Shown piece by piece: positions 1 to 64,000 of a DNA stretch of 64,000 nucleotides. The notes under the pieces are model-generated. The model was not told the DNA's origin and searched no databases. It worked only from the letters and a program-made list of their open reading frames with translations. The stretch covers positions 1 through 64,000 of the forward strand of contig JAQGHQ010000414.1 of NCBI GenBank assembly GCA_028288765.1, in the 5' to 3' direction. The number at the start of each line of letters is the position of its first letter. Positions within the stretch are counted from its first letter, which is position 1. The DNA comes from Gemmataceae bacterium. Its GTDB lineage: Bacteria > Planctomycetota > Planctomycetia > Gemmatales > Gemmataceae. The position numbers and the translations under genes are program-made.

Positions 1-724
1 AGAACCCCCCGGCCAGGCCCGCGACTGTCCTGCCCCCGCGGCCCGACACCCCGGTCGCGATGGCCGATCGAACAAGCTCGGGTGGGGCTGCGGTCGCCGC
101 GGCTGCCAAATCGGCCACGGCGACCGCGGTGGTGAAGGTCACTCCTCGCTTCGCCAGCCTGTCGCGGAGCCGGAGGCGAGATCGGGCCAGCCGGGCGGAC
201 AGGGTGCCCGGGTTCACCCCGAGTTGAGCCGCCGCCGCGGTCCGCGACTTTCCTTCCAGAACGCACAGCAGGAACGGGAGTCGATACACCTCGGGCAGCC
301 GGCCAATCTCGTCATCGAGGATGACCTGAAGTTCGCGGAGGGCTGCTTCGGTGGCGGGGTCCGGGGGCGGCACCGGGCCCGACCCCGGCGAACGGGCAGC
401 CCGGGCCGCGGCGCGAGCCCGCGCCTTCTGGGCGACCCGGCGGGCGACCCCGAACAGGAACCCGGCGGCCGTGCCAGACTGACGGGGTTTCCTGGGGTTG
501 CGGGCGAGGACGAGGAACGTCGCCTGGAAGGCGTCCTCGGCGTCCTGGGCGTGCCCGAGCATGCGGCGACAGACACGCCACACGAGCCCGGCGTGCCGGC
601 GGACGAGAGCCTCGAACGCGGCCTCGTCGCGGCCGTCGGCGAACCGCCGGAGCAGCTCGGCATCGGGGACGTCGTCCGGATTGGGAGCGTGGACGGCGGC
701 CAGGATGGCACGGGTGGCAGACAT
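1..724 (-). CDS. ECF-type RNA polymerase sigma factor, cut by the left window edge
   Basis: The frame stays open from an ATG at 724 to the window edge, at least 241 residues. Residues about 35-85 look like sigma region 2, with the stretch DAEDAFQATFLVLARNP. Residues about 130-192 look like sigma region 4, with GRLPEVYRLPFLLCVLEGKS followed by a helix-turn-helix (AAAQLGVNPGTLSARLARSR). A proline-rich linker separates them. Alternative sigma factors of this kind direct RNA polymerase to stress or envelope promoters. After residue 195 the protein continues with an Ala/Val-rich stretch (VAVADLAAAATAAPP). A plain ECF factor ends near 190 residues, so this is one of the long planctomycete forms with a C-terminal extension, whose nature cannot be seen here. 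No anti-sigma gene is visible on the upstream side. Confidence 0.9.
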   Translation of the reverse strand, partial: MSATRAILAAVHAPNPDDVPDAELLRRFADGRDEAAFEALVRRHAGLVWRVCRRMLGHAQDAEDAFQATFLVLARNPRKPRQSGTAAGFLFGVARRVAQKARARAAARAARSPGSGPVPPPDPATEAALRELQVILDDEIGRLPEVYRLPFLLCVLEGKSRTAAAAQLGVNPGTLSARLARSRLRLRDRLAKRGVTFTTAVAVADLAAAATAAPPELVRSAIATGVSGRGGRTVAGLAGGF

Positions 725-1269
725 GCCGACCTCCTCGGTGGTATTCTCCGACAAGTAGATGCCACCAGGGGGCAAGAAAAGTTCCGCCGAGTCCGAAGCC
801 ACAGTTACGGACCGTCGAAATAAAATACACCTGACAAACTTAGACAAGACTAGACAAGATCAAAATCGATTAGATCTGGGCATAACCGGTCGGGATCGGT
901 CGGGTGGGTATCGTCGCTTCAACGCGATACCATCAGAGGGACGAGCGAGACTCGCTATCTATACAAATGTATAGTTAACGAGTTAACGAGAGTTAATCAC
1001 CGCCGGGTTGAGTCGCCCAAGGGGATGCGCGCCGCTCGGAAACCAGAAAATCTTAACCAATCTTAACTATTTGCCTTGGTCATCTTGCCGGAAGGTATGT
1101 ATGGATCGGGGGTTCCGGAAGCTGCTTTTGGAGATGCGTAACTGGTCTCAGTCGGGTGGGATCGCCGTCCGGTAGGGGTGACGATCGCGCCACTCGTCCG
1201 AGCCCGATTGGTTCCCCCTCCACAGATTTTTCTGAATCGTGTTCTCTCTGCGTTCATCGTGCGGCTGTT
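725..1269. other. AT-richer intergenic region with TTAAC boxes
   Basis: I see no convincing gene here. The stretch has a much lower GC content than its surroundings. At about 965-1000 it carries TATAC-AAAT-GTATA, then two GTTAACGA repeats and a GAGTTAATC. At 1046-1068 there are two further TTAAC boxes (AATCTTAACCAATCTTAACT). It lies between the start of the sigma gene and the end of the PHP gene, so it could hold the sigma promoter and an operator. That role is inference. Confidence 0.4.
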
Positions 1270-1270
1270 T
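1235..1270. repeat. Partial copy of the AT-rich hairpin family
   Basis: This stretch matches the right arm of the long hairpin at 35400-35492, including a shared GCGTTCATCGTGCGGCTG. The left arm is absent. As at 35 kb, it runs directly into the stop codon of a minus-strand gene (TGA read at 1270-1272). Confidence 0.55.
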
Positions 1271-1890
1271 CATCTTGCGGAGGAGTTCACCCGGGCGGTG
1301 CCCTTCTTCCCCCGGATCGCGGCAACGAGGTCGGCGAGGGTGCGGATCTCGGCGTCGAACTCGGTGCAGCAGCACCCGACCGTCTCCGGTGCGTGCGAGT
1401 CGCTGTTCCCGAGCTGGGCGAAGTGCGGGTACTTCGTCAACAGAGCGGCCGCGCGGGCCCGTAACTCCGGCTCCATGTTGTTCGACATCACCTCGATCCC
1501 GTCCAGCTCCGCCCCCGGAGCCCGGATCAGCTGTTCGAAGGGCTGATTCCACCGGTTAGGGTGGGCGGCGACCGCCACCCCGCCCTGCCGGCGAACCTCC
1601 CGGCACAGCTCCGGCCACGCGATCCCTTTTGGCAGAGGGTTCGGGTCCGTCACCCCATATACCAGCACGTCCCCGCCGCGGCCGGTGACCTCCATCCCGG
1701 CCAGGACGATGAGATCCGGGGCGGCGGCCCGTAACTCGGCTAGCTCGTCCTCCGGCCAGAGGCAGTCGTGCTCGGTGAGCACGACCCCGTCGAGCCCGGC
1801 CGCCCGGGCGGAACGGAGCAGGTCGAACGGGTCGGTCACCGAATCGGGGGAGTAGCGGGACGTGTGCAGGTGCAGGTCGAACTTCATCAT
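1270..1890 (-). CDS. PHP-domain metal-dependent phosphoesterase
   Basis: The 206-residue protein has the full metal-ligand set of the PHP (polymerase and histidinol phosphatase) fold: H7 and H9 in FDLHLHT, E40-H41-D42 in TEHD, E67 in AGMEV, H110 in AHPN, and D164/H166 in GNSDSH. Family members hydrolyse phosphoesters, for example in nucleotides or histidinol phosphate, with a di- or trinuclear metal centre. The substrate here is unknown. Residues 173-175 are three consecutive cysteines right after the last ligand, which is unusual. The start has two adjacent ATG codons. The protein has no signal peptide and is probably cytoplasmic. The next gene upstream is divergent. Confidence 0.9.
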   Translation of the reverse strand: MMKFDLHLHTSRYSPDSVTDPFDLLRSARAAGLDGVVLTEHDCLWPEDELAELRAAAPDLIVLAGMEVTGRGGDVLVYGVTDPNPLPKGIAWPELCREVRRQGGVAVAAHPNRWNQPFEQLIRAPGAELDGIEVMSNNMEPELRARAAALLTKYPHFAQLGNSDSHAPETVGCCCTEFDAEIRTLADLVAAIRGKKGTARVNSSAR

Positions 1891-2023
1891 GCGGTAGCCC
1901 GGGAACGGGAACGGCCCCGGGTCCGACCGGGGCGTATAGCAATTCTAGAAGATCCGCCCCCCGCACGACCGTTACCACCCGCATACCGGAACCGGTCCGC
2001 CCCGGCCGTCGTAGGTTCCCCAC

Positions 2024-2051
2024 TTGTGTACGGCCGGACAAGGTTTACAAT
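2024..2051 (+). promoter_or_regulatory. Candidate sigma-70-like promoter
   Basis: TTGTGT at 2024-2029 and TACAAT at 2046-2051 are separated by 16 bp. The pair lies about 75 bp before the ATG at 2125, in a locally AT-rich island. The -10 matches the consensus in five of six positions; the -35 is weak. Confidence 0.35.
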
Positions 2052-2124
2052 TTCTAATACGCGACCCGGGGCGTCTTCGGCCCCCCCACGTCCGCCCGGA
2101 CCGGCCGCCACCACGAGGCCACAC

Positions 2125-3849
2125 ATGGCAGCGCAGTACCTCACGCTCGAAGAGGCCGCTAACCGGCTCGGTATTCCGACGGACGAACTCAAGCGGCGGC
2201 TGAAGACCGAGTGGACGCACGTCGTCCCGATGCGGGACGGCCCCACCCTCCGGTTCCGTTCGAACCAGATCGATGAACTCGCCCGCCAGCTCGGGGCCGC
2301 GAGCGACCCCGACCTCCCCCTCGCCGCCCTTGAGGAAGAGCCCGCCGAGCCCATGTCGGACGACTTCAAGATCGCCGCCCCCCCGACCAAAGGCGCGAAG
2401 CCGGCTGACGAGCCGCTCCTGTTCGACAGCTCCGACGACGACATCTTCTCTCTCTCCGCCGACGAACCCAAGCCGACCGCACCCAAACCGACCACGCCCA
2501 AACCAGCCGCCCCCAAGAAGGACGACGGGTCGAGCGACAGCGACGTCCGGCTGGAAGCCGCCAAACCGTCGTCGGGCAAGGGGAAGGGCAAGGGGGGCGG
2601 GGAGGAAACCGTCCCGACCGAGGAGATCGCCCTCGACCTGAGCGGCGGGCCGAGCAGCGCGGTCATCAAGGGCGGGAGTTCGGCGAAGCTCTCCGCCCCG
2701 AAATCGCCCCCCAGCCCGAAGTCGTCCACCAAGCTCTCGGCCGGGACCGACTCGGGCAAGGGCCTGTCGAACCCCGGGACCGGGGACAGCAGCGAGTTCG
2801 AGCTGAGCCTGGACGCCGACAGCGACGACTTCGAGCTCCAGCTGAACACCGACTCCAGCGACGAGGTGGACCTGGGCAGTTCCCCCGTGGAGGAAGCGGG
2901 CAACAAGGCCGGGAAGAGCGGGATCAACCTCCGCGACCCGGCCGACAGCGGGGTCTCGCTGGAGAAGGGGAAGAAGGGCGACTCCGCCCGGACCCTCGCG
3001 AAGAAGAGCGACTCCTCGGGGAAGAACATCGCGAAGAAGGCGGACTCGGGGAAGAATGTCGCGAAGAAGGCCGAGACCGACAGCGACTCGGACGTCGACT
3101 TCGAGCTGTCGTTGGAGCCGGAGGGCGGGGCCGGGGCGTCGGCCGCGAAGCTCGGCGGCCCGAGGTCCGGCGGCAAGGTCCCGGCGACCTCCGACTCGGA
3201 CAGCGAGTTCGAACTGACCCTGGACGACTCGGGCGAGGGGTCGAGCCTCGAGGCGGCCGCGCTGGAAGGCGAGGAGAGCAAGGGGGATATCTTCGAGACC
3301 GACTTCGAGATCCCGCCGATGACGGACGAGTCGGGGTCCGAGGCGGTCGCACTCGAGTCCGACACCGACCTGGAGGCGGACGGGTCGGGTGAGATGGCGC
3401 TCGACGAGGGCGACGTGGTCGCCGAGGAGGAGACGGGGAGTCAGGTCGTGGTCCTGGAGGACGAGCCGGACGCGGCCCCGGCGACCCCGCGGAGCCGCAG
3501 GAAGCCGGCCAAGGCGGAGGACGCCGAGGACGTGGACCTGGCGGACATCGGGGCGGAAGAGGAGGCGGGGGAGTCGGCCAGCGCGGCCCTCCGCGGGGTG
3601 AAGGCCCGCCACCGGGAGGAGGACGAGGAGGAAGCGGAGACCGTCCCGTCCGCGCGTGCCGCGCCGGCCCCCTGGGGTCCGCTCCCGGCCCTGATCCTGT
3701 TCCCCGCGTTCGTGCTGGTCATCATCGGCGGGCTGATGGGCTACGAGCTGTTGCACACGATGATGGGCTATCAGCAGCCCCGCAAGCCTGCCGCCCCGAT
3801 CGTCCGCGGCATGGCCAAGAGCCTGGATATGGAGCTCAAGGACCAGTAA
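2125..3849 (+). CDS. HTH-domain protein with acidic Ser-rich region and C-terminal membrane helix
   Basis: The 574-residue protein starts with an excisionase/MerR-like helix-turn-helix of about 60 residues (YLTLEEAANRLGIPTDELKR). A very long low-complexity acidic region follows (about 65-515), rich in Ser, Asp, Lys and Pro. It contains recurring short motifs of the form DSDxEFELxL, at least four times. A single hydrophobic helix at about 520-541 (LPALILFPAFVLVIIGGLMG) and a short basic tail complete the protein. I infer a membrane-anchored protein with a cytoplasmic N-terminal binding domain on a disordered arm. Similar architectures recur in Gemmataceae, but I know of no assigned function. 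The ATG at 2125 was chosen because the HTH begins there; the open frame upstream is not domain-like. A strong terminator follows. Confidence 0.85.
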   Translation: MAAQYLTLEEAANRLGIPTDELKRRLKTEWTHVVPMRDGPTLRFRSNQIDELARQLGAASDPDLPLAALEEEPAEPMSDDFKIAAPPTKGAKPADEPLLFDSSDDDIFSLSADEPKPTAPKPTTPKPAAPKKDDGSSDSDVRLEAAKPSSGKGKGKGGGEETVPTEEIALDLSGGPSSAVIKGGSSAKLSAPKSPPSPKSSTKLSAGTDSGKGLSNPGTGDSSEFELSLDADSDDFELQLNTDSSDEVDLGSSPVEEAGNKAGKSGINLRDPADSGVSLEKGKKGDSARTLAKKSDSSGKNIAKKADSGKNVAKKAETDSDSDVDFELSLEPEGGAGASAAKLGGPRSGGKVPATSDSDSEFELTLDDSGEGSSLEAAALEGEESKGDIFETDFEIPPMTDESGSEAVALESDTDLEADGSGEMALDEGDVVAEEETGSQVVVLEDEPDAAPATPRSRRKPAKAEDAEDVDLADIGAEEEAGESASAALRGVKARHREEDEEEAETVPSARAAPAPWGPLPALILFPAFVLVIIGGLMGYELLHTMMGYQQPRKPAAPIVRGMAKSLDMELKDQ

Positions 3850-3870
3850 GTCGTCCTGCCGGCGAATGTG

Positions 3871-3898
3871 GCCCCGGCCCGCGGGCCGGGGCGTTTTT
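3871..3898 (+). terminator. Rho-independent terminator
   Basis: A perfect 10-bp GC stem (GCCCCGGCCC / GGGCCGGGGC) is followed by GTTTTT, 22 bp after the stop codon of the preceding gene. Confidence 0.85.
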
Positions 3899-4210
3899 GT
3901 CTTGTGCGGAACCGTCGGGTCGGGCGGATCGGGCCCTCAGCCCGAAGGTTGAAAGCCCTCGGCAACGCCCCGGCTCCGGGGGCAAGGTCCTTTACGCTTC
4001 GCTCAGGAGTATGGGTCCCTCACCCCGCGGGCACCGGTTTCGAGAGGTCGGGGACGAAGGAATACCGCGCTCGCGGAGCAAGCAGACCACTCTGAAAGAC
4101 CTGGGCCAATTGACCCGCACGGAACGCCCGCCGCGGGTTCGGTCGGCAGTCCCAATCCGTGGTATGATTCTCGGTCGTGTGGTCTGGTCCTGTCCGTCCC
4201 GGGCGTCTCG
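3899..4210. other. Intergenic region, possible extended -10 promoter
   Basis: No supported gene. An extended -10-like sequence TGGTATGAT lies at 4160-4168, about 43 bp before the ATG of the TPR gene. No good -35 accompanies it. Confidence 0.3.
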
Positions 4211-5320
4211 ATGAAACGCGCGTGGTGGCTGCTTCCGGCGGTCCCAGTCGCCGGGCTCGTGGTGCTCGAAGTGGCCGGGGACTGGTTGTTCGGCGTCCGC
4301 GAGGCCCGCCCGACCCCGCCGGGCGACATCCCGCCGGCCGAGGCCCGCGCCCACGTCCGGGAATCGTTCGGAAGCTGGTCCGGGCCGGATCACCACCCGG
4401 CCAGGCCCGATCTGACCGGCTTCCTCGGGGCAATCGGAACCGCGGGCCGGGCCGGGCGAGCGTCGGACGCGGCCGGGAGCTTCGACTGCGACCGGCTGTA
4501 CGCCGAGATCACCCGGTCCGACCTGTTTACCCGGTCCGGCCTCCCCCTCGACCCGTCGGGCGGGCCGCGCCTCCTCCGAACCGGGCTGTGGGACGCCGTA
4601 CACGAAGGCGGGCCGGGCCTCGACTGGGACCGGGTCGAGATCCGCAAGGTGGCGCAGCTGCCGGGCGGGGATGAGTTGCTGGTGTACGCCAAACATTCGG
4701 CCGGTCACCGGTCGGCCCCGTATCGCTGGTGGCTGATCCGGTCGCCGGCCGGGTGGAAGGTGTATGACGTGGAGGACGTGCGGATCGGGCTCCGCCTGAG
4801 TCGACAGGCGGCGGGGCTGTTCGCCCGGGGTGGCGCGAACCCGCCCGAGCTGCTCGCCGGGCTCAAGGCCCTGCGCGCGGCGTCGGATCTGTTGGACGGG
4901 GGGAAGGCGGACGCGGCGGACGCGGCCCTGGTTCCGGCGCGGGTGGCGATGCTGCCGCGGGACCAGTTCGTCCTGAGGTGCGTGCTGGAAGGGGCGGTCG
5001 CGGCGATGCGAGGGCGGCCGACGGAAGCGCTGGAGTGGGCGGCCCGGGCCGATGCCATCACGCCGGCACTGCCGGCGGTCGACTACCTTCGGGCGTCCGC
5101 GTACGCGGCGGCCGGGAACTGGGCGGACGCGGCGGAGCACGCCCGAAGGTATGTAGATCAGCTCGGCCCGGACGCGGCCGCGTGCCGCATCCTGGGGAGG
5201 GCCCTCCGTGAGACGGGCCGGCCGGCAGAGGCCGCCGCCGCGTTCGAACAGGGCCTCCGCGACGACCCGACCCGGGAAGACCTGAGGGCCGCGCTTGCCG
5301 AACTCCGGAGGATGCGGTGA
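4211..5320 (+). CDS. Membrane-anchored TPR protein
   Basis: The 369-residue protein begins with a basic residue pair and a hydrophobic helix (WWLLPAVPVAGLVVLEVAG), which suggests a single N-terminal membrane anchor or uncleaved signal. The middle part (about 40-200) resembles no domain I can name. From about residue 215 to the end, helical repeats rich in Ala and with TPR-like spacing appear (ALEWAARADAITPALPAVDY, then AAGNWADAAEHARRYVDQL, then RALRETGRPAEAAAAFEQGL). TPR domains mediate protein-protein contacts. The gene converges with cobL, 18 bp away. Its function is unknown. Confidence 0.85.
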   Translation: MKRAWWLLPAVPVAGLVVLEVAGDWLFGVREARPTPPGDIPPAEARAHVRESFGSWSGPDHHPARPDLTGFLGAIGTAGRAGRASDAAGSFDCDRLYAEITRSDLFTRSGLPLDPSGGPRLLRTGLWDAVHEGGPGLDWDRVEIRKVAQLPGGDELLVYAKHSAGHRSAPYRWWLIRSPAGWKVYDVEDVRIGLRLSRQAAGLFARGGANPPELLAGLKALRAASDLLDGGKADAADAALVPARVAMLPRDQFVLRCVLEGAVAAMRGRPTEALEWAARADAITPALPAVDYLRASAYAAAGNWADAAEHARRYVDQLGPDAAACRILGRALRETGRPAEAAAAFEQGLRDDPTREDLRAALAELRRMR

Positions 5321-5338
5321 AACCGGCTGTCGGCGGGC

Positions 5339-6607
5339 TCACACCACCCAGTCCGGGGCGGGCTTCTGGACCCGGAGCAGGAACGTCGGGTTCACCGCCT
5401 CGAACCGCAGTGCTTCCAGCTGTTCCACCCCGCGGGACAGGTTCATCAACAGCACTTCCACCCCGCCGGCCAGCCGCTTGAGGACGGCGTAGGTCGCCGT
5501 CAACATCTCCACCGTACCCACGTTCGTGACCAGCCGCCCGCCCGGCCGCAGGGCCGCGAAGCACGCCTCCAGCAGCCGGGCCACCTCGCCCCCGTTCCCG
5601 CCCACGAACACCGCGTCCGGGGGCGGCAACCCGGCAAACACCTCCGGGGCCGTCCCGGAGACCGGTTTCACGTTCATCACCCCGAACGTCTCCGCGTTCG
5701 CCACGATCAGGTGGTAATCCGCCGGGTCCTGCTCGATGGCGTACGCCGGCCCCGGGGCGACCAGCCCGGCCGCCTCGATCGCCACGCTCCCGCTCCCGGC
5801 CCCGACATCCCAGAACACGCCCCCGGGGTGTAGGTCGAGCTGGCTCAGGGCCACCGACCGGACCTCGGCCTGGGTGATGAGCCCGGTCTTCGGCCGGGTC
5901 TGGGCGAACACCTCGTCCGGGTTCCCGAACCGCCGCAGCCGGGCCGCCCGGGGCCGGTCCGGGCGGTTCGGCTTCCGCTTCAGGATCAGGATGTTCAGCG
6001 GGTCGAACCGCATGTCCCGGATGTCCGACAGATCGCCCCGGGTGATCCGCTCGTCCTTCCCGCCGAGGTTTTCGCACACGTGTGCGGTGAAGTAGTCGAT
6101 CCCCCGGCCAAGCAGCTCCGCCGCCACCCGCCCCGGGTGGTATCGTTCGCTTGTGAAGAGCCCGACGGTCTCGGCGATCCGGATCTTGTCGATCGCGTCG
6201 TCCAGCGACCGGGTCGACAGGTCGGTCAGGTACGCATCCTCCCACGACTCCTTGATCCGGGCGAACGCCAGCTGCATCGAGGAGACGTGCGGCATCACCT
6301 CGAAGTTCTCGGCCCCGACCTTCTCGCACAGGTAGCGCGCGGTGCCGTAGAAGAGAGGGTCCCCGGTGGCGACGATCGCCAGCCGCTTCCGCCCCAGGTT
6401 CGCCCGCAGCTTCGAGACCGCTTCGGGCAGGTCGGCCCCGATCCCGACCCGTTCGGCGGTCAACTCGGGCAGCAGCCGCAAAACCGCGTCCGACCCGAAT
6501 ACCATCTCGGCGGCGGTAAGCAGCTCGCGGGACCGGGCGGTCAGCCCGGCGAGGCCGTCCGGGCCGATGCCGATGACCGGGATCTTACCGGGCGGGTGAG
6601 AGGTCAT
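5339..6607 (-). CDS. cobL: Precorrin-6Y C5,15-methyltransferase (decarboxylating), CbiE-CbiT fusion
   Basis: The 422-residue protein is a fusion of two cobalamin enzymes. The N-terminal half (about 10-210) is a tetrapyrrole methylase, with VIGIGPDGLAG near the start and ATGDPLFYG at 80-88. The C-terminal half (about 235-420) is a class I SAM methyltransferase of the CbiT type, with the SAM loop DVGAGSGSVAIEA at 267-279. Together they methylate C5 and C15 and decarboxylate the C12 acetate side chain of the corrin ring. The length matches fused CobL. No other cobalamin gene is adjacent in the window, although a Ni/Co transporter lies at 16.4 kb. The ATG at 6607 gives the expected N-terminus. 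Confidence 0.95.
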   Translation of the reverse strand: MTSHPPGKIPVIGIGPDGLAGLTARSRELLTAAEMVFGSDAVLRLLPELTAERVGIGADLPEAVSKLRANLGRKRLAIVATGDPLFYGTARYLCEKVGAENFEVMPHVSSMQLAFARIKESWEDAYLTDLSTRSLDDAIDKIRIAETVGLFTSERYHPGRVAAELLGRGIDYFTAHVCENLGGKDERITRGDLSDIRDMRFDPLNILILKRKPNRPDRPRAARLRRFGNPDEVFAQTRPKTGLITQAEVRSVALSQLDLHPGGVFWDVGAGSGSVAIEAAGLVAPGPAYAIEQDPADYHLIVANAETFGVMNVKPVSGTAPEVFAGLPPPDAVFVGGNGGEVARLLEACFAALRPGGRLVTNVGTVEMLTATYAVLKRLAGGVEVLLMNLSRGVEQLEALRFEAVNPTFLLRVQKPAPDWVV

Positions 6608-6900
6608 TGCTTTTCTCCGTCCTTTGTCCAGTGCCCTTCATCATTAGGCCCGCCCAGGGCTTCCGCCCAGGGCTTCGAACGAATGCCCCCCGGGAGCGGC
6701 GCGTTCGGAAGCCGTGGAGCAACGGCCGCTCGTAGTCCTGCGTGGGTTTGTGGACACAGAGCGAATGGGAAATTCGGGTGCTGACTTGCTTGCGTTGAGC
6801 GGGGGTGGCCAGGTGGGTCAACCACTCGGACAAGGACCATTATTCCTTGGACCCGTCGGTGGTCCGACCGCCGGAGTGAGATACCGCCGGAGTGCGGCAG
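6608..6900. other. Intergenic region without supported gene
   Basis: Short overlapping frames occur on both strands but none has a recognisable domain. A 13-bp direct repeat (CGCCCAGGGCTTC) lies at about 6651-6678. Confidence 0.4.
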
Positions 6901-7302
6901 TTATTGAGCGAGCAGGGTCAAGGCTCGGGGGTGACCAGATCGCGGCCCCAGTTCCTCAATAAGCTGGTCGAGTTCTCGGTCCGAACGGCGTTGATCCTGG
7001 AGTTGGCGAAGTTCTCGCCGTGCCACAACAAGTGAAATCAGGTCGATCAGTGCCGAGGGTGCAGGAGAATCACCGGGACGAGACCCTTCCGGACACCATC
7101 CCAACAACCCTGGCCTGGCTCGGGGAAATGACCTGGTGACGGGGGCCACCCGATCGTTCATTTCCTGGACCACATCTAGGAGAACGGGGACCGGCTGACG
7201 AAGCCCACCTTCCGACCGATTGCGAATCGCCCGGAAACGCTCCCGAAAAGGAGCCACGTGGTTCACCCCGCCGGTCACGATCCCCGTTCGCCGAAAACCC
7301 AC
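6901..7302 (-). CDS. Small hypothetical protein
   Basis: A GTG-started frame of 133 residues begins 5 bp after the stop codon of the preceding minus-strand gene. The C-terminal part has alternating hydrophobic and charged helices (SALIDLISLVVARRELRQLQ, then DRELDQLIEELG), which reads like a real protein rather than a shadow frame. No family is recognised. The first 10-15 residues are uncertain: a second GTG a few codons in (VNHVAPFRERF) is equally possible. Third-position GC is lower than in the neighbours, so either recent arrival or a spurious frame remains possible. Confidence 0.4.
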   Translation of the reverse strand: MGFRRTGIVTGGVNHVAPFRERFRAIRNRSEGGLRQPVPVLLDVVQEMNDRVAPVTRSFPRARPGLLGWCPEGSRPGDSPAPSALIDLISLVVARRELRQLQDQRRSDRELDQLIEELGPRSGHPRALTLLAQ

Positions 7303-7307
7303 CCCAC

Positions 7308-8297
7308 TTACCGGCTCACGACCTTGTAGTCGTAAGTGTCCCGGTCGCCGAGGCTGACCTGCTTGTGGTACACCGCCCGGCCGTCGGCCCCGCCGAGGTA
7401 GACGTACCAGTTCCCGGCCGGCAGACGGATGTCGAACTCACCGTACTGGTTCGCCGAGACGTACTCCCGTTGGTCCTTGTTGGCCGCGTTCACGAACACC
7501 AGCTTCGCCCCGCCCCGCGGGCTCATCTGGTCCGGCATCACCACTTCCCCGCGGACCGTGACCACGGTGGACCGGGAGGTGGTCTTGTCCGGCCGAATCT
7601 TCGGGGTTCCATTCGGGTTGGCTCGCGGGAAGGACGTTCCCGGGGTGGCCGGGAGTGTCTGGGCCGGGATCATGTCCGACGCCGACCCCGGGGGCATCAC
7701 ACCCGGCGGCTGTTCGCGGATTTGTTCGACCGACGGGGTGGCCGGCGGGATGATCGGCGAAGCCACGGGCCCGCCCACCGGCGGACAAACCGGCTCCGGC
7801 GGGTAGTAGTAGGTGACCACCGGCTGGCGGACAGTGACCGGCCGGAGGCTGGTCACCGGGACCATCGCGCACCGCTCGACGTAACTGGTCACCGAGTTGC
7901 ACTTCGCCCGCATCCGGTACGAGGTGGTCGGGGTGCAAACCCGCTGCGGGCACCCGGTGCAGGGGTCGTAGTAGGTGGTGTACCGGTACTCGGTCACCGG
8001 CTCGTAGTAGTAGCTCGTGTAGTTCCGGGTGACCGGCTCGTAGAAGCTCTTACGGACGTATTCGGTCACCGGTTGGTAGTAGCACCGCTGGACGTAGCTG
8101 ACCCGCACCTCCGGCTGGGGGCAGGGTTGGGGGCACGCCGCCGGGGGCGGGGCGTAGTAGCTGGTCTGGGGCCTGTTGCAGTCGTTGCAGCACACCTGGA
8201 ACACATTGTTCCAGGCTGCCGAGGCACTGCCGGCCGAGCCCAGTACCCCGCACGCGGCAAGCACCAGTGCGGCGGACAGTCGCGGAAGGAATCTCAT
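7308..8297 (-). CDS. Secreted Tyr/Cys-rich YTV-like envelope protein
   Basis: The 329-residue protein begins with a signal peptide (MRFLPRLSAALVLAACGVLG, cleavage near ASA-A). Residues about 30-160 are full of Tyr, Cys, Thr and Val, with repeats such as YYQPVTEYVRKSFYEPVTR and YYYEPVTEYRYTTYYDPC. Similar YTV-type cysteine-rich proteins are known from planctomycete cell walls. After a Pro-rich linker, the C-terminal about 85 residues form a transthyretin-like/carboxypeptidase-regulatory beta domain (VRGEVVMPDQ, then YGEFDIRLPAGNWYVYLGG). I infer an exported, disulfide-linked envelope component. The ATG at 8297 was chosen over the upstream in-frame ATG because the signal peptide starts there. 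Confidence 0.85.
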   Translation of the reverse strand: MRFLPRLSAALVLAACGVLGSAGSASAAWNNVFQVCCNDCNRPQTSYYAPPPAACPQPCPQPEVRVSYVQRCYYQPVTEYVRKSFYEPVTRNYTSYYYEPVTEYRYTTYYDPCTGCPQRVCTPTTSYRMRAKCNSVTSYVERCAMVPVTSLRPVTVRQPVVTYYYPPEPVCPPVGGPVASPIIPPATPSVEQIREQPPGVMPPGSASDMIPAQTLPATPGTSFPRANPNGTPKIRPDKTTSRSTVVTVRGEVVMPDQMSPRGGAKLVFVNAANKDQREYVSANQYGEFDIRLPAGNWYVYLGGADGRAVYHKQVSLGDRDTYDYKVVSR

Positions 8298-8593
8298 GGT
8301 GGTCGGTCTCCCGGGGTGGGGTTTCCATTCCCGGCCGTCCGGCCGGGTCCGTTCGGTTCGCGTCTCCCTGGCGTGGCAACACCCGGTCCGAACGTCATCA
8401 GCCTTAACCCTAATCCGCTCTGCCGGGGTCACAATCAGATTCTGGGGATGTCGTAACCCAAACCTGCTGCCGGCACCGTTACAGCCCGCAAGGTTTGCAC
8501 ATCTAGCACGGACTCGCCAGATTTCGCGTAAATGGGAAAAAGGGGTAGACCGGGAAGTTGAAATGTAAAAAGGAAAGCCCGGCGAGATGGGAT
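8298..8593. other. Upstream region of the envelope gene
   Basis: I see no gene. It must carry the promoter of the minus-strand envelope gene, but no clear -35/-10 pair could be picked out. Confidence 0.3.
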
Positions 8594-8618
8594 ACGCCCC
8601 GGGGCAACCCCGGGGCGT
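8594..8618 (-). terminator. Hairpin downstream of tpx
   Basis: A perfect 11-bp stem (ACGCCCCGGGG / CCCCGGGGCGT) with a 3-nt loop lies 10 bp after the tpx stop. There is no immediate T-run, although a T-rich stretch follows about 20 bp later in the direction of transcription. Confidence 0.6.
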
Positions 8619-8627
8619 CGGATAACC

Positions 8628-9146
8628 TTACGCGGCGGCCTTGAGTGCGGCGATCGCGGTCTCGTAGTTCGGCTCGGAGGTCACTTCCGCAACATATTCG
8701 GCGTGGGTCACCTTCCCGGACTTGTCAACCACGAACACCGCCCGGGTGAGCAGAGGGAGCGGGAGCCCTTCGAGCAGAACGCCCCAGTTCTTTCCGAACG
8801 AGTGGTCGTGGACGTCCGACAGGGTCTGCATGGAGGCGACGTTCTCGGCCCCGCAGAACCGCTTCTGGGCGAACGGCAGGTCGAGGCTGATGGTGTAACT
8901 CGCGACCTTGTCGCCGAGCCCCTTGATCGCGTCCTCGAACCGCTTCGTCTGGGTGCTGCACACCGGGGTGTCGAGTGACGGCACGACGCTGAACAGCCGG
9001 GCCTTGGCCGGGGTGTCGGCCAGAGTCACCGCGTCGAGCCCCTTGAGGCACTTGAAATCCGGGGCCTTGTCCCCGACCTTCACCTCCGACCCGGCCAGAT
9101 CGACCGGGCTGCCCTTGAACTTGACCGCACCTTTACGACTCGCCAT
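8628..9146 (-). CDS. tpx: Thiol peroxidase (atypical 2-Cys peroxiredoxin)
   Basis: The 172-residue protein matches Tpx throughout. The peroxidatic cysteine is C63 in SLDTPVCSTQT and the resolving cysteine is C98 in KRFCGAENV. These reduce hydroperoxides with electrons from thioredoxin. The family motif VGDKAPDF is at about 24-31. The length agrees with the family (about 165-170). ATG 9146 is preferred over an in-frame ATG five codons upstream, because GAGAGGG lies at ribosome-binding distance before it and the family starts there. The gene is monocistronic, with repeats upstream and a hairpin downstream. Confidence 0.95.
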   Translation of the reverse strand: MASRKGAVKFKGSPVDLAGSEVKVGDKAPDFKCLKGLDAVTLADTPAKARLFSVVPSLDTPVCSTQTKRFEDAIKGLGDKVASYTISLDLPFAQKRFCGAENVASMQTLSDVHDHSFGKNWGVLLEGLPLPLLTRAVFVVDKSGKVTHAEYVAEVTSEPNYETAIAALKAAA

Positions 9147-9256
9147 GCGAAGCCCTCTCACGCGGAACGGGGAGCGTCACGGACCGCGGGATAGGCTAGC
9201 AGGAGTAGTGGGTAGTGAGTAGTGAGCGGTGGGCTATGGGCAGTGGGCGGTGATGG

Positions 9257-9458
9257 CCGGGATTGGATTGGAGCCCCGGAGGGGCGCCGGCCGGTAGCCC
9301 AGGGTGACAACCCTGGGCGGGCGGAGGCGGTTCTCAACTTGGCTCGACCCTTTCGGCCCACAGGGGATGACGCCCCCCGGCCATCCGCCTCCGCCCGCCC
9401 AGGGTTGTCACCCTGGGCTACCGGCCGGCGCCCCTCCGGGGCTCCAATCCAATCCCGG
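9257..9458. repeat. Perfect 74-bp inverted repeat (REP-like palindromic element)
   Basis: The arms at 9257-9330 and 9385-9458 are exact reverse complements over 74 bp, around a 54-nt centre. Each arm itself contains two small hairpins: GCCCCGGAGGGGC, and GCCCAGGGTGACAACCCTGG continuing GC. The element sits between tpx and the LON-domain gene. It is flanked by degenerate near-periodic sequence (GTAGTGGGTAGTGAGTAGTG on the left). Diverged units of the same family occur at 38570-38822. Confidence 0.9.
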
Positions 9459-9478
9459 ACAGCATTGCCCACCGTCCA

Positions 9479-10156
9479 CTAATTCGCACTAAACCCCGGT
9501 GGGAACTTTCTTTCGGCCCGGGCGGCCGAGACCTTGAGAGCCTGTGTCATGATCTCGGCCCGGATGTCGACATGCGGTTCGTTGAGCAAGGCCTGCTTCA
9601 TCTCCAGGGGGAGCGGGAGGGCATAGGCGAGCACGTCACACACGTGGCCGAGCGACTCATCCCCCTCGAACAACTCGCGCAGCTGCTGACGGGCCGGGGC
9701 GTCGTTGGCGAACCGGGGGAGGACCGCGTCGGACAATCCTCGGCGGAGCTCGTTGAGCCGATGCAGGTCGGCCGGGACCACGTCCGGGACGATCTCGCCG
9801 TGGGCTACCCGGTAGAGGCGGTCGGTCGGCACCTCCTCGTTAACCCGCAGCCGGGACAACCCGCGCAGCCGCAAATTGTACCGCCCGTCGGACAGTTTCT
9901 CGTGCCACGACACCCGGCCCAGGCACGCAACCGACATGATCGACGGTTTCTCCTCGTACTCCTCCTCCCCTCCCGGTTCGAGCAGGACCAGCGCGATCAT
10001 CCCGTCACCGGCCAGGGCGTCGGTCATGAGCTGGCGGTAGCGGGGCTCGAAGATGTGCAGCCCCTGCACGACCTGCGGGAAGAAGACGAGGTTTGGGAGC
10101 GGGAACAGGCGGGCCACTCCGTTGAACCCGGCCAGGGCCGCCTGGTCTTCACTCAT
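9479..10156 (-). CDS. LON peptidase N-terminal-domain protein
   Basis: The 225-residue protein consists of the substrate-binding domain of Lon proteases without the ATPase or protease parts. The family signature FPLPNLVFFPQVVQGLHIFE lies at about 17-36, followed by PRYRQLM and GDGMIALVLL. A helical C-terminal half follows. Stand-alone proteins of this kind are widespread; their role is not established. The start at ATG 10156 overlaps the end of the DUF309 gene by 8 bp (ATGAGTGA), so the two genes are translationally coupled. The longer upstream frame runs through the DUF309 gene and was rejected as the start. Confidence 0.88.
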   Translation of the reverse strand: MSEDQAALAGFNGVARLFPLPNLVFFPQVVQGLHIFEPRYRQLMTDALAGDGMIALVLLEPGGEEEYEEKPSIMSVACLGRVSWHEKLSDGRYNLRLRGLSRLRVNEEVPTDRLYRVAHGEIVPDVVPADLHRLNELRRGLSDAVLPRFANDAPARQQLRELFEGDESLGHVCDVLAYALPLPLEMKQALLNEPHVDIRAEIMTQALKVSAARAERKFPPGFSAN

Positions 10157-10688
10157 GACGAGCCTCGTCGGGATTTGGCCAGCTGGCCGGGGGCGGGTCG
10201 AGGTCGATTCGCGGGGGCCGGGGCGGTAACCCGTCCCCCAGCCCCTCCCCCGGGCAGGGGGAGGGAGCGGAATGCAGCGCACGATCGTTTCCCCCTTCCT
10301 TTTCTGGGATGGGGGTGGGGGAGTCAGGTTCCTGACCGCCGGCCAGGGCCGGAGCGAGGGCCGACTCGACCCCCCGCCAGAACCGGTCCACGTCGAGTCC
10401 CTGGTGAACCGGGCGGTAGGGTTCCATGTACCGGCGGCCTGAGTGGAACAGCCGGGCCGCCCCCGCCCGGTTCCTGTTGCCCCAATGGTAGAGGGCGACC
10501 GCCGCCTGGATCAAGGACTGGTAGAACCGCCGGTCGGCGGCCGGACAATCGAGCCACAGAGCTTCCCACACCTCGTGGGCGTCGAAATACTCGCTCCGAT
10601 TGAACCGGACCACCCCGGCCAGGTATCGCCAATCATACTCGCCGGGTTCGGAGGTGGGCGGGTGTCGGCTGTCGGGAAGACCGGCCAT
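10149..10688 (-). CDS. DUF309 domain protein
   Basis: The 179-residue protein has the DUF309 core: FNRSEYFDAHEVWEALW at about 29-45, then YQSLIQAAVALYHWGNRNRA, then ARLFHSGRRYM. DUF309 proteins are small helical proteins of unknown function found in many bacteria and chloroplast-bearing lineages. The last about 55 residues are low-complexity, rich in Pro and Gly (SPCPGEGLGDGLPPRPPR). They are encoded by a dyad-rich GC segment (10216-10270) that looks like an intergenic repeat captured by the frame. The gene is the first of a two-gene unit with the LON-domain gene. Confidence 0.85.
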   Translation of the reverse strand: MAGLPDSRHPPTSEPGEYDWRYLAGVVRFNRSEYFDAHEVWEALWLDCPAADRRFYQSLIQAAVALYHWGNRNRAGAARLFHSGRRYMEPYRPVHQGLDVDRFWRGVESALAPALAGGQEPDSPTPIPEKEGGNDRALHSAPSPCPGEGLGDGLPPRPPRIDLDPPPASWPNPDEARHE

Positions 10689-10829
10689 AAGGGTTACAGG
10701 TGCGTCCGGAATCGGGTATACCGAAAGTGTCGGGCCCGGGGGCGGACGCGCCCGACGAGATGCCGGCCGCCGGCCGCCGTCTTCTCACGATACCCGACAC
10801 CCCCGACCCCCGACAGACCCGGTCCTTCG

Positions 10830-11864
10830 ATGCTCTTTTCCTCCTCGAAATGTCCGCTGCCCGCACTGGTGGCCTGGTGTCGGGTCCTCAAACACAGTCT
10901 CGGGGCCGGGCTCGACCCGATCAAGATTTTCCGCCAGCAGGGGAAGTCCGGGCCGCGGGCGCTCCGCGGGATGGCCAAGGCGATCACGGCCAGTCTCGAA
11001 CAGGGCGATTCCCTCGAAGACGCCCTCGAACCCTTCCGGGACCGGTTCCCCCCGCTGTTCGTCGAGCTGGTCGCGGTCGGCGAGCAGACCGGCCGGTTGG
11101 AGGACACGTTCCACGAGCTGGAGGCGTACTACGAAACGACGCTCCGGGTGCAGCGGGATTTCCGCAGCCAGATGGCGTACCCGGCGATCCAGTTCGTGGC
11201 GGCGGTACTCATCATCTCCGCGATGATCTTCATCCTCGGGATGCTCGGGAGCAAGATGGACCCGCTCGGGCTGGGGCTGACCGGGACCGGCGGGGCGCTC
11301 ACATTCATGACGGTGGCGTTCGGGTTCGCCGGCGGGATCCTCTTCCTGCTCAAGTTATCCGCGGACAACATCCGGTGGCGGGCGAAAATGGAGGGCTTTT
11401 GCCTGTTCGTCCCCGCGTGGGGACCGGCGCTGTTGAACTTCGCCTTGCACCGGTTTTGCATCGCCATGCGGATGACGACCGAGGCCGGGCTGCGGGCGGA
11501 GAAGGTGTTACATTACGCCTTCCGCGCGACGGCGAACTCGGCCTTCATGCGCGGGGCGGACGCGGCGATCGCGGTGGCCAAGAAGGGTGGGGAAATCAAT
11601 GACGCCCTGGCCGCGAGCCGGGCCCCGTTCCCGGAAGAGTTCCGCGACATGGTCCTGGTGGCGGAGGAGTCCGGGGAGATGTCGGAGGTGATGGAACGGC
11701 TGGCGAACAACTACCGGGAGGAGGGGGCCCGGAAGCTGAAGGCGGCGGCCCAGTTCACCAGCTACGCGATCTATGCGGGGGTGGCGATCCTGATCATCAT
11801 GGCCATCTTCAGCATCGCGAACACCTATCTCGGAGCGTTGAACAACGCGGCGAAGGGGATGTAA
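10830..11864 (+). CDS. Type II secretion/type IV pilus inner-membrane protein (GspF/PilC family)
   Basis: The 344-residue protein has two T2SSF domains (about 15-115 and 205-310), each ending in a glycine-containing helical hairpin: VAVGEQTGRLEDTFHELEAY at 81-100 and VAEESGEMSEVMERLANNY in the second. Three membrane helices are visible, at about 117-140, 160-180 and 318-338. GspF/PilC proteins form the inner-membrane platform that couples the secretion ATPase to pseudopilus assembly. The length is a little short of typical GspF (about 400). No other secretion genes adjoin, so it may serve a scattered system. ATG 10830 was chosen because the first domain starts there. Confidence 0.88.
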   Translation: MLFSSSKCPLPALVAWCRVLKHSLGAGLDPIKIFRQQGKSGPRALRGMAKAITASLEQGDSLEDALEPFRDRFPPLFVELVAVGEQTGRLEDTFHELEAYYETTLRVQRDFRSQMAYPAIQFVAAVLIISAMIFILGMLGSKMDPLGLGLTGTGGALTFMTVAFGFAGGILFLLKLSADNIRWRAKMEGFCLFVPAWGPALLNFALHRFCIAMRMTTEAGLRAEKVLHYAFRATANSAFMRGADAAIAVAKKGGEINDALAASRAPFPEEFRDMVLVAEESGEMSEVMERLANNYREEGARKLKAAAQFTSYAIYAGVAILIIMAIFSIANTYLGALNNAAKGM

Positions 11865-11881
11865 CGGAACGACCCGATTTC

Positions 11882-11904
11882 GCGACTGACCGGCGGTCAG
11901 TCGC
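11882..11904. terminator. Shared convergent terminator hairpin
   Basis: A perfect 10-bp stem (GCGACTGACC / GGTCAGTCGC) with a GGC loop lies between two convergent genes and overlaps the last codons of the minus-strand one. Confidence 0.6.
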
Positions 11905-13585
11905 CCCGCTTCGCGGAAGCTCCCGGGTCGCCGGCCGCCCCCGGCCGCCCTTTCGGCACGACGACCGCCACGTCGCACAGCCCCCACGGGGTCGAGCCGA
12001 ACAGCTTGTCGAGGGCTGACCCCCCGTACTTCCGCTTCAGGCTCACCGCCTCGACGATCTCCAGGCTCGGCGGCAGGGTGTTCCGAAACCCCGCGAGCGA
12101 GTCGCTGTGGGTGAACAGGATGACCGTTCGCGGGCGGTGGTGGCAGGCGACCATGAGCTGATTGGTCTCCTTTGTCGGCACCGGCGCGAAGTCGCTGCGG
12201 CCCGTGTAGAACGCGAGCGAATCGCAGTTCCGGGGGAAACAGACCACGGTGGTATCCGGATCGGTCACGAACCGCCCGACGAGGTCCGGCCGGCCGAACG
12301 GCGATCGCTCCTTCGCATACCACGGCACCCCGACGTGGTGGACGAAGAGGACGAGACAAGCCATCGCCCCGACCGCGAGGCGGGTGGACGCGGCGGTGTT
12401 CCAGCGGGAGCGGGCGACGAACTCGCCGAGGGCGAGGCAGAGGAACGGGTACGCCGGCAGGATGTACGTCGGCAGCTTGCTCCCGGAACAGCTGAAGAAG
12501 AACACACACCACCCGCCGGCCAGCAGCCAGAACCCGCCGGCCGATGATCGCCTCTCCGCGTCGTCCGGTCCGCCGGCCAGGAGTTTCCATCCGTACGCCG
12601 CGAGCAGCAGTGTGCCCGGGAGCAATCCGGCCAGGAGAATGGGGACGTAGTACCAGACCGGTTGCAGGTGGTCGAACGGCTGGAGGAATCGCAGGACGTT
12701 GTGTTCCCAGAAGAAGTGCTTCAGGAACTCCGGCTCGCGGAGGTACATGGCGGCGTACCAGGGGACGTTCACCCCCGCCACGACGGCGAAGAACAGGGCG
12801 TAGTGGAACCAGCGGACCCCGTTTCGGCGAGCGGGGGGCGTGAGCCCCCCGAGTCCGGGTGAACCGGTCGTAGACGGATGCGTCGACTCGGGGGCCTCAC
12901 GCCCCCCGCTCGCCAGGAAGCCGAACGCCCACAACGGGACGAACAGCAGCACTTCCGAGATCGGCCCTTTCGTCAGGAATCCGAGCCCGGACGCGGCCGC
13001 CGCCCCCACCCACCAGCTGGGTTTGAACCGCCCCGTGCGGACGGCCTCGAACCCGCAAACGACCGAGAGCGTGACGCACAGGACCAGCAGGCCGTCGAGG
13101 ACCAGCAGACGGGCGACGCAGGCGAACCCCGGGGCGACGCTCAGCAGCACCGCCGCCCAGAAGGCCGCCCGCTCCCCGATGCTCCGCCGGCCGAGCAGGT
13201 ACACGGCCAGAATGGTCAGGTGAACGCAAACCGCCGGGACCAGCCGGGCCGATTCCGGGCTGACCCCGAAGACCCGGTAGCTGAGCGCGATCAGCCAGTA
13301 CATGAGCGGCGGCTTGTCCAGGTAGGGCTCGCCCTGGAGCGTGGGCACCACCCACTCGCCGCGTTCCAGCATCTCCTTCGGGATTTGCGCGTACCGGCCC
13401 TCGTCCGGTTCGAGCAGGTGAAACCCGAGGGTCGGGTAAAGGATCGCGGCCGGCAGAAGCAGGATCACGAGGAGCGATATTGGCCGGACCCGTCGATCGG
13501 GATCGGGCGAACCCGGGAACAGGGTGTGGGTGAACAGGTACGGAAACCAGCCGAGGAAGGTGCGGGGCAGGGGGGTCGAGGTCAT
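11897..13585 (-). CDS. GT39/ArnT-like membrane glycosyltransferase carrying an in-frame palindromic element
   Basis: The 562-residue protein has the ArnT/PMT layout. After the first helix comes the first loop, with the acidic pair D61-E62 in LLEPDEGRYAQIPKEML, then LDKPPLMYWLIAL. About 10 further membrane helices follow, with a periplasmic C-terminal region. These enzymes move a sugar from a polyprenyl-phosphate donor to lipid or protein. Residues about 225-254 (SGGREAPESTH to GGLTPPARR) do not belong to the family. They are encoded by the palindromic element at 12826-12914, inserted between two membrane helices. ATG 13585 was chosen over a start 17 codons upstream. The frame is intact on both sides of the element. 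Confidence 0.88.
   Translation of the reverse strand: MTSTPLPRTFLGWFPYLFTHTLFPGSPDPDRRVRPISLLVILLLPAAILYPTLGFHLLEPDEGRYAQIPKEMLERGEWVVPTLQGEPYLDKPPLMYWLIALSYRVFGVSPESARLVPAVCVHLTILAVYLLGRRSIGERAAFWAAVLLSVAPGFACVARLLVLDGLLVLCVTLSVVCGFEAVRTGRFKPSWWVGAAAASGLGFLTKGPISEVLLFVPLWAFGFLASGGREAPESTHPSTTGSPGLGGLTPPARRNGVRWFHYALFFAVVAGVNVPWYAAMYLREPEFLKHFFWEHNVLRFLQPFDHLQPVWYYVPILLAGLLPGTLLLAAYGWKLLAGGPDDAERRSSAGGFWLLAGGWCVFFFSCSGSKLPTYILPAYPFLCLALGEFVARSRWNTAASTRLAVGAMACLVLFVHHVGVPWYAKERSPFGRPDLVGRFVTDPDTTVVCFPRNCDSLAFYTGRSDFAPVPTKETNQLMVACHHRPRTVILFTHSDSLAGFRNTLPPSLEIVEAVSLKRKYGGSALDKLFGSTPWGLCDVAVVVPKGRPGAAGDPGASAKRGD
12826..12914. repeat. Double-hairpin palindromic element, copy A (inside the glycosyltransferase gene)
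   Basis: The arms 12826-12855 and 12885-12914 are reverse complements over 30 bp with one mismatch. Each arm folds by itself into a GGGGGGC-GTGA-GCCCCCC-type hairpin. The reading frame passes through without a stop. Confidence 0.9.
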
Positions 13586-13900
13586 ATCAGAAAGCCCGGC
13601 GGCCCGGGGGCATGGGCCCCCCGGAGGGACGGTCAACCAGCGGGGTTATGCCAGAGTGAGGGGTTTCGGTCAACGCGGGGTTTGGTGGCAAGGTGGTGAC
13701 CACCCGTGTTCACCCGGTAGCCACCGGGGCCCCTCGGCTAAATCGGCGCCTTGGCCGCGTGCGCCGTCCGGCTGCCACGGCCGCCGTCCCAGGAAATGCA
13801 CTCCGAAATCGCGTTCCCAACCGTCGGACAACTTCCCTTCTCGACAGGCAACCCGGGTGGGTACCCTGTGTACGGGCAATCACCTCCGGAGGGACAGCGG
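13586..13900. other. Intergenic region between divergent genes
   Basis: No supported gene. The only clear signal is a CCGGAGGGA ribosome-binding site at 13886-13894, before the ATG at 13901. Confidence 0.4.
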
Positions 13901-14644
13901 ATGACCGTACACACATCGCCAGCTGCGGACGAGTTCCTGGCCCAAACCCTGGCCGTAGGGGGGACGATCCTCCAGGCGGCCAAGGCCGCCCGGGTCAGCG
14001 AGAGGACCATATACCGCCGACTCCGCGAGCCCGCCTTCCGGGACCGGGTGTTCGAGATCCGGGCGGCAGTTCTGGATACCACCTGCGGCCGGATCGTCGG
14101 TACGACGGCCGACGCCTGCGACACCCTCCACCGCCTGCTCGAGAGCCCGTCCGAGGCCATCCAGCTCCGGGCCGCGAAGACGTTGATCGAACTGGCCTTC
14201 AAACTCCACAACCGGGATCTCCAGGCCGAACCGTCCGACCCGAACGAGAGCCTCTCACCCGCGGCCCCGGCCATCCAGGACACCGGCCCGCAAGAGCCCA
14301 ACCCCATTCGGTCGGAGCCGATCGACTTACCTCGACCTGTCACACCGCCCCCCGAGACCGCCGCCAAACAGGAGGAGCGTCCCGCCGCGTTCGACACAGC
14401 TCGCGAACCCGTTGTTTCTCCCGCAAGTGGTGATGGATCGGCAGGTTCCGTTGAACCCTGGCCGGCCGACCTCACCCCGTCGCTCCTGGCCACGAGTGAG
14501 GGTGGCAGGACGAGCAAGTCAGCTCGGAACCTGTCAAACCCTGTCAAAACCTATCACCGACCGGCTGGCCGGTCACCGGTGAACGAGATGGATCGTCTGT
14601 CGACGGGGCTGACAGTCGCACTGGCGGGTGTGGGCGGCGAGTAG
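13901..14644 (+). CDS. Helix-turn-helix protein with disordered C-terminus
   Basis: The 247-residue protein has a homeodomain-like HTH at about residues 8-45 (TILQAAKAARVSERTIYRRL), followed by two helices (FRDRVFEIRAAVLDTTCGRI, then ETIQL-like AIQLRAAKTLIELAFKL) up to about 107. This resembles phage terminase small subunits and HTH proteins that are abundant in Gemmataceae. From residue 108 onward it is Pro/Glu/Ser-rich and looks disordered. The very C-terminus is encoded by the CTGTCA decamer repeat at 14531-14564, so the true end of the functional protein may be earlier. A CCGGAGGGA site 6-7 bp before the ATG fixes the start. DNA binding is inferred; no target is known. Confidence 0.7.
   Translation: MTVHTSPAADEFLAQTLAVGGTILQAAKAARVSERTIYRRLREPAFRDRVFEIRAAVLDTTCGRIVGTTADACDTLHRLLESPSEAIQLRAAKTLIELAFKLHNRDLQAEPSDPNESLSPAAPAIQDTGPQEPNPIRSEPIDLPRPVTPPPETAAKQEERPAAFDTAREPVVSPASGDGSAGSVEPWPADLTPSLLATSEGGRTSKSARNLSNPVKTYHRPAGRSPVNEMDRLSTGLTVALAGVGGE
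14531..14564. repeat. 10-bp-phased CTGTCA decamer repeat, copy 1
   Basis: Three successive decamers, CTGTCAAACC, CTGTCAAAAC and CTATCACCGA, are followed by CCGG. The same arrangement recurs at 39195-39340. Confidence 0.75.
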
Positions 14645-14808
14645 CGGGCGCAACAAGGTGATCGACCACGGCCGCGCCGAGATGTTCGTCCGCGGGTGCT
14701 ATCGGGTCATCGACCCGGTGCGTCGGCCGGGCTTTCCGGTGACGGCACTCCATTTGCCCGCGTACGATACCAGTGCCCCCGAACCCGCCGAGTGTCGAGG
14801 ATCATGCC

Positions 14809-15954
14809 ATGAAGCCCCTGTTGAGGGTGGTCGCGCCGGCCGCCCTTGCGGTCGTGTTTGCCACCCTCCCGTCGACCTCTCCCGCCCGGCCGGCGGCAGC
14901 CGACACCCCCGCCGACCAGTGGAACGCAGTGGTGACCAGGGCGGTCGTCTATTTCAAGACCGCGCAGGACGCGAACGGGGGGTGGAGCACCGAGCGAAAC
15001 CCGGGGGTGACAGGGGTGGTCGTGACCGGGCTCCTGGAGTGCGGCATCTCACCGGACGACGAGCCGGCGGCGAAGGGGCTCAAGTACATCGAAGGGCTCG
15101 TCAACGCCAAGGCCGGACACATCGCCGGGTCGGACCCGAAGATGGGGCTCCAGAACTACGTCACCAGTGTGAACGTGATGGCCCTCGCGGCGGCCAAACG
15201 GGACGCGAAGTACAAACCGGTGATCGGGAACGCGGCCGAATTCTTGAAGAAGCTCCAGTGGGACGACGGGGAGGGGAAGAAACCCGACGATGACTTCTTC
15301 GGCGGGGCCGGGTACGACAGCAAGTCCCGCCCGGACCTGTCGAACACCCAGTTCTTCCTCGACGCCCTGAAGGCCGCGAGTGTGCCGAAGGACGACCCGG
15401 CGTTCCAGAAGGCCCTGGTGTTCGTCAGCCGGTGCCAGAACCTGGAGAGCGAGCACAACAAGGCCCCATGGGCCGGCAAGATCAACGACGGGAGCTTCAT
15501 CTACTCGGCCGCGGCCGGCGGACAGACGAAGACGAGCGACGACCCGGCCGCCCCGCTCACCGGGTACGGGAGCATGACCTACGCCGGCATCAAGAGCATG
15601 ATCTACTGCGGGGTCGGGGCGGACGACCCGCGGATGAAGAAGGCAGTCGAATGGGCGAAGAAGAACTACACCCTGGACCTGAACCCGGGGATGCCTCCCC
15701 AGTTCGCGCACCGCGGTCTGTACTACTACTACCACACCTTCGGCAAGACGATGGACGTTCTCGGGGAAGACACGTTCGTGGACGCGAAGGGGGTTAAGCA
15801 CGACTGGCGGGCCGACCTGACCGCCGCCCTGGCAAAGCGGCAGCGGGCGGACGGGAGCTGGGTGAACGAGAACGACCGGTGGATGGAGGGCGACCCGAAC
15901 CTCGTCACCGGGTATGCCTTGATGGCTTTGTCCCACGCCAAACCCAAGAAGTAG
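14809..15954 (+). CDS. Secreted prenyltransferase/squalene-cyclase-like repeat protein
   Basis: The 381-residue protein has an N-terminal signal peptide (about 1-30, rich in Ala, ending near AAADTPADQ). It then has alpha-toroid repeats of the terpenoid cyclase/prenyltransferase type, with QDANGGW near the start, GYGSMTYAGIKSMIY in the middle and QRADGSWVNE near the end. Repeats of this fold in secreted planctomycete proteins are usually not true cyclases, and no DxDD catalytic motif is visible, so enzymatic function is doubtful. The last 21 codons are duplicated downstream at 16271-16335 with only synonymous changes. ATG 14809 was chosen because the signal peptide begins there. Confidence 0.85.
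   Translation: MKPLLRVVAPAALAVVFATLPSTSPARPAAADTPADQWNAVVTRAVVYFKTAQDANGGWSTERNPGVTGVVVTGLLECGISPDDEPAAKGLKYIEGLVNAKAGHIAGSDPKMGLQNYVTSVNVMALAAAKRDAKYKPVIGNAAEFLKKLQWDDGEGKKPDDDFFGGAGYDSKSRPDLSNTQFFLDALKAASVPKDDPAFQKALVFVSRCQNLESEHNKAPWAGKINDGSFIYSAAAGGQTKTSDDPAAPLTGYGSMTYAGIKSMIYCGVGADDPRMKKAVEWAKKNYTLDLNPGMPPQFAHRGLYYYYHTFGKTMDVLGEDTFVDAKGVKHDWRADLTAALAKRQRADGSWVNENDRWMEGDPNLVTGYALMALSHAKPKK
15890..15954. repeat. 65-bp direct repeat, copy 1 (3' end of the repeat-protein gene)
   Basis: It pairs with 16271-16335. By eye 58 of 65 bases match. All coding differences are synonymous (Tyr, Ala, Leu and Pro codons), and the stop differs, TAG against TGA. Confidence 0.9.
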
Positions 15955-16032
15955 CCATGAGACCACGACGCCCCTGCTCACCCGCTGATGGCGCCGGGGC
16001 TGATACTCGGGCTGAGGAGTACCGGAGGCTAC

Positions 16033-16263
16033 ATGGACGAGCAGATTAGCGTCCGCCAAGCTTATCTGGCGATGTACTCTTTCCTGGAAGAACTCTACAC
16101 GAAGTACGAGTTCGACCAGTTTGGGTCCATTCTGGGCGGCATGAGCCTGCTGGCGGATGGATCACCAGCAGATCAGGCCGTCTGGGCAGACTGGTTGAAG
16201 GCCGTTGAGCGGGTGAGGGAGCAGCAGGTGGACGCCACCTTAAGGATCAGACATACGAAATAG
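16033..16263 (+). CDS. Small immunity-like protein of foreign composition
   Basis: The 76-residue protein has the pattern QAYLAMYSFLEELYTKYEFD, then SILGGMSLLADGSPADQAVW. It resembles, from memory, small proteins that often accompany polymorphic toxins as immunity partners; I cannot name the family with certainty. GGAGG at 16024-16028 precedes the ATG. The base composition is clearly lower in GC than in the neighbours, and codons such as TTA and ATT appear. The gene sits inside a roughly 316-bp insert between two copies of the 3' end of the preceding gene, which suggests transfer. No toxin gene is intact nearby. Confidence 0.65.
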   Translation: MDEQISVRQAYLAMYSFLEELYTKYEFDQFGSILGGMSLLADGSPADQAVWADWLKAVERVREQQVDATLRIRHTK

Positions 16264-16270
16264 CAAAGCA

Positions 16271-16335
16271 GCGACCCGAACCTCGTCACCGGGTACGCCT
16301 TGATGGCCCTCTCCCACGCCAAACCGAAGAAGTGA
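16271..16335 (+). pseudogene. Displaced duplicate of the 3' end of the repeat-protein gene
   Basis: This 65-bp stretch encodes the same last 21 residues (DPNLVTGYALMALSHAKPKK) followed by TGA, but no start or upstream coding part. A terminator follows directly, so this may be the original gene end, displaced by the insert. Confidence 0.8.
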
Positions 16336-16350
16336 AGGTTCCTGGTCCGA

Positions 16351-16387
16351 AGCCGCCCCGTTGCAACGGGGCAGCTTTTCTTGTTTG
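16351..16387 (+). terminator. Rho-independent terminator
   Basis: The palindrome GCCCCGTTGCAACGGGGC at 16355-16372, extended by AGC/GCT, is followed by TTTTCTTGTTT. It probably ended the original repeat-protein gene. It lies directly before the transporter start. Confidence 0.8.
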
Positions 16388-16395
16388 ATAGCTTC

Positions 16396-17892
16396 ATGAC
16401 CCGCACCGCCGTCGCGCTACTCCTGATCTGCGCCGCCGCGCCCGTCGCTTCCGCCCATCCGCTCCCGAACCTGCGGTACGACCGGACCGTCGCCGTCCGC
16501 GTTTCCCCGGACGGCGTGTCCGTCCGGTACGCCCTCGAAGTCAGTCAGTGGACGATCGTGATGGACGGGCGGAACCTGTTCACCCCGGACGAAATCGCGA
16601 AGCTCGACAAGACCGGACGGGGATTCGTGACCGCGTACGCGAAGAAGATCGCCCCCGAGATCGCCCACGACCTCCGGGCGACGGCGGACGGCAAGCCGCT
16701 CGCGTTCCGGGTCGAGAAGATTGATGTCGAGCCCGGCGAGCACCCGCGCTTCCGGTTCGAGTTCAAGGCCGACTGGCCGCCGGGCGGGAAGAAGCGGGCG
16801 TTCGTATTCGAGGACGAGTCGTTCGAGGGCAAGCCCGGGGTGCTGGCCCTGACGCTCGCGGAGGCCGGCGACCGAGCCGCCGGGGTGAGTCTCGACGACG
16901 TGACCGAACCGGACCCGAAGTGGCGGGACCGGCCGGCGATCGATCTGAAGCCGAACGAGGCAGCCAAACTCCGGAAAGCGGCGGCGGTGGTCTCCCTGCC
17001 GCGCGCGATCGGACCGCCCGAATCGCCCGGGATCGAAGACACCTCCCCGAACGGGCCGGTCGTCACCGTAACCGAAGGCGAGCGGCCATCGCTCGCCGCC
17101 GACCTGTTCCACCGCGGTTTGCCGGCCCTCTTCGACTCGGCATACGGGGTCGGCGTGTTGCTCCTCGCGGCGTTCCTGTTCGGGTCAGCCCACGCCTTCA
17201 CTCCGGGGCATGGGAAGACGCTGGTGGCGGCGTATCTCGTCGGCGAGCGGGGCACGGTCGGGCATGCGGTCCTGCTGGCGGTCGCGACGACCGTGGCCCA
17301 CACCGGGTCGGTGATCCTTGTCGCGGCCGTGCTCTGGTCGGTGTACGGGAACGACGTCCCGGGCGCGACGCAGGGGGTGTTGCAGTTCATCGGCGGGCTC
17401 CTGGTCGCCGGGGTCGGGGCGTGGCTGCTCATGCGCCGGCTCACCGGGAGGGCGGACCACTTCCACCTGTTCGCCGGGCACCACCATCATCACGGCGACG
17501 GCCACCACCACGCCCACGACCACGCGCACGCCCATGACCATCACCACGGCCCGCCGCCGGAAAGCGCGCGGTCGACCGCGGGGTGGGTGCGGTTGCTCTT
17601 GATGGGGCTCGGCGGCGGGCTCGTCCCGTGTTGGGATGCGGTCCTGCTCCTGCTCGCGGCCACCGCCCTGAACCGGGTCGGGTTCGCGATCCCGCTCCTG
17701 GTCGCGTTCAGCGCGGGGCTCGGGGCGGTGCTGGTCGCCCTCGGGGTCGGGGTGGTGTACGCCCACCGGGCCGGGGCGGTGCGGTTCAGCGAGAGCCGGT
17801 GGTTCAAGCTCCTCCCGATGGTCAGCGCGACGCTCCTCCTGGCGATCGGGCTGTGGCTCTGCCGGGAAGGGTTACAGGCCGCGGTGCGATAA
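16396..17892 (+). CDS. Nickel/cobalt efflux transporter (NicO/RcnA family)
   Basis: The 498-residue protein has a signal peptide ending in VASA-HPLPN. A periplasmic domain resembling DUF1007 follows (about 20-240), and then a NicO membrane domain of about six helices. The family motif HAFTPGHGKTLVAAYLVGER lies at about 270-289. A cytoplasmic loop near 360-390 is extremely His-rich (GHHHHHGDGHHHAHDHAHAH) and probably binds the metal. The conserved CWDAVLLLL stretch opens the second half. Members export or import Ni2+ or Co2+. A cobalamin methyltransferase gene 10 kb away is weak support for cobalt. The start is ATG 16396; the upstream TTG lies inside the terminator tail. Confidence 0.9.
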   Translation: MTRTAVALLLICAAAPVASAHPLPNLRYDRTVAVRVSPDGVSVRYALEVSQWTIVMDGRNLFTPDEIAKLDKTGRGFVTAYAKKIAPEIAHDLRATADGKPLAFRVEKIDVEPGEHPRFRFEFKADWPPGGKKRAFVFEDESFEGKPGVLALTLAEAGDRAAGVSLDDVTEPDPKWRDRPAIDLKPNEAAKLRKAAAVVSLPRAIGPPESPGIEDTSPNGPVVTVTEGERPSLAADLFHRGLPALFDSAYGVGVLLLAAFLFGSAHAFTPGHGKTLVAAYLVGERGTVGHAVLLAVATTVAHTGSVILVAAVLWSVYGNDVPGATQGVLQFIGGLLVAGVGAWLLMRRLTGRADHFHLFAGHHHHHGDGHHHAHDHAHAHDHHHGPPPESARSTAGWVRLLLMGLGGGLVPCWDAVLLLLAATALNRVGFAIPLLVAFSAGLGAVLVALGVGVVYAHRAGAVRFSESRWFKLLPMVSATLLLAIGLWLCREGLQAAVR

Positions 17893-17893
17893 A

Positions 17894-18016
17894 TTGGTGT
17901 TTCGCGTTTTGGCTCCGGCAGGCAGCTGGGGAGTTCCTGCCATCACTCCGACCGAACAGCCAATACGAAATACGAAACACCAAACACCAAACACCCAACA
18001 CCCAACACCCAACACA
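17894..18016. repeat. Low-complexity inverted repeat before the epimerase gene
   Basis: TTGGTGTTTCG (17894-17904) and CGAAACACCAA (17973-17983) form an inverted pair. The right side continues as near-periodic AAACACC/CAACACC units right up to the ATG at 18017, leaving no Shine-Dalgarno sequence for that gene. Confidence 0.75.
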
Positions 18017-19186
18017 ATGCGCGTTGTCGAACTCGAGGCCCGGCACGTCCGAATTCCGCTCCGGCGGAAGGTGACCCACGCCAGCCACACCCGGACCGAC
18101 ACGGACAACGTCGTCGTCCGGTGTGTGCTCTCCGACGGGACCGTCGGGTTCGGCGAGGGCGTGCCCCGCGACTACGTCACCGGCGAAACCATCGACTTCT
18201 CCATCGACCTCCTCAAGCGCAGCGCACTCCCGGACCAGCTGCCCGCCTGCGACGACTTCATCCAGGCCGTCCAGCTCGCCGAGCGGCTCAAACTCGTTCC
18301 CGTCCCCGGCGACGACCGGATGATTCAGGGGAACGCGGCCCGGTGTGCCGTCGAACTCGCCCTGCTCGATGCCTTCGGCCGGGCGTTCGGCGAGCCGCTG
18401 ATGAACGTGACCCGGATCCTGGCCCCGGAGCTGTACGAACCGCAGGAGCGGGTGCAGTACAGTGGCGTGATCGGCAACCCGAAGGGGTGGAAGGCGCGGG
18501 TTTACCCGCTCGTCTACCGGCTCGCCGGGTTCAAGCAGGTGAAGCTGAAGGTCGGCATCCCCGGGACGGACGACGTGAAACGGACCCGCCGCACCCGCCG
18601 CTGGCTCGGTCGGAAAATCGACCTGCGGGTGGACGCGAACGAGGCGTGGACGCCGGCCGAGGTGGCCGACCGGGTGCGGGCGCTGGAGCCGTTCGGGATC
18701 ACCAGCGTCGAGCAGCCGGTGCGGCACGAGGACGTGGCGGCACTCACGGAGGTTCGGAAGCAGATCCGGACGCCGGTGATGCTGGACGAGTCGCTGTGCG
18801 GCGAGGTGGACGCGGAGCGGGCGGCCCGGGGCGGCTGGTGCGACCTGTTCAACCTCCGGCTGTCGAAGTGCGGCGGGTTCATCCCGAGTCTCCGGCTGGC
18901 CCAGCTCGCGAAGCGGCACGGGCTCGGGTACCAGCTCGGGTGCCAGGTCGGGGAGACGGCGATCCTCTCGGCCGCCGGCCGGCATTTCGCCACGAGCGTG
19001 AAGGATATTCGCTACCTGGAAGGCTCCTACGACCGGCATCTGGTGTGGGAATCGCTCTCGGCCGAGGACCTGACGTTCCGGCGCGACGGGTGGGCGCCGG
19101 TCATCGTCTCTCCCGGCCTCGGGGCGGCCGTCGACACGGCCCGGGTGGACTGGGTGACGAAACGCAAGGAGATGTTGATTGGGTGA
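18017..19186 (+). CDS. Enolase-superfamily (muconate-lactonizing-type) epimerase
   Basis: The 389-residue protein has the complete MLE-subgroup active site: K176 and K178 in VKLKVG, metal ligands D206 (DANEAW), E232 (VEQPV) and D257 (LDESL), and K284 in LRLSKCGG. This two-lysine arrangement is used by dipeptide epimerases, o-succinylbenzoate synthases and muconate lactonizing enzymes. Dipeptide epimerase is the most likely, given ITSVEQPV and LDESLCG, but the substrate is not proven. The gene is followed, with 8 bp overlap, by an alpha/beta hydrolase, so the two are coupled and may act on related substrates. The start codon has no visible ribosome-binding site because a repeat abuts it. Confidence 0.85.
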   Translation: MRVVELEARHVRIPLRRKVTHASHTRTDTDNVVVRCVLSDGTVGFGEGVPRDYVTGETIDFSIDLLKRSALPDQLPACDDFIQAVQLAERLKLVPVPGDDRMIQGNAARCAVELALLDAFGRAFGEPLMNVTRILAPELYEPQERVQYSGVIGNPKGWKARVYPLVYRLAGFKQVKLKVGIPGTDDVKRTRRTRRWLGRKIDLRVDANEAWTPAEVADRVRALEPFGITSVEQPVRHEDVAALTEVRKQIRTPVMLDESLCGEVDAERAARGGWCDLFNLRLSKCGGFIPSLRLAQLAKRHGLGYQLGCQVGETAILSAAGRHFATSVKDIRYLEGSYDRHLVWESLSAEDLTFRRDGWAPVIVSPGLGAAVDTARVDWVTKRKEMLIG

Positions 19187-20129
19187 CGAGGAGAAACCCG
19201 GCCCGGCGAGCGGGGGGCATGAGCCCCCCGAGTCGATCAAGCCGTCCCCGCCAACGCAACCCGATCTCGGGGGGCTCACGCCCCCCGCTCGCCTCGACCT
19301 GCTTGGTCGCTTTCGCGCCTCGGACGGGTATGAATTCTACTACCGCCACTTCGCCCCGCCGGGCGTGCCCAAGGCCCGGCTCGTGTTCGTCCACGGCATC
19401 CGCAGCCACGGCGGGTGGTACACGCGGTCGTGCGACCGGTTCGCCGCCGCCGGGTTCGAGGTCTACTTCCTGGACCGCCGGGGCAGCGGGCTGAACACCG
19501 CCCACCGCGGCGACTGTCCGAACTTCCGCCGGCTGATCGACGACGTGGCCGAGTTCGTCCAGCACCTGCGGGCGGACCGCGGGTGGCTGCCGATCGTCCT
19601 CGGCGGGATTTCGTGGGGTGGGAAGCTGGCGGTCGGGCTGCCGTACCGGCGGCCCGGGCTGATCGACGGGCTGGTACTGCTCTGCCCCGGGCTGGTGCCG
19701 AAGGTGGCCCCCCCCTTCGCCCGGCGGATGCGGATCGCGGTCGCGCGGGTGTTCCGCCCGTGGAAGTTCTTTCCCATCCCGCTCAACGAGCCGGACCTGT
19801 TCACCGCCTCCGCGGGCTGGCAGAAGTACATCGCCGAAGAATCCCACGGGCTGCGGCTGGCGACCGCCCGGTTCCTGTTCAGCAGCTTCTCGCTCGACAT
19901 CTACCTGCGGCGGGCCGCACGCCGGGTGAAGGTGCCGACCCTGCTCCTCCTCGGCGGCCATGACCGGATCATCGGCAACGAGCAAACCCGCCTGTTCGCC
20001 GGCCGGTTCGGTACGGCGGTGAGCATGATCGACTACCCCGGCGCGCATCACACCCTGGAGTTCGAGCCGGAAGGGCATCCGTGGGTCGAGGACGTGCGGC
20101 GGTGGATCGAAAGACGCGTGGGATGCTGA
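19179..20129 (+). CDS. Alpha/beta hydrolase (monoacylglycerol-lipase type) with palindromic N-terminus
   Basis: The 316-residue protein is a serine hydrolase. It has the oxyanion motif VHGIRSHGGWY (71-81), nucleophile S145 in GGISWGGKLA, an acid in GGHDRIIGNEQ and a histidine in PGAHHTLEFE. This resembles lysophospholipase/monoacylglycerol lipases. The family domain begins at about residue 39 (LDLLGRFRASDGYEF). Residues 10-38 are encoded by the palindromic element at 19205-19293. Translation apparently starts at TTG 19179, 7 bp after AAGGAG (19166-19171), and overlaps the epimerase stop. The element has therefore either extended the protein or replaced its start. Confidence 0.88.
   Translation: MGDEEKPGPASGGHEPPESIKPSPPTQPDLGGLTPPARLDLLGRFRASDGYEFYYRHFAPPGVPKARLVFVHGIRSHGGWYTRSCDRFAAAGFEVYFLDRRGSGLNTAHRGDCPNFRRLIDDVAEFVQHLRADRGWLPIVLGGISWGGKLAVGLPYRRPGLIDGLVLLCPGLVPKVAPPFARRMRIAVARVFRPWKFFPIPLNEPDLFTASAGWQKYIAEESHGLRLATARFLFSSFSLDIYLRRAARRVKVPTLLLLGGHDRIIGNEQTRLFAGRFGTAVSMIDYPGAHHTLEFEPEGHPWVEDVRRWIERRVGC
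19205..19293. repeat. Double-hairpin palindromic element, copy B (N-terminus of the hydrolase gene)
   Basis: The arms 19205-19232 and 19266-19293 are 28 bp, reverse complementary with one mismatch, around a 33-nt centre. The frame reads SGGHEPPES...LGGLTPPAR. Confidence 0.9.
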
Positions 20130-20151
20130 TGAACGGGGTTGAAGAACCTAA

Positions 20152-20323
20152 CCCGGATTTTTCACCGCCGAGACCGCGGAGGACGCAGAGGAAGGTCAAG
20201 AGTGCAGATCGAACATAAAGCATTCTTGGTTATCTATATGAAAAGTCAATTTGAATAGGTTTTATAACTCATTTGAAAGTCTTTCTCTGCGTCCTCCGCG
20301 GTCTCGGCGGTAAAAAATCCGGG
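20152..20323. repeat. 39-bp inverted repeat between convergent genes
   Basis: 20152-20190 and 20285-20323 are reverse complements with one mismatch (core CCGCCGAGACCGCGGAGGAC). The centre is AT-rich. The right arm touches the stop codon of the minus-strand gene at 20324. It may act as a bidirectional terminator. Confidence 0.85.
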
Positions 20324-21655
20324 CTATACCCGGCTGAACACCGGTTTCGTCTCCTCGTCGGGGCTCGGCGGATCTTCCGCGGTCTGCTCCGCTACTCCCG
20401 AGACGACCGGCTTCCGGAGTCCGTTGACGAACGCCGCGAGCCGGGCGAGCCCCTCGCGGAGCCGGCCGTCGTCGGCCGCGAAACTGATCCGCACATGCCC
20501 GCCACCGCCCGGGCCGAATGCGAAGCCGGGGCCGACCCGCACCTTCTGCTCCTTCAGCAGCCGGTCGGCAAAGGTGCGGCCGTCGAGCCCGAGCCCGGCC
20601 ACCGGCACCCACATGAAATACCCGCCGGCCGGCCAGTTCGGTTCGAGCCCGAGCCCCCGAAGCCGGTCCGCCACGTATTGCCGCCGGCTCCGGAGTTGAT
20701 CGAGGATCGGGATGAACTCGGAGTCCGGCTCGGCCACCGCCCGGGCCGCAACCTGCTGACACCCCGCCGGCACGTATGGGGCTGACAGGTTTGCGGTGAG
20801 GGCACACGCCCGCACGAGATGGCGCGGCCCGGCCAGCCACCCGACCCGGACCGAGCCGAGCCCCCACTCCTGTGAAACCGAGCCGGCCGTCAGGACCCTC
20901 CGGTCGCCCCCGGCCAGCACCGCCAGCGACCGCCTACGGCCGTCGTACCGGAACCGGGCGAACGACTCGTCGGCGTACACGAGCACGTCGTAGCTCGCGG
21001 CGATCCACGCGATGTGGTCGAGGTCGTCGGGGCCGAAGCACGCCCCGGTCGGGTTCGCCGGGTCCGACAGGACGAGCAGTTTGGCCCCACGCATCGCCCG
21101 CTCGAACCCGGCCGCCAGGTACCGGCACCGGCCGTCCTCGGTCCATGTCGGCACCCACCGCACTTCCGCCCGGCGGGACTGCGCCCCGAGCGCGAACAGC
21201 GGCGAGCAGGGGTCGAACAGGACCACGCGGTCGCCGGGGTTTACGAACGCATCGAGGGTGGCGGCGTAAGCGGCCGTCGCCCCGTGGGTGATGAAGATCT
21301 CCCGGTCAGGGTCGACGGCCCGGCCGTCGCGGCGGACGTACAGATCGGCGATCGCGTTCCGGAGTTCGGGCGTACCCCACACCGGCGGGTTCCCCCGGCG
21401 GTCGGTCCCGCCCCGGCCGGGACTGACGCCCGATTCCGCCCGCGGGGCCGGGAGGTTCAGGTCGATCGCGTCGGGCCCGGCCGGGCCCGGGAAGTACGCC
21501 GGGTCCATCATCTCTTCGGCGGGCGCGGCGAGGACGGTGTCGGAGTAATACCGGAGGTACGCGGTCCCGCCGTCGGTCAGCCGTTTCGCGACCGGGAGGA
21601 ACCGGGCGACCCCGGAGCGGACGAGAAGCTTCGTGAGCCAGAAGGGACGGGCCAC
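20324..21655 (-). CDS. Class I/II aminotransferase-like protein lacking the PLP lysine
   Basis: The 443-residue protein has the type I aminotransferase fold landmarks: PVWGTPELRNAIADLY, THGATAAYAATLDAF, DPANPTGACFG, YADESFARFRYDG, GSVRVGWLAG and the substrate arginine in HVRISFAADDG. The internal-aldimine lysine is expected as SxSK just before GxxRxG. Here it is replaced by Q262 in TAGSVSQEWGLGSVRVG (CAG codon at 20870-20872). Transamination would normally be impossible without it, so the protein may have another role. It starts with GTG 21655, preceded by GGAGG about 10 bp upstream. About 45 Pro/Glu-rich residues trail the domain. Confidence 0.85.
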   Translation of the reverse strand: MARPFWLTKLLVRSGVARFLPVAKRLTDGGTAYLRYYSDTVLAAPAEEMMDPAYFPGPAGPDAIDLNLPAPRAESGVSPGRGGTDRRGNPPVWGTPELRNAIADLYVRRDGRAVDPDREIFITHGATAAYAATLDAFVNPGDRVVLFDPCSPLFALGAQSRRAEVRWVPTWTEDGRCRYLAAGFERAMRGAKLLVLSDPANPTGACFGPDDLDHIAWIAASYDVLVYADESFARFRYDGRRRSLAVLAGGDRRVLTAGSVSQEWGLGSVRVGWLAGPRHLVRACALTANLSAPYVPAGCQQVAARAVAEPDSEFIPILDQLRSRRQYVADRLRGLGLEPNWPAGGYFMWVPVAGLGLDGRTFADRLLKEQKVRVGPGFAFGPGGGGHVRISFAADDGRLREGLARLAAFVNGLRKPVVSGVAEQTAEDPPSPDEETKPVFSRV

Positions 21656-21740
21656 GGTGGTGCGCCTCCATGCCGGTCGGTACGAGAGGGGGGTATTGTG
21701 CCCGACCGGCGGGGGAGGTGTAAAGGCGGGCTGGGCGGGG

Positions 21741-22091
21741 TCAGCCGAGCAGGGTGAGGATCTCGTCCGGGCGGGCCGGCTTCAGGACGTAGTGGTCGAA
21801 CCCGGCGGCCATGCTCGCCTGCCGGTCCGCTTCGGTGCCGGAGCCGGTGAGCGCGACCAGGAGCCCCGGCTGCGGCCCGGGCTCGCGGAGCCGGCGGCAG
21901 ACCTCGCGGCCGTCGATCACGGGCAGGCCGAGGGCGAGAAACACGGCTTCCGGGCGGAAGGCGGCGGCGGCGGTGAGGGCGGCCGGGCCGGTGTGCGCGG
22001 TGAGGGCTTCGTGCCCATGGAGCCGCAAAAGGAGTGCGAGGCTCTCGGCCGCGTCCACGTTGCCGTCGGCGATGAGTATGCGGCGTCCCAT
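21741..22091 (-). CDS. Stand-alone receiver domain lacking the phosphorylated Asp
   Basis: The 116-residue protein is a CheY-like receiver domain alone. The conserved T82 (ALTGSG) and K104 (VLKPARPDE) are present, and D9 is part of the acidic pocket. The phospho-acceptor position, normally the last D in VLLDLGLP, is A53 in AVFLALGLPVIDG (GCC codon). It probably cannot be phosphorylated and may be a constitutive adaptor. No histidine kinase lies nearby. It is divergent from the Crp/Fnr gene, 243 bp away. Confidence 0.85.
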   Translation of the reverse strand: MGRRILIADGNVDAAESLALLLRLHGHEALTAHTGPAALTAAAAFRPEAVFLALGLPVIDGREVCRRLREPGPQPGLLVALTGSGTEADRQASMAAGFDHYVLKPARPDEILTLLG

Positions 22092-22334
22092 TTCCGGCGT
22101 CCTGATGGTTATGGGGAATCACACCCGCCGTCCGAGTTTCCTCATCCTACGCGCCTGGAGAGACACCCGTCTGTCACCTGAGCGACAAACGGACCAGGAA
22201 AAGGCAAAAAAATGCCCGGACGAGGGAAAGCCATTGTTGCAGGGCCTGCTCCGGCCGGTAAGAGTTGGTTCATACCGAATTTCCCGCGCCCAACCCCCAA
22301 CCTCCGCGTCCGTCGGCGGAGCGTGAGGCCACTC

Positions 22335-23045
22335 ATGCCGCGCGCGAAGCTCACCCGTCCGACCGGAAACCACCTGCTCGACCGCCTCCCCGATTCCGAA
22401 CTCGGCAAACTCCTGGTCGACGCCCAGCTGGTCTCGTTCGCCGCCCGCGAGGAGGTGGACGGCATCGGTCGCGACGGGCACCCGGTGTACTTCCCGACGA
22501 GCGGGGTGTTCTCGCTCCTCCTCCCGATGAAGGACGGAAACTCCGTCGAGGTGGCGGTCGTGGACAGCGAGGGGATGCTCGGGATCCCCATCGTGCTCGG
22601 GATGCATGCCGACCCCCTCCGGGCCGTCGCCCAGACCGATGGGGACTGCGCCCGGATCCCGGCCGACCGCTTCCTGTCCGTCCTCCGCGGGGGCGGGGTA
22701 CTCGACTCCCTGTTCCGCCGGTTCCTGGCCGTATCCTGGCAGACGGCCAACCAGACGATCGCGTGCAACCTCCGGCACACGGTCAAGGAGCGGACCTGCC
22801 GGTGGATGCTGGCGGTCCACGACCGGTCCAAGACGGACGAGTTCGTGGTCACCCAGGAGATTTTGTCGGGGATGGTCGGGTCGAGCCGTCAAAAGGTCTC
22901 GATGGTGGCGGGAGAACTGCAGGCGGCCGGGTACATCAGCTACCAGCGGGGGCGGGTCCGGGTGATCAACCGGCCCGGGCTGGAAAGTGTGAGCTGCGAG
23001 TGCTATCAGACCCTCCGCCAGGCGTACGAATTTCTCACGTCCTGA
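22335..23045 (+). CDS. Crp/Fnr-family transcriptional regulator
   Basis: The 236-residue protein has an N-terminal cyclic-nucleotide-binding-like beta-roll (about 15-135; FPTSGVFSLLLPMKDGNSVE, then SEGMLGIPIVLG). It then has a dimer helix and a C-terminal winged helix (VTQEILSGMVGSSRQKVSMV at about 174-193). The residues that bind cAMP in CRP are not conserved and there is no Fnr-type cysteine set, so the ligand is unknown. The only cysteines in the tail are in VSCECYQ. ATG 22335 follows a GTGAGG. The upstream frame is not domain-like and was excluded. Confidence 0.9.
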   Translation: MPRAKLTRPTGNHLLDRLPDSELGKLLVDAQLVSFAAREEVDGIGRDGHPVYFPTSGVFSLLLPMKDGNSVEVAVVDSEGMLGIPIVLGMHADPLRAVAQTDGDCARIPADRFLSVLRGGGVLDSLFRRFLAVSWQTANQTIACNLRHTVKERTCRWMLAVHDRSKTDEFVVTQEILSGMVGSSRQKVSMVAGELQAAGYISYQRGRVRVINRPGLESVSCECYQTLRQAYEFLTS

Positions 23046-23229
23046 CCCGGCGGACTCCTCGGAACGCCGGTTCTTTCCGCCGACGGGCGGTCGCAGGCGA
23101 CCGGATCAACGGGAAAAGCCGGCCGACAAGACTGGCATGCCCTCCACCCATCGACCGGGACTGTCCGGTGGCTCGACCGCTTCCCCCTCGGCCCGGCTGG
23201 GTCCGAGCGAAAGTGGGAAGTGTACGTCT

Positions 23230-24087
23230 TTAAACGACCGGGTTATTCAGCGTCCCGATCCCGCCGATGTTGATGCTCACGTCGTCGCCCGGGGCGAGTG
23301 TGAACTCGTCCGGCGGGACGATCCCGGTGCCGGTCAGCAGGATCGCCCCGGTCGGGAACTCGTTGTCGCGGCCGAGCCAGTCGACAAGGCTTTCCGGGGT
23401 GCGGGCCATCTGGGCGAGGGTGGTGCTCCCGTCGAAGGCCACCTTCCCCCCGCGGCGGATGGTCAGATGGATCTCGACCCCGGCGAGTGGAGGCATCTTC
23501 GCCGCCGGGGTGATCAGCGGGCCCACCGCGCAGGATTGCTTGTAGATCTTTGCCTGGGGCAGGTAGAGTGGGTTTTCGCCCTCGATGTCCCGGGCGCTCA
23601 TGTCGTTTCCGACCGTGTACCCGACGATCTTCAGGGCCGGGGAGATGACCAGGGCCAGCTCCGGCTCGGGAACGCTCCACTTGCTATCGGCCCGGACCCG
23701 CACGGGTTGTCCGGGGCCGACCACCCGCTCGGGGGTGGCTTTCATGAAAAGTTCCGGGCGGTCGGCGCTGTACACCTTGTCGTAAAACTGCGCCGCCCCG
23801 CGGGACTCTTCCTCCCGGGCGATCTTGCTCCGCTTGTACGTGACGCCCGCGGCCCAGATTTCCTGCCGGTCGACCGGGGCGAGAAACGTCTGGCCGGCGA
23901 CCGGCACGGGCGGGGTGGCCACATCAATCATCTCGCGTGCGGCCTCGATCGGATCCGGCAGGGCGAGTAAATCGGCCAGAGTGCTGATATTCGGACGGCG
24001 GTACAGGTCCAGGACGAACACCTGACCGGCCTCGACGAGGACAGCTGCCGTCTCACCGGAGGGCTGCCGGATCTTACCGAACTGCAT
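23230..24087 (-). CDS. Fumarylacetoacetate hydrolase (FAH) family enzyme
   Basis: The 285-residue protein has an N-terminal domain and a C-terminal FAH fold with the metal-binding glutamates in WSVPEPELALV. Conserved stretches include WAAGVTYKRSKIAREEE, GYTVGNDMSARDIEGENPLY, LPQAKIYKQSCAVGP and LTGTGIVPPDEFTLAPGD. This version resembles sugar-acid dehydratases such as 2-dehydro-3-deoxy-D-arabinonate dehydratase as closely as true hydrolases. It lies 43 bp after the MnmE-like gene, at the end of a minus-strand gene series. Confidence 0.88.
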   Translation of the reverse strand: MQFGKIRQPSGETAAVLVEAGQVFVLDLYRRPNISTLADLLALPDPIEAAREMIDVATPPVPVAGQTFLAPVDRQEIWAAGVTYKRSKIAREEESRGAAQFYDKVYSADRPELFMKATPERVVGPGQPVRVRADSKWSVPEPELALVISPALKIVGYTVGNDMSARDIEGENPLYLPQAKIYKQSCAVGPLITPAAKMPPLAGVEIHLTIRRGGKVAFDGSTTLAQMARTPESLVDWLGRDNEFPTGAILLTGTGIVPPDEFTLAPGDDVSINIGGIGTLNNPVV

Positions 24088-24130
24088 TGCGAGTCCCCAT
24101 GTTGTGGAAGAGGCTTTGGGGGACGTTGTA

Positions 24131-25258
24131 TCAGGTGCCGGGGGTGCCGTCGCGAAGGAGTTGACCGGCGTCGGCGGGGCGGCCGGCGGACAGGACGGCG
24201 CGAGCGCATTCGACCAGATCGGCGAGCCGGCGGGTGAACGGGACCGCGTCTCCGACTGAGGGGGCGATAGGTACCAGGGAACGGGCGATGGCCGCGGCGA
24301 GCCCGGGGATGCCTTCCCCGGTGGCGGCCGACACCCGGAGGGCGTCTGGGGACCGCGACAGGTCCCAGCCGGCAGGCTGGTCGACCTTGTTCACGACGAA
24401 TAGGGTTCGGGGAGTGCTAGGAGCATTGGCTCCCGGTCCTTCTGGGTCCGCGGCTGTTGCATCGAGCACCCAGACGCACAAGTCCGCCGCTGCCAGGAAC
24501 CGCTTCGCCCGCTCGACCCCTTCCCCTTCCAGTCCGGCCGCCTCCCTCAGCCCGGCGGTATCGGCCAGCTCGACCGGCCAGCCGTCGAACGCGGCCGGGA
24601 CGGTCACCACGTCGCGCGTCGTCCCGGCGATATCCGACACGACCGACCGCTGATACCCGGTCAAGGCGTTGACGAGCGAACTCTTCCCGACGTTCGGCGG
24701 GCCGGCGATCACGACCTTCCAGGGGTCGACGAGATGACGCCCGACGCCGGCAAAGCCTGTGAGGGTCGCCAGTTCGCGCGCGGCGCCCGACGTCCGGCCG
24801 GCGTCGAGATGGGTGAGGATGGCGCGAACGCTCCGGTCGAACGCGCCGTGATACTGGTCGAGCAGGATGGATGCGGTTCGGAGGGTCGGGGCACGTGACA
24901 GGAAGTCAATGGCCAGGCGAGCGGGGGGCATGGGCTCCCCGAGTTTCGGTTCGACACACCCGCGAGCCGTGAACTGCTCGACCACCCACCGCACGACCCG
25001 TCGGCCGCCGTGACAGTGAACTTCGACCCCCATCTCCGGGTCGATCTGCGTGACCGAGAGCACGACTTCATCCCCGGTCCCTTCGCCGAACGTGCCGAAC
25101 CAGAACCGGTGCCGGTCTGGGATCTCGGGCAACGACTTCTTGCCGGCGGGCCGGAACAGCTGTCGGGTAGTAGCCCACGCCCGCGGCCCGGCGACGGCGA
25201 CGGTAGCTATGGCGCCGGCCCCGGGCGGGGTGAGGACCGACACGCGGGTGCCGGTCAC
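24131..25258 (-). CDS. MnmE/TrmE-like GTPase, short form without the C-terminal Cys motif
   Basis: The 375-residue protein has an N-terminal TrmE-like domain (LTPPGAGAIATVAVAGPRA, then EVHCHGGRRVV at 79-89). It has a G domain with G1 GPPNVGKSS (186-194), GTTRD (212-216), DTAG (233-236) and NKVD (290-293). MnmE with MnmG modifies U34 of certain tRNAs. This protein is about 75 residues shorter than classic MnmE, and the helical domain around the G domain is abbreviated. It ends in DGTPGT instead of the catalytic Cys-x-Gly-Lys, so tRNA modification activity is doubtful. The GTG start at 25258 overlaps the coaX stop (GTGA). Residues about 106-115 come from half of the palindromic element. Confidence 0.85.
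   Translation of the reverse strand: MTGTRVSVLTPPGAGAIATVAVAGPRAWATTRQLFRPAGKKSLPEIPDRHRFWFGTFGEGTGDEVVLSVTQIDPEMGVEVHCHGGRRVVRWVVEQFTARGCVEPKLGEPMPPARLAIDFLSRAPTLRTASILLDQYHGAFDRSVRAILTHLDAGRTSGAARELATLTGFAGVGRHLVDPWKVVIAGPPNVGKSSLVNALTGYQRSVVSDIAGTTRDVVTVPAAFDGWPVELADTAGLREAAGLEGEGVERAKRFLAAADLCVWVLDATAADPEGPGANAPSTPRTLFVVNKVDQPAGWDLSRSPDALRVSAATGEGIPGLAAAIARSLVPIAPSVGDAVPFTRRLADLVECARAVLSAGRPADAGQLLRDGTPGT
24916..24943. repeat. Single arm of the double-hairpin element, copy C (inside the MnmE-like gene)
   Basis: 28 bp match the left arm of the element in copies A and B with a few changes (GGGGGGCATGGGCTCCCC core). No second arm is found within the following 100 bp. The frame reads LGEPMPPARL. 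Confidence 0.75.
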
Positions 25259-26016
25259 GACAGTGTCTCCGCCACGAGCCGGATGCCTTCGAGAGTGAGT
25301 GTGCGATCTGTAAGTGTTTTGCCGACGTCTTCGAAGTGATAGTCCGCCAGCCCGCCCAGCGCGCCACCGGTCAAGACGACCCACGGCGGGCGGGGGGAGA
25401 GGGAAGCGTACCGGTCGACCAGAAGTTCCGCCCCGCCCATCACGGCGGCCATGACGCCGACAATCATGGCGTCCCGGGTGTTTGCCCCCGGTGGATCTTC
25501 GACCGGCACCTCGTGCAGATCGATCCGCGGGAGTTTCGCGGTCTGCTGGTGAAGTGACTCGAACATCAGCCGTGGCCCGGGGAGGATCGCGCCCCCGACG
25601 AACACGTGATGGTCATTCACCAGATCAACGGTGATTGCGGTCCCGACGTCGACAACGATGCCCGGCGTACCCTTCGGTAACCGCGGAAGAAGTGCCACGG
25701 CGTTGAGAAGCCGATCGATCCCCACTTTGGCCGGCTCCCGAACACCGATCCGGAGCGGAAGCTGCTTGTAGTTGTTGACGGCAACGATCTCATCCCCTCG
25801 TGCCGTGATCCAGTCGTGGAACCGGTCGAGACGCTCGGGGTGGACGCTCGCCACGGCCCACCGGAGTGGGCGGGGCACCTCCCATGAGGAGAGTTGATCG
25901 TCCCACGCGGTGGGATCGCCGGACGGGAGTGAGGCTACGAGGGCGACCCGATCGGCGAGGCACCGGGCGAATTTGATCCGGCTGTTGCCGATGTCGACTA
26001 CCACGTCAGGCGTCAT
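25255..26016 (-). CDS. coaX: Type III pantothenate kinase
   Basis: The 253-residue protein shows the ASKHA-fold signatures of CoaX: VVVDIGNSRIKFA at the N-terminus (phosphate loop), GIDRLLNAVALLPRLPKG, then VVDVGTAITVDLVND and FVGGAILPGPRLM. It phosphorylates pantothenate in the first step of coenzyme A synthesis and, unlike types I and II, has a weak ATP affinity and needs a monovalent cation. The length is typical. It overlaps obgE upstream by 11 bp and the MnmE-like gene downstream by 4 bp, so the three are one translational unit. Confidence 0.93.
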   Translation of the reverse strand: MTPDVVVDIGNSRIKFARCLADRVALVASLPSGDPTAWDDQLSSWEVPRPLRWAVASVHPERLDRFHDWITARGDEIVAVNNYKQLPLRIGVREPAKVGIDRLLNAVALLPRLPKGTPGIVVDVGTAITVDLVNDHHVFVGGAILPGPRLMFESLHQQTAKLPRIDLHEVPVEDPPGANTRDAMIVGVMAAVMGGAELLVDRYASLSPRPPWVVLTGGALGGLADYHFEDVGKTLTDRTLTLEGIRLVAETLS

Positions 26017-27133
26017 GGCCGGGGTCCGTCTCGGGCGGGGTGATGCTCGCGACCGCGCCCGTCTTGAAGTCCTCGGTGCGGACGGCGGATTCGACCGGGA
26101 ATTCGACCGGCTTCCGCCGCGCCTCCGCCTCGGCCTCCTCCCGCTTGAGCTCGGCTAGCAGCTGCGCCACCTCGCCGACCAGCTTTGATAACCCCTGGCC
26201 CGTCACCGCCGAGATGAGCAACACCTCGTGGCCGAGGTCGTCCGCGAGCTCCTTCCGGACGTCTTCGGCCCCGGTCAGCTCCGCCTTGCTGACGCACACG
26301 ATTTCCGGCTTCTCGCTCAGCTGGAGGGAGTAATCCATCAGTTCCTTGCGGATGGTGTGGTAGTTCCGCACCGGGGCCGACCCGTCCGAGGGGAACGGCT
26401 CGACGAGATGGACCAGCACCCGCGTCCGCTCGACGTGGCGCAGGAACTCGTGCCCGAGCCCGATTCCCTGCGCAGCTCCCTCGATCAGCCCGGGCAGGTC
26501 GGCCAGCACGAACCCGCTGTCGCCGCCGAGCCCGACAATGCCCAGGTTCGGGGACTTGGTCGTGAACGGGTAGGGGGCGATCTCCGGGGTGGCCCGCGAC
26601 AGCCGGCTCAGGAGGGTCGACTTGCCCGCGTTCGGGAACCCGACCAGCCCGGCATCTGCGATCACCTTCAATTCCAGGCTGATCCGCCGCTCTTCGCCTT
26701 CCCCGCCGGGCTCGAACTGCCGCGGGGTGCGGTTGGTGGCCGACTTGAAGTGGACGTTTCCGCGCCCGCCCCGGCCGCCTTTCCCGACGGTCACCTCGTC
26801 CCCGATGTTGACCAGGTCTTTGAGCAGGTTGCCGCGGTCCCGGTCGCGGACGATGGTGCCCGGCGGGACGGGAATGATGAGGTCGGGGGCGGCTTTCCCC
26901 GAGCACTTCGACCCGGACCCGGGCTCGCCGCTCTTCGCCCGCCAGTGCTTCATCTGGACGAGCGGGGCGAGGTTGTCGGCGTTCGCCACGGCCCGGACGA
27001 TGACCGACCCGCCGTTCCCGCCGTCGCCCCCGTCCGGGCCGCCCTTCGGGACGTACTTTTCGCGCCGGAACGACGCCATTCCGCGTCCGCCGTCCCCGCC
27101 CTTCACGTACAGTTCCACGCGATCGACGAACAT
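26006..27133 (-). CDS. obgE: Obg family GTPase
   Basis: The 375-residue protein has the glycine-rich Obg fold (about 1-160; VKGGDGGRGMASFRREKYVP, then GGDGGNGGSV) and a G domain with GFPNAGKSTLLSRLSRA, the TTKSP switch and DLPGLIEGAA. G4 reads SKAEL instead of the usual NKxD, which could alter nucleotide specificity. ObgE associates with the 50S subunit and links ribosome assembly to growth and the stringent response. Its neighbours rsfS and argS fit a translation theme. Start ATG 27133 gives the canonical MFVDRVELYVKGGDG N-terminus. Confidence 0.94.
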   Translation of the reverse strand: MFVDRVELYVKGGDGGRGMASFRREKYVPKGGPDGGDGGNGGSVIVRAVANADNLAPLVQMKHWRAKSGEPGSGSKCSGKAAPDLIIPVPPGTIVRDRDRGNLLKDLVNIGDEVTVGKGGRGGRGNVHFKSATNRTPRQFEPGGEGEERRISLELKVIADAGLVGFPNAGKSTLLSRLSRATPEIAPYPFTTKSPNLGIVGLGGDSGFVLADLPGLIEGAAQGIGLGHEFLRHVERTRVLVHLVEPFPSDGSAPVRNYHTIRKELMDYSLQLSEKPEIVCVSKAELTGAEDVRKELADDLGHEVLLISAVTGQGLSKLVGEVAQLLAELKREEAEAEARRKPVEFPVESAVRTEDFKTGAVASITPPETDPGHDA

Positions 27134-27146
27134 AGTGACTCTCGTT

Positions 27147-27219
27147 GGGTGGGTCGAGTCTTGGGGGCCCACCGGTGGCGGTGGTGGCGGGCGGTGGGGC
27201 TGGAAGACTCGACCCACCC
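27147..27219. repeat. 16-bp inverted repeat between argS and obgE
   Basis: GGGTGGGTCGAGTCTT (27147-27162) and its exact reverse complement (27204-27219) flank a G/C-rich centre. A related hairpin with the TAGGGTGGG core stands at 44979-45010. Confidence 0.8.
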
Positions 27220-27229
27220 TACATCATAC

Positions 27230-29059
27230 TCACATCCGCTCGACGGTCCGGATGCCGAGCAGGTCGAGGGCCTGCTTGATGACGCGACCGACGAGGTCGA
27301 CGAGCAGCAGTCGGCTGTCGCGGAGGTCCGGGGTCGGGGCCTTGAGGACCGGGCAGTTCTCGAAGAACACGCTATAGCTCTTCGCGAGGTCCCAGAGGTA
27401 GCTGGTGATCTGGTGCGGCAGGTTGTCCGCCGCCGCGGCCTCGACGGCCTCGGGGAAGCGGAGCAGCTGGAACGCCAGCGCCCGCTCGGCGGGCTCCACG
27501 AGCGTCACCACCGGAGGTGAGGTGCGGAACCGCGCCGGGTCGATGTTCTCCCGGCGGAAGATCGCACAGCACCGGGCGTAGGCGTACTGCATGTACGTTG
27601 CCGTGTTGCCGTCGGTGGCGAGCATCTTGGCCACGTCGAATTTGTAGTCGCTCGCTCGATTCTGGCTGAGATCGGCGTACTTCACCGCACCGATGCCGAC
27701 GGCCTCAGCGATTTGCTGGATCGTTCTGTCGCTGAGGTCCGGTACGTCGTGGCCGTGTGCCGTGCGCTCCTCGTAGCTGGTTCGATATCCCTGAAGACCA
27801 CAATTCACCGCCCGGTCGAGTAACACGCCGAGTTCCACCACCTGCCCCTTGCGGGTTTGGAAGGGCTTTCCTTCCTCGTCCAGGATCGACCCGAACGAGA
27901 TGTGCTGGAATTCGACGGGGTCGTACCCCCACCGCCGGGCCTGGGCGAATAGCGTCTTGAAGTGCAGGGCCTGGCGGGCGTCCACGACGTAGAGGATTGT
28001 GTCCGGTTTCCACGTCTCGGCCCGGTACTCGATCGTGGCGAGGTCCGTGGTCGTGTACGTGAACGCCCCGTCCCGCTTGCGGACGATTGCGGGTGGGTCC
28101 TCCTTCTTCTGTTCCTCTTCGGTCCTGGGGATCATCCCCTTCGCGTTCGGGATGACCACCGCGCCTTTGCTCTCGAACGCGATCCCCTTCGCCACCATGT
28201 CCTCAACCACGCCCGGGAGCATCGGGTTGTAGTAGCTCTCGCCGAGGGCGTGGTCGATCTTCACCCCGAGCCGGTCATAGATCGGCTGGAGCATCGCGAG
28301 GCAGGCCGGCATGAACAACTTCCACAGGGCGACGTTTTCCGGATCGCCTCCGTGGAGCTTTGCCGTTTCCTCCTGGCACGCTTTCTTCACCGGGTCGTCG
28401 GCGGGCCCCTCTTCGTCGTCCTCGTCGCCTTTCTTGAACAGCCCGCGGACGTGGACATATAGCCGGGACAGCTCGCGCACCGGGTCGGCGGCGAATGCCG
28501 CGGCGTCCCGGTGGTGCTTGTACCCGTACAGCAAGATCCCGAACTGGGTGCCCCAGTCGCCGAGATGGTTGTCGGTGATGACGGTGTGCCCGAGGAACCG
28601 CAGGATGCGGGTGAGGGCGTCGCCGATGATCGTACTGCGGAGGTGCCCGACGTGCAGCGGTTTCGCCACGTTCGGCCCGCTGTAGTCAATCACGAACATC
28701 CGCGGCTTCGCGACCGGTTCGACTCCGAGCCGCTCGTCGGCGGCGACTTGTCGGACGGCCTTGGCCACGAAACCCGGCTTCACCCGTAGGTTGATGAACC
28801 CCGGCCCGGCGACGGTCGGTTCTTCGAGGACGTCGTTCGGCGGGAGCTTGGCAATGAACTCCTTTGCGATCTGTTGGGCCTCTTTCGGGCGGTTCAGCGC
28901 CTTGGCCAGCGGCATCGCGAAGTTCGCCTGGTAGTCCCCGTGCTCCGCGTTCGCGGCCGGCTTCACCATCGCCAAGTAGTCCGGCACCTTCACCGCGTCC
29001 GGGGCCAGTTCGGACAGCACCGGGGCGAACAGCTGACGGATCTGGTGCAAGAGGTTCAT
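27230..29059 (-). CDS. argS: Arginyl-tRNA synthetase
   Basis: The 609-residue protein is a class I synthetase. It has the N-terminal Arg-tRNA-specific domain (about 1-110), the catalytic core with YSGPNVAKPLHVGHLRS (HIGH-type motif HVGH), LGDWGTQFGILLYG, VVDARQALHFKTLF and the C-terminal DALR anticodon-binding domain (YMQYAYARC to LDLLGIRTVERM). It charges tRNA-Arg with arginine. There is a charged, acid-rich insert (KKGDEDDEEGPADDPVKKAC) in the catalytic region, seen in other planctomycete ArgRS. ATG 29059 was chosen because the family sequence starts there. Confidence 0.95.
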   Translation of the reverse strand: MNLLHQIRQLFAPVLSELAPDAVKVPDYLAMVKPAANAEHGDYQANFAMPLAKALNRPKEAQQIAKEFIAKLPPNDVLEEPTVAGPGFINLRVKPGFVAKAVRQVAADERLGVEPVAKPRMFVIDYSGPNVAKPLHVGHLRSTIIGDALTRILRFLGHTVITDNHLGDWGTQFGILLYGYKHHRDAAAFAADPVRELSRLYVHVRGLFKKGDEDDEEGPADDPVKKACQEETAKLHGGDPENVALWKLFMPACLAMLQPIYDRLGVKIDHALGESYYNPMLPGVVEDMVAKGIAFESKGAVVIPNAKGMIPRTEEEQKKEDPPAIVRKRDGAFTYTTTDLATIEYRAETWKPDTILYVVDARQALHFKTLFAQARRWGYDPVEFQHISFGSILDEEGKPFQTRKGQVVELGVLLDRAVNCGLQGYRTSYEERTAHGHDVPDLSDRTIQQIAEAVGIGAVKYADLSQNRASDYKFDVAKMLATDGNTATYMQYAYARCCAIFRRENIDPARFRTSPPVVTLVEPAERALAFQLLRFPEAVEAAAADNLPHQITSYLWDLAKSYSVFFENCPVLKAPTPDLRDSRLLLVDLVGRVIKQALDLLGIRTVERM

Positions 29060-29167
29060 GGCCCACCCGGACTGCCGTAAAACAAACTGTCGGCCGCGGC
29101 CGATACCCAATCAGAGGGCCGGCCCGGCCGACAGGTTCAATTCTATGGGTGTGGTGGTGAGGTGGCT

Positions 29168-29271
29168 GGGCGAGCGGGGGGCGTGACCCCGAGTCAGCCG
29201 TGCCCCGCGTCGGCGCCCTGCGATCGGTGTGCCGTGCGTTTACTCGGGGGGCCCACGCCCCCCGCTCGCCC
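29168..29271. repeat. Double-hairpin palindromic element, copy D (intergenic)
   Basis: The left arm 29168-29194 carries a small deletion; the right arm 29242-29271 is near-consensus. It lies between rsfS and argS on the otherwise compact minus-strand series. Confidence 0.85.
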
Positions 29272-29279
29272 ACGTCACC

Positions 29280-29690
29280 TCAGTCTTCCTGCTCCCAGTC
29301 CACCTTCACCGCGTCCGCCCACAGCTCTTCGAGCTTGTAGTAGTCGCGGGTATCCGGGTCGAACACGTGGATCACGACGTCGCCGTAATCCTGGACCACC
29401 CACTTACTCGCCTCGTACCCCTCGATCCCGATCCGCTCGTCCCCCTCGGCCCGCAAGCCGGCGTCGGTTTCTTCCGCCAGGGTGTGGATCTGCCGCCGGC
29501 TGGTGCCGGTCGAGATCACGAAGAAATCGAACAGGGGGGTACAGGGCCGCATGTCCAGGACGAGAATGTCGCGGCCCTTGTTGTCGGCGGCAATCCTAGC
29601 CGCCAGGCAGGCCCGGTGCAGGGCACTGCTGAGAGTCGGGGCGGGATGGGTAGGCACCGTGGTCGCCGTGTTCAACGTGGCGGTGTTCAA
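29280..29690 (-). CDS. rsfS: Ribosomal silencing factor RsfS
   Basis: The 136-residue protein matches RsfS/Iojap: AARIAADNKGRDILVLDMRP, TPLFDFFVISTGTSRRQIHT, EGYEASKWVVQDYGDVVIHV and FDPDTRDYYKLEELWADA. It binds ribosomal protein uL14 and blocks subunit joining when nutrients are scarce. No ATG fits. A strong AAGGAGG lies 5 bp before TTG 29690, which I take as the start, giving an N-terminus of (M)NTATLNTATT. The longer upstream frame lacks homology. The acid-rich tail DWEQED is normal for the family. Confidence 0.93.
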   Translation of the reverse strand: MNTATLNTATTVPTHPAPTLSSALHRACLAARIAADNKGRDILVLDMRPCTPLFDFFVISTGTSRRQIHTLAEETDAGLRAEGDERIGIEGYEASKWVVQDYGDVVIHVFDPDTRDYYKLEELWADAVKVDWEQED

Positions 29691-30152
29691 GTGGCCTCCT
29701 TCAGGGCATGGGTATTGCCTCCGGAGGCCGTGCGGTGCCGCGGCGGAACGGGTTGAATCGCGCCGTTGTCGTGGGGCCGCCTCCGGGGTCGTGTTCGCGA
29801 CCGAGCCATGCCGACTGATCGGGGCGCGGCCAGTCCGCACCCTCTACGGCAATGATCGATCGTGTTCGGTCAGTCGTCAAGAAGCATGTCCAGATTCCCC
29901 GGCCCGGCGTCCGGGCCGGTGTGCCGGCCCCCGATACCACCCCCACGACCCGCACCCCCGGAACAACAGGGCACGGGGTCGGTCGCGAATCACGGTCGAC
30001 AGGGGTTGGCAGACGGACACGGGGTTGTAATCGAAGGTTCGTTCCCAACCCGGCCGGTATTTGTATTCTACACGTCAGGCCCGGTCGGGAGTAAACAATC
30101 AGTATAGGCCCGACCGCCGCACCGGACACCCCAACCCTCCCGAACCCAGCCC
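29691..30152. other. Divergent intergenic region
   Basis: No supported gene. It lies between the divergent rsfS and dehydrogenase genes and should hold both promoters. A GGCCCGGCGTCCGGGCC hairpin lies near 29900, and AT-rich patches near 30060-30110 could be the plus-strand promoter. Confidence 0.35.
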
Positions 30153-31148
30153 ATGAAACCCCGCGTCCTGATCGGCCCCGCCCCGCTCAAGGAGATCGAA
30201 CCGGTCTACGGCCCGACCATTACCGGGGCCGGGTTCGAACTGGTGTTCCCGAAGCGGAACGTCCAGATGACCGAGGCCGAACTCATGGAGGCCCTGCCCG
30301 GGTGCGCGGCCAGCCTCGCCGGGTCCGAACCCTACACCCGGGCGGTGATCGCCGCCGCCGCCGCCAAGGGGCTGAAGGTGATCGCCCGGGCCGGGGTCGG
30401 GTATGACGCGGTGGACCTCGCCGCGGCCACCGACCACGGGGTCGCGGTCACGTTCGCCCCCGGGACGAACCAGGACGCGGTCGCCGAGCACACCTTCACC
30501 CTGATCCTGGCGCTCGCGAAAAACCTCATCCCGCAGAACACCCTGATCCGGCAGGGCCAGTGGCCGCGGCGGGCGAACCTGCCCCTCCGGGGGAAGACGC
30601 TCGGGGTGGTTGGGCTCGGCCGGATCGGGAAGGCCGTCGCCCTCCGGGGGAAAGCGTTCCTGATGAACGTGGTCGCGCACGAGCCGTTCCCGGACCGGGT
30701 GTTTGCCCAGGACCACGGGATCACCCTGCTCCCGTTCGAGGACGTGCTGAAGCAGGCCGACTGGGTGACCCTGCACATGCCGATGCTGCCGGAGTCGCGG
30801 CAGTGCATCAACGAACGGACCCTCGGCCTCATGAAGCCCACCGCGTTCCTGATCAATACCGCCCGCGGCGGGGTGGTGAATGAGCCGGACCTGTACAATG
30901 CCCTGAAGACCAGGCGGCTCGCCGGGGCCGGGCTGGACGTGTTCGAGGAAGAGCCCCCGGGCGACAACCCGCTGCTCACCCTCGATAACGTCGTGACGAC
31001 CGCCCACACCGCGGGGGTAGACTTGCAATCCCGCGACGACATGGCCCGGGTCGCGGCCCGGGCGGTCGCGAAGTTGCTCGCCGGCGAGTGGCCCGCCGAG
31101 TGGGTCGTGAACCCGACGGTCAAGGACAAGTTCTTCGCGCGGGGGTGA
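30153..31148 (+). CDS. D-3-phosphoglycerate dehydrogenase-like 2-hydroxyacid dehydrogenase
   Basis: The 331-residue protein is an NAD-dependent D-2-hydroxyacid dehydrogenase. It has the GLGRIG dinucleotide loop at 154-159 and the catalytic triad R238 (NTARGG), E267 (DVFEEEP) and H285 (TTAHTAG). The stretch VGYDAVDLAAATDHGVAVTF is typical of phosphoglycerate dehydrogenases, the first step of serine synthesis. It has no ACT or ASB regulatory domain, so it is the short form, and the substrate could instead be another D-2-hydroxy acid. It has no partner genes of serine synthesis nearby. Confidence 0.88.
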   Translation: MKPRVLIGPAPLKEIEPVYGPTITGAGFELVFPKRNVQMTEAELMEALPGCAASLAGSEPYTRAVIAAAAAKGLKVIARAGVGYDAVDLAAATDHGVAVTFAPGTNQDAVAEHTFTLILALAKNLIPQNTLIRQGQWPRRANLPLRGKTLGVVGLGRIGKAVALRGKAFLMNVVAHEPFPDRVFAQDHGITLLPFEDVLKQADWVTLHMPMLPESRQCINERTLGLMKPTAFLINTARGGVVNEPDLYNALKTRRLAGAGLDVFEEEPPGDNPLLTLDNVVTTAHTAGVDLQSRDDMARVAARAVAKLLAGEWPAEWVVNPTVKDKFFARG

Positions 31149-31323
31149 GTTCCGGCCCGCGGCCGGGCGCCGACCCCGATAACTCGGCGTCCCGGCGGTC
31201 GGTCCGGCTCGTCCGGGGCCCTGTGACCGGAACCCGTCTATTGACCCGGCATTCGCCGTACCCGATCCTGGCGGCTGGTTAGCCCGGTGCCCGTCCACTC
31301 CCGTTGCGGTCCGGGGTTCGTGC

Positions 31324-32256
31324 ATGGCTGAAGACGCGATCGTGGCCGAACGGCTGGTCGTCCGGTACCGCGGGAAGGTCGCCCTTGATGGGCTCGACCT
31401 GCGGGTGCCGCGGGGCGCGGTGTACGCGTTCCTCGGCGACAACGGGGCCGGCAAGACGACGACGATGAAGATCCTGATCGGGCTCGCCCCGCCGGACGCC
31501 GGCCGGGCGACGATCCTCGGGCTGGACTGCTGGGCCCGGGTCCACGAGCTGAGGCACCGGGTCGGGTATATGCCCGAGCGGCCCCGGTTCTACGACTGGA
31601 TGACCGTGGCCGAAACCGGCTGGTTCACCGCCTCGTTCCACCGCCCGGGGTTTCTCCCCCGGTACCGCGAGTGGGTCGACCGGCTCGGGCTCGACCCGGA
31701 CAAGCGGCTCAAGGACCTCTCGAAGGGGGGGTACGCCCGGGTCGGGCTCGCCCTGGCCCTCGCCCCGGACCCGGAAGTCCTGTTGCTCGACGAGCCGACG
31801 AGCGGGCTCGACCTGCTCACCCGCCGGGAATTCCTGTCGGGCCTGTCGGACCTCGCCGCGGCCGGCCGGACGGTGCTCATATCCAGCCACTCGATCGCGG
31901 AACTCGAAAAAGCCAGTACCCACGCGGGGTTGTTGCGGGACGGGAAGATGATCCTGTCCACGACACTCGACGAGTTGAGGAAGAAGGTCCGCCGGCTCAG
32001 CCTCCGGTTTGCGGACCAGCCGCCGGACCCGACCGGCCTCGGGACGGTGCTGGAGCGGAACGGGACCGGGCGGTTCTGGCAGGTGCTGGTCCAGGACCCA
32101 GACCCCGGGGCGGTTTCGGCCCTGCGGACGAGTTCGAACGTGTCCGACTTTGAAGACGCCGCCGTGACGCTGGAAGAGGTGTACGCCGCCCTGATGGCCC
32201 GGTCCGCGAACGGCACCGGGGCGGCGATCCCGATGGTCCGGAAGGTCGCGGAGTAA
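31324..32256 (+). CDS. ABC transporter ATP-binding protein
   Basis: The 310-residue protein has Walker A GDNGAGKTT at 38-46, the Q-loop region, a signature written LSKGGYARVGLALALA instead of LSGGQ, Walker B VLLLDEPTSGLD and the switch histidine in ISSHSIAELE. The last 80 residues form a domain typical of ABC-2 export ATPases. The next gene downstream is its ABC-2 permease, so the pair forms an exporter. The LSKGG signature is a common variant in this subgroup. The substrate is unknown. Confidence 0.92.
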   Translation: MAEDAIVAERLVVRYRGKVALDGLDLRVPRGAVYAFLGDNGAGKTTTMKILIGLAPPDAGRATILGLDCWARVHELRHRVGYMPERPRFYDWMTVAETGWFTASFHRPGFLPRYREWVDRLGLDPDKRLKDLSKGGYARVGLALALAPDPEVLLLDEPTSGLDLLTRREFLSGLSDLAAAGRTVLISSHSIAELEKASTHAGLLRDGKMILSTTLDELRKKVRRLSLRFADQPPDPTGLGTVLERNGTGRFWQVLVQDPDPGAVSALRTSSNVSDFEDAAVTLEEVYAALMARSANGTGAAIPMVRKVAE

Positions 32257-32265
32257 GACCCAAAA

Positions 32266-32378
32266 AGAATGGCCACAAAAAGGCACAAAGAAGCACAAAA
32301 AGGGGAAAAGACGAAGCAGCCGCTAGCTGACTGACCGATTGTTCGATTTTCCCTTTCGTGCTTTTTTGTGGCCATTCT
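32266..32378. repeat. A/T-rich low-complexity inverted repeat
   Basis: AGAATGGCCACAAAAA on the left pairs with TTTTTTGTGGCCATTCT on the right. The left side continues as imperfect GGCACAAA/AGCACAAA units. It separates the ATPase and permease genes and may attenuate transcription between them. Confidence 0.8.
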
Positions 32379-32431
32379 ACCTTTCGAGTTTTCTTTTTCG
32401 CGGCCATTTCTGTCTTCATCGGGGTGCCCGT

Positions 32432-35371
32432 GTGATCCGCGCGATCATGTGGAAGGAGTTCCGGGAGCAGGGGTTGATCGCCCTCACCCTCATGGTCCTT
32501 GGGGCCGGGGTGCTGGTCGCCGCCGCGACCCTCGCCGACCCGCCGGCCGCGGGGGCCGGCCCGGCCGACGTGATCCGATACCTCGGGGCCGGGCGACTGG
32601 CCACCCTCCTGCTGGCGGTCACCGCGGGGACGGTCTGCGGGGGGGCCCTGTTCGCCGCCGAGCGGGAGGCCGGGACGATGGGGTTCCTCGAATCCCTCCC
32701 GGTGGCCCGCTGGGACCTCTGGCGGGCCAAGCTCTCCGCGGGATCGATGCTGGTCGCGGTCCAGGTCGGGTTCGTCGTCGCGGTGGCCGCCGCGCTCGGG
32801 CTGATCGAGACCACCGGGTGGGCCGTCGCCGTCATCGTGTACGCGCTCCTCGCGTTCGTCTGGGGGCTCCTGGGGTCCACCCTCGCCCGGACCACCCTCG
32901 GGTCGGTCGGGGTGGCGGTCCCGGCCGCGTCCGTCGCCTCGATCATGTACCTCTTTCCGGTCATGGTCTTCTTCCACCACCCGGGGACGAACATGCCCCG
33001 GCCCGAGGGCGCGCTCCTCTTCCTGGGCCTGATGTTCGCCACCCCCCTCGGCTGGTCCGCGCTGCGGTTCACCCGCCCGGACCGTGACCGGGCGGCGGAC
33101 GACCCGAACCACACGGCCCGGTTGCCGGGTTTCCCGTTCAGTGATTCTGGCGATCATGCTCGGATTGCTCCCTCGTCCGACCACGAGGTCCCGGCGGCGG
33201 GCCGGGCCCGCTTTGGGTTGAAGGCCCTGGGCTGGCTGGCCGCCCGGCAGCTCGTCGGGCCCGGGGCGGTCCTGTCCGGGTTTGCAATCCTGTTCGGGCT
33301 GATCCTCCTCCTGCCGACGATTCAGCCGGCCCTGGTTTGGCCGGCGCTCGCCCTCGCCGCCGGGGTCCTGGCCGGGGTGACCGTATTCGCCGACGAGCAG
33401 GGGCACGGGACCGCCCGGTTCTGGGGGGAGCAGCGCCTACCGGTCGGGCGGGTGTGGGCGGTCAAGCTCCTGGTCCACGCGGTCTTCGCCGTCTGGCTCG
33501 TGGCCCTGGTCGCCCTCCCGTCGGTCGTCCGGGCCGCGGGCGACTCCGGCCGGACGGTCCGCGGGGGACTGACCCTGTCGTCCGTTTTCCGCACGCTGTT
33601 GTTCGACACCCCGCACCTCGGTGCTCGGAGCTGGTATTACCTGATCGTCCCGCTCGGCTACGGGTTCGCGGCGGGGCACGTCTGCGGGCTGATGTTCCGG
33701 AAGCCGGTGGTCGCGGCCGGGGTGGCGGGGCTGGTCGGCGGGACGGCCTCGGCCCTCTGGGCCCCGTCCCTGCTGGCCGGCGGGGTGCGGCCCTGGCAGG
33801 TGTGGGTCCCTCCGGCCCTGGCCCTTCTCACGGCCCGCTTCCTGGTGCGGGCGTGGACGGCCGACCGGCTCGCGACCCGGGCCCCGATCACCACCTTCGC
33901 CGCCGGGGCCGGGGTCGCGGCCCTGGTCATGGCCGCGGCGATCGGGTACCGGGTGGTCGAGGTCCCGGACCGCCCGGACGCGGAAGACGACGTCCGGTAC
34001 GTCGCCGGGCTCGCCCCGTTCGACGAGAAGGACGCCGGGCGGGGGTTCCGGACGGCCGCCGAGCGGTTCGCCCGGATCGCCGACGGACTCGCGCCCGACC
34101 GGGCCGGGCCGCCCGGCCTCCGGGGCGCCCGCCCGGCCCGGATCGAGGACCAGATCGACGACGTCGCCAGGGCGGGGTGGCCCACCCGCGACCCGTCCGT
34201 CGGAGACTGGCTGACCCGGGTGTACACGGCCGACCGCCCGACCGGGGAAGGGGACGAGACCTGGTACGTCCTGGCCGCCCGGTCCGCCCGCCAGTCGACC
34301 GGGTTGTACGAGCACCCCCTGCGGACCGGGACGGCGGCCGGGACCGTGACCTTGCTGAACGGCCGGCGGATGGGCGGGGCGGTCGTGGCCCACGGCCTCC
34401 AGAGCCACGCCGCCGGTGACCCGGCCGCGCTCCCCGACGACCTGCGGACCGCCCTGGCGCTCGGCCAGTCCCTGCAGAACGGGTCGATCCTGGTAGCGCT
34501 CCAGCACGGGAACGAGGTCGTCCGGGCGGCCCTCGCCGGGACGGACCACTGGCTGGCCGCGCTCGACGGCCGGCCGGACCTGCTCCGGGCCGCCCTCGCG
34601 GCGGTGCTGGAGGACGAGCCGGCCGGCCCGTTCGACCCGACGCCGCACCTGCTGGCCGAGCGGTACGTCACCCGCGAACTCACGAAGGCCCCGGGGCAGT
34701 GGCTGCCGGCGATGCTCACCCCCGGGGGGGAGGACAAGGAGGTGGTCGCCTCCGTCGCGGACCTGATCGCCCTCGCCTGGAGCGTCCCGTGGGAACGGGA
34801 GCGGGGCCGGCGGCTGGTCGGGCTCGGCTTCGAGGCCGGGCTCGGGCAGGAGGAACACAACCTGGTCCGCGGCCGGCCCGGGTCCGTGATCTTCAACGTC
34901 CGGCTCCAGACCCCGATCGAACTGGCCGAGATCGACCGCCAGCTCCGGACTTACCGGCGGGCGGTCCAGCTCAAGCTCGCCGTCCGGCTCTATCAGGAGG
35001 AAAAGGGCTCGGCCCCGCCAGACCTGACCGCCCTCGTGGCCGAGAAGTATATCCCGGTCGTCCCCGCCGACCCTTACGACGGCCTCCCGTTCCGGTACCG
35101 GGTGTCGGCCGGAGAGGAGCTCCAGCCCCCGCCCTCGCCGGTCGCGGTGCCGCCGGCGGGAATGACCCTGCCCGGGACGCCCACCCCGCTGCCCCGGAAC
35201 GACCCTCCGGCCGCGGAACCGACCCGGGTCCTCCGCGGCCAACCGGTGATCTGGAGCGTCGGCCCGAACCGGCGAGACGGGGGCGGCCGGAACCCACCGG
35301 CCGGCCCGGGCGGTCTCGGCCGGGGCGAGGACATCGTGTTCCTGGTCCCGCCCCCGCCCGGCCGAAAGTGA
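32432..35371 (+). CDS. ABC-2 type permease with large C-terminal soluble domain
   Basis: The 979-residue protein starts with (M)IRAIMWKEFREQGLIAL, typical of planctomycete ABC-2 permeases. Two membrane blocks of about six helices each follow (about 10-220 and 280-500, including LVGPGAVLSGFAILFGLILL), and then a roughly 450-residue soluble part with no known domain. Near its end the motif RAVQLKLAVRLYQEEKGSAP, then YIPVVPADPYDGLPFRY, recurs in planctomycete membrane proteins. It pairs with the ATPase upstream, 175 bp away. GTG 32432 is the preferred start; ATG 32447 is possible. The frame upstream of GTG lies in the repeat. Confidence 0.88.
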   Translation: MIRAIMWKEFREQGLIALTLMVLGAGVLVAAATLADPPAAGAGPADVIRYLGAGRLATLLLAVTAGTVCGGALFAAEREAGTMGFLESLPVARWDLWRAKLSAGSMLVAVQVGFVVAVAAALGLIETTGWAVAVIVYALLAFVWGLLGSTLARTTLGSVGVAVPAASVASIMYLFPVMVFFHHPGTNMPRPEGALLFLGLMFATPLGWSALRFTRPDRDRAADDPNHTARLPGFPFSDSGDHARIAPSSDHEVPAAGRARFGLKALGWLAARQLVGPGAVLSGFAILFGLILLLPTIQPALVWPALALAAGVLAGVTVFADEQGHGTARFWGEQRLPVGRVWAVKLLVHAVFAVWLVALVALPSVVRAAGDSGRTVRGGLTLSSVFRTLLFDTPHLGARSWYYLIVPLGYGFAAGHVCGLMFRKPVVAAGVAGLVGGTASALWAPSLLAGGVRPWQVWVPPALALLTARFLVRAWTADRLATRAPITTFAAGAGVAALVMAAAIGYRVVEVPDRPDAEDDVRYVAGLAPFDEKDAGRGFRTAAERFARIADGLAPDRAGPPGLRGARPARIEDQIDDVARAGWPTRDPSVGDWLTRVYTADRPTGEGDETWYVLAARSARQSTGLYEHPLRTGTAAGTVTLLNGRRMGGAVVAHGLQSHAAGDPAALPDDLRTALALGQSLQNGSILVALQHGNEVVRAALAGTDHWLAALDGRPDLLRAALAAVLEDEPAGPFDPTPHLLAERYVTRELTKAPGQWLPAMLTPGGEDKEVVASVADLIALAWSVPWERERGRRLVGLGFEAGLGQEEHNLVRGRPGSVIFNVRLQTPIELAEIDRQLRTYRRAVQLKLAVRLYQEEKGSAPPDLTALVAEKYIPVVPADPYDGLPFRYRVSAGEELQPPPSPVAVPPAGMTLPGTPTPLPRNDPPAAEPTRVLRGQPVIWSVGPNRRDGGGRNPPAGPGGLGRGEDIVFLVPPPPGRK

Positions 35372-35399
35372 CGCCGGGGGGAGCTGGTGAAAGAAGATA

Positions 35400-35492
35400 A
35401 GCCGCACGATGAACGCGGAGATAATACACGATTAAAACATCATAGTATAGTTTGTTTTAATCGTGTATTATCTCCGCGTTCATCGTGCGGCT
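35400..35492. terminator. Long perfect AT-rich hairpin between convergent genes
   Basis: Arms of 38-39 bp (35401-35438 and 35454-35491, exact reverse complements, core GAACGCGGAGATAATACACG) enclose about 15 nt. GGTTTTAT follows, then the stop codon of the minus-strand gene at 35500. It stands out from the GC-rich background. I take it as a repeat that can act as a bidirectional terminator. Confidence 0.85.
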
Positions 35493-35499
35493 GGTTTTA

Positions 35500-38364
35500 T
35501 CACTCCACGAAAATGAACTCCTTGGCGTTGAAAAGGACGTGGGCGAGGTCGGCCCACGCCTTGGGATGGTCGGGCTTGCCGTACTCCATCGACAACTCGG
35601 CTACAAACCCGACCGCAATAGCGTCTTCGTCCTTCGTCGGGGCCCGGCCGAACGCCGTTTTGTACATCTCCTGTACCCGCTGTTCCGGCGTCCGGCCCGG
35701 GGCCGCGAGCGTCCGGTTCGCCCACAGCCCCGCCTGTTGCAGCACGAACGGGTTGTTCAGCATCGTCAGCGCCTGGGCCGGGACGTTGGACACCGTGCGC
35801 CGGCCGATCGTCGTGAACGGGGTCGGGTAGTCGAACGCCACGAACATCGGGTTCAGAAAGTTCCGCCGGACCTGGAGGTAGATGCTCCGCCGGCCGTTCC
35901 CGTCGAGCGGCCCGGACGCCGGCTTCCCGCGGCCGACCGAGTGCTCGGTCAAGTACGGAAGGACCCCGGGGCCGCCGGCCGCGCGGTCCAGCCGACCGGA
36001 GACGGCCAGCATCGCGTCGCGGATCACCTCGGCCTCCAGCCGGCGGACGGTCTGGCGGTAGAGGAGTTTGTTGAGAGGATCGGCGGTGACCGCCTTCGCC
36101 GCCTGGTCGGGAGTGGCCCGTGCGGATTGTTGGTACGCGGTCGAGAGCACGATCAGCCGGTGCATCTGCTTGACCGACCACCCCCGGGCCACGAACTCGG
36201 CGGCGAGCCAGTCGAGCAGCTCCGGGTGGGTCGGCGGCTGGCCCTGGTAGCCGAAATCGTCGGGGCTTCGGACGATCCCTTCGCCGAAGTGGTGCTTCCA
36301 GATCCGGTTCACCATCACCCGGGCGACGAGCGGGTTCGCCGGGTCGGTCGCCGCCTTCGCCAGGTCGAGCCGGCCGCTCCCGGCACTGGTAAACGAAGTC
36401 CGGCCGAACACCTCGGGGAATGCCCGCGGGGCTTCGACCCCCAGGTTCTTGGGGTTTCCGCGGATGAACACCCGTTCGTCCTGTCCGGTGCCGTCCCGCA
36501 TCGCCGGCGCCCGCTGCGGACCGGGAATCTTCCCCTCCAGCTCCCGGATGCGGGCGGCCAGCCGTTTCACTTCGGCAGTCTCACGGGCGGCGGGCGGAAG
36601 GTCGGCCTGCGGCGGGGTCGGCACCCGGGCCCCGGGTTCGGCGGGGGGTGAGGCGTCGGCGAACCACACCTCGCTCACCGCCACATACCCCGGGCCGTCG
36701 TCCAACAGCTCGAGGTAAGCGGTCTGCCCCTTCCACATCCGCAGGTCGAACACGACCCATTTCAAGTCGTCGCCGTGGTTCACCGGCTGGGCGAGTCCGC
36801 CGTAGATCGGGTTCTGGATCAGGTGCAGGCCGTTGAGGACGACCCTGGCCTTTGCGTCGCGGCCGGCGACCCGGGCGGCGAGGAGCGGCTTGTCGATGGT
36901 GAACGTCGGCGACCGCAAGGCCCCGCCGAGCCGGTCCAGTTCCCGCCCGCTGTGCGGGAACCCGTCCCCGGCCTCCGGCCGCAGGCCGAGCCCGGCCGCA
37001 TCCCACCGTCGCCGCCAGCCGGCGTCGAACCGCTCGAACGCGACCGCCTTCGACCGCCAGTCCTGTCCCGGGGAAGGGAGTACGTCGGCCCCCGGTTTTA
37101 TCTGGGCCGCAACGGGCGAATGCCCGGCGGCCGTCAAGGCGGACTCCAGATCCGCCCGCGCGGACTTGAGCTCGTCGAGCAGTTTCGCGGCCGGGGCGGG
37201 GTCGGCGACGTCGGCCCGCTGGTAGCGGGAACTCGCGAGTACCCCGAACAGGGCATAGTAGTCCCTGGTGGCGATCGGGTCGAACTTGTGGTCGTGGCAC
37301 CGGGCGCACGCGAGCGTCAGCCCCAGGACCGTCTTCCCGAACACGTCGATCTGGTTGTCGATCCGGTCGGCCTGGTCCTTCCGCACGTCGACCGGCGAGT
37401 GGAGGGCTTCGTGAAAGTACCAGAACCCGGTGGCGGCGAGGGACTCGTTCGTTCCGTCCTTCGGGTTCCGCCGGGGGGTCGCGAGGAGGTCGCCGGCGAG
37501 GTGTTCGGTGAGGAAACGGTCGTACGGCACGTCGGCGTTGAACGCCCGGATCACGTAGTCGCGATACCGCCAGGCGTCCGGGATCTCGAAGTCGAACTCG
37601 TGCCCGCACGTCTCGGCGTACCGGACCAGGTCGAGCCAGTGCCGGCCCCACCTTTCCCCGTAGTGCGGCGACGCCAGCAACTTCTCGACCACCTTTTCGA
37701 AGGCGTCCGGCGCCCCGTCGGCCGCGAACGCTTCCACTTCTTCGGGGGTCGGGGGCAGGCCGATGAGGTCGAAGTAGACGCGGCGGATCAGGACCCGCTT
37801 CTCGGCCGGCGGGGCGAACGTCAGTCCGGCGGGTTCGAGCTTCGCGAGGAGGAACGCGTCAACCGGGTTGCGGGGCGCGGGGTGGCCGCGGAGGTCCGGG
37901 ACGGCCGGCCGCTTGACCGGCTGGAAGGACCAGTGGGCCTTGGCCCGGGCGGCGATGTCGAACTTCGCGGCCGGCCCGCCTTGCGTCGCGCTTCCGCCTT
38001 CGGGCCACGGGGCCCCGCCTTTCACCCAGGCGGTCAGGACGGCGACGTCCTCGGCGGCCAGCTTCCCCTTCGGCGGCATCTTGATGTCGCCGTCGTACCG
38101 CACCATCTGCACCAGCAAGCTCGCGGCCGGGTCGCCGGGCTTCATGGCCGGGCCGGTGTCGCCACCCTTCATTAATGCCGGTCGGGAATCGAGCCGGAGG
38201 CTCCCCTTCTGTTTCTCCGCGCCGTGACAGCTGGTGCAGTTCGCGACGAGGATCGGGCGGACCTTGTTCTCGAAGAACTCGTTGTCGACCGTCGGCTCGG
38301 CGGACCGGGCGTCGGGAGCTAGTCCGGCAACGGCCGCGACGGCGGCAAGGCAGGAAATGCGCAT
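35500..38364 (-). CDS. DUF1549/DUF1553 planctomycete cytochrome-type protein
   Basis: The 954-residue protein has a signal peptide (ending near ARSA-EPT). It has a cytochrome-like PSCyt1 domain with the heme motif C43-T-S-C46-H47, DUF1549 (PSCyt2) at about 140-350 (LIRRVYFDLIGLPPTPEEVE) and DUF1553 at about 620-880 (ARVMVNRIWKHHFGEGIVRS). A galactose-binding-like beta domain (TFTIDKPLLAARV) lies between. These exported proteins are a hallmark of planctomycetes and are suspected to act in the breakdown of complex organic matter, without direct proof. It usually pairs with a DUF1501 gene, but no partner follows here. ATG 38364 starts the signal peptide. Confidence 0.92.
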   Translation of the reverse strand: MRISCLAAVAAVAGLAPDARSAEPTVDNEFFENKVRPILVANCTSCHGAEKQKGSLRLDSRPALMKGGDTGPAMKPGDPAASLLVQMVRYDGDIKMPPKGKLAAEDVAVLTAWVKGGAPWPEGGSATQGGPAAKFDIAARAKAHWSFQPVKRPAVPDLRGHPAPRNPVDAFLLAKLEPAGLTFAPPAEKRVLIRRVYFDLIGLPPTPEEVEAFAADGAPDAFEKVVEKLLASPHYGERWGRHWLDLVRYAETCGHEFDFEIPDAWRYRDYVIRAFNADVPYDRFLTEHLAGDLLATPRRNPKDGTNESLAATGFWYFHEALHSPVDVRKDQADRIDNQIDVFGKTVLGLTLACARCHDHKFDPIATRDYYALFGVLASSRYQRADVADPAPAAKLLDELKSARADLESALTAAGHSPVAAQIKPGADVLPSPGQDWRSKAVAFERFDAGWRRRWDAAGLGLRPEAGDGFPHSGRELDRLGGALRSPTFTIDKPLLAARVAGRDAKARVVLNGLHLIQNPIYGGLAQPVNHGDDLKWVVFDLRMWKGQTAYLELLDDGPGYVAVSEVWFADASPPAEPGARVPTPPQADLPPAARETAEVKRLAARIRELEGKIPGPQRAPAMRDGTGQDERVFIRGNPKNLGVEAPRAFPEVFGRTSFTSAGSGRLDLAKAATDPANPLVARVMVNRIWKHHFGEGIVRSPDDFGYQGQPPTHPELLDWLAAEFVARGWSVKQMHRLIVLSTAYQQSARATPDQAAKAVTADPLNKLLYRQTVRRLEAEVIRDAMLAVSGRLDRAAGGPGVLPYLTEHSVGRGKPASGPLDGNGRRSIYLQVRRNFLNPMFVAFDYPTPFTTIGRRTVSNVPAQALTMLNNPFVLQQAGLWANRTLAAPGRTPEQRVQEMYKTAFGRAPTKDEDAIAVGFVAELSMEYGKPDHPKAWADLAHVLFNAKEFIFVE

Positions 38365-38569
38365 GAGGCGGGCTCGCGAGGCGGGATGGCGTGACGGAAT
38401 CATTCTCCCCGGGGGATGGGTGGGCGGCAATCCCAGGGTCTTTCAAAGTGGTCCGCTCGCTCGGCGGGGGGTCGTTTCTTGACTCCCGTGCAGAAGAAAC
38501 GTCCGCGGGCGGACAATTATGAATAAAGACGTAACCGGTCGGGCTCGGGCCGGAGGGCGGCCGGCTCGG

Positions 38570-38822
38570 GAGCCGCTGAGCGGCGCCGGCCGGTAGCCCG
38601 GGGTGAAACCCTGGGCGGCCGAGGTCGGTTCTCCGGGGCGGCCGACGGTTCTGAAGGAGTCGCGGTTTGAGAGCCGTGGAGCAGGATCAGAGGGGCGTTC
38701 GCGCCCGGGATTTCATCCCGGGCTACCGGCCCCCGCCCCTCCGGGGCGAAAACCACCGCCCCAAAAGCAGGTGGCCCAGGGCTCATGCCCTGGGCTATTG
38801 TTTGGCGGCCCCTTTGGGGCCT
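38570..38822. repeat. REP-like palindromic units, three diverged copies
   Basis: Units at 38570-38618, 38696-38750 (inverted) and 38770-38822 each combine a GCCC-GGG-TGAAA-CCC-GGGC-type hairpin with a CCCCTCCGGGGC-type hairpin, as in the arms at 9257-9458 (shared GGCGCCGGCCGGTAGCCC). Confidence 0.8.
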
Positions 38823-39432
38823 TCCGAACCTGGGTCTGGCGGGCTGCACCTCCGCCTCCCCATCCGGCTCGCCGGCCGACACCAGAACCGCCTCCGTCGT
38901 GAACGGATACCAACTTTGCGGCAGGCAAGCCCCCGGTGTATCTTCCACGAGGGGTTGTCCGCCCCTGGGCACTTGGGAGCGGCGAAACGTGAAACGAGTC
39001 CTGCCACGAACCGTCAAGAGAACCCACCTTGGGATGGGTCCGAGAAGAATGCAGGGCGTCCGAACATCCGTTTCGACGAAGACCGTTCAAACGAGAACTG
39101 GAGACTGGAACCGCCCGGAATGTCCAGACGTCGGCGAGGATCGCATGCCGGCCGGCACCTGTCAGCCAGGGAGGAGAGAAAATTGCTCAGGGGGCTGTCA
39201 GATCCTGCCACCGCCTCCCAGGCGAAATCCGCCCCTGGGACTGTCAGACCCTGCCAATACCTGCCACCGACAGGCCGCATGACACCGCGACCACTCTGCG
39301 GGCTGCCAGAAGCTGCCAAATCCTGCCACCGGCAGGTCGCAGGAACACCCCCCGAAGCGTCTCGGACGTTCAAACAATACCGTCAGTCTGCCTTGCATTT
39401 CGCTCCCCCACTCCGACGGGTAGAATCCGCTT
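38823..39432. other. Long intergenic region with phased decamer repeats
   Basis: None of the overlapping frames has a domain or consistent codon bias, so I see no gene. It contains the CTGYCA decamer repeats described separately and ends at the ATG of the DUF4129 membrane-protein gene. It should hold the promoter of that operon; no convincing -35/-10 was found. Confidence 0.5.
39195..39340. repeat. 10-bp-phased CTGYCA decamer repeats, copies 2-4
   Basis: Three clusters occur: CTGTCAGATC-CTGCCACCGC at 39195; CTGTCAGACC-CTGCCAATAC-CTGCCACCGA at 39241-39270 followed by CAGG; and CTGCCAGAAG-CTGCCAAATC-CTGCCACCGG at 39303-39332 followed by CAGG. Within each cluster the spacing is exactly 10 bp. 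Confidence 0.8.
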
Positions 39433-41394
39433 ATGGCCGCCGACCATGAACCGCCGACCCTGGCTGACTACGCCGTCACCGCGGTCAGCCCGGCGCTGAT
39501 CATGCTGATGGTCGGCAGCCTCGTCTTCTTCCTGGTCACCGTCCTGCCGACCGGGGAGTACAAAGAACGGCTGCTCTATACCACGTTCTTCTTTGTGTTC
39601 GGGGCCGTCCTGGTCGCCCGGATCGCGATCCAGTACGACTCCGCCCGGGCGACGATGTACGGCCTCGGGCTCGGGGTGGTCACGTTCCTGGCAATGTCCG
39701 CTTACGTCGAGTACCCGAGCGGGACCTGGCTGAAGTCGGCCGGATGGCTGGTGAACATCGGGCTCATGGGGCTGATCTGGTGGTCCGCCCACAAACTCAC
39801 GTGGGACTGCACCCACGTGGACGAGAACCGCGACGCCTCCGGCCGCGGGCTGCTCTCCGCCGCCGGCCTACCCGACGGAGAGGGTGGGAACGAGACCGAG
39901 AGTAACACCGATACCGCCGACGAGGACTCTAAACCGGGCGCGGCCAAGGAGCAGGAAAAGGACGGGGCTCAGAAACCGAAGAAGAAAGGCAAGAAGAAGC
40001 GAAAGAAGCAGTCGGCGTTCTCGGCATGGACCGCGCGGTGGTGGGCCCACCACGACAAGCAGAAAGACAAACCGCACACCCCGGGCGTCTGGGTGATCTA
40101 CTTCTCGCTCGCCGCGCTGCCCCTCTTCGCCATCGGCCAGTCACTCATTCCCCCGGACGACGACGACCGCCGCCGGGCCACCTTCCTGCAAATGGCGGTG
40201 TACGTCGGCAGCGGGCTCGGGCTGCTCGTCACGACCAGCTTGCTCGGGCTGCGGCGGTACCTCCGGCAGCGGAAAGCGAAGGTGCCCGGGTCGCTCACGG
40301 CCGGTTGGCTCGGACTCGGTGGGGTGCTCATCGTCGTCTTCCTGACGCTCGGCGCGTTCCTCCCGCGGCCGCACTCGGAGGTCCCCTGGTTCGGGCTCCA
40401 GCGGCCCGGGAAATCCGAACGGGAGGCGTCGCGGTACGCCCAGCTCCGCGATTCGGCCGGGAAGGGCGAGGGGGCCGAGGGGAACGTGTCCGAGAAGGGC
40501 GACGGCACGGCGTCCGGGAAGAACGGCGAACGCGGCGGGAGCAAGGGCCAGAAAGGAAGCGGCGGGAAGGGGCAGGGCAAGGGGAACAGCGGCGGGAAGG
40601 GGGAGAAATCGGACGGCGGGCGACAGGGCGAGGACGACCAGAGCAAGACCGGGGACGACCAGGATAAGAACGGAGACGACCAGAAGAAGAGCGAGGACGA
40701 CTCGTCCTCCAAGGACAAGGGGGGGAGCAACGCGGAGACCAGTCGCGAAGGGAAGGATGCAAAAGGACGGGCCGGGGAACGGGATCGGTCGACCGGTCGG
40801 TCCGCCCCCGACACGAAGATCGGGGGCGCGGTTGGGAAGATCGCCGGGTTCCTGAAGTGGGTGGTCGTGGCGATCGTGGTCTTCATCGTAATCGCCGCCG
40901 TGGTGGTCGCAATCCTCCGTTACCTCGCCCCGTTCACCGACTGGGCCCGGAACCTGCTCGACGCCCTGCGCAGCTGGTGGGCCGGGCTGTTCGGTAAGAA
41001 GAGGGTCCGGGCCCGCGAGGAGGCCGAGGTCGTGGCCCCCCTCGGCCCCGTGCGCCCGCCGCCGTTCCACACATTCTCCAACCCGTTCGGGGACGGGACC
41101 GCCGATGGTCGTGATCCGGCCGAACTGGTGGAGTACACCTTCGCGGCCCTCGACGCCTGGGCCTGGGACCGGGGCCACGGCCGGGAGCTGACCGAGACCC
41201 CGATGGAGTTCGCCGCCCGGCTCGGGGAAGGGTTCCCGGACTTCGCGGCGAACCTCCGCCGGCTCGCCAACCTCTATGCCCGCGTGGCGTACTCCACCAG
41301 TTCGCCGCCGGACAATACCCCCCAATTCCTCGAACAGGTCTGGGACCAGCTGGTCCACGGGGCCGACGTAGTGGCGGCCGGCGAATCGGTGTGA
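39433..41394 (+). CDS. Multi-pass membrane protein with Lys/Gly/Asp-rich linkers and DUF4129-like C-terminus
   Basis: The 653-residue protein has three or four N-terminal helices (about 20-130; PALIMLMVGSLVFFLVTVLP), a charged linker (KKKGKKKRKKQ), and three helices at about 215-320. A roughly 150-residue low-complexity region follows (GKGQGKGNSGGKGEKSDGG), then one helix (WVVVAIVVFIVIAAVVVAIL) and a cytoplasmic tail. The tail (PAELVEYTFAALDAWAWDRG, then TPMEFAARLGEGFPDF) matches the DUF4129 domain that ends TgpA-type transglutaminase-like membrane proteins. No transglutaminase domain is present. In such operons it normally accompanies MoxR ATPases and VWA proteins, as here. It is the first gene of a four-gene plus-strand unit. 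Confidence 0.85.
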   Translation: MAADHEPPTLADYAVTAVSPALIMLMVGSLVFFLVTVLPTGEYKERLLYTTFFFVFGAVLVARIAIQYDSARATMYGLGLGVVTFLAMSAYVEYPSGTWLKSAGWLVNIGLMGLIWWSAHKLTWDCTHVDENRDASGRGLLSAAGLPDGEGGNETESNTDTADEDSKPGAAKEQEKDGAQKPKKKGKKKRKKQSAFSAWTARWWAHHDKQKDKPHTPGVWVIYFSLAALPLFAIGQSLIPPDDDDRRRATFLQMAVYVGSGLGLLVTTSLLGLRRYLRQRKAKVPGSLTAGWLGLGGVLIVVFLTLGAFLPRPHSEVPWFGLQRPGKSEREASRYAQLRDSAGKGEGAEGNVSEKGDGTASGKNGERGGSKGQKGSGGKGQGKGNSGGKGEKSDGGRQGEDDQSKTGDDQDKNGDDQKKSEDDSSSKDKGGSNAETSREGKDAKGRAGERDRSTGRSAPDTKIGGAVGKIAGFLKWVVVAIVVFIVIAAVVVAILRYLAPFTDWARNLLDALRSWWAGLFGKKRVRAREEAEVVAPLGPVRPPPFHTFSNPFGDGTADGRDPAELVEYTFAALDAWAWDRGHGRELTETPMEFAARLGEGFPDFAANLRRLANLYARVAYSTSSPPDNTPQFLEQVWDQLVHGADVVAAGESV

Positions 41395-41430
41395 TGAGAT
41401 CGCGACGAACAGTGACGGGGGCATCGCTCG

Positions 41431-42423
41431 ATGAGTTCCGGCCCGATCACCGAGACGGTCACCCTGAGCCAGGCGAAGGAACTGATCCGGTGCCTGGCGC
41501 ACGAACAGAGCCTTCTCCTGCTCTCCCCGCCGGGGGTGGGGAAGTCCGACGTGGTCCGGCAGGCGGCGGCCGAGGCGGAACTCGAATGCAAGTCGCTGCT
41601 CGGCACCCAGATCGCCCCGGAAGACGTGTCCGGGGTGCCGCGGATTGTCGGCGAGCGGAGCGTGTTCTGCCCACCGCGGGTGCTGCTCCCCGAGAACCCG
41701 AAGACGTTCTGCCTATTCCTCGACGAACTCCCGGCCTGCTCGCCGGACGTCCAGAAGGCGTTCTACTCGCTCCTACTCGAACGCCGGATCGGGGAATATC
41801 TGCTCCCGCCCGGCACGTGGGTCGTGGCCGCCGGGAACCGGGCCGAGGACAGGGCCCTCGTCCGCACCATCTCCAGCGCGCTCGTCAACCGCGTGCTCGT
41901 CCTGAACGTCCGGATCGACGCGGCCGAGTGGCTGACGTGGGCGCGGGCGAACGGCGTCCGGCCGGACGTGACCGCGTTCGTCGAGAACAACCCGGACGCA
42001 CTCCTCCGGCCGGTCCCGGACAAGGCCGTCCCGTTCTCGACCCCGCGGGCGTGGGCGTCGCTGTCCCGGGCGCTAGACCTCGTCGGCGGCCGGGGGCAGC
42101 TGACCGAGCCCTTCGTGCGGGCGCTGGCGGTCGGGCGGGTGAGCGAGGAGGACGCCCGGCGGTTCGTCGCCGCCTGGGCCGGCTTGCCCTCTGGACTGCC
42201 CCGCGATCTGGAGGCGAAGTTGAACTGGTCGCTCGCCGAATTGGAACTCTCGGTCCGCGCGACGAACTGCCTGGAGGCCGAGGGGCTCACTACGGTCCGT
42301 GAGTTGGTGATTCGGGACGAAGACGAGCTGTTGGCGATCCGGAACTTCGGCGAGTCGACACTGCGGGAGGTCAAGGCCAAGCTCGCCGCACACGGGTTGG
42401 CGCTGGGGATGAAGATCTTATGA
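41431..42423 (+). CDS. MoxR-like AAA+ ATPase fused to an RNA polymerase alpha-CTD-like domain
   Basis: The 330-residue protein has an AAA+ core of the MoxR/AAA_5 type: Walker A PPGVGKS at 33-39, Walker [10 protein letters not shown] at 94-102, and sensor-1-like AAGN at 133-136, then [11 protein letters not shown]. Residues 264-330 form a second domain that matches the C-terminal domain of the RNA polymerase alpha subunit: [20 protein letters not shown], then [20 protein letters not shown], then GLALGMKIL. The residues equivalent to E. coli alpha R265, N268 and G296 are R276, N279 and G308. MoxR ATPases remodel client proteins with VWA partners. An alpha-CTD could bring the ATPase to DNA, RNA polymerase or activators; this is inference. 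The gene starts 36 bp after the membrane-protein gene. Confidence 0.9.
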
Positions 42424-42443
42424 AACATTAAATGTAAGATTTA

Positions 42444-42529
42444 CCACAGAGTCACAGAGGACACAGAGAGAAGATCAGGCCGAGATAAGAACTATTCAGT
42501 TTCTCGACCTCCGTGGCGTACCTCTGTGG
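42444..42529. repeat. Low-complexity inverted repeat between the two ATPase genes
   Basis: CCACAGAG (42444-42451) pairs with CTCTGTGG (42522-42529). The left arm continues as imperfect CACAGAGG/CACAGAGA units. It separates the paralogous ATPase genes. Confidence 0.65.
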
Positions 42530-42559
42530 CGAACGCGGCTTTTGCAGCAGATCGAACCC

Positions 42560-43639
42560 ATGACTCCGACCGCACCTCCACAGAGCGTCACCCTCTCCCA
42601 GGCAAAGGAGCTGATCCGCTGCCTGGCGGACGCGGAGAGCGTGTTGCTGCTCTCTCCGCCGGGGGTGGGGAAGTCCGAGATGGTACGGCAGGTCGCGGCC
42701 GGGGCCGGGCTCGAAGTCCGGTCCCTGCTCGGCACCCAGATCGCCCCGGAAGACGTGTCCGGCGTGCCGAAGGTGGTCGGCAGTCGTGCTGTGTTTTGTC
42801 CACCGCGGCTTCTCCTCCCCGGTGACGATAAGCCGTTCTGCCTGTTCCTCGACGAGCTTCCCGCTGCTCCACCGGAGGTGCAGAAAGCCTTCTACTCGCT
42901 GCTCCTCGAACGCCGGATCGGCGAGTACCGCCTGCCGCCCGGGACCTGGGTGGTCGCCGCCGGGAACCGGAGCGAGGACCGGGTCCTAGTCCGGACGCTC
43001 TCCAGCGCGCTGCTGAACCGGGTGTTCGTCATCCCCCTTCGTGTCGACCGCGACGAGTGGCAGACGTGGGCGGAAGCTAACGGGATTCGTGCGGATGTGC
43101 GGGCGTTCGTCCGTTTCGTCCCGCAGTCGCTTCAGCGGCCGGCCCCGCCGGACCCGGTCCCGTTCAGCACCCCGCGCGCGTGGGCGCTGCTCTCCCGCGA
43201 CCTCGACCTCGCGGAGGCGGCCGGGAAACTCGGGACCGACGAACGGCGGGCACTGGCGTTCGGCCGCCTCGCCCCCCACGACGCCGGCCTGTTCTGTGCG
43301 CTGTGCGAAGAGGGCCTCGCGGAGATGCGACCGGCGGGCGAGTACGTCACCGACCCGGCGCTTTTGCCGCGGACGGACACGGCGATGTGGTTCCTGGTGT
43401 CTCGCACCCGGCACGCGGTGGCGAACGACGAGCTGGCGCCCCGCGGGGTACGGATCGCCCCGGCGCAGGTGAACGCCTTCCTCGCCGCGGTCGGGGAGGA
43501 GTTCCGGTTCGCCCTGCTGCTCGACCACGTCGAGAAGTGGGCCGAACTCGGGGCGAGCGAGGTGATGTTGTCCACGCTCAGGGACGTGACCGGGCTCGAA
43601 ACAGAAATGCCGAATGCCCCATCAATACCCCGCCAATGA
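42560..43639 (+). CDS. MoxR-like AAA+ ATPase, second paralogue
   Basis: The 359-residue protein is closely related to the ATPase just upstream over its first about 240 residues, at both protein and DNA level. Walker [10 protein letters not shown], Walker [21 protein letters not shown] and AAGNRSEDRVLVRT are shared. The C-terminus differs: instead of the alpha-CTD it has about 110 residues of another helical domain (LLPRTDTAMWFLVSRTRHAV, then FALLLDHVEKWAELGASE). The two ATPases probably arose by tandem duplication and form a hetero-complex or serve different partners. The start is ATG 42560, not the upstream TTG. Its stop overlaps the next ATG by ATGA. Confidence 0.92.
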   Translation: MTPTAPPQSVTLSQAKELIRCLADAESVLLLSPPGVGKSEMVRQVAAGAGLEVRSLLGTQIAPEDVSGVPKVVGSRAVFCPPRLLLPGDDKPFCLFLDELPAAPPEVQKAFYSLLLERRIGEYRLPPGTWVVAAGNRSEDRVLVRTLSSALLNRVFVIPLRVDRDEWQTWAEANGIRADVRAFVRFVPQSLQRPAPPDPVPFSTPRAWALLSRDLDLAEAAGKLGTDERRALAFGRLAPHDAGLFCALCEEGLAEMRPAGEYVTDPALLPRTDTAMWFLVSRTRHAVANDELAPRGVRIAPAQVNAFLAAVGEEFRFALLLDHVEKWAELGASEVMLSTLRDVTGLETEMPNAPSIPRQ

Positions 43640-44964
43640 CGAACCCGACCCCCGAACGAGTTGCTCTGGCCAACGCCCGCAAGGCGCTCAAGTTGGTAGC
43701 CGCCAACCTCCCGCACCTCGCCGGGTTGTGCCAGGCGGTTCGGGTACGGGTGACGAAGAAGTACCCCGTCGCGGCGGTCGGGGCGTCCGGGCTCATGCTC
43801 GTCAACCCGAAGGTGTTCACGGAAACGCCCATCCCCGATCTCGTATTCGTCGTCGCCCACGAACTCCTGCATCTCGCCCTCGACACGTTCGGCCGGTCCG
43901 GCCACGCCCACCCGTATCTCGTGAACGTGGCCCACGACTACATCATCAACGACGTCCTGTCGGTCGAACTAAACCGCCCTGTCCCGCTCGGCGGATTGGT
44001 GTGGGAGGGGGCACGCCGCGAGTCGCTCGAAGCCCTCGTCGTGAAGATCGCGCAGAACTCGGCCGGGAACCCGTCCGGGTGCTGGTCGATCGAGCGGAAG
44101 AAGCCGGCCGGGCGGATGAAGCCGGGTAAGTCGGCGATCTCCGAGCAGCTCGAGAAGCTCGGGCTGATCCCGCCCGGGGGCGGCGAAGCTGACGGGGAGG
44201 GAGACGAGCCCGACGACTACCCGCGGGGCGACGCCCTGACGCCCGAGCAGGAGGGCGAGTTCGAGCCGGAGATCGGGCCAAAGGAGCGGCTGACGATACG
44301 GGAGAAGATTCGGCGGGAGGCGGTCCGGGCGGTGAGCCTCCACGAGCTCCGCGAGCAGATGGCGAAGGAGTCAGGCGGACAAGGCGGTCAGGGGGGTGAC
44401 GGCGGGGCGACCGAGACGTTCATGGACGCGATCCAGACCGCGTACCAGCCGCCGTGGCAGCTCGCCCTGCAGCACTGGCTCGACGCCGTCGCCCCCGGGC
44501 CCCGGAGTTTCGCCCGCCCGAGCCGCCGCGGGGCCGACCGGGCCGATGGGGTGATCCTCCCCGGCCGCAAGCGGGAAGGCTGGGCCCTGCACGTCGTGCT
44601 GGACACGAGCGGGTCGATGCTGAACACGCTGCCCCACATCCTCGGGCTCCTGGCGTCGTTCTGCGAAGGGTCGGGGGTGACGCAGGTGCATGTCATGCAG
44701 TGTGACGTGGGGGTGACCGCCGACGACTGGCTCGACCCCGCGCAGCTGCAAAGCTACAAGATCACCGGGTTCGGCGGGAGCGACATGCGGCCGGCGATGG
44801 GAGAACTCGCCGCCGACCCCGAGGTGTCGGCCGTCCTGGTCCTGACCGACGGGTACATCTCCTATCCGCAGGAGGAACCGCCGTACGCAGTTCTGTGGGG
44901 GCTGGTCGACGGGTGGGACGGCTTTACCCCGGGCTACGGCACGGTGGTTCAGGTGCGGACGTGA
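43636..44964 (+). CDS. Putative metallopeptidase (DUF2201) with VWA-like domain
   Basis: The 442-residue protein has an N-terminal zinc-metallopeptidase-like domain with H75-E-L-L-H79 (VVAHELLHLAL) and a downstream NVAHDYIINDV that can supply a third ligand. A charged linker follows (about 150-260), and then a VWA-like domain with the MIDAS motif DTSGSM, GFGGSDMRPAM and VLTDGYISYP. In DUF2201 families this architecture goes with a MoxR-like ATPase gene next door, as here, where the start overlaps the ATPase stop (ATGA). The VWA part is the likely partner of the ATPase and the peptidase part the effector. The target is unknown. Confidence 0.9.
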   Translation: MTNPTPERVALANARKALKLVAANLPHLAGLCQAVRVRVTKKYPVAAVGASGLMLVNPKVFTETPIPDLVFVVAHELLHLALDTFGRSGHAHPYLVNVAHDYIINDVLSVELNRPVPLGGLVWEGARRESLEALVVKIAQNSAGNPSGCWSIERKKPAGRMKPGKSAISEQLEKLGLIPPGGGEADGEGDEPDDYPRGDALTPEQEGEFEPEIGPKERLTIREKIRREAVRAVSLHELREQMAKESGGQGGQGGDGGATETFMDAIQTAYQPPWQLALQHWLDAVAPGPRSFARPSRRGADRADGVILPGRKREGWALHVVLDTSGSMLNTLPHILGLLASFCEGSGVTQVHVMQCDVGVTADDWLDPAQLQSYKITGFGGSDMRPAMGELAADPEVSAVLVLTDGYISYPQEEPPYAVLWGLVDGWDGFTPGYGTVVQVRT

Positions 44965-44978
44965 CGGGGAGTCTCATA

Positions 44979-45010
44979 TAGGGTGGGCCTCGAAGACGCG
45001 GCCCACCCTA
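44979..45010. terminator. Hairpin between convergent genes
   Basis: TAGGGTGGGC and GCCCACCCTA form a perfect 10-bp stem with a 12-nt loop, between the metallopeptidase gene and thrS. It shares the TAGGGTGGG core with the repeat at 27147-27219. Confidence 0.7.
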
Positions 45011-45047
45011 CAAGATCTGTGACTCTATGGTTAATGATGCTTCATTC

Positions 45048-46904
45048 TCATGGAACCAACTTCAGCGTCCGCAACTTGACAACCTGCTCCAGCATGTCGA
45101 TGAACTCGGCGACCGGTTTGGCCCCCAGGTCTTCGCCGCTGCGGAGGCGGACGGCGGCGGCGTCCGCCGCCATCTCCTTGTCCCCGATCACGAGGATGTA
45201 CGGCACCTTCTGGAGTTGGGCCTCGCGGATCTTCGCGTTCATCCGCTTGTCGCCCAGGTCCGTCTCGACCCGGAAGTCCTTCGCCAGCAGCCGGGCGGCG
45301 ACCTGCTTCGCGTAGTCGAAGTGCCGGTCGGCGATCGGGACGATCGCGACCTGGACCGGGGCCAGCCACGGCGGGAACGCCCCGGCGTACAACTCAATGA
45401 GGTACGCCATCATCCGTTCCATGGTGGAGATCACCCCGCGATGGATCATCACCGGCTGCTTTTCGGTATCGTCGGCGTCCTTGTAGGCGAGTTTGAACTG
45501 GCTGGGCAGGTGGAAGTCGAGCTGGACCGTGGAAAGGGTCTCTTCCCGGCCCATCACGTCCTTCACCTGGATGTCCACCTTCGGCCCGTAGAACGCGGCC
45601 TCTCCCTCCGCCTCGCGGAATGGCAGTCCGAGCTCCTGGAGCCCCTCGCGGAGCATCGCCTCGGAGGTCGCCCACAGCTCCGGGTTGTCGACGTACTTCT
45701 CCTTGTCGTTCGGATCGTGCTTCGACAGCCGGAACGTGTAGTCGGTGATCCCCAGGTCGGCATACGCCTTCTTTACCAGGTGAACGACCCCGGCGAACTC
45801 TTCCTTGATCTGATCCGGGCGGACGAACAGGTGGGCGTCGTTGAGGGTCATGCACCGGACCCGGGAGAGCCCGCCGACCACCCCGGACCGCTCGTACCGA
45901 TACATCTTCCCGAGCTCGGCGATCCGGAACGGCAGGTCCCGGTAGCTCCGCGGCCGCGACTGGTAGATGAGGATGTGGTGCGGGCAGTTCATTGGCCGCA
46001 GTACCAGTACCTCCGCATTCTCCTCCTGGCCGAGTTTCATCGGCGGGAACATGTTCTCCGAGTAATGGTCCCAGTGGCCTGAAACCTGATACAGCTCCTT
46101 CTTCGCCAGGTCCGGTGAGTACACATGCTGATACCCGGCGGCCCTCTCGTAGTCGGTGATGAACTGCTCGAGCAGCCGGCGGACGGTCGAGCCCTTCGGC
46201 AGCCAGATCGGGAACCCGGACCCGAGCAGCTGACTGTTGGTGAACAGTTCCAGCTCCCGGCCGAGCTTCCGGTGGTCGCGCCGGGCGGCCTCTTCTACCC
46301 GGGCGAGGTGGGTCTTCAGGTCGGCCTCCGAAGCCCAGGCGGTGGCGTGGAACCGCTTCAATGCCTTGTTCTTCTCGTCCCCCCGCCAGTACGAGCCGGT
46401 CACCTGGGTGATTTTGAACCCTTTCGGGTCGAGGGCGTTGGTGCTCTCGACGTGCGGCCCGCGGCACAGGTCGGTGAACGTGTCCTGGCTGTAGACGGTG
46501 AGAGTCGGGGCAGCCCCGGGCTGGGCCGAGTTCCCGTACTCGTCCTGGCCGTGGACGAGCCCCTCAATGAGCTCGAGCTTGTACGGCTGGTCCTTGAACA
46601 GACCCTTCCCCTCCTCGGCCGAAATCTCTCGCACCTTGAAGGCGTGTTTGCCGCGGATGATCTTCCGCATCCGGTCGGTGATCCAGTCCAGGTCCTCGTC
46701 GGACGGGTTCACGTCCAGATCGAAGTCGTAGTAGAACCCGTACTCGACCGGGGGGCCGATGGTCGGCTTGGCCTGGGGGAAGCGCTCGGTCACCGCCTGG
46801 GCCAGGACGTGGGCCAGCGAGTGGCGGATCTTGTACAGGGTCGGATCGTAGTCCTTCGGGATGGACTTCTCGCCCGCGGCCTTCAGCTCAGCTTCGCTCG
46901 CCAT
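45048..46904 (-). CDS. thrS: Threonyl-tRNA synthetase without the TGS domain
   Basis: The 618-residue protein has the N2 editing domain (YKIRHSLAHVLAQAVTERFP at about 24-43, then DLCRGPHVEST), the class II catalytic core (RPMNCPHHILIYQSRPRSYR, SGVVGGLSRVRCMTLNDAHL, HRGVISTMERMMAYLIELYA) and the anticodon-binding domain. It charges tRNA-Thr and edits Ser-tRNA-Thr. The usual N-terminal TGS domain of about 60 residues is missing, since the editing domain begins at residue 24. No in-frame upstream start supplies it. The gene is monocistronic and converges with the ATPase operon. Confidence 0.94.
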   Translation of the reverse strand: MASEAELKAAGEKSIPKDYDPTLYKIRHSLAHVLAQAVTERFPQAKPTIGPPVEYGFYYDFDLDVNPSDEDLDWITDRMRKIIRGKHAFKVREISAEEGKGLFKDQPYKLELIEGLVHGQDEYGNSAQPGAAPTLTVYSQDTFTDLCRGPHVESTNALDPKGFKITQVTGSYWRGDEKNKALKRFHATAWASEADLKTHLARVEEAARRDHRKLGRELELFTNSQLLGSGFPIWLPKGSTVRRLLEQFITDYERAAGYQHVYSPDLAKKELYQVSGHWDHYSENMFPPMKLGQEENAEVLVLRPMNCPHHILIYQSRPRSYRDLPFRIAELGKMYRYERSGVVGGLSRVRCMTLNDAHLFVRPDQIKEEFAGVVHLVKKAYADLGITDYTFRLSKHDPNDKEKYVDNPELWATSEAMLREGLQELGLPFREAEGEAAFYGPKVDIQVKDVMGREETLSTVQLDFHLPSQFKLAYKDADDTEKQPVMIHRGVISTMERMMAYLIELYAGAFPPWLAPVQVAIVPIADRHFDYAKQVAARLLAKDFRVETDLGDKRMNAKIREAQLQKVPYILVIGDKEMAADAAAVRLRSGEDLGAKPVAEFIDMLEQVVKLRTLKLVP

Positions 46905-47076
46905 CTGGGGAATCCCCTCGGGTCAGCGGTCCGTGGCACCCGGTCGTACAGCCGGAACCTCCCGGAACGCCGTGCGGGAATGATACACCCGAACCGACAC
47001 GGCGACAGGGGCGGTAGGTTCACCCCTGTCCGGCAACCGTCAATTGCCGGGCCGCGCCTTCTGATGGGAGGTGGAG

Positions 47077-49674
47077 TTACTCCGCCGTTTTGACCGTAGT
47101 CTTCTTGGTCTGGACGATCGTGTTCTTGCAAGCCTGCAACGTGACCGAGTACTCGCCGGGCCCCCGCACGTCGAACGTACACCAGTCGAGCCCCGCCTTG
47201 CCGGACCCCTTGTAAACCCCCACCGCTTTCCCCTCAGCTGTCTTGCAGGACACCAGCACATCGCCGGCCGACTTGTCCGTGGTCAGGAAGTACACCGGCA
47301 AGCCGGCCGGCGGGTTCTTTGCTACGTACCCCTTCGACTTGGCCGGCCCCCGCTCCTGCGCCTTCAACAGGGTGACCGGCTTGACGTCGAATAGATGGGC
47401 ATCGGCCTGGAGGATCTTCTCGGTCAGTTGTTCTAGCGGGGAGATGTCCATCACCCACATGCCCCGGCCGTGTGTGCCGATCACCAGATCCCGGTCCCGG
47501 GGGTGGATCACGAGGTCGTCGATCCGAACGGCCGCCGGAAGTCCCGAGCGGCTCAGGAGGTGCCAGTTCGCCCCGTCATCGGGCGATACGTAGAGTCCTC
47601 GCTCCGTACCGGCGAACAGGAGGTTCCTGTTCCGCGATGACTGCCTCACCACCCGGACCACGGCGCCGGCGGGCAGCCCCGTCGCGATCGGCTTCCAGGT
47701 CGTCCCGTAGTCTGTGGTTGCAAAGATGTACGGCCCGAAGTCGTCGCGCCGGTGCCGGTCGATGGATACGTACACCGTGCCCAAGTCGGAATGGGAGCAC
47801 TCGGCCCGGGTGACCCACCCGTCCGGCGGGATGCCCGGGATTGACTTGCCCACGTCCGACCACTCCTTGCCGCCGTTCCTGGACACCCACACCTTGCCGT
47901 CGTCGGTCCCGACCCAGAGAACCCCCGCCTGCACCGGCGACTCGGCGATGGTTGTGAGCGTGTGACCGCCGTTCATCGCCGGGAACTTCGTCGCCCGGGT
48001 CAGGTCCGGGCTGATTCTCGCCCAGGTGTCCCCGCGGTCGGCCGACCGGAACAACACGTTCCCACCGTAGTAGATGGTCTTCGGGTCGTGCGGGGAGAGG
48101 AGCAAGGGCGTGTTCCAGTTGAACCGGAACGGCGGTCCACCCCTTGGGAACGGCGGGCGGACCGGCCGGGTGGTCGGCCCCTTTTCGCCCGTCATTCTCA
48201 TCCGGAAGAGGCTTCCGTATTGAAACTCGGTGTACACCGTGTCCGGGTCGGCCGGGTCGACCGCGCACTGGAAGCCGTCCCCGCCGCTCACCCGATGCCA
48301 GTCGGTGAGGGTGATGCCGTCCGGGTACGGGGTGGCGACCGGGCCGCCCCAGCTCCCATTGTCCTGGAGCCCGCCGTACACCCGGTACGGGATGCGGGTG
48401 TCGACTGCGATCCCGTAGAACTGGCCGATCACCAGCCCTCGTTTCGGGTCGAACGTCTTCCCGCCGTCCCGCGTCACGAACAACCCGCCGTCGTTCCCGA
48501 GGATCATGTGATCCGGGTTCGCGGGGTTGACCCAGAGGGCGTGGTGGTCGGCGTGGGTGAGCGGCGGTCGAGCGACGAACGTACTCCCGGCGTCGGTCGA
48601 GGCGTAGAGCATCACGCCCAGCACATAGACCCGCTGATCGTTTGTCGGGTCGACCCGGATCTTGCCGTAGTAGAACGGGCGGGGGACGAGGTCGTTCAGT
48701 TTGTTCCACGTCTGCCCCCGGTCCTCGGACCGGAACACGCCGCCGACGTCCGGGCCGCCGAGCGGGCCGCGTTTCCCGCCTTTCCCGGGCGGGGAGGGCG
48801 GCTGACCGATGCTGGTGACCGCGGTCTTGTCGGTTTGCACCACCGCGTACACGATCTTCGGGTCTTTGTGGTACACGGTAACCCCGCACCGGCCGTAGGG
48901 CCTTTCGGGCAACCCGCCGAGCATCTTTGCCCACGTTTTTCCGCCGTTGGTGGTTTTGAAGAGCCCGCCGGTCGGCCCGGTCTGGGTGATCGGGTTCCCG
49001 CCCGAGAATGCGTCCCGCCGGACCTGCCATGCGGCGGCGTAGACGGTCTCCGGGTCCGTCGGGTCCATCGCGACGTCCACGAACCCCGTGTTCTCGTCGA
49101 CGAACTTGCTGAGCCACCACGTCTTCCCGCCGTCGGTCGTCTTGAAGAGCCCGCGCTCCTTGTTCGGGCCCCAGAGGTGGCCGATCGCGGCAACGTAAGC
49201 GACGTCCGGGTCGGTCGGGTGGACGACGACGCGGCCGATGTGGTACGTGTCCGCGAGCCCGCAGTGGGTCCACGTCTTCCCGCCGTCCGCGGACTTGTAG
49301 ACGCCGTTGCCCGGGGAAACGCTGTTCCGCGGATTCCCCTCTCCGGTGGCGACGTATACCACGCCCGGTTTTCCCTGGCAGACGGCGACCGCCCCGATAC
49401 TCAGGGTCGGCTGCTGGTCGAAGACGGGGGTGAAGGTGTCGCCGCCGTCGGTCGTCTTCCACACCCCGCCGGTGGCGGCGGCCACGTAGAAGGTGTCCGG
49501 GCCGCTCTCGACGACGGCGAGATCGACCACCCGCCCGCCCGTGTTCGCCGGGCCGATGCACCGGGCGCAAAGGCCGTCGAGTACCCGCCGGAATGAGTCG
49601 TCCGGTTTCGGCCCGGCGGACGCCTGGGGCGCGACGAGTAACGCCGCGACCGCGGCGGCGAGCCGGAGAGACAT
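47077..49674 (-). CDS. Secreted BNR/sortilin-like beta-propeller protein
   Basis: The 865-residue protein has a signal peptide (MSLRLAAAVAALLVAPQASA). It then has about 700 residues of BNR/VPS10-type propeller repeats with the Asp-box pattern, for example GVWKTTDGGDTFTPVFD, GVYKSADGGKTWTHC and GLFKTTDGGKTWWLSKFVD. Such proteins are often annotated as exo-sialidase- or sortilin-like glycosyl hydrolases, but no catalytic residues can be assigned here. The last about 100 residues form a beta-rich tail ending VQTKKTTVKTAE. It is exported; its function is unknown. Confidence 0.85.
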   Translation of the reverse strand: MSLRLAAAVAALLVAPQASAGPKPDDSFRRVLDGLCARCIGPANTGGRVVDLAVVESGPDTFYVAAATGGVWKTTDGGDTFTPVFDQQPTLSIGAVAVCQGKPGVVYVATGEGNPRNSVSPGNGVYKSADGGKTWTHCGLADTYHIGRVVVHPTDPDVAYVAAIGHLWGPNKERGLFKTTDGGKTWWLSKFVDENTGFVDVAMDPTDPETVYAAAWQVRRDAFSGGNPITQTGPTGGLFKTTNGGKTWAKMLGGLPERPYGRCGVTVYHKDPKIVYAVVQTDKTAVTSIGQPPSPPGKGGKRGPLGGPDVGGVFRSEDRGQTWNKLNDLVPRPFYYGKIRVDPTNDQRVYVLGVMLYASTDAGSTFVARPPLTHADHHALWVNPANPDHMILGNDGGLFVTRDGGKTFDPKRGLVIGQFYGIAVDTRIPYRVYGGLQDNGSWGGPVATPYPDGITLTDWHRVSGGDGFQCAVDPADPDTVYTEFQYGSLFRMRMTGEKGPTTRPVRPPFPRGGPPFRFNWNTPLLLSPHDPKTIYYGGNVLFRSADRGDTWARISPDLTRATKFPAMNGGHTLTTIAESPVQAGVLWVGTDDGKVWVSRNGGKEWSDVGKSIPGIPPDGWVTRAECSHSDLGTVYVSIDRHRRDDFGPYIFATTDYGTTWKPIATGLPAGAVVRVVRQSSRNRNLLFAGTERGLYVSPDDGANWHLLSRSGLPAAVRIDDLVIHPRDRDLVIGTHGRGMWVMDISPLEQLTEKILQADAHLFDVKPVTLLKAQERGPAKSKGYVAKNPPAGLPVYFLTTDKSAGDVLVSCKTAEGKAVGVYKGSGKAGLDWCTFDVRGPGEYSVTLQACKNTIVQTKKTTVKTAE

Positions 49675-49801
49675 GGCTGGTTCTCTGGCGGGGGCGAACT
49701 TGTGAGCGAGTGATGAAAAGGATAAACCCGGCCGGGCAGTGAGTCACGGGAATTATGAAAAGTCCGTGTGGTTGTCACCGGGCGAGGTGACGCCCTTGCG
49801 G

Positions 49802-50764
49802 CTATGCCGGGCTGGTAGCCAGCTTCGTCGCGAGCGTCACCGCCTGGACCAGGCTCGACACGTCGGCCTTGCCTTGCCAGGCGATGTCGAACGCGGTCCC
49901 GTGGTCGACCGAGGTGCGGACGATCGGCAGGCCGAGGGTAATGTTCACCGCGTCTTCGAACGCAAGGGCCTTGAGCGGGATCAGCCCCTGGTCGTGGTAC
50001 ATGCACACATAGGCGTCTGTCGTCTTCCGGTATTTCGGGAGGAAAGCCGTGTCCGGCGGGAGGGGGCCGGTGACGGCGATCCCCTTCGCCCGCGCGGCCT
50101 CGACCGCCGGGGCGATGATGCGTTCCTCCTCCCGGTCGCCGAACAGGCCGTGCTCGCCGGCGTGCGGATTCAGCCCGCACACGAGCAGCTGGGGCTTCCG
50201 CCCCCGCAGCCGCTCCATCGCCGCGGCGGTTAATTCGATCGTGTCGAGGATGCGCTCGACGGTCAGCAGCGCGGGCACCTCGCGGTAGCCGACGTGGACC
50301 GTGACGAGGCTGCACGTGATCGCCTCCGCGGTGAGCATCATGCACGACCGCCCGGCGTGCGTCCGGGCGGCGAGGATCTCGGTGTGTCCGGGGTAGGGGA
50401 ACCCGGCCGCGTGCAGCGACTCCTTATTGATCGGGGCGGTGGCGATGGCGTCGACCCGGCCGGCCAGTGCGTCGTCAATGGCATGGGTGAAGTAGCGATA
50501 CGCTGCCGACCCGCAGGCCGCGGACACACGCCCCGGAACGAGCGCGTCGTAGCCGCCATCAACCGTGGTTAAGTCGAGGACCGACGTCGGGTCAGGGTCA
50601 TGCCACCCGAGATGGGTCGCCACCCGCCGCAGCAGCCCCATGTCACCGTACACGACCGGGATGCAGTAACTCCGGACCCGCTCGTCTGCAAGCAGGCGGA
50701 GGCAGAGTTCCGGGCCGACCCCGGCCGGGTCGCCCATCGTCACCGCGATTCGTGGCAAAGACAT
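49802..50764 (-). CDS. pdxA: 4-hydroxythreonine-4-phosphate dehydrogenase
   Basis: The 320-residue protein matches Pdx[21 protein letters not shown] at the start, [50 protein letters not shown] and [20 protein letters not shown]. These supply the metal-binding histidines. The final stretch [20 protein letters not shown] is also typical. It oxidises 4-phosphohydroxy-L-threonine in the DXP-dependent route to pyridoxal phosphate. ATG 50764 starts the family sequence. It lies downstream of the WD40 gene, 95 bp away. Confidence 0.95.
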
Positions 50765-50859
50765 GAATTCGCCTGAAAGTCTGTATAGGTGTGAGTGGAA
50801 TTCCGGTCTCGTCTCCCGGGCCTCCACTCACCCCCACACTACCCACCCACACTTTTCTG

Positions 50860-51861
50860 TCACCCCAGCTTATGGATCTGAATCCGGTTGTGCCCGACGC
50901 TCGTGATCGTGCTGCAGTCGGCCGACAGGGCGAAGTCGTGGACGTGCATCGGCAATTTTTCTTGCCGGACTGGTTTTTTCGTCGTCCCGTCCAGGAAGAT
51001 CAGGAACCCTTCTCCCGCGCCGCCGGCCCCGACGAGCCATGACCCGTCCGGGGCCCACGCCAGGCGGTTCACGATCCCCTGGTGTTTGTCCCCCGGGAAC
51101 TCCGCCGTCTGTTTCCCGGCCCGCCAGTCGAACACCTCGATGCGGCCCTTCGCCTCCAGGTGGTCGATGTTCCCGATCTTGCCGGTCCCGCCGACGGCGA
51201 GCTGTTTCCCGTCCGGGGAAAAGGCAACCGATCGGACTCCGCCGATCGAGTGCATCCGCTGGACCGGGTCCCAGGTGTACATCACCGCGACCTCACACGT
51301 CGCCAGCTGCTGACCCGATTCGACGTCCCAGACGACCACGTGGCCGACCTTGTCGCCGGTTGCCAGGAACTTTCCGTCGGCCGAGAACGCGACCGCATAG
51401 AGCATCGACCCGAAGTTCTGCGGGGTCTTCTCCTTGTGGCCCCGCAGTTCGCGGATCAGCTTGCCCGAGGTCGGGTCCCAGAGCTTGCAGACCATGTCGT
51501 CGGCGATGCTGGCGACCAGCTTGCCGTCCGGAGACGAGATCACCTTGCGGATCCATTTCGCGTGCGCGTCGACGGTGCGAACGACCTTGCCCGCGACCGT
51601 GTCCCACCAGGTCAGTTTGCCGTCGTACCCGCCGGAGACGACGACCTTGCCTGCGACGGCCACGCCGGTGACGTAGCTCTCGTGGGCGTACAGTTCTTTC
51701 GGCTCGAACTTGGCGGCCGAGAATTCGGCCTCGTAGACCTTGAAGTCCTGGCACCCAAGGAACGCCCGCTCGGTGCCCGGCACCGGAGCGATGGCGAACA
51801 CGGTGGCCGGGCGGCTAAAGTCCTTGACCTGCTTCAGCGTGTCGGGGCTGGGGGATTTCAT
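50860..51861 (-). CDS. WD40 repeat protein
   Basis: The 333-residue protein is made of about seven WD40 blades, for example VSGGYDGKLTWWDTVAGKVV, LVASIADDMVCKLWDPTSGK and FLATGDKVGHVVVWDVESGQ. It has no signal peptide, so it is probably cytoplasmic. It follows the DUF1549 and DUF1501 genes on the same strand, a gene order often seen in planctomycetes. Its role there, perhaps scaffolding, is not known. Confidence 0.88.
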   Translation of the reverse strand: MKSPSPDTLKQVKDFSRPATVFAIAPVPGTERAFLGCQDFKVYEAEFSAAKFEPKELYAHESYVTGVAVAGKVVVSGGYDGKLTWWDTVAGKVVRTVDAHAKWIRKVISSPDGKLVASIADDMVCKLWDPTSGKLIRELRGHKEKTPQNFGSMLYAVAFSADGKFLATGDKVGHVVVWDVESGQQLATCEVAVMYTWDPVQRMHSIGGVRSVAFSPDGKQLAVGGTGKIGNIDHLEAKGRIEVFDWRAGKQTAEFPGDKHQGIVNRLAWAPDGSWLVGAGGAGEGFLIFLDGTTKKPVRQEKLPMHVHDFALSADCSTITSVGHNRIQIHKLG

Positions 51862-51920
51862 TTAAGTGGTGGGTGGGGTGGGTGGTGAGGGAGCGGGGCA
51901 AGCCAAGCCGCAGGGGTCCG

Positions 51921-52007
51921 GGCGAGCGGGGGGCGTGAGCCCCCGAGCGAGGCACAGGTATCGGCCGGGTATTCGTTTCCTCGGGGGGCTCACGCCCCCC
52001 GCCCGGC
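51921..52007. repeat. Double-hairpin palindromic element, copy E (intergenic)
   Basis: The left arm 51921-51946 and right arm 51980-52007 match the consensus with small changes (one C lost on the left, CCCGG for CTCGC on the right). It lies between the DUF1501 and WD40 genes. Confidence 0.85.
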
Positions 52008-52038
52008 TCGAATCCCCGCGGCACAACGAGTGCAGTCC

Positions 52039-53343
52039 CTACTTCGCCAGCGCGGCAATCGCCTCGACACCCGGGTTGACGAGCGGGATCGGCCGCGAGC
52101 CGACGTAGTAGTTCTTGTTCGGGTTGATTCCGAGCGAGCTGTAGATGGTGGCGAACAGGCTGCCCGCGTCCACCTCCTCGGCCACCACCGTGTTCCCCTT
52201 CGGGTCGGTCTTCCCGTACACAGCCCCGCCCTTCGCCCCGCCCCCGCTCATGGTCATGCTCCAGGCGCTCGCGAAGTGGTCGCGGCCGAGGCTGGCGTTG
52301 ATCGCCGGGGTCCGGCCGAACTCGGCGAGCGTCAGGATCATCACGTCGTCGAGCAGCCCCCGCTCGCCGAGGTCGTCGATCAGCGTGGCCATCACGTGAT
52401 CGAGCTCCGGGACCATCTCCTGGTGCGTCTCGAAGTTCTGCCCGTGGCTGTCCCACCACGCCCGGGCGACCCGGACGAACGGCACCCCGGCTTCTACCAG
52501 CCGGCGGGCGATCAGGCATTGCTGGGCGAACTGTGTCGGGCCGTACCGGTCGCGGACCTTCTGCGACTCCTGGGTGACGTCGAACAGCTTCTCGCTCGCC
52601 ATGATCCCGCGGACCCGCTCGTACGCCTCGTTCTGGCTGTTCATCGTGTCCGACTGCCGGCCCTTGGCGAACTGCTTGCCGAGCAGGTCGCGGAGGTCGG
52701 CCCGCTCCCGGTGGTCGAGGTCGGTGATCGTGTCGAGTTTGCGGATGAACTCGGGGGTGTTGTTGGTGGTCAGCTCCATCGGGCCGAACCGGGCGCCGAG
52801 GAAGCCGGCATCCCCCGGGGCCATGCTCCGGCCCTCGGTCTGGGTGTAGAAGGTGACGTAATCCGGGACCTTGCTATCGGCCCGGCCCATCTCCCGGGCG
52901 ACCACCGCCCCGAGGTCCGGGTATCGCAGGTTGGCCTCGTCGCGGCGGCCCCGCATCATCAATTTCGCCCCGCTCCCGTGGTCGCCGTTGCGGGTGTTCA
53001 ACCCGCGGATGACGCACGTGGTCTTCATCCGTTTGGCCATCTGCGGCATGAGTTCCGAGATCTGGAACCCGGGGACGTCCGTCTTGATCGCGCGGAATGG
53101 CCCGCCGGTGATCGCCCCCGGTTTCGGGTCCCACGTCTCCAGCTGGCTGGCCCCGCCCGCGAGCCAGAGCAGGATCACCCGCTTCCGGCCTTTCTTGAGC
53201 TCCCCTGCAAGGGCAGGGGAGGAAAGGACGTCGAGGCCCGTCATGTCGGCCGCGGCGGCGGCGGCGAGCGCGGCGGTCGAGCCCAGGAACGCCCGCCGGC
53301 TGACGGCGTGATCGGGCGAGCCGCAGAAGTGCTTGGAAGGCAT
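52039..53343 (-). CDS. DUF1501 (sulfatase-like) exported protein
   Basis: The 434-residue protein has a twin-arginine signal (AVSRRAFLGSTAALAAAAAA). It then has the DUF1501 domain with VILLWLAGGASQLETWDPKP, RGLNTRNGDHGSGAKLMM, YGPTQFAQQCLIARRLVEAG and LTLAEFGRTPAINASLGRDH. DUF1501 is related to the alkaline phosphatase/sulfatase fold, but its activity is unproven. It is almost always paired with DUF1549/DUF1553 proteins, as here. It lies 112 bp downstream of that gene, separated by a repeat with two hairpins. Confidence 0.93.
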   Translation of the reverse strand: MPSKHFCGSPDHAVSRRAFLGSTAALAAAAAADMTGLDVLSSPALAGELKKGRKRVILLWLAGGASQLETWDPKPGAITGGPFRAIKTDVPGFQISELMPQMAKRMKTTCVIRGLNTRNGDHGSGAKLMMRGRRDEANLRYPDLGAVVAREMGRADSKVPDYVTFYTQTEGRSMAPGDAGFLGARFGPMELTTNNTPEFIRKLDTITDLDHRERADLRDLLGKQFAKGRQSDTMNSQNEAYERVRGIMASEKLFDVTQESQKVRDRYGPTQFAQQCLIARRLVEAGVPFVRVARAWWDSHGQNFETHQEMVPELDHVMATLIDDLGERGLLDDVMILTLAEFGRTPAINASLGRDHFASAWSMTMSGGGAKGGAVYGKTDPKGNTVVAEEVDAGSLFATIYSSLGINPNKNYYVGSRPIPLVNPGVEAIAALAK

Positions 53344-53373
53344 GAGAAGGGCTCCGATAGGATCTTTTTTTTA

Positions 53374-53443
53374 GACCGCGGCCGTCCCGGCCGCAAATTT
53401 TTTGGATCTCTACCGCGGAAGAGCGGCCGTCCCGGCCGCGGTC
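53374..53443. repeat. Paired GCGGCCGTCCCGGCCGC hairpins
   Basis: Two copies of GCGGCCGTCCCGGCCGC, each a self-complementary hairpin, are extended by GACC/GGTC in opposite orientation. A single similar hairpin (GCGGCCGTCTCGGCCGC) occurs at 55276-55292. Confidence 0.8.
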
Positions 53444-53455
53444 CACGGAACGGTG

Positions 53456-55081
53456 TCAGTAGTTGAATCGGAACTCCGGGCCAGTCACGAGTGCCCAGAG
53501 CAGCTGGCGGTACGCCTCGGCCGGGCGGTCGGACCGCTTCTGGACGTACGCAACGAGCGCGCTGGTCTCGTCGTCGGTGGGCGGGCGCCCGTACACCACC
53601 TTGACCAGGAACCCGGCCGCCTCCTTCGGGTCCTTCGTCGCCTTCAACCGAGCCAGAAGCGAGCCGCCGCCGTCGGTCAGGAACTCCTTCATGATCCGGT
53701 CGCCGTTGCTGAAGAGGAGGGCTTCACCGACCCCGATCTGGAAGTTCTCGGTCGGCTGGGCGATGAGCGAGGCGAACCCGCGGGCCGAGCTCTCGTACTG
53801 CTCCATCAGCTTCTCGAACTCGTCGGGCTTCTTCCCGTCGAACCCGGCCGGGTCGGCGGCGGCGAGCTTCAGGGACGTGGCCAGTTGTTGGGGGGTGAGC
53901 GGCTTCAGGCGGGACACCGCGAACAGCCGGGCGTCGGGCAGCGCCTCGGTGGGGTAGCGGCTGCCCCGGGAGTACGTCTTGCTCATCACGATCCCGCGGA
54001 TGAGCCGCCTCAGGTCGTACCCGTGCCCGGCTGTGTCGCGGGCCAGCCACGCGAGTAGATCCGGGTGGGTCGGCGGGTTCTCGGAGTGCATCTGGTCGAG
54101 CGGGTTGACCAGTCCGGCCCCGAAGAACCGGTGCCACATCCGGTTGACGATCGACCGGGCGAAGAAGTCCGAGTTCCCCTTCTCCAGCGACACGTCCACC
54201 AGCTTCGCGCGGGCGCTGAACGCCGGCTTCGGCGGGGCCTTCTTCGTCTTTTTGGCCGCCTCGGCCTCGTCCTTCTCCTTCTTCTGTTCCTCCTTGGTCA
54301 TCTCCCGCGCGGTCGAGTCCTCGACCTTCGTCCCGGTCAGAAACATCATCCTGGCGGCCTTCTCTGCCCCCTTGTTCGGTTTGAACCGGACGATCCCGAA
54401 CCCGCGCTCGGCGAGTGTGCCGCCGGCGTCGTAGGTGCGGGCGAGGAACGCCTTCATGCCGTAGAAGTGGTCCTGCGTCCAGTCTTTTACCAGCGGGTGA
54501 TCGTGGCACTGCGCACAGCTGACGTTCACCCCGAAGAACGCCACGCTCACGTCGTTCGTGAGCTTGTCCGCGTCGGTGACCCGGGGGCGGAGGAAATCGG
54601 CCGCGCCCTTCTGCTTCGGGTCGGACTCGTCGGGGAGCATTAGCTCGCGGAAGATCCGGTCCCAGGGTTTGTTGTCCTTCAGGGCGGCGGTCATGTATTC
54701 GCGGATCGCCCCGCTCCCGCGGCGCTCGATGTCCGGGCTGAGCATCACTTCGAACTGGGACGCCTGGTGCCGGGTGAACCCCGGTGAGGCGATCAAGTGG
54801 TCGACCAGATTCGCCCGCTTCCGCGGGTCGGTCGATTTCACGTATGCGTCCACCTCACCCGCGGTCGGGATGCGGCCGACCAGATCCAGGGTGAGCCGGC
54901 GGATGACGGTGGCGTCATCCGTCTGGGGGGCAGGGGTAACGCCGGCGGAAGCAATCGCGGCATCGATCGCATCGTCGACGACCGTTTCGACCGTCCTGTC
55001 GGCAGGCGGAAGGTCGGCGGCTGGGGATGCGTTCGCGGTGAGCGTGAAAACGATCGCGGCGAGGACGAGACGGAGCCTCAT
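53456..55081 (-). CDS. DUF1549/DUF1553 protein with CxxCH motif
   Basis: The 541-residue protein has a signal peptide (MRLRLVLAAIVFTLTANASP), DUF1549 at about 30-230 (VIRRLTLDLVGRIPTAGEVD, with CAQCHDHPLVKDW as a possible heme-binding CxxCH) and DUF1553 at about 290-540 (FFARSIVNRMWHRFFGAGLV, then ENPPTHPDLLAWLARD). A Lys/Glu-rich linker lies between. It lacks the separate PSCyt1 domain of the larger homologue at 35.5 kb. It forms a unit with the DUF1501 and WD40 genes. ATG 55081 starts the signal peptide; the frame upstream is not homologous. Confidence 0.92.
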   Translation of the reverse strand: MRLRLVLAAIVFTLTANASPAADLPPADRTVETVVDDAIDAAIASAGVTPAPQTDDATVIRRLTLDLVGRIPTAGEVDAYVKSTDPRKRANLVDHLIASPGFTRHQASQFEVMLSPDIERRGSGAIREYMTAALKDNKPWDRIFRELMLPDESDPKQKGAADFLRPRVTDADKLTNDVSVAFFGVNVSCAQCHDHPLVKDWTQDHFYGMKAFLARTYDAGGTLAERGFGIVRFKPNKGAEKAARMMFLTGTKVEDSTAREMTKEEQKKEKDEAEAAKKTKKAPPKPAFSARAKLVDVSLEKGNSDFFARSIVNRMWHRFFGAGLVNPLDQMHSENPPTHPDLLAWLARDTAGHGYDLRRLIRGIVMSKTYSRGSRYPTEALPDARLFAVSRLKPLTPQQLATSLKLAAADPAGFDGKKPDEFEKLMEQYESSARGFASLIAQPTENFQIGVGEALLFSNGDRIMKEFLTDGGGSLLARLKATKDPKEAAGFLVKVVYGRPPTDDETSALVAYVQKRSDRPAEAYRQLLWALVTGPEFRFNY

Positions 55082-55667
55082 CAAGCTGCTCCTGTCGGCG
55101 GGTGGGTTGTGGAGGGCTATCAGTCTGTCGGTCAGGCGGGCGGGGAGAGCCGGTGTCGGCGGGAGAGCAAATCTCCCCCTAGTATAATCCCGACTGAACC
55201 GAATGCCAGACGGTATTTTCGGCAAGTAAACATGTGGGTTGTGCCATCGGCTTCCGGAAGGTTTTCCCTGGGATCGCGGCCGTCTCGGCCGCTCTTGGCA
55301 ACCGCGCGAAAAGACGTGGACGGCCTACTTTTCCTTCCAGAATTCGGGTTTGGCAGTGTTTGTCGGGCCTCGAGTGGTTTTTCCTGCCAGCCACCGGCCG
55401 GTTATGGCATCGCGAAGGTGATGACCGACCAATCCCGCCGTCAGGCATACGCGCCAAACGGGCGACGACAGCCGCTTCAAAAGCGGCCGGTCAGAGATGC
55501 CGATCCGATTTTACGGCCTGGGCAATCTGTTTTGGACATGACGGCGAGTTCTTCCTCCTCCCCTCTACCTCATCGCTCTTCCCGGCGACTCGCGGCATGC
55601 CTCCGGCCGAAGAATCCTTCCAGTCACCCGACACCCACCCGGCGTCGGGCCGCACGGAGGCGGCGAC
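55082..55667. other. Divergent intergenic region
   Basis: No supported gene; the overlapping frames have no domain. It has a GCGGCCGTCTCGGCCGC hairpin at 55276-55292 and AT-rich patches near 55190-55250, and should hold the promoters of the two divergent genes. Confidence 0.4.
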
Positions 55668-56612
55668 ATGAAGCGGTTCGCAGTTATGGCTCTTTTGGCG
55701 GGGTTCTTGTGGTCCGGGAACTCACTCCCGGCGGCGGACCCGGTCCCGCTCCCGCCCCCGACGGGTATGGCGCCGACCGTTCCGCAGGTACCGGTCCCCG
55801 TCCTGTCCGACGGCCTTCCGATTCCGGCAGCAGACGGGCCGCGCACGAGGGTCCTCGACCGCTTCGGGTGCGGCGTGGGTCGAAAGGCGGGGTGCGACGG
55901 GGATAGGTGTTGTAGCCGTTTGTTCGGCCGCCTCATGGGCGTGTCGCTGTTCAAGACAACGGAGGTCGGCAGCGAGCCGTATGATTCCTACCCCGGGAAG
56001 CCGCGGTGGTGTTCGGACTGCGCGCCGGCGGTGCGGAAGCCGCTCCCCCCGCTCCCGGCCAACGTCTGGGGCGGGACGTGGGATCACGCCGGGGGTGCGG
56101 GCCGGGTATCCGACGGAGGCGCCTGTTCGACCGGGACGTGCGCGGCCGGGAGTGGCGGGCACGGCGTCGGGCATTGCTGGCAGAAATTCACGGGTTGGCT
56201 GTGCTACCGGCAGACGCCCTTTCACATGCCCGCCACCCCGAACCCGCGGATGCCGCCGACCTACACCTACTTCCCGTGCCACGACCGGGCCGGGTATGGG
56301 ACCGGTGGGTGTGGGAACGCCGGGTGTCGCGCAGGCGGGGCAGTGGGTCCTGTGGGTCTGGCGAATCCCGGTGGGTTCGCTGGTCGTGGTGCCGGTGGGA
56401 ACTGTAAGCCGTGTCCGCCGGCGGGTGAGGCAGTCATGCCGGGGTACAGGCTCGCGGCTCCCGAAACCCCCGTTGCAGACGGTCAGCCCGCGTCCGCAGA
56501 CGTGGTAACCTCGTCGTACCGGGCGCCGGCCCCCGCACCGGCTTCCCTCAAGGCCGGCGGCCCACCCTCGCCCTGGGCGAAACCGACTGTTCGCCCGTTC
56601 CCGCAGCCGTAG
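55668..56612 (+). CDS. Secreted Cys/Gly/Pro-rich hypothetical protein
   Basis: The 314-residue protein has a signal peptide (MKRFAVMALLAGFLWSGNSL, cleavage near PAA-DP). It is rich in Gly, Pro and Cys, with pairs such as GCDGDRCCSRLFG and CSTGTCAAGSGGHGVGHCW. It has no recognised domain. Aromatic/proline stretches such as RMPPTYTYFPCHD are interspersed. I infer an exported, possibly disulfide-rich surface protein. A small lipoprotein with similar composition lies convergently next to it. Confidence 0.75.
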   Translation: MKRFAVMALLAGFLWSGNSLPAADPVPLPPPTGMAPTVPQVPVPVLSDGLPIPAADGPRTRVLDRFGCGVGRKAGCDGDRCCSRLFGRLMGVSLFKTTEVGSEPYDSYPGKPRWCSDCAPAVRKPLPPLPANVWGGTWDHAGGAGRVSDGGACSTGTCAAGSGGHGVGHCWQKFTGWLCYRQTPFHMPATPNPRMPPTYTYFPCHDRAGYGTGGCGNAGCRAGGAVGPVGLANPGGFAGRGAGGNCKPCPPAGEAVMPGYRLAAPETPVADGQPASADVVTSSYRAPAPAPASLKAGGPPSPWAKPTVRPFPQP

Positions 56613-56640
56613 GCAACAAGTCAACGGGTGCGAAAAAACA

Positions 56641-56672
56641 CCGGGCCGGCGGGGTTCCTCCCGCCGGCCCGG
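56641..56672. terminator. Bidirectional terminator
   Basis: CCGGGCCGGCGGG and CCCGCCGGCCCGG form a perfect 13-bp stem. On the minus strand it is followed by TGTTTTTTCG, so it terminates at least the lipoprotein gene, and probably both convergent genes. Confidence 0.85.
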
Positions 56673-56696
56673 TTCGTCGATCACCCTCCCCCGACT

Positions 56697-57092
56697 TCAC
56701 TTGTTTCCCTTCACCGGCACGCCCCCCCTCGGGAGCGGAAGCAGGTTCGCCGCCCCGGGATCGCCCGGGGCCGGGACCGGAATCGCCGGCGGGACCGGGA
56801 CGCCCGGTCGGGCCGGGATCAGGTCGTTCGGCTGCGGGTACGGCAGCTGGTCCGGTTGCGGTCCCGGCATCACCTCCCCGGGCACCCCGGGCCCGACCAC
56901 GCCCCCCGACACCGGTGGTGTACCCACGACCGGATCGAAACACATCTCCGGGGCACCAGACCGGCCCATCAGCCGGCACGGCGGGGCCCCGCAGCCCGAG
57001 GACGTGAACCACCTCCGGTCGCCGCACGACCGGCACCCGGCCGCGGCGGTCAGCAAGGCGGCCAGTGCGAGGACGGACACCCTTCGGACCAT
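56697..57092 (-). CDS. Small lipoprotein rich in Pro and Gly
   Basis: The 131-residue protein begins with a lipoprotein signal (MVRRVSVLALAALLTAAAGC, lipobox LTAAAGC), followed by CRSCGDRRWF with further cysteines. The rest is low-complexity, mainly Pro and Gly, and ends in PRGGVPVKGNK. It is likely anchored to a membrane by its Cys. It has no known domain. ATG 57092 is chosen because the lipoprotein signal starts there. Confidence 0.75.
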   Translation of the reverse strand: MVRRVSVLALAALLTAAAGCRSCGDRRWFTSSGCGAPPCRLMGRSGAPEMCFDPVVGTPPVSGGVVGPGVPGEVMPGPQPDQLPYPQPNDLIPARPGVPVPPAIPVPAPGDPGAANLLPLPRGGVPVKGNK

Positions 57093-57227
57093 CGCAGTTA
57101 CCCCTGTCGAACCGGGACGTCCGCGACCGCGGGAGACGCGATCGGGAAGGGCCGCGTCGAACGCCGCCGCGCCGGACTTGAGGGAATTCTGCGCGCCCGC
57201 GACTTTCGAGCAACACCGCCCCCCCAA

Positions 57228-57258
57228 CAAAAAAGACCCGCCGGAAAACTCCGGCGGG
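57228..57258 (-). terminator. Terminator of the protease gene
   Basis: CCCGCCGG and CCGGCGGG form an 8-bp stem, and in the minus direction TCTTTTTTG follows. It stands 60 bp after the stop of the S41 protease gene. Confidence 0.85.
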
Positions 57259-57318
57259 CCCAGGTGGTACGACCGGCGCCCGCCGGGCGACCGGCGGGCA
57301 CGGTCCGGACGGACAGGT

Positions 57319-59946
57319 TTACTTGGTCGCGTTCTTCCGCTTCTCGTCGAGGACGGACCGGAGGTGGGCCAGGGCCGCCTTCAGCTGTTTGTCCTTCTCC
57401 TCGCTGACTTCCTTCTTCTTGCCGCCGTTCGGGGTGATGATTTCCAGGTCCCGCATGAGCGTTTCCAGCTCGTTCGTCTCCTCCCGGGTGAGCTTGACCT
57501 CGAACCCCTTGTCCGGCTTGACGCCCCACTCCTCGTCGGGCTCCCCCTTGGTGGCCAGCTTGTCGATGTTCCGGTCGCTCGGCGGGTAGTACCGGGCGAT
57601 GGTGAGTTTGATCTCCCCGCCCGTTTCCTCGAACGGGGCGACGTCCTGGACGCTCCCCTTGCCGTAGCTCCGCTCGCCGATGATCGTGGCCCGCTCGTGG
57701 TCCTGCAGGCAGGCGGCGACGATCTCGCTGGCGCTGGCACTATGCCCGTTCACCAGCACCACGACTTCGAAGGTCTTGTCCCCCGCCCGCTCGCCGGTGT
57801 ACGTCCGGGGTCGCCCGGCCCCGCTGCCCGGGCGCGGCTTGACCGTGACCAGCTTCGTCTTGCCGACGAACTGCTCGCAGACGTTCGTGGCGGCCGTCAG
57901 ATACCCGCCCGGGTTGCCGCGCAGGTCGAGCACCAGTCCGTTCAGCCCGCCCTTGGCCTTCAGCCCCTCGATCGCGGCCTTCAAGTCCTCGGCTGTTTTC
58001 TGAGTGAACTGGGTCAGCCGGATGTACCCGATCTTGTACTTCGGGTCGATGGTGAATTCCCAGCTCGCGCTCTCGTTCCGCTTCACTCCGAGGACGGTCT
58101 CGACGTTCACCCAATTCCGCTCCAAGGGGAAGGTGAGTTCTTTCCCGTCCCGGTCGACCATCAGGGTGATCGGGGTGGCCGGCTTGCCGGTGATGATCGC
58201 GATCGCGTCGTCGGTCTTCATCCCCTTGGTCGAGAACTCCTTCTGGGCCTCCGTCGGGAGCGGCTTGCCGGTCTCGTTGTCGACGCTCCGGATGACCTTG
58301 GTGATCAGGTCGCCGGCCTGGATGCCGGCCTTGAACGCCGGGCTCCCCTTGATCGGGGTGACGACCAAGAGCCCGTCGCGGACCGCGTCCCGGCGGATCT
58401 GGATGCCGACCCCGGGGAACCGGCCGCGCAGGGCGCTGGCCATCTTCCGGACGGTCTCCTTGTCGAAGTAGACCGTGTACGGGTCGCTCAGGCTGGCCAT
58501 CATCATCAGGATCGAGACGTCGGCGTCCTTGTTCTCGTCGAGGTCTTCCCGCTTCCCGAGCCGGGTGCGGGCGTCCGCCAGGAGGGCCGTCCGCTTCTCC
58601 TCGCTCAGGTCCTTGGGGTTCTTGAGGGCGTTCTCCAGGTCGGTCGGGAGGGACTCCTCGATCCGCCGGTACATGCCCTTGATCGCAGCCGCGGTGAGGT
58701 CCCCGGCGGTCACCGGCTTGATGTACACCCGGGTCACCAGCTCGGCGGCATCGGTCACCTTCCGGGCATACGACTCGGCGTCCTTCGCGGCGAGCTTGAG
58801 CCCCTCCTTGATCTCGGTCCGGGCGGCGGTTAACTCCTCGACCTTGATCGCCCCGTCGGCGAGCTTCTGGTAGCCCTTCCGCAACTCCTGGCCCGACTTC
58901 AGCTTCGGCATCCGGGAGAGCAGTACGGCCCCCTCCTTGGCGAGCTCCTCGTTCACGGTTCCGGCCTTGGCCAGCGCCGCGAGAGCGTCGAGCTGCTTCT
59001 GGACCTTGGCGGTCTCGGTCGGGTTCTTCGTCACGACGAAGTGACTTGTCCGCGCCCCGATGGGCACCGCCTGGATTTCCTTCTCCTTGTCGGTCTTGCC
59101 GATCTGCCGCGCCTGGTTCGGGATCTCCTTCTCCAGGTACTTGACCAGCTCGTCCGTGGTGACGAGCCCGTCCGGCTCGTATCCCTCGTTGTTCGGCGGG
59201 GTGTCGGCCGCGCCCTTGAGGGCGTCGATCACGGTGCTGGCGAACAAACCCATGTCGCCCTTGGCGAGCGGGTCGGACGAGATGAACCCGCTGAGGATCA
59301 TCAGCCGGTCCTGGGGGCGGACCGAATCTTCCTTGTCCTCGGGCCCGAACAGGAGGGCGTCCACGTCGGTCAGGGTCGGCTCGGCGACTTTCTCGTCCCC
59401 GGCCTTGAACCCCTTGTAGTTGACGTCCATGAGCAGCAGGATCTTCTGGCCCTTGACCTTCTTGAAGGCCGGCTCCAGGTCGTTGCCGAAAACCAGGGCG
59501 GTCTTGGCCCGGTCCTTGAAGACCGTGTCCGCGGTGAGGAACGCGGTCTTGTCCCCGGCGGTGGCGCCGCGGCCGAAGAAGGCGAGGACGATCAGGTCGT
59601 CCTTGGCTGTCTGGGAGGTGGCGGCCTCGACCGCCTTGACGACGGCGTCGTGGGTGGCGACCTCGCCGTTCCGCTTTTCGTCCGGGGCGGAGAGGAGGAG
59701 TCTGGTCCGCTCGGGCTTGGCGCCGAGGTACTTCGGGTCGGTAAGCAGATCGTACAGGGCCTTGGCGTCGGCGTCGGCGGTCGGCCGCGGGTCGATCGCC
59801 TTGTCCAGGAACTTCCCGGCCCCGACGATGACCACGAACGGGCCGGCCGGTTTGGCCTTCGCCTCGTCCGCCCTCGCGGGGCTGGTCGCCCCGGCCAGGC
59901 TCACCGCCGCGGCGACCACGCCCAGCAGCCACACTCGCGCTTTCAT
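57319..59946 (-). CDS. Degenerate caspase-like domain fused to PDZ-S41 protease
   Basis: The 875-residue protein has a signal peptide (ending near SPARA-DEA). It has a caspase (C14)-like domain at about 35-310, a helical linker, a PDZ domain near 530-610 (FPGVGIQIRRDAVRDGLLVV) and an S41 C-terminal-processing peptidase domain near 645-810. The S41 part keeps its serine and lysine (NGHSASASEIV, then GERSYGKGSVQ). In the caspase-like part the expected His of SGHG is R126 (FFGRGA) and the expected Cys of DAC is N176 (LLLMDVNYKGF), so it is probably inactive. It is exported; the S41 unit likely cleaves envelope proteins, and the pseudo-caspase may bind substrate or regulate it. Confidence 0.9.
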   Translation of the reverse strand: MKARVWLLGVVAAAVSLAGATSPARADEAKAKPAGPFVVIVGAGKFLDKAIDPRPTADADAKALYDLLTDPKYLGAKPERTRLLLSAPDEKRNGEVATHDAVVKAVEAATSQTAKDDLIVLAFFGRGATAGDKTAFLTADTVFKDRAKTALVFGNDLEPAFKKVKGQKILLLMDVNYKGFKAGDEKVAEPTLTDVDALLFGPEDKEDSVRPQDRLMILSGFISSDPLAKGDMGLFASTVIDALKGAADTPPNNEGYEPDGLVTTDELVKYLEKEIPNQARQIGKTDKEKEIQAVPIGARTSHFVVTKNPTETAKVQKQLDALAALAKAGTVNEELAKEGAVLLSRMPKLKSGQELRKGYQKLADGAIKVEELTAARTEIKEGLKLAAKDAESYARKVTDAAELVTRVYIKPVTAGDLTAAAIKGMYRRIEESLPTDLENALKNPKDLSEEKRTALLADARTRLGKREDLDENKDADVSILMMMASLSDPYTVYFDKETVRKMASALRGRFPGVGIQIRRDAVRDGLLVVTPIKGSPAFKAGIQAGDLITKVIRSVDNETGKPLPTEAQKEFSTKGMKTDDAIAIITGKPATPITLMVDRDGKELTFPLERNWVNVETVLGVKRNESASWEFTIDPKYKIGYIRLTQFTQKTAEDLKAAIEGLKAKGGLNGLVLDLRGNPGGYLTAATNVCEQFVGKTKLVTVKPRPGSGAGRPRTYTGERAGDKTFEVVVLVNGHSASASEIVAACLQDHERATIIGERSYGKGSVQDVAPFEETGGEIKLTIARYYPPSDRNIDKLATKGEPDEEWGVKPDKGFEVKLTREETNELETLMRDLEIITPNGGKKKEVSEEKDKQLKAALAHLRSVLDEKRKNATK

Positions 59947-60358
59947 ACAACTACCTTTCTGCTAACCGGACCGGACCGTCCGTGCCGTACTGAATTCTTC
60001 AGAGGAGATGCAGGCGCGGGACGAAGTGGCGTCCCGTTCGGGAGGATGAACCGCTTCCTGGAGCCCGCGACCGGGGGCGGACAACCACCCCATTGTGACG
60101 TTCTATCCAATCCAGTCAACCTGATTTACAAGAGCGTTACGAGGCGGAATGCCCTCACCCCCGGCCCGCTTTGGGGGTGGATGAACCGGCCCCGAGTCTT
60201 CCTATCCTCCCTTTTCAGCTGAGGGGGTGGAAGTACCTAACCCTCCAACCTCCTTCCATAAAAGGAAAGGAAGGAGGAGAAGAAGACCGGCTGTCTTCCC
60301 CCCTCATTTCTCCTCTTACCTTTTCAGGGGAAGGGGTCGAGGAAGGAGTTTTTCCGTC
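59947..60358. other. Intergenic region with a purine/pyrimidine-rich hairpin
   Basis: No supported gene. CCTCCTTCC (60249-60257) pairs with GGAAGGAGG (60269-60277), and the surrounding 100 bp is low-complexity (CTTCCCCCCTCATTTCTCC). It lies between the start of the protease gene and the end of the aminotransferase gene. Confidence 0.5.
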
Positions 60359-61483
<1,125 letters not shown>

Positions 61484-61749
61484 CTCAATCTCGGTGAGGG
61501 ATCACGTGACAGTAGGTAGAAGACATGATTCCGGGCAAGGTCACGGAGGGAAACTGGTACCAGGAAAATAAACAGGCGGTCGGCGGGCGGTGTTGTTGTC
61601 GCCCCGGCGCCGCTTCGCGGCTCCATAATCATGCCCGGCACGTCCGCGACCCCGACCGGTTACGCCCAAAATAGACGGGGGCGAACCCGGCTTGCCCGGA
61701 CAGTCCTCCTCCGTGTCCGCCGTGACGCTATCGTGAATTCCTTCTTACG

Positions 61750-63012
61750 TCATTTGGCCCCGGCCAGCTGCCCCGGCGGGCCGGGAAGTGGCACCCCGTC
61801 CTTGGCGTACCGTTCCCATAAGGTGTCGAGCCGGTCCTGGGCGGCGTCGAGAGGGAACGCCCGGTAGCGACCCTCGGACACCCCCACGATCCCGGCCCGT
61901 TCGAGCTTCTGGAGCGCGTCCCCGATCTCGAAATCGAGCTCCATCCCGAGCCGTTTCTCCAGGTCCAGCTCGACGTAGTCGTCGAGTTCGGCCGGCGTCC
62001 ACCCGCGGTCCCCGGCGTACCGCCAGAGGTAGAAGTAGGCGAGCAGGGTCTCCCGGGTCTCCTGCTCCTCGGCGTCGTCGAGCAGCCGGTACACCACCCC
62101 GGCATTGTTATCGAGGTTCTGGTAGTACAGGCTTTGCGTCAGCTGGAGCGAGTACGTCTGTTTGGACACCTGGAAGCTGTACCAGGTCTTGTACCCGTAC
62201 CCGAGGACGAGTGCGACCGGGGTGTACAGGGTGAGGAAGCTGCCGGCGTAGAGCGCCCCGAGCAGCCCGGTCGTGCTGACCGCACTGAGTTGCCACCCGA
62301 CGTAGCCGATCGAACTGGTGACCGTCCCGCCGAGCTTGAGTCGTTCCAGTCCGGGCATCTTGATCCGCGTCCCGGGGAGGAGCATCTCGATGTCCATCTG
62401 CGGGATGTCCTTGAACAGCTTGAGGAACACGTTCCGCGTATCCGCTTCGGGCCCCAGCTGCTTGTGCGGGCGTTGTTTCAGGATGATTGCAACCCGGGTG
62501 AATGTCGGGACCTTCACTTCCTCTTTCTTGAACCGCCGCCACCAGCGCCGGAGGTACCGGCGGCTGACACCCTTCCCGCGGTAGAACACCTCGATCTTGT
62601 CGAAGACGTCCCAGTTCACGTGCATGTCCACGCCCCAGTCGCTCGCCCCCTGCATCACCTTCTCCAGCTCGGGGCGGGACAGGCGGACGTAGTTGGCCCG
62701 CTCCATCAGATGGACGAAGGTGTCGAACAGCCGGCCCAGAGCGATCACCCGCTCGGCGTCGGACGTCGGGGTCAGCGGCTTCGGGTCGGCGTCCGGGTCG
62801 AACACCGCGTACGCGTCCTTGAGGCTCCGGAGTTCGCTGTGGTAAAGGGCGTGGAGGTGGAGGGCGACGGCCCGGGCGAACCGGCGGAACCGGGCCTGCT
62901 CGTCGGCGGTCAACTTCTGCCCGCCGAGCGGACCCGATTCGGTGCAGAGGAACTCGACGAGGTCGGTGACCCGGATCGGGATGAAGTGTTCGCGGTCGGC
63001 GTACTCGGCCAC
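61750..63012 (-). CDS. DUF3754 (TMEM143-like) membrane protein
   Basis: The 420-residue protein starts as (M)[13 protein letters not shown], and has [20 protein letters not shown] and [20 protein letters not shown], typical of DUF3754. Two hydrophobic stretches lie near 250-300 ([20 protein letters not shown]). A helical C-terminal part contains the conserved [19 protein letters not shown]. Its function is unknown. The GTG at 63012 is preferred because GGAGG stands 6 bp before it and the family begins there; the ATG 11 codons upstream is the alternative. The neighbouring gene upstream is a Ser/Thr kinase on the same strand. Confidence 0.88.
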
Positions 63013-63093
63013 GGCTCGCCTCCGGTGGGGTGAAACGCGCACCATGAAAGTGCAAAACGAAGACCGGTGATCGGCCGGACCTCCACCGGGTTA

Positions 63094-63128
63094 TTCTTCA
63101 CTTTTCACTTTTCATTTTGCATTTTTCA
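63094..63128. repeat. Near-periodic low-complexity sequence at a gene end
   Basis: On the minus strand this reads as imperfect repeats of AGTGAAAA/ATGCAAAA/ATGAAAAG and runs into the stop codon of the kinase gene. A matching ATGAAAGTGCAAAAC lies at 63044-63058. Confidence 0.6.
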
Positions 63129-63986
63129 CTCCTCCAGGTCGGCCGGGTCGCACGAGGCGCCGGCCTCGTCGGCGAGTTCGTCGAGTTCGCCCTGGACCTC
63201 GCTCATCCGCTCCGGCCGCTTGTTCGCGTTGTAGCGGAGGCACCTCTCGATCAGGGCGGCAAACCCTTCCGATACCATCGGGTTGCACTGGCGGACCGGC
63301 TTGAGCTTGTCGTGGAACAGCTTCTCGCCCATCCCCATTCCGCCGACCGGGACGGCGTGGGACGGCGGGAGCTGGAGGGTGGCCAGCCGGTACATGGCGG
63401 CCCCGAAGTTGTAAATATCCGTCCGCTCGTTGACCACCTTGTGCCCGGCGGTCTCCGGGGCCATGTACTCGGGGGTGCCCTGGACCCGGTCCTTGGGCTC
63501 GCCTTTGATCCAGGCGAGTCCGTAATCGATCACCTTGACGTTCGTGCCCCGGCCGAGGATCAGATTGTTCGGCTTCAGGTCGGCGTGGATCACTCCCTGC
63601 TTGTGCATGTGCGTGATGGCGTCCGCGATCCGCTCGCACACCCGCAACAACTTCGCCATCCGCAGAAGCGGAAGGATGTCCATCGTCTTCCCGGCGACGT
63701 ACTCGATGAGGAGCTTCGCTTTCTTCGGGCCGGAGAACCACCCGCCCTCGGTTTCGAGGCAATACACCTTCACCAGGTTCGGGTGGTTGAGCATCTGTCC
63801 CACCCGGTATTCGTGTTTCGCCTGCTCCAGGTACTTCAGGTCCTCCTTGCGGTCGATCGGGACGAGCTTCAGGGCGTACTCCTTCGAATCCTCCTCGCGA
63901 CGGACGTGTAAAATACTGCTGTGGGCACCACTCCCGAGCGTTTGCAGAACGTGAATCTTGCCGATCTTGTGCAAGGTATCCCCCAC
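63126..63986 (-). CDS. Serine/threonine protein kinase
   Basis: The protein of at least 286 residues is a Hanks-type kinase. It has a Gly-rich loop (LGSGAHSSILHV), the VAIK lysine K40 in EYALKLV, the catalytic loop HADLKPNNLIL (HRD written HAD) and the metal motif DYGLAW instead of DFG. It also has GTPEYMAPE (activation segment) and CLRYNANKRPERM. It is soluble, with no membrane helix or repeat domain in the visible part. GTG 63986 is used as the start, but the frame is open upstream to the window edge, so the true start may lie just outside. It precedes the DUF3754 gene on the same strand, 113 bp away. Confidence 0.9.
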   Translation of the reverse strand: MGDTLHKIGKIHVLQTLGSGAHSSILHVRREEDSKEYALKLVPIDRKEDLKYLEQAKHEYRVGQMLNHPNLVKVYCLETEGGWFSGPKKAKLLIEYVAGKTMDILPLLRMAKLLRVCERIADAITHMHKQGVIHADLKPNNLILGRGTNVKVIDYGLAWIKGEPKDRVQGTPEYMAPETAGHKVVNERTDIYNFGAAMYRLATLQLPPSHAVPVGGMGMGEKLFHDKLKPVRQCNPMVSEGFAALIERCLRYNANKRPERMSEVQGELDELADEAGASCDPADLEE

Positions 63987-64000
63987 CCGGTCACAGGTCA

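Follow-up and report, generated by a model that had tools for sequence, protein, structure and literature searches.

Genes at the locus

The window (the whole stretch of DNA that was analysed, 64,000 nucleotides from a Gemmataceae bacterium) contains an intact open reading frame at positions 41431-42423 of the forward strand. It encodes a protein of 330 amino acids, a MoxR ATPase (here MoxR1) that carries the C-terminal domain of the RNA polymerase alpha subunit (alpha-CTD) at its C-terminus. The genes downstream encode a second, paralogous MoxR ATPase (MoxR2), which shares the ATPase motifs of MoxR1, and a protein with a metallopeptidase and a VWA domain (Table 1). Residues N136, R154 and R206 of MoxR1 presumably represent sensor-1, the arginine finger and sensor-2.

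Table 1. Coordinates of the MoxR1-MoxR2-VWA module and the upstream gene in the window.
Feature	Position	Strand	Remarks
DUF4129 protein	39433..41394	+	36 bases upstream of MoxR1
MoxR1 AAA+ core and lid	41431..42183	+	residues 1-251; Walker A GVGKS 35-39, Walker B FLDEL 96-100, N136, R154, R206
Short linker	42184..42204	+	residues 252-258; mean pLDDT 56 at 251-260, below 50 at 254-257
RNA polymerase alpha-CTD	42205..42420	+	residues 259-330; Pfam match 261-319
R276 codon, counterpart of E. coli alpha R265	42256..42258	+	kept in 10/10 fusions
MoxR2, paralogous MoxR ATPase	42560..43639	+	usual C-terminal tail, without alpha-CTD; upstream start at 42542 possible
Metallopeptidase-VWA protein	43636..44964	+	DUF2201_N, HELLH at residue 75; DUF2201 VWA, DxSGS at residue 323

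The start codon of the metallopeptidase-VWA gene overlaps the stop codon of MoxR2 (ATGA), and its product matches DUF2201_N (60.5 bits) and the DUF2201 VWA domain (48 bits), with both the HExxH motif and the MIDAS motif present. The original prediction placed the fused ATPase in a MoxR-VWA chaperone, and its VWA partner is this protein, encoded in the same module. A search of 15 related loci, some of which extend only a little way upstream, gave no match to the DUF4129 gene, which is probably just a neighbour.

A few other elements were observed around these genes. The ACCACAGAGTCACAGAGG motif at 42443-42460, between MoxR1 and MoxR2, is the single match in the window at up to two mismatches, and similar sequences were noted by eye in translations near rpoA and near a gene for a TPR protein. 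A threonyl-tRNA-synthetase-like gene is located downstream in the window and in two of the seven related loci listed (L055, L058), and also in L056 as judged by eye. Upstream of MoxR1 in four loci from genus group g7 of the same family (L053, L055, L056, L061) is a conserved gene with the motif MRV[IV]EQLVxHFWxRGALTRxEA...; its copy in L056 has no Pfam match at E 1e-5, and the motif is absent from all reading frames of the window.

The C-terminal domain is an RNA polymerase alpha-CTD

Residues 261-319 of the fusion protein match the Pfam family RNA_pol_A_CTD (PF03118) with a score of 72.2 bits (E 2.8e-20; cut-off 23.8), as compared to 14.4 bits for the generic helix-hairpin-helix family HHH_5 (cut-off 27). 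This rules out a chance similarity or a generic helix-hairpin-helix domain, the check that the original prediction had called for. In the PDB, 43 distinct sequences match the tail with E 1e-5 or better, every one of them an RNA polymerase alpha subunit. The N-terminal domain of alpha is absent from the fusion, since the NCBIfam models for alpha match residues 257-329 only (best score 69.2 bits, cut-off 302).

The ATPase part matches AAA_5 at residues 28-140 (27.8 bits, cut-off 22), contains the Walker A and B motifs and has a NorQ/CbbQ-like fold, which together identify it as a MoxR AAA+ protein. It falls below the cut-off for the MoxR family of the bpMoxR ternary system (PF20030; 21.0 bits, cut-off 27).

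Both parts were recovered in an AlphaFold2 model based on 78 alignment rows, with a mean pLDDT of 85.0 (57.6 in a model from 10 rows). The alpha-CTD was predicted confidently from residue 261 onwards (block means of 86-95), and weaker parts of the ATPase were located at residues 61-90 (57-71) and 141-150 (54). In a Foldseek search with the model, the top matches were NorQ-NorD VWA complexes and NorQ, with CbbQ2 at rank 18; E. coli RNA polymerase entries were found at ranks 48 and 50 among the 50 matches listed, with 39% identity over the CTD part. The profile, PDB and structural evidence thus all agree with the alpha-CTD first recognized at the MoxR C-terminus. Its span had been placed at residues 264-330, of which the identity of the domain stands and the start does not: the RpoA-like sequence begins at residue 260 and runs to 330 (about 71 residues), preceded by the low-confidence linker at 254-257.

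The genome of the window has four alpha-CTD hits over the Pfam cut-off: one in rpoA (G000:C234), one in the fusion and two in a TPR protein (G000:C380).

Comparison of the fused domain with RpoA

Residues 269-329 of the fusion align with residues 258-318 of E. coli alpha at equal length, so that the E. coli number is the fusion residue minus 11. The counterparts are R276 for R265, N279 for N268, E282 for position 271, G307 for G296 and T310 for position 299; E. coli numbers are used below. Compared with RpoA of the same genome, the fused domain is 77% identical at the protein level and 72% at the DNA level, and R265, N268, C269, G296, T299 and E302 are the same in both, while T298 is changed to Ser. 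It has been predicted that R265, N268 and G296 are kept, and the window copy indeed retains all five residues of the DNA-contact face (R265, N268, G296, T/S299, E302), where N268, G296, T/S299 and E302 are taken by us to contact DNA. By contrast, the Glu at position 271 and the Thr at position 299, which had been listed as replacements of Lys and Ser, do not hold as such, because E271 and T299 are present in 32 of the 32 Gemmataceae RpoA CTDs counted.

The residues R265, N268, C269, G296, T299 and E302 are present in 32/32 of these RpoA sequences. A foreign-looking rpoA copy, G048b, was left out of the counts and kept in the RpoA-CTD profile and in alignment A3; rpoA of G019 is not part of the set. 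Among the 10 fusions, R265 and E302 are kept in all, C269 in eight, T299 in seven, N268 in six and G296 in five, and many positions of the fold core are conserved while N268, G296 and T299 drift. The DNA face showed no significant excess of erosion: the mean number of departures was 2.0 per site at the contacts and 1.5 at the other RpoA-invariant sites (p 0.29; 0.16 within the domain).

Distribution of the fusion in the Gemmataceae and beyond

We identified the fusion in 10 of the 95 Gemmataceae genomes searched, which are the genome of the window and nine of the 19 genomes of genus group g7. It was absent from the five other genomes of the window's own genus. The presence in close relatives that had been asked for is thereby confirmed for the family (9/19 in g7) and not for the genus (0/5). 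In two of the fusions (G025, G018), the N-terminal part is truncated where the contig stops. An assembly artefact can be ruled out by the recovery of the fusion in 10 genomes, because two of these, G017 and G032, consist of only 2-3 contigs. In two other g7 genomes, G021 and G028, MoxR1 ends just before the position of the CTD, and three genomes of other genera contain a single MoxR of the same type.

A scan of GTDB for relatives of the MoxR part yielded 108 loci, of which the best 80 were kept. Seven of these 80 are fusions already counted within the family. Beyond the counted fusions, the loci L108 and L146 and a look-alike, L123, no locus among the best 80 reached E 1 with the family RpoA-CTD profile. 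In a sample of the phylum, the fusion was found in one of 392 genomes, the window's own (at E 1e-95), which is a weak negative result, with no more than six candidates scored in each genome. Six viral loci were also recovered as relatives, at 24-29% identity.

Conservation of the three-gene module

The metallopeptidase-VWA gene was searched for at E 1e-20 in 28 genomes chosen from 102 of the order. All 15 genomes that have these MoxR genes contain it, and the other 13 lack it. The gene does not adjoin MoxR2 in G018, G021, G028 and G032, and it is located on another contig in G019 and G022. Among the best 80 of the 108 GTDB loci, 76 have at least 800 bases of downstream sequence, the remaining four being too short, and the VWA gene was found downstream in 72 of the 76; the exceptions are L090, L091, L100 and L129. 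The HExxH motif is present in 71 and the MIDAS motif in 70 of these 72 genes. A joint loss of the CTD and the VWA gene was considered for G021 and G028 and ruled out, as the VWA gene is located elsewhere in these genomes. MoxR1 and MoxR2 of these two CTD-less genomes are separated by a gene of the sodium/hydrogen-exchanger family (PF00999, 155-159 bits; L061:6698-7927, L062:6970-8199).

Ancestry and selection

The fusion CTDs form one clade (10 sequences, support 99/91). Recent copying from the rpoA gene of the same genome is ruled out by this single clade along with the 77% protein and 72% DNA identity. A tree of 96 MoxR domains unites the first MoxR of the family with the first MoxR of L108, L123 and L146 and the MoxR of L100 in one group (14 sequences, 97/96), apart from the second copies. 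In the same tree, the unfused L090 and L091, which correspond to G021 and G028, group with the fused L088 (93/89, inner node 99/69), and their state therefore reads as a loss of the CTD. The alpha-CTD of the family fusions and that of the L108 type may have one origin or two: neither a single clade of both (AU test, p 0.286) nor a grouping of the fusions with the family RpoA (p 0.353) was rejected, in tests with few columns and long branches.

In this tree of 96 domains, which does not include G017 and G032, MoxR1 of the window branches beside, and not inside, the nine other family MoxR1 proteins, of which seven are fused and two are not. A recent transfer into the window's genus is not favoured by this branching and by the shared downstream threonyl-tRNA-synthetase-like gene; losses or an old transfer may account for the five other genomes of the genus, which are without the fusion. 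The Thermoguttaceae have a separate tandem duplication of MoxR, in which the first copy is again short; no alpha-CTD was found in their loci L103, L124 and L145, where the first MoxR of the pair lacks the tail (4-17 residues are left).

The pooled dN/dS was about 0.16 for the fusion CTD, 0.12 for the MoxR part and 0.11 for the RpoA CTDs from nine of the same genomes, values that are rough because dS is near saturation. The MoxR1 part has a mean column identity of 90%, with invariant ATPase motifs. On these results, the fusion is genuine and ancient, and selection acts on it, with purifying selection on the CTD. They bear on the idea that the CTD is a neutral passenger, a fragment of rpoA that was joined by accident and is slowly decaying. 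Such decay would agree with the changes in several DNA-contact residues and with the missing CTD of G021 and G028, whose neighbour in the MoxR tree is fused. We nevertheless consider it quite improbable, given that the domain has been kept across a clade in which synonymous sites are nearly saturated, with R265 and many core positions invariant; purifying selection by itself already strains this account.

The MoxR1 tail and single-chain MoxR pairs

We compared the sequences that follow the MoxR match in 14 loci with two MoxR copies. The second MoxR continues for 95-112 residues past the match, whereas the first is followed by 2-17 residues (five loci), by the alpha-CTD (six) or by an alpha-CTD-like connector (three). 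A profile of the tail of about 95 amino acids, built from 78 second or single copies, matched none of 16 copies of the first type (best score -0.6 bits). The alpha-CTD thus stands at the place where homologues of MoxR1 have this tail.

The connectors were found in L108, L123 and L146 from other planctomycetes, which encode MoxR1, the alpha-CTD-like stretch and MoxR2 in one frame. The CTD hits of L108 and L146 lie inside two-MoxR frames of 690 and 697 amino acids, and L123 has the same layout; all three proteins pass the cut-off of PF20030 over the whole tandem protein. The connectors scored 29.0 (L108), 23.1 (L146) and 16.8 bits (L123) against Pfam (cut-off 23.8), and 33.7, 27.1 and 20.6 in the genome search. 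From sequence similarity, the assignment as alpha-CTD appears clear for L108, borderline for L146 and weak for L123, which is recognizable only by its likeness to L146. The connectors gave no match with the profile of the MoxR tail, which rules out that they are leftovers of it. The genomes of L108, L123, L146 and L103 also contain frames of 68-225 amino acids, small proteins or fragments, with a distinct type of alpha-CTD that forms one clade (100/100; L212, L221, L222, L223, L226).

The alpha-CTD could be a mere compact helical building block that replaced the tail of MoxR1 and aids ring assembly or the contact between MoxR1 and MoxR2, with no link to transcription. Its location at the place of the homologues' tail, its use as a connector in L108, L123 and L146, where the R265 position is not Arg in L123 and L146, and a conserved fold core with drifting N268, G296 and T299 are all in line with such a role. 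Less easily reconciled with it are the retention of R265 and E302 in 10/10 fusions, the persistence of the module without the domain in G021 and G028, which would be odd for a needed assembly part, and the predicted low-confidence linker between the ATPase and the CTD. A purely structural role is possible, though we are rather doubtful of it.

Similarity to known systems

The closest solved folds to the ATPase core are the MoxR/VWA activases NorQ-NorD and CbbQ-CbbO, which likewise have a VWA partner. To our knowledge, they have one MoxR gene, no alpha-CTD and no HExxH peptidase domain in the partner.

As described in parts of one source, a finger of the VWA domain of NorD enters the pore of the NorQ hexamer (PMC13036017); NorQ and NorD are also treated in sections of PMC9976466. 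Group 2.2 jumbo phages carry a pair of a MoxR and a metallopeptidase-vWA chaperone, for which sections of the source propose a role in virion assembly (PMC7824862). There, as in the window, the MoxR adjoins a VWA protein whose N-terminal domain is a metallopeptidase; the module in the window differs from what those sections describe in being cellular and in having two MoxR genes, the first with an alpha-CTD. MoxR-vWA counter-invader systems are treated in parts of PMC12839542 and PMC7159879, and the terms 'RNA polymerase' and 'DUF2201' are absent from the main text of the latter. In the open-access literature, with subscription papers outside the scope of the search, we found no description of a MoxR-alpha-CTD fusion; nor did we find an open-access paper on DUF2201 together with MoxR.

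Alpha-CTDs outside RNA polymerase were also seen in other proteins. The TPR protein of the same genome (G000:C380, L002:568-1974) resembles the fusion in this respect, with two alpha-CTDs, and differs in being a TPR scaffold with no ATPase match. Two alpha-CTD hits in one open frame were found in 46 of 49 planctomycete genomes sampled, so the arrangement is apparently phylum-wide; the TPRs themselves were checked in the copy from the window's genome. Three further hits, in frames of 1428-1503 amino acids (L224, G500:C2:1208273-1208443; G117:C152:129220-129378; G149:C1:825964-826128), are perhaps PglW-like. PglW of type-2 BREX has an embedded alpha-CTD-like helical domain, according to parts of PMC12839542. 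It is thus comparable to the fusion as a different protein that contains such a domain (16 bits to the fusion with NCBIfam), but it is a kinase/NERD protein of about 1400-1600 residues that only weakly resembles the fusion CTD. As to membership in BREX, only a stretch of 57 residues of the fusion protein matches PglW, and PADLOC gave no match for either MoxR2 or the VWA protein.

Since phage enzymes attack alpha at R265 or in the linker, it is thinkable that the module serves in defence, with the alpha-CTD as bait for alpha-modifying or alpha-cleaving phage proteins, whose attack would switch the ATPase-protease. R265, which is ADP-ribosylated by Alt and ModA of phage T4 as stated in sections of PMC2988021, is invariant in the fusions while N268 and G296 are not, and, according to PMC7552054, the phage protein Rac brings about a cut in the alpha linker that severs the CTD. 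The counter-invader systems with MoxR, vWA and peptidase components proposed in passages of PMC12839542, and the alpha-CTD-like domain of PglW, would fit with this as well. We nonetheless judge a decoy function very improbable, as PADLOC at E 0.001 gave nothing for MoxR2 or the VWA protein and matched the fusion protein only via its CTD (PglW, 18.9 bits), the MoxR1 part shows strong conservation instead of rapid evolution, and the gene that follows, in the window and in the two relatives scanned, is of housekeeping type (threonyl-tRNA-synthetase-like).

A possible link to transcription

Tentatively, and with slightly less than even confidence, we propose that the module encodes one ATP-driven machine: a ring made of both MoxR proteins would act on the metallopeptidase-VWA protein, with the alpha-CTD as an additional arm for docking. 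MoxR1-alpha-CTD, MoxR2 and the metallopeptidase-VWA protein would together form one protein-remodelling machine. The single-chain proteins, with MoxR1, connector and MoxR2 in one polypeptide, argue that both ATPases work in one assembly and, along with the tail-less partner, suggest a mixed ring. By analogy with NorQ and NorD, this ring would engage the VWA domain and drive the partner, a putative zinc peptidase. In the ancestor of the fusions found, or earlier, a tail-less MoxR1 may have gained a CTD copied from rpoA at the place of the tail. On its short, flexible linker beside the ring, the CTD would act as an accessory docking module.

In RNA polymerase, the partners of the alpha-CTD include activators, sigma, NusA and A/T-rich upstream DNA, and docking may bring the machine to something that normally contacts the domain, be it an activator, sigma, NusA or such DNA. 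The CTD is evidently dispensable, because G021 and G028 keep MoxR1, MoxR2 and the VWA gene without it, which suggests that it tunes the machine rather than making it. The original prediction had the ATPase recruited to UP-like DNA or to activators. For UP-like DNA, the data do not support this as a rule across the fusions, as N268 is lost in 4/10, G296 in 5/10 and T299 in 3/10 of the fusions versus 0/32 in RpoA, and two genomes keep the module without the CTD. With the DNA face intact in the window copy and not in about half of the relatives, binding to UP-element DNA is no more likely than a structural role or contact with a protein. A tie between the fused MoxR and transcription is plausible, judging from sequence. 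Counting against the docking arm on a mixed ring are the drift of N268, G296 and T299, the CTD-less modules, the connectors of L123 and L146, and the five genomes of the window's genus without the fusion.

A more far-reaching version, which we regard as unlikely, is that a ring-driven metalloprotease with a captured alpha tail docks on promoter DNA or transcription factors and remodels or cuts transcription-bound proteins or, more boldly still, guards its tail as phage bait.

The machine itself is of a known kind; its new features are the domain acquired from RNA polymerase and the partner ATPase that lacks the tail. The fusion provides a clean natural case of a piece of RNA polymerase that was copied onto an unrelated ATPase and retained, and the recurrent pairing of a tail-less with a full MoxR, at times in one polypeptide, suggests that mixed MoxR rings occur. 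The targets of MoxR-VWA machines are mostly unknown; if the CTD still docks to alpha-CTD partners, the fusion would tie such machines to transcription and may offer a handle on their substrates.
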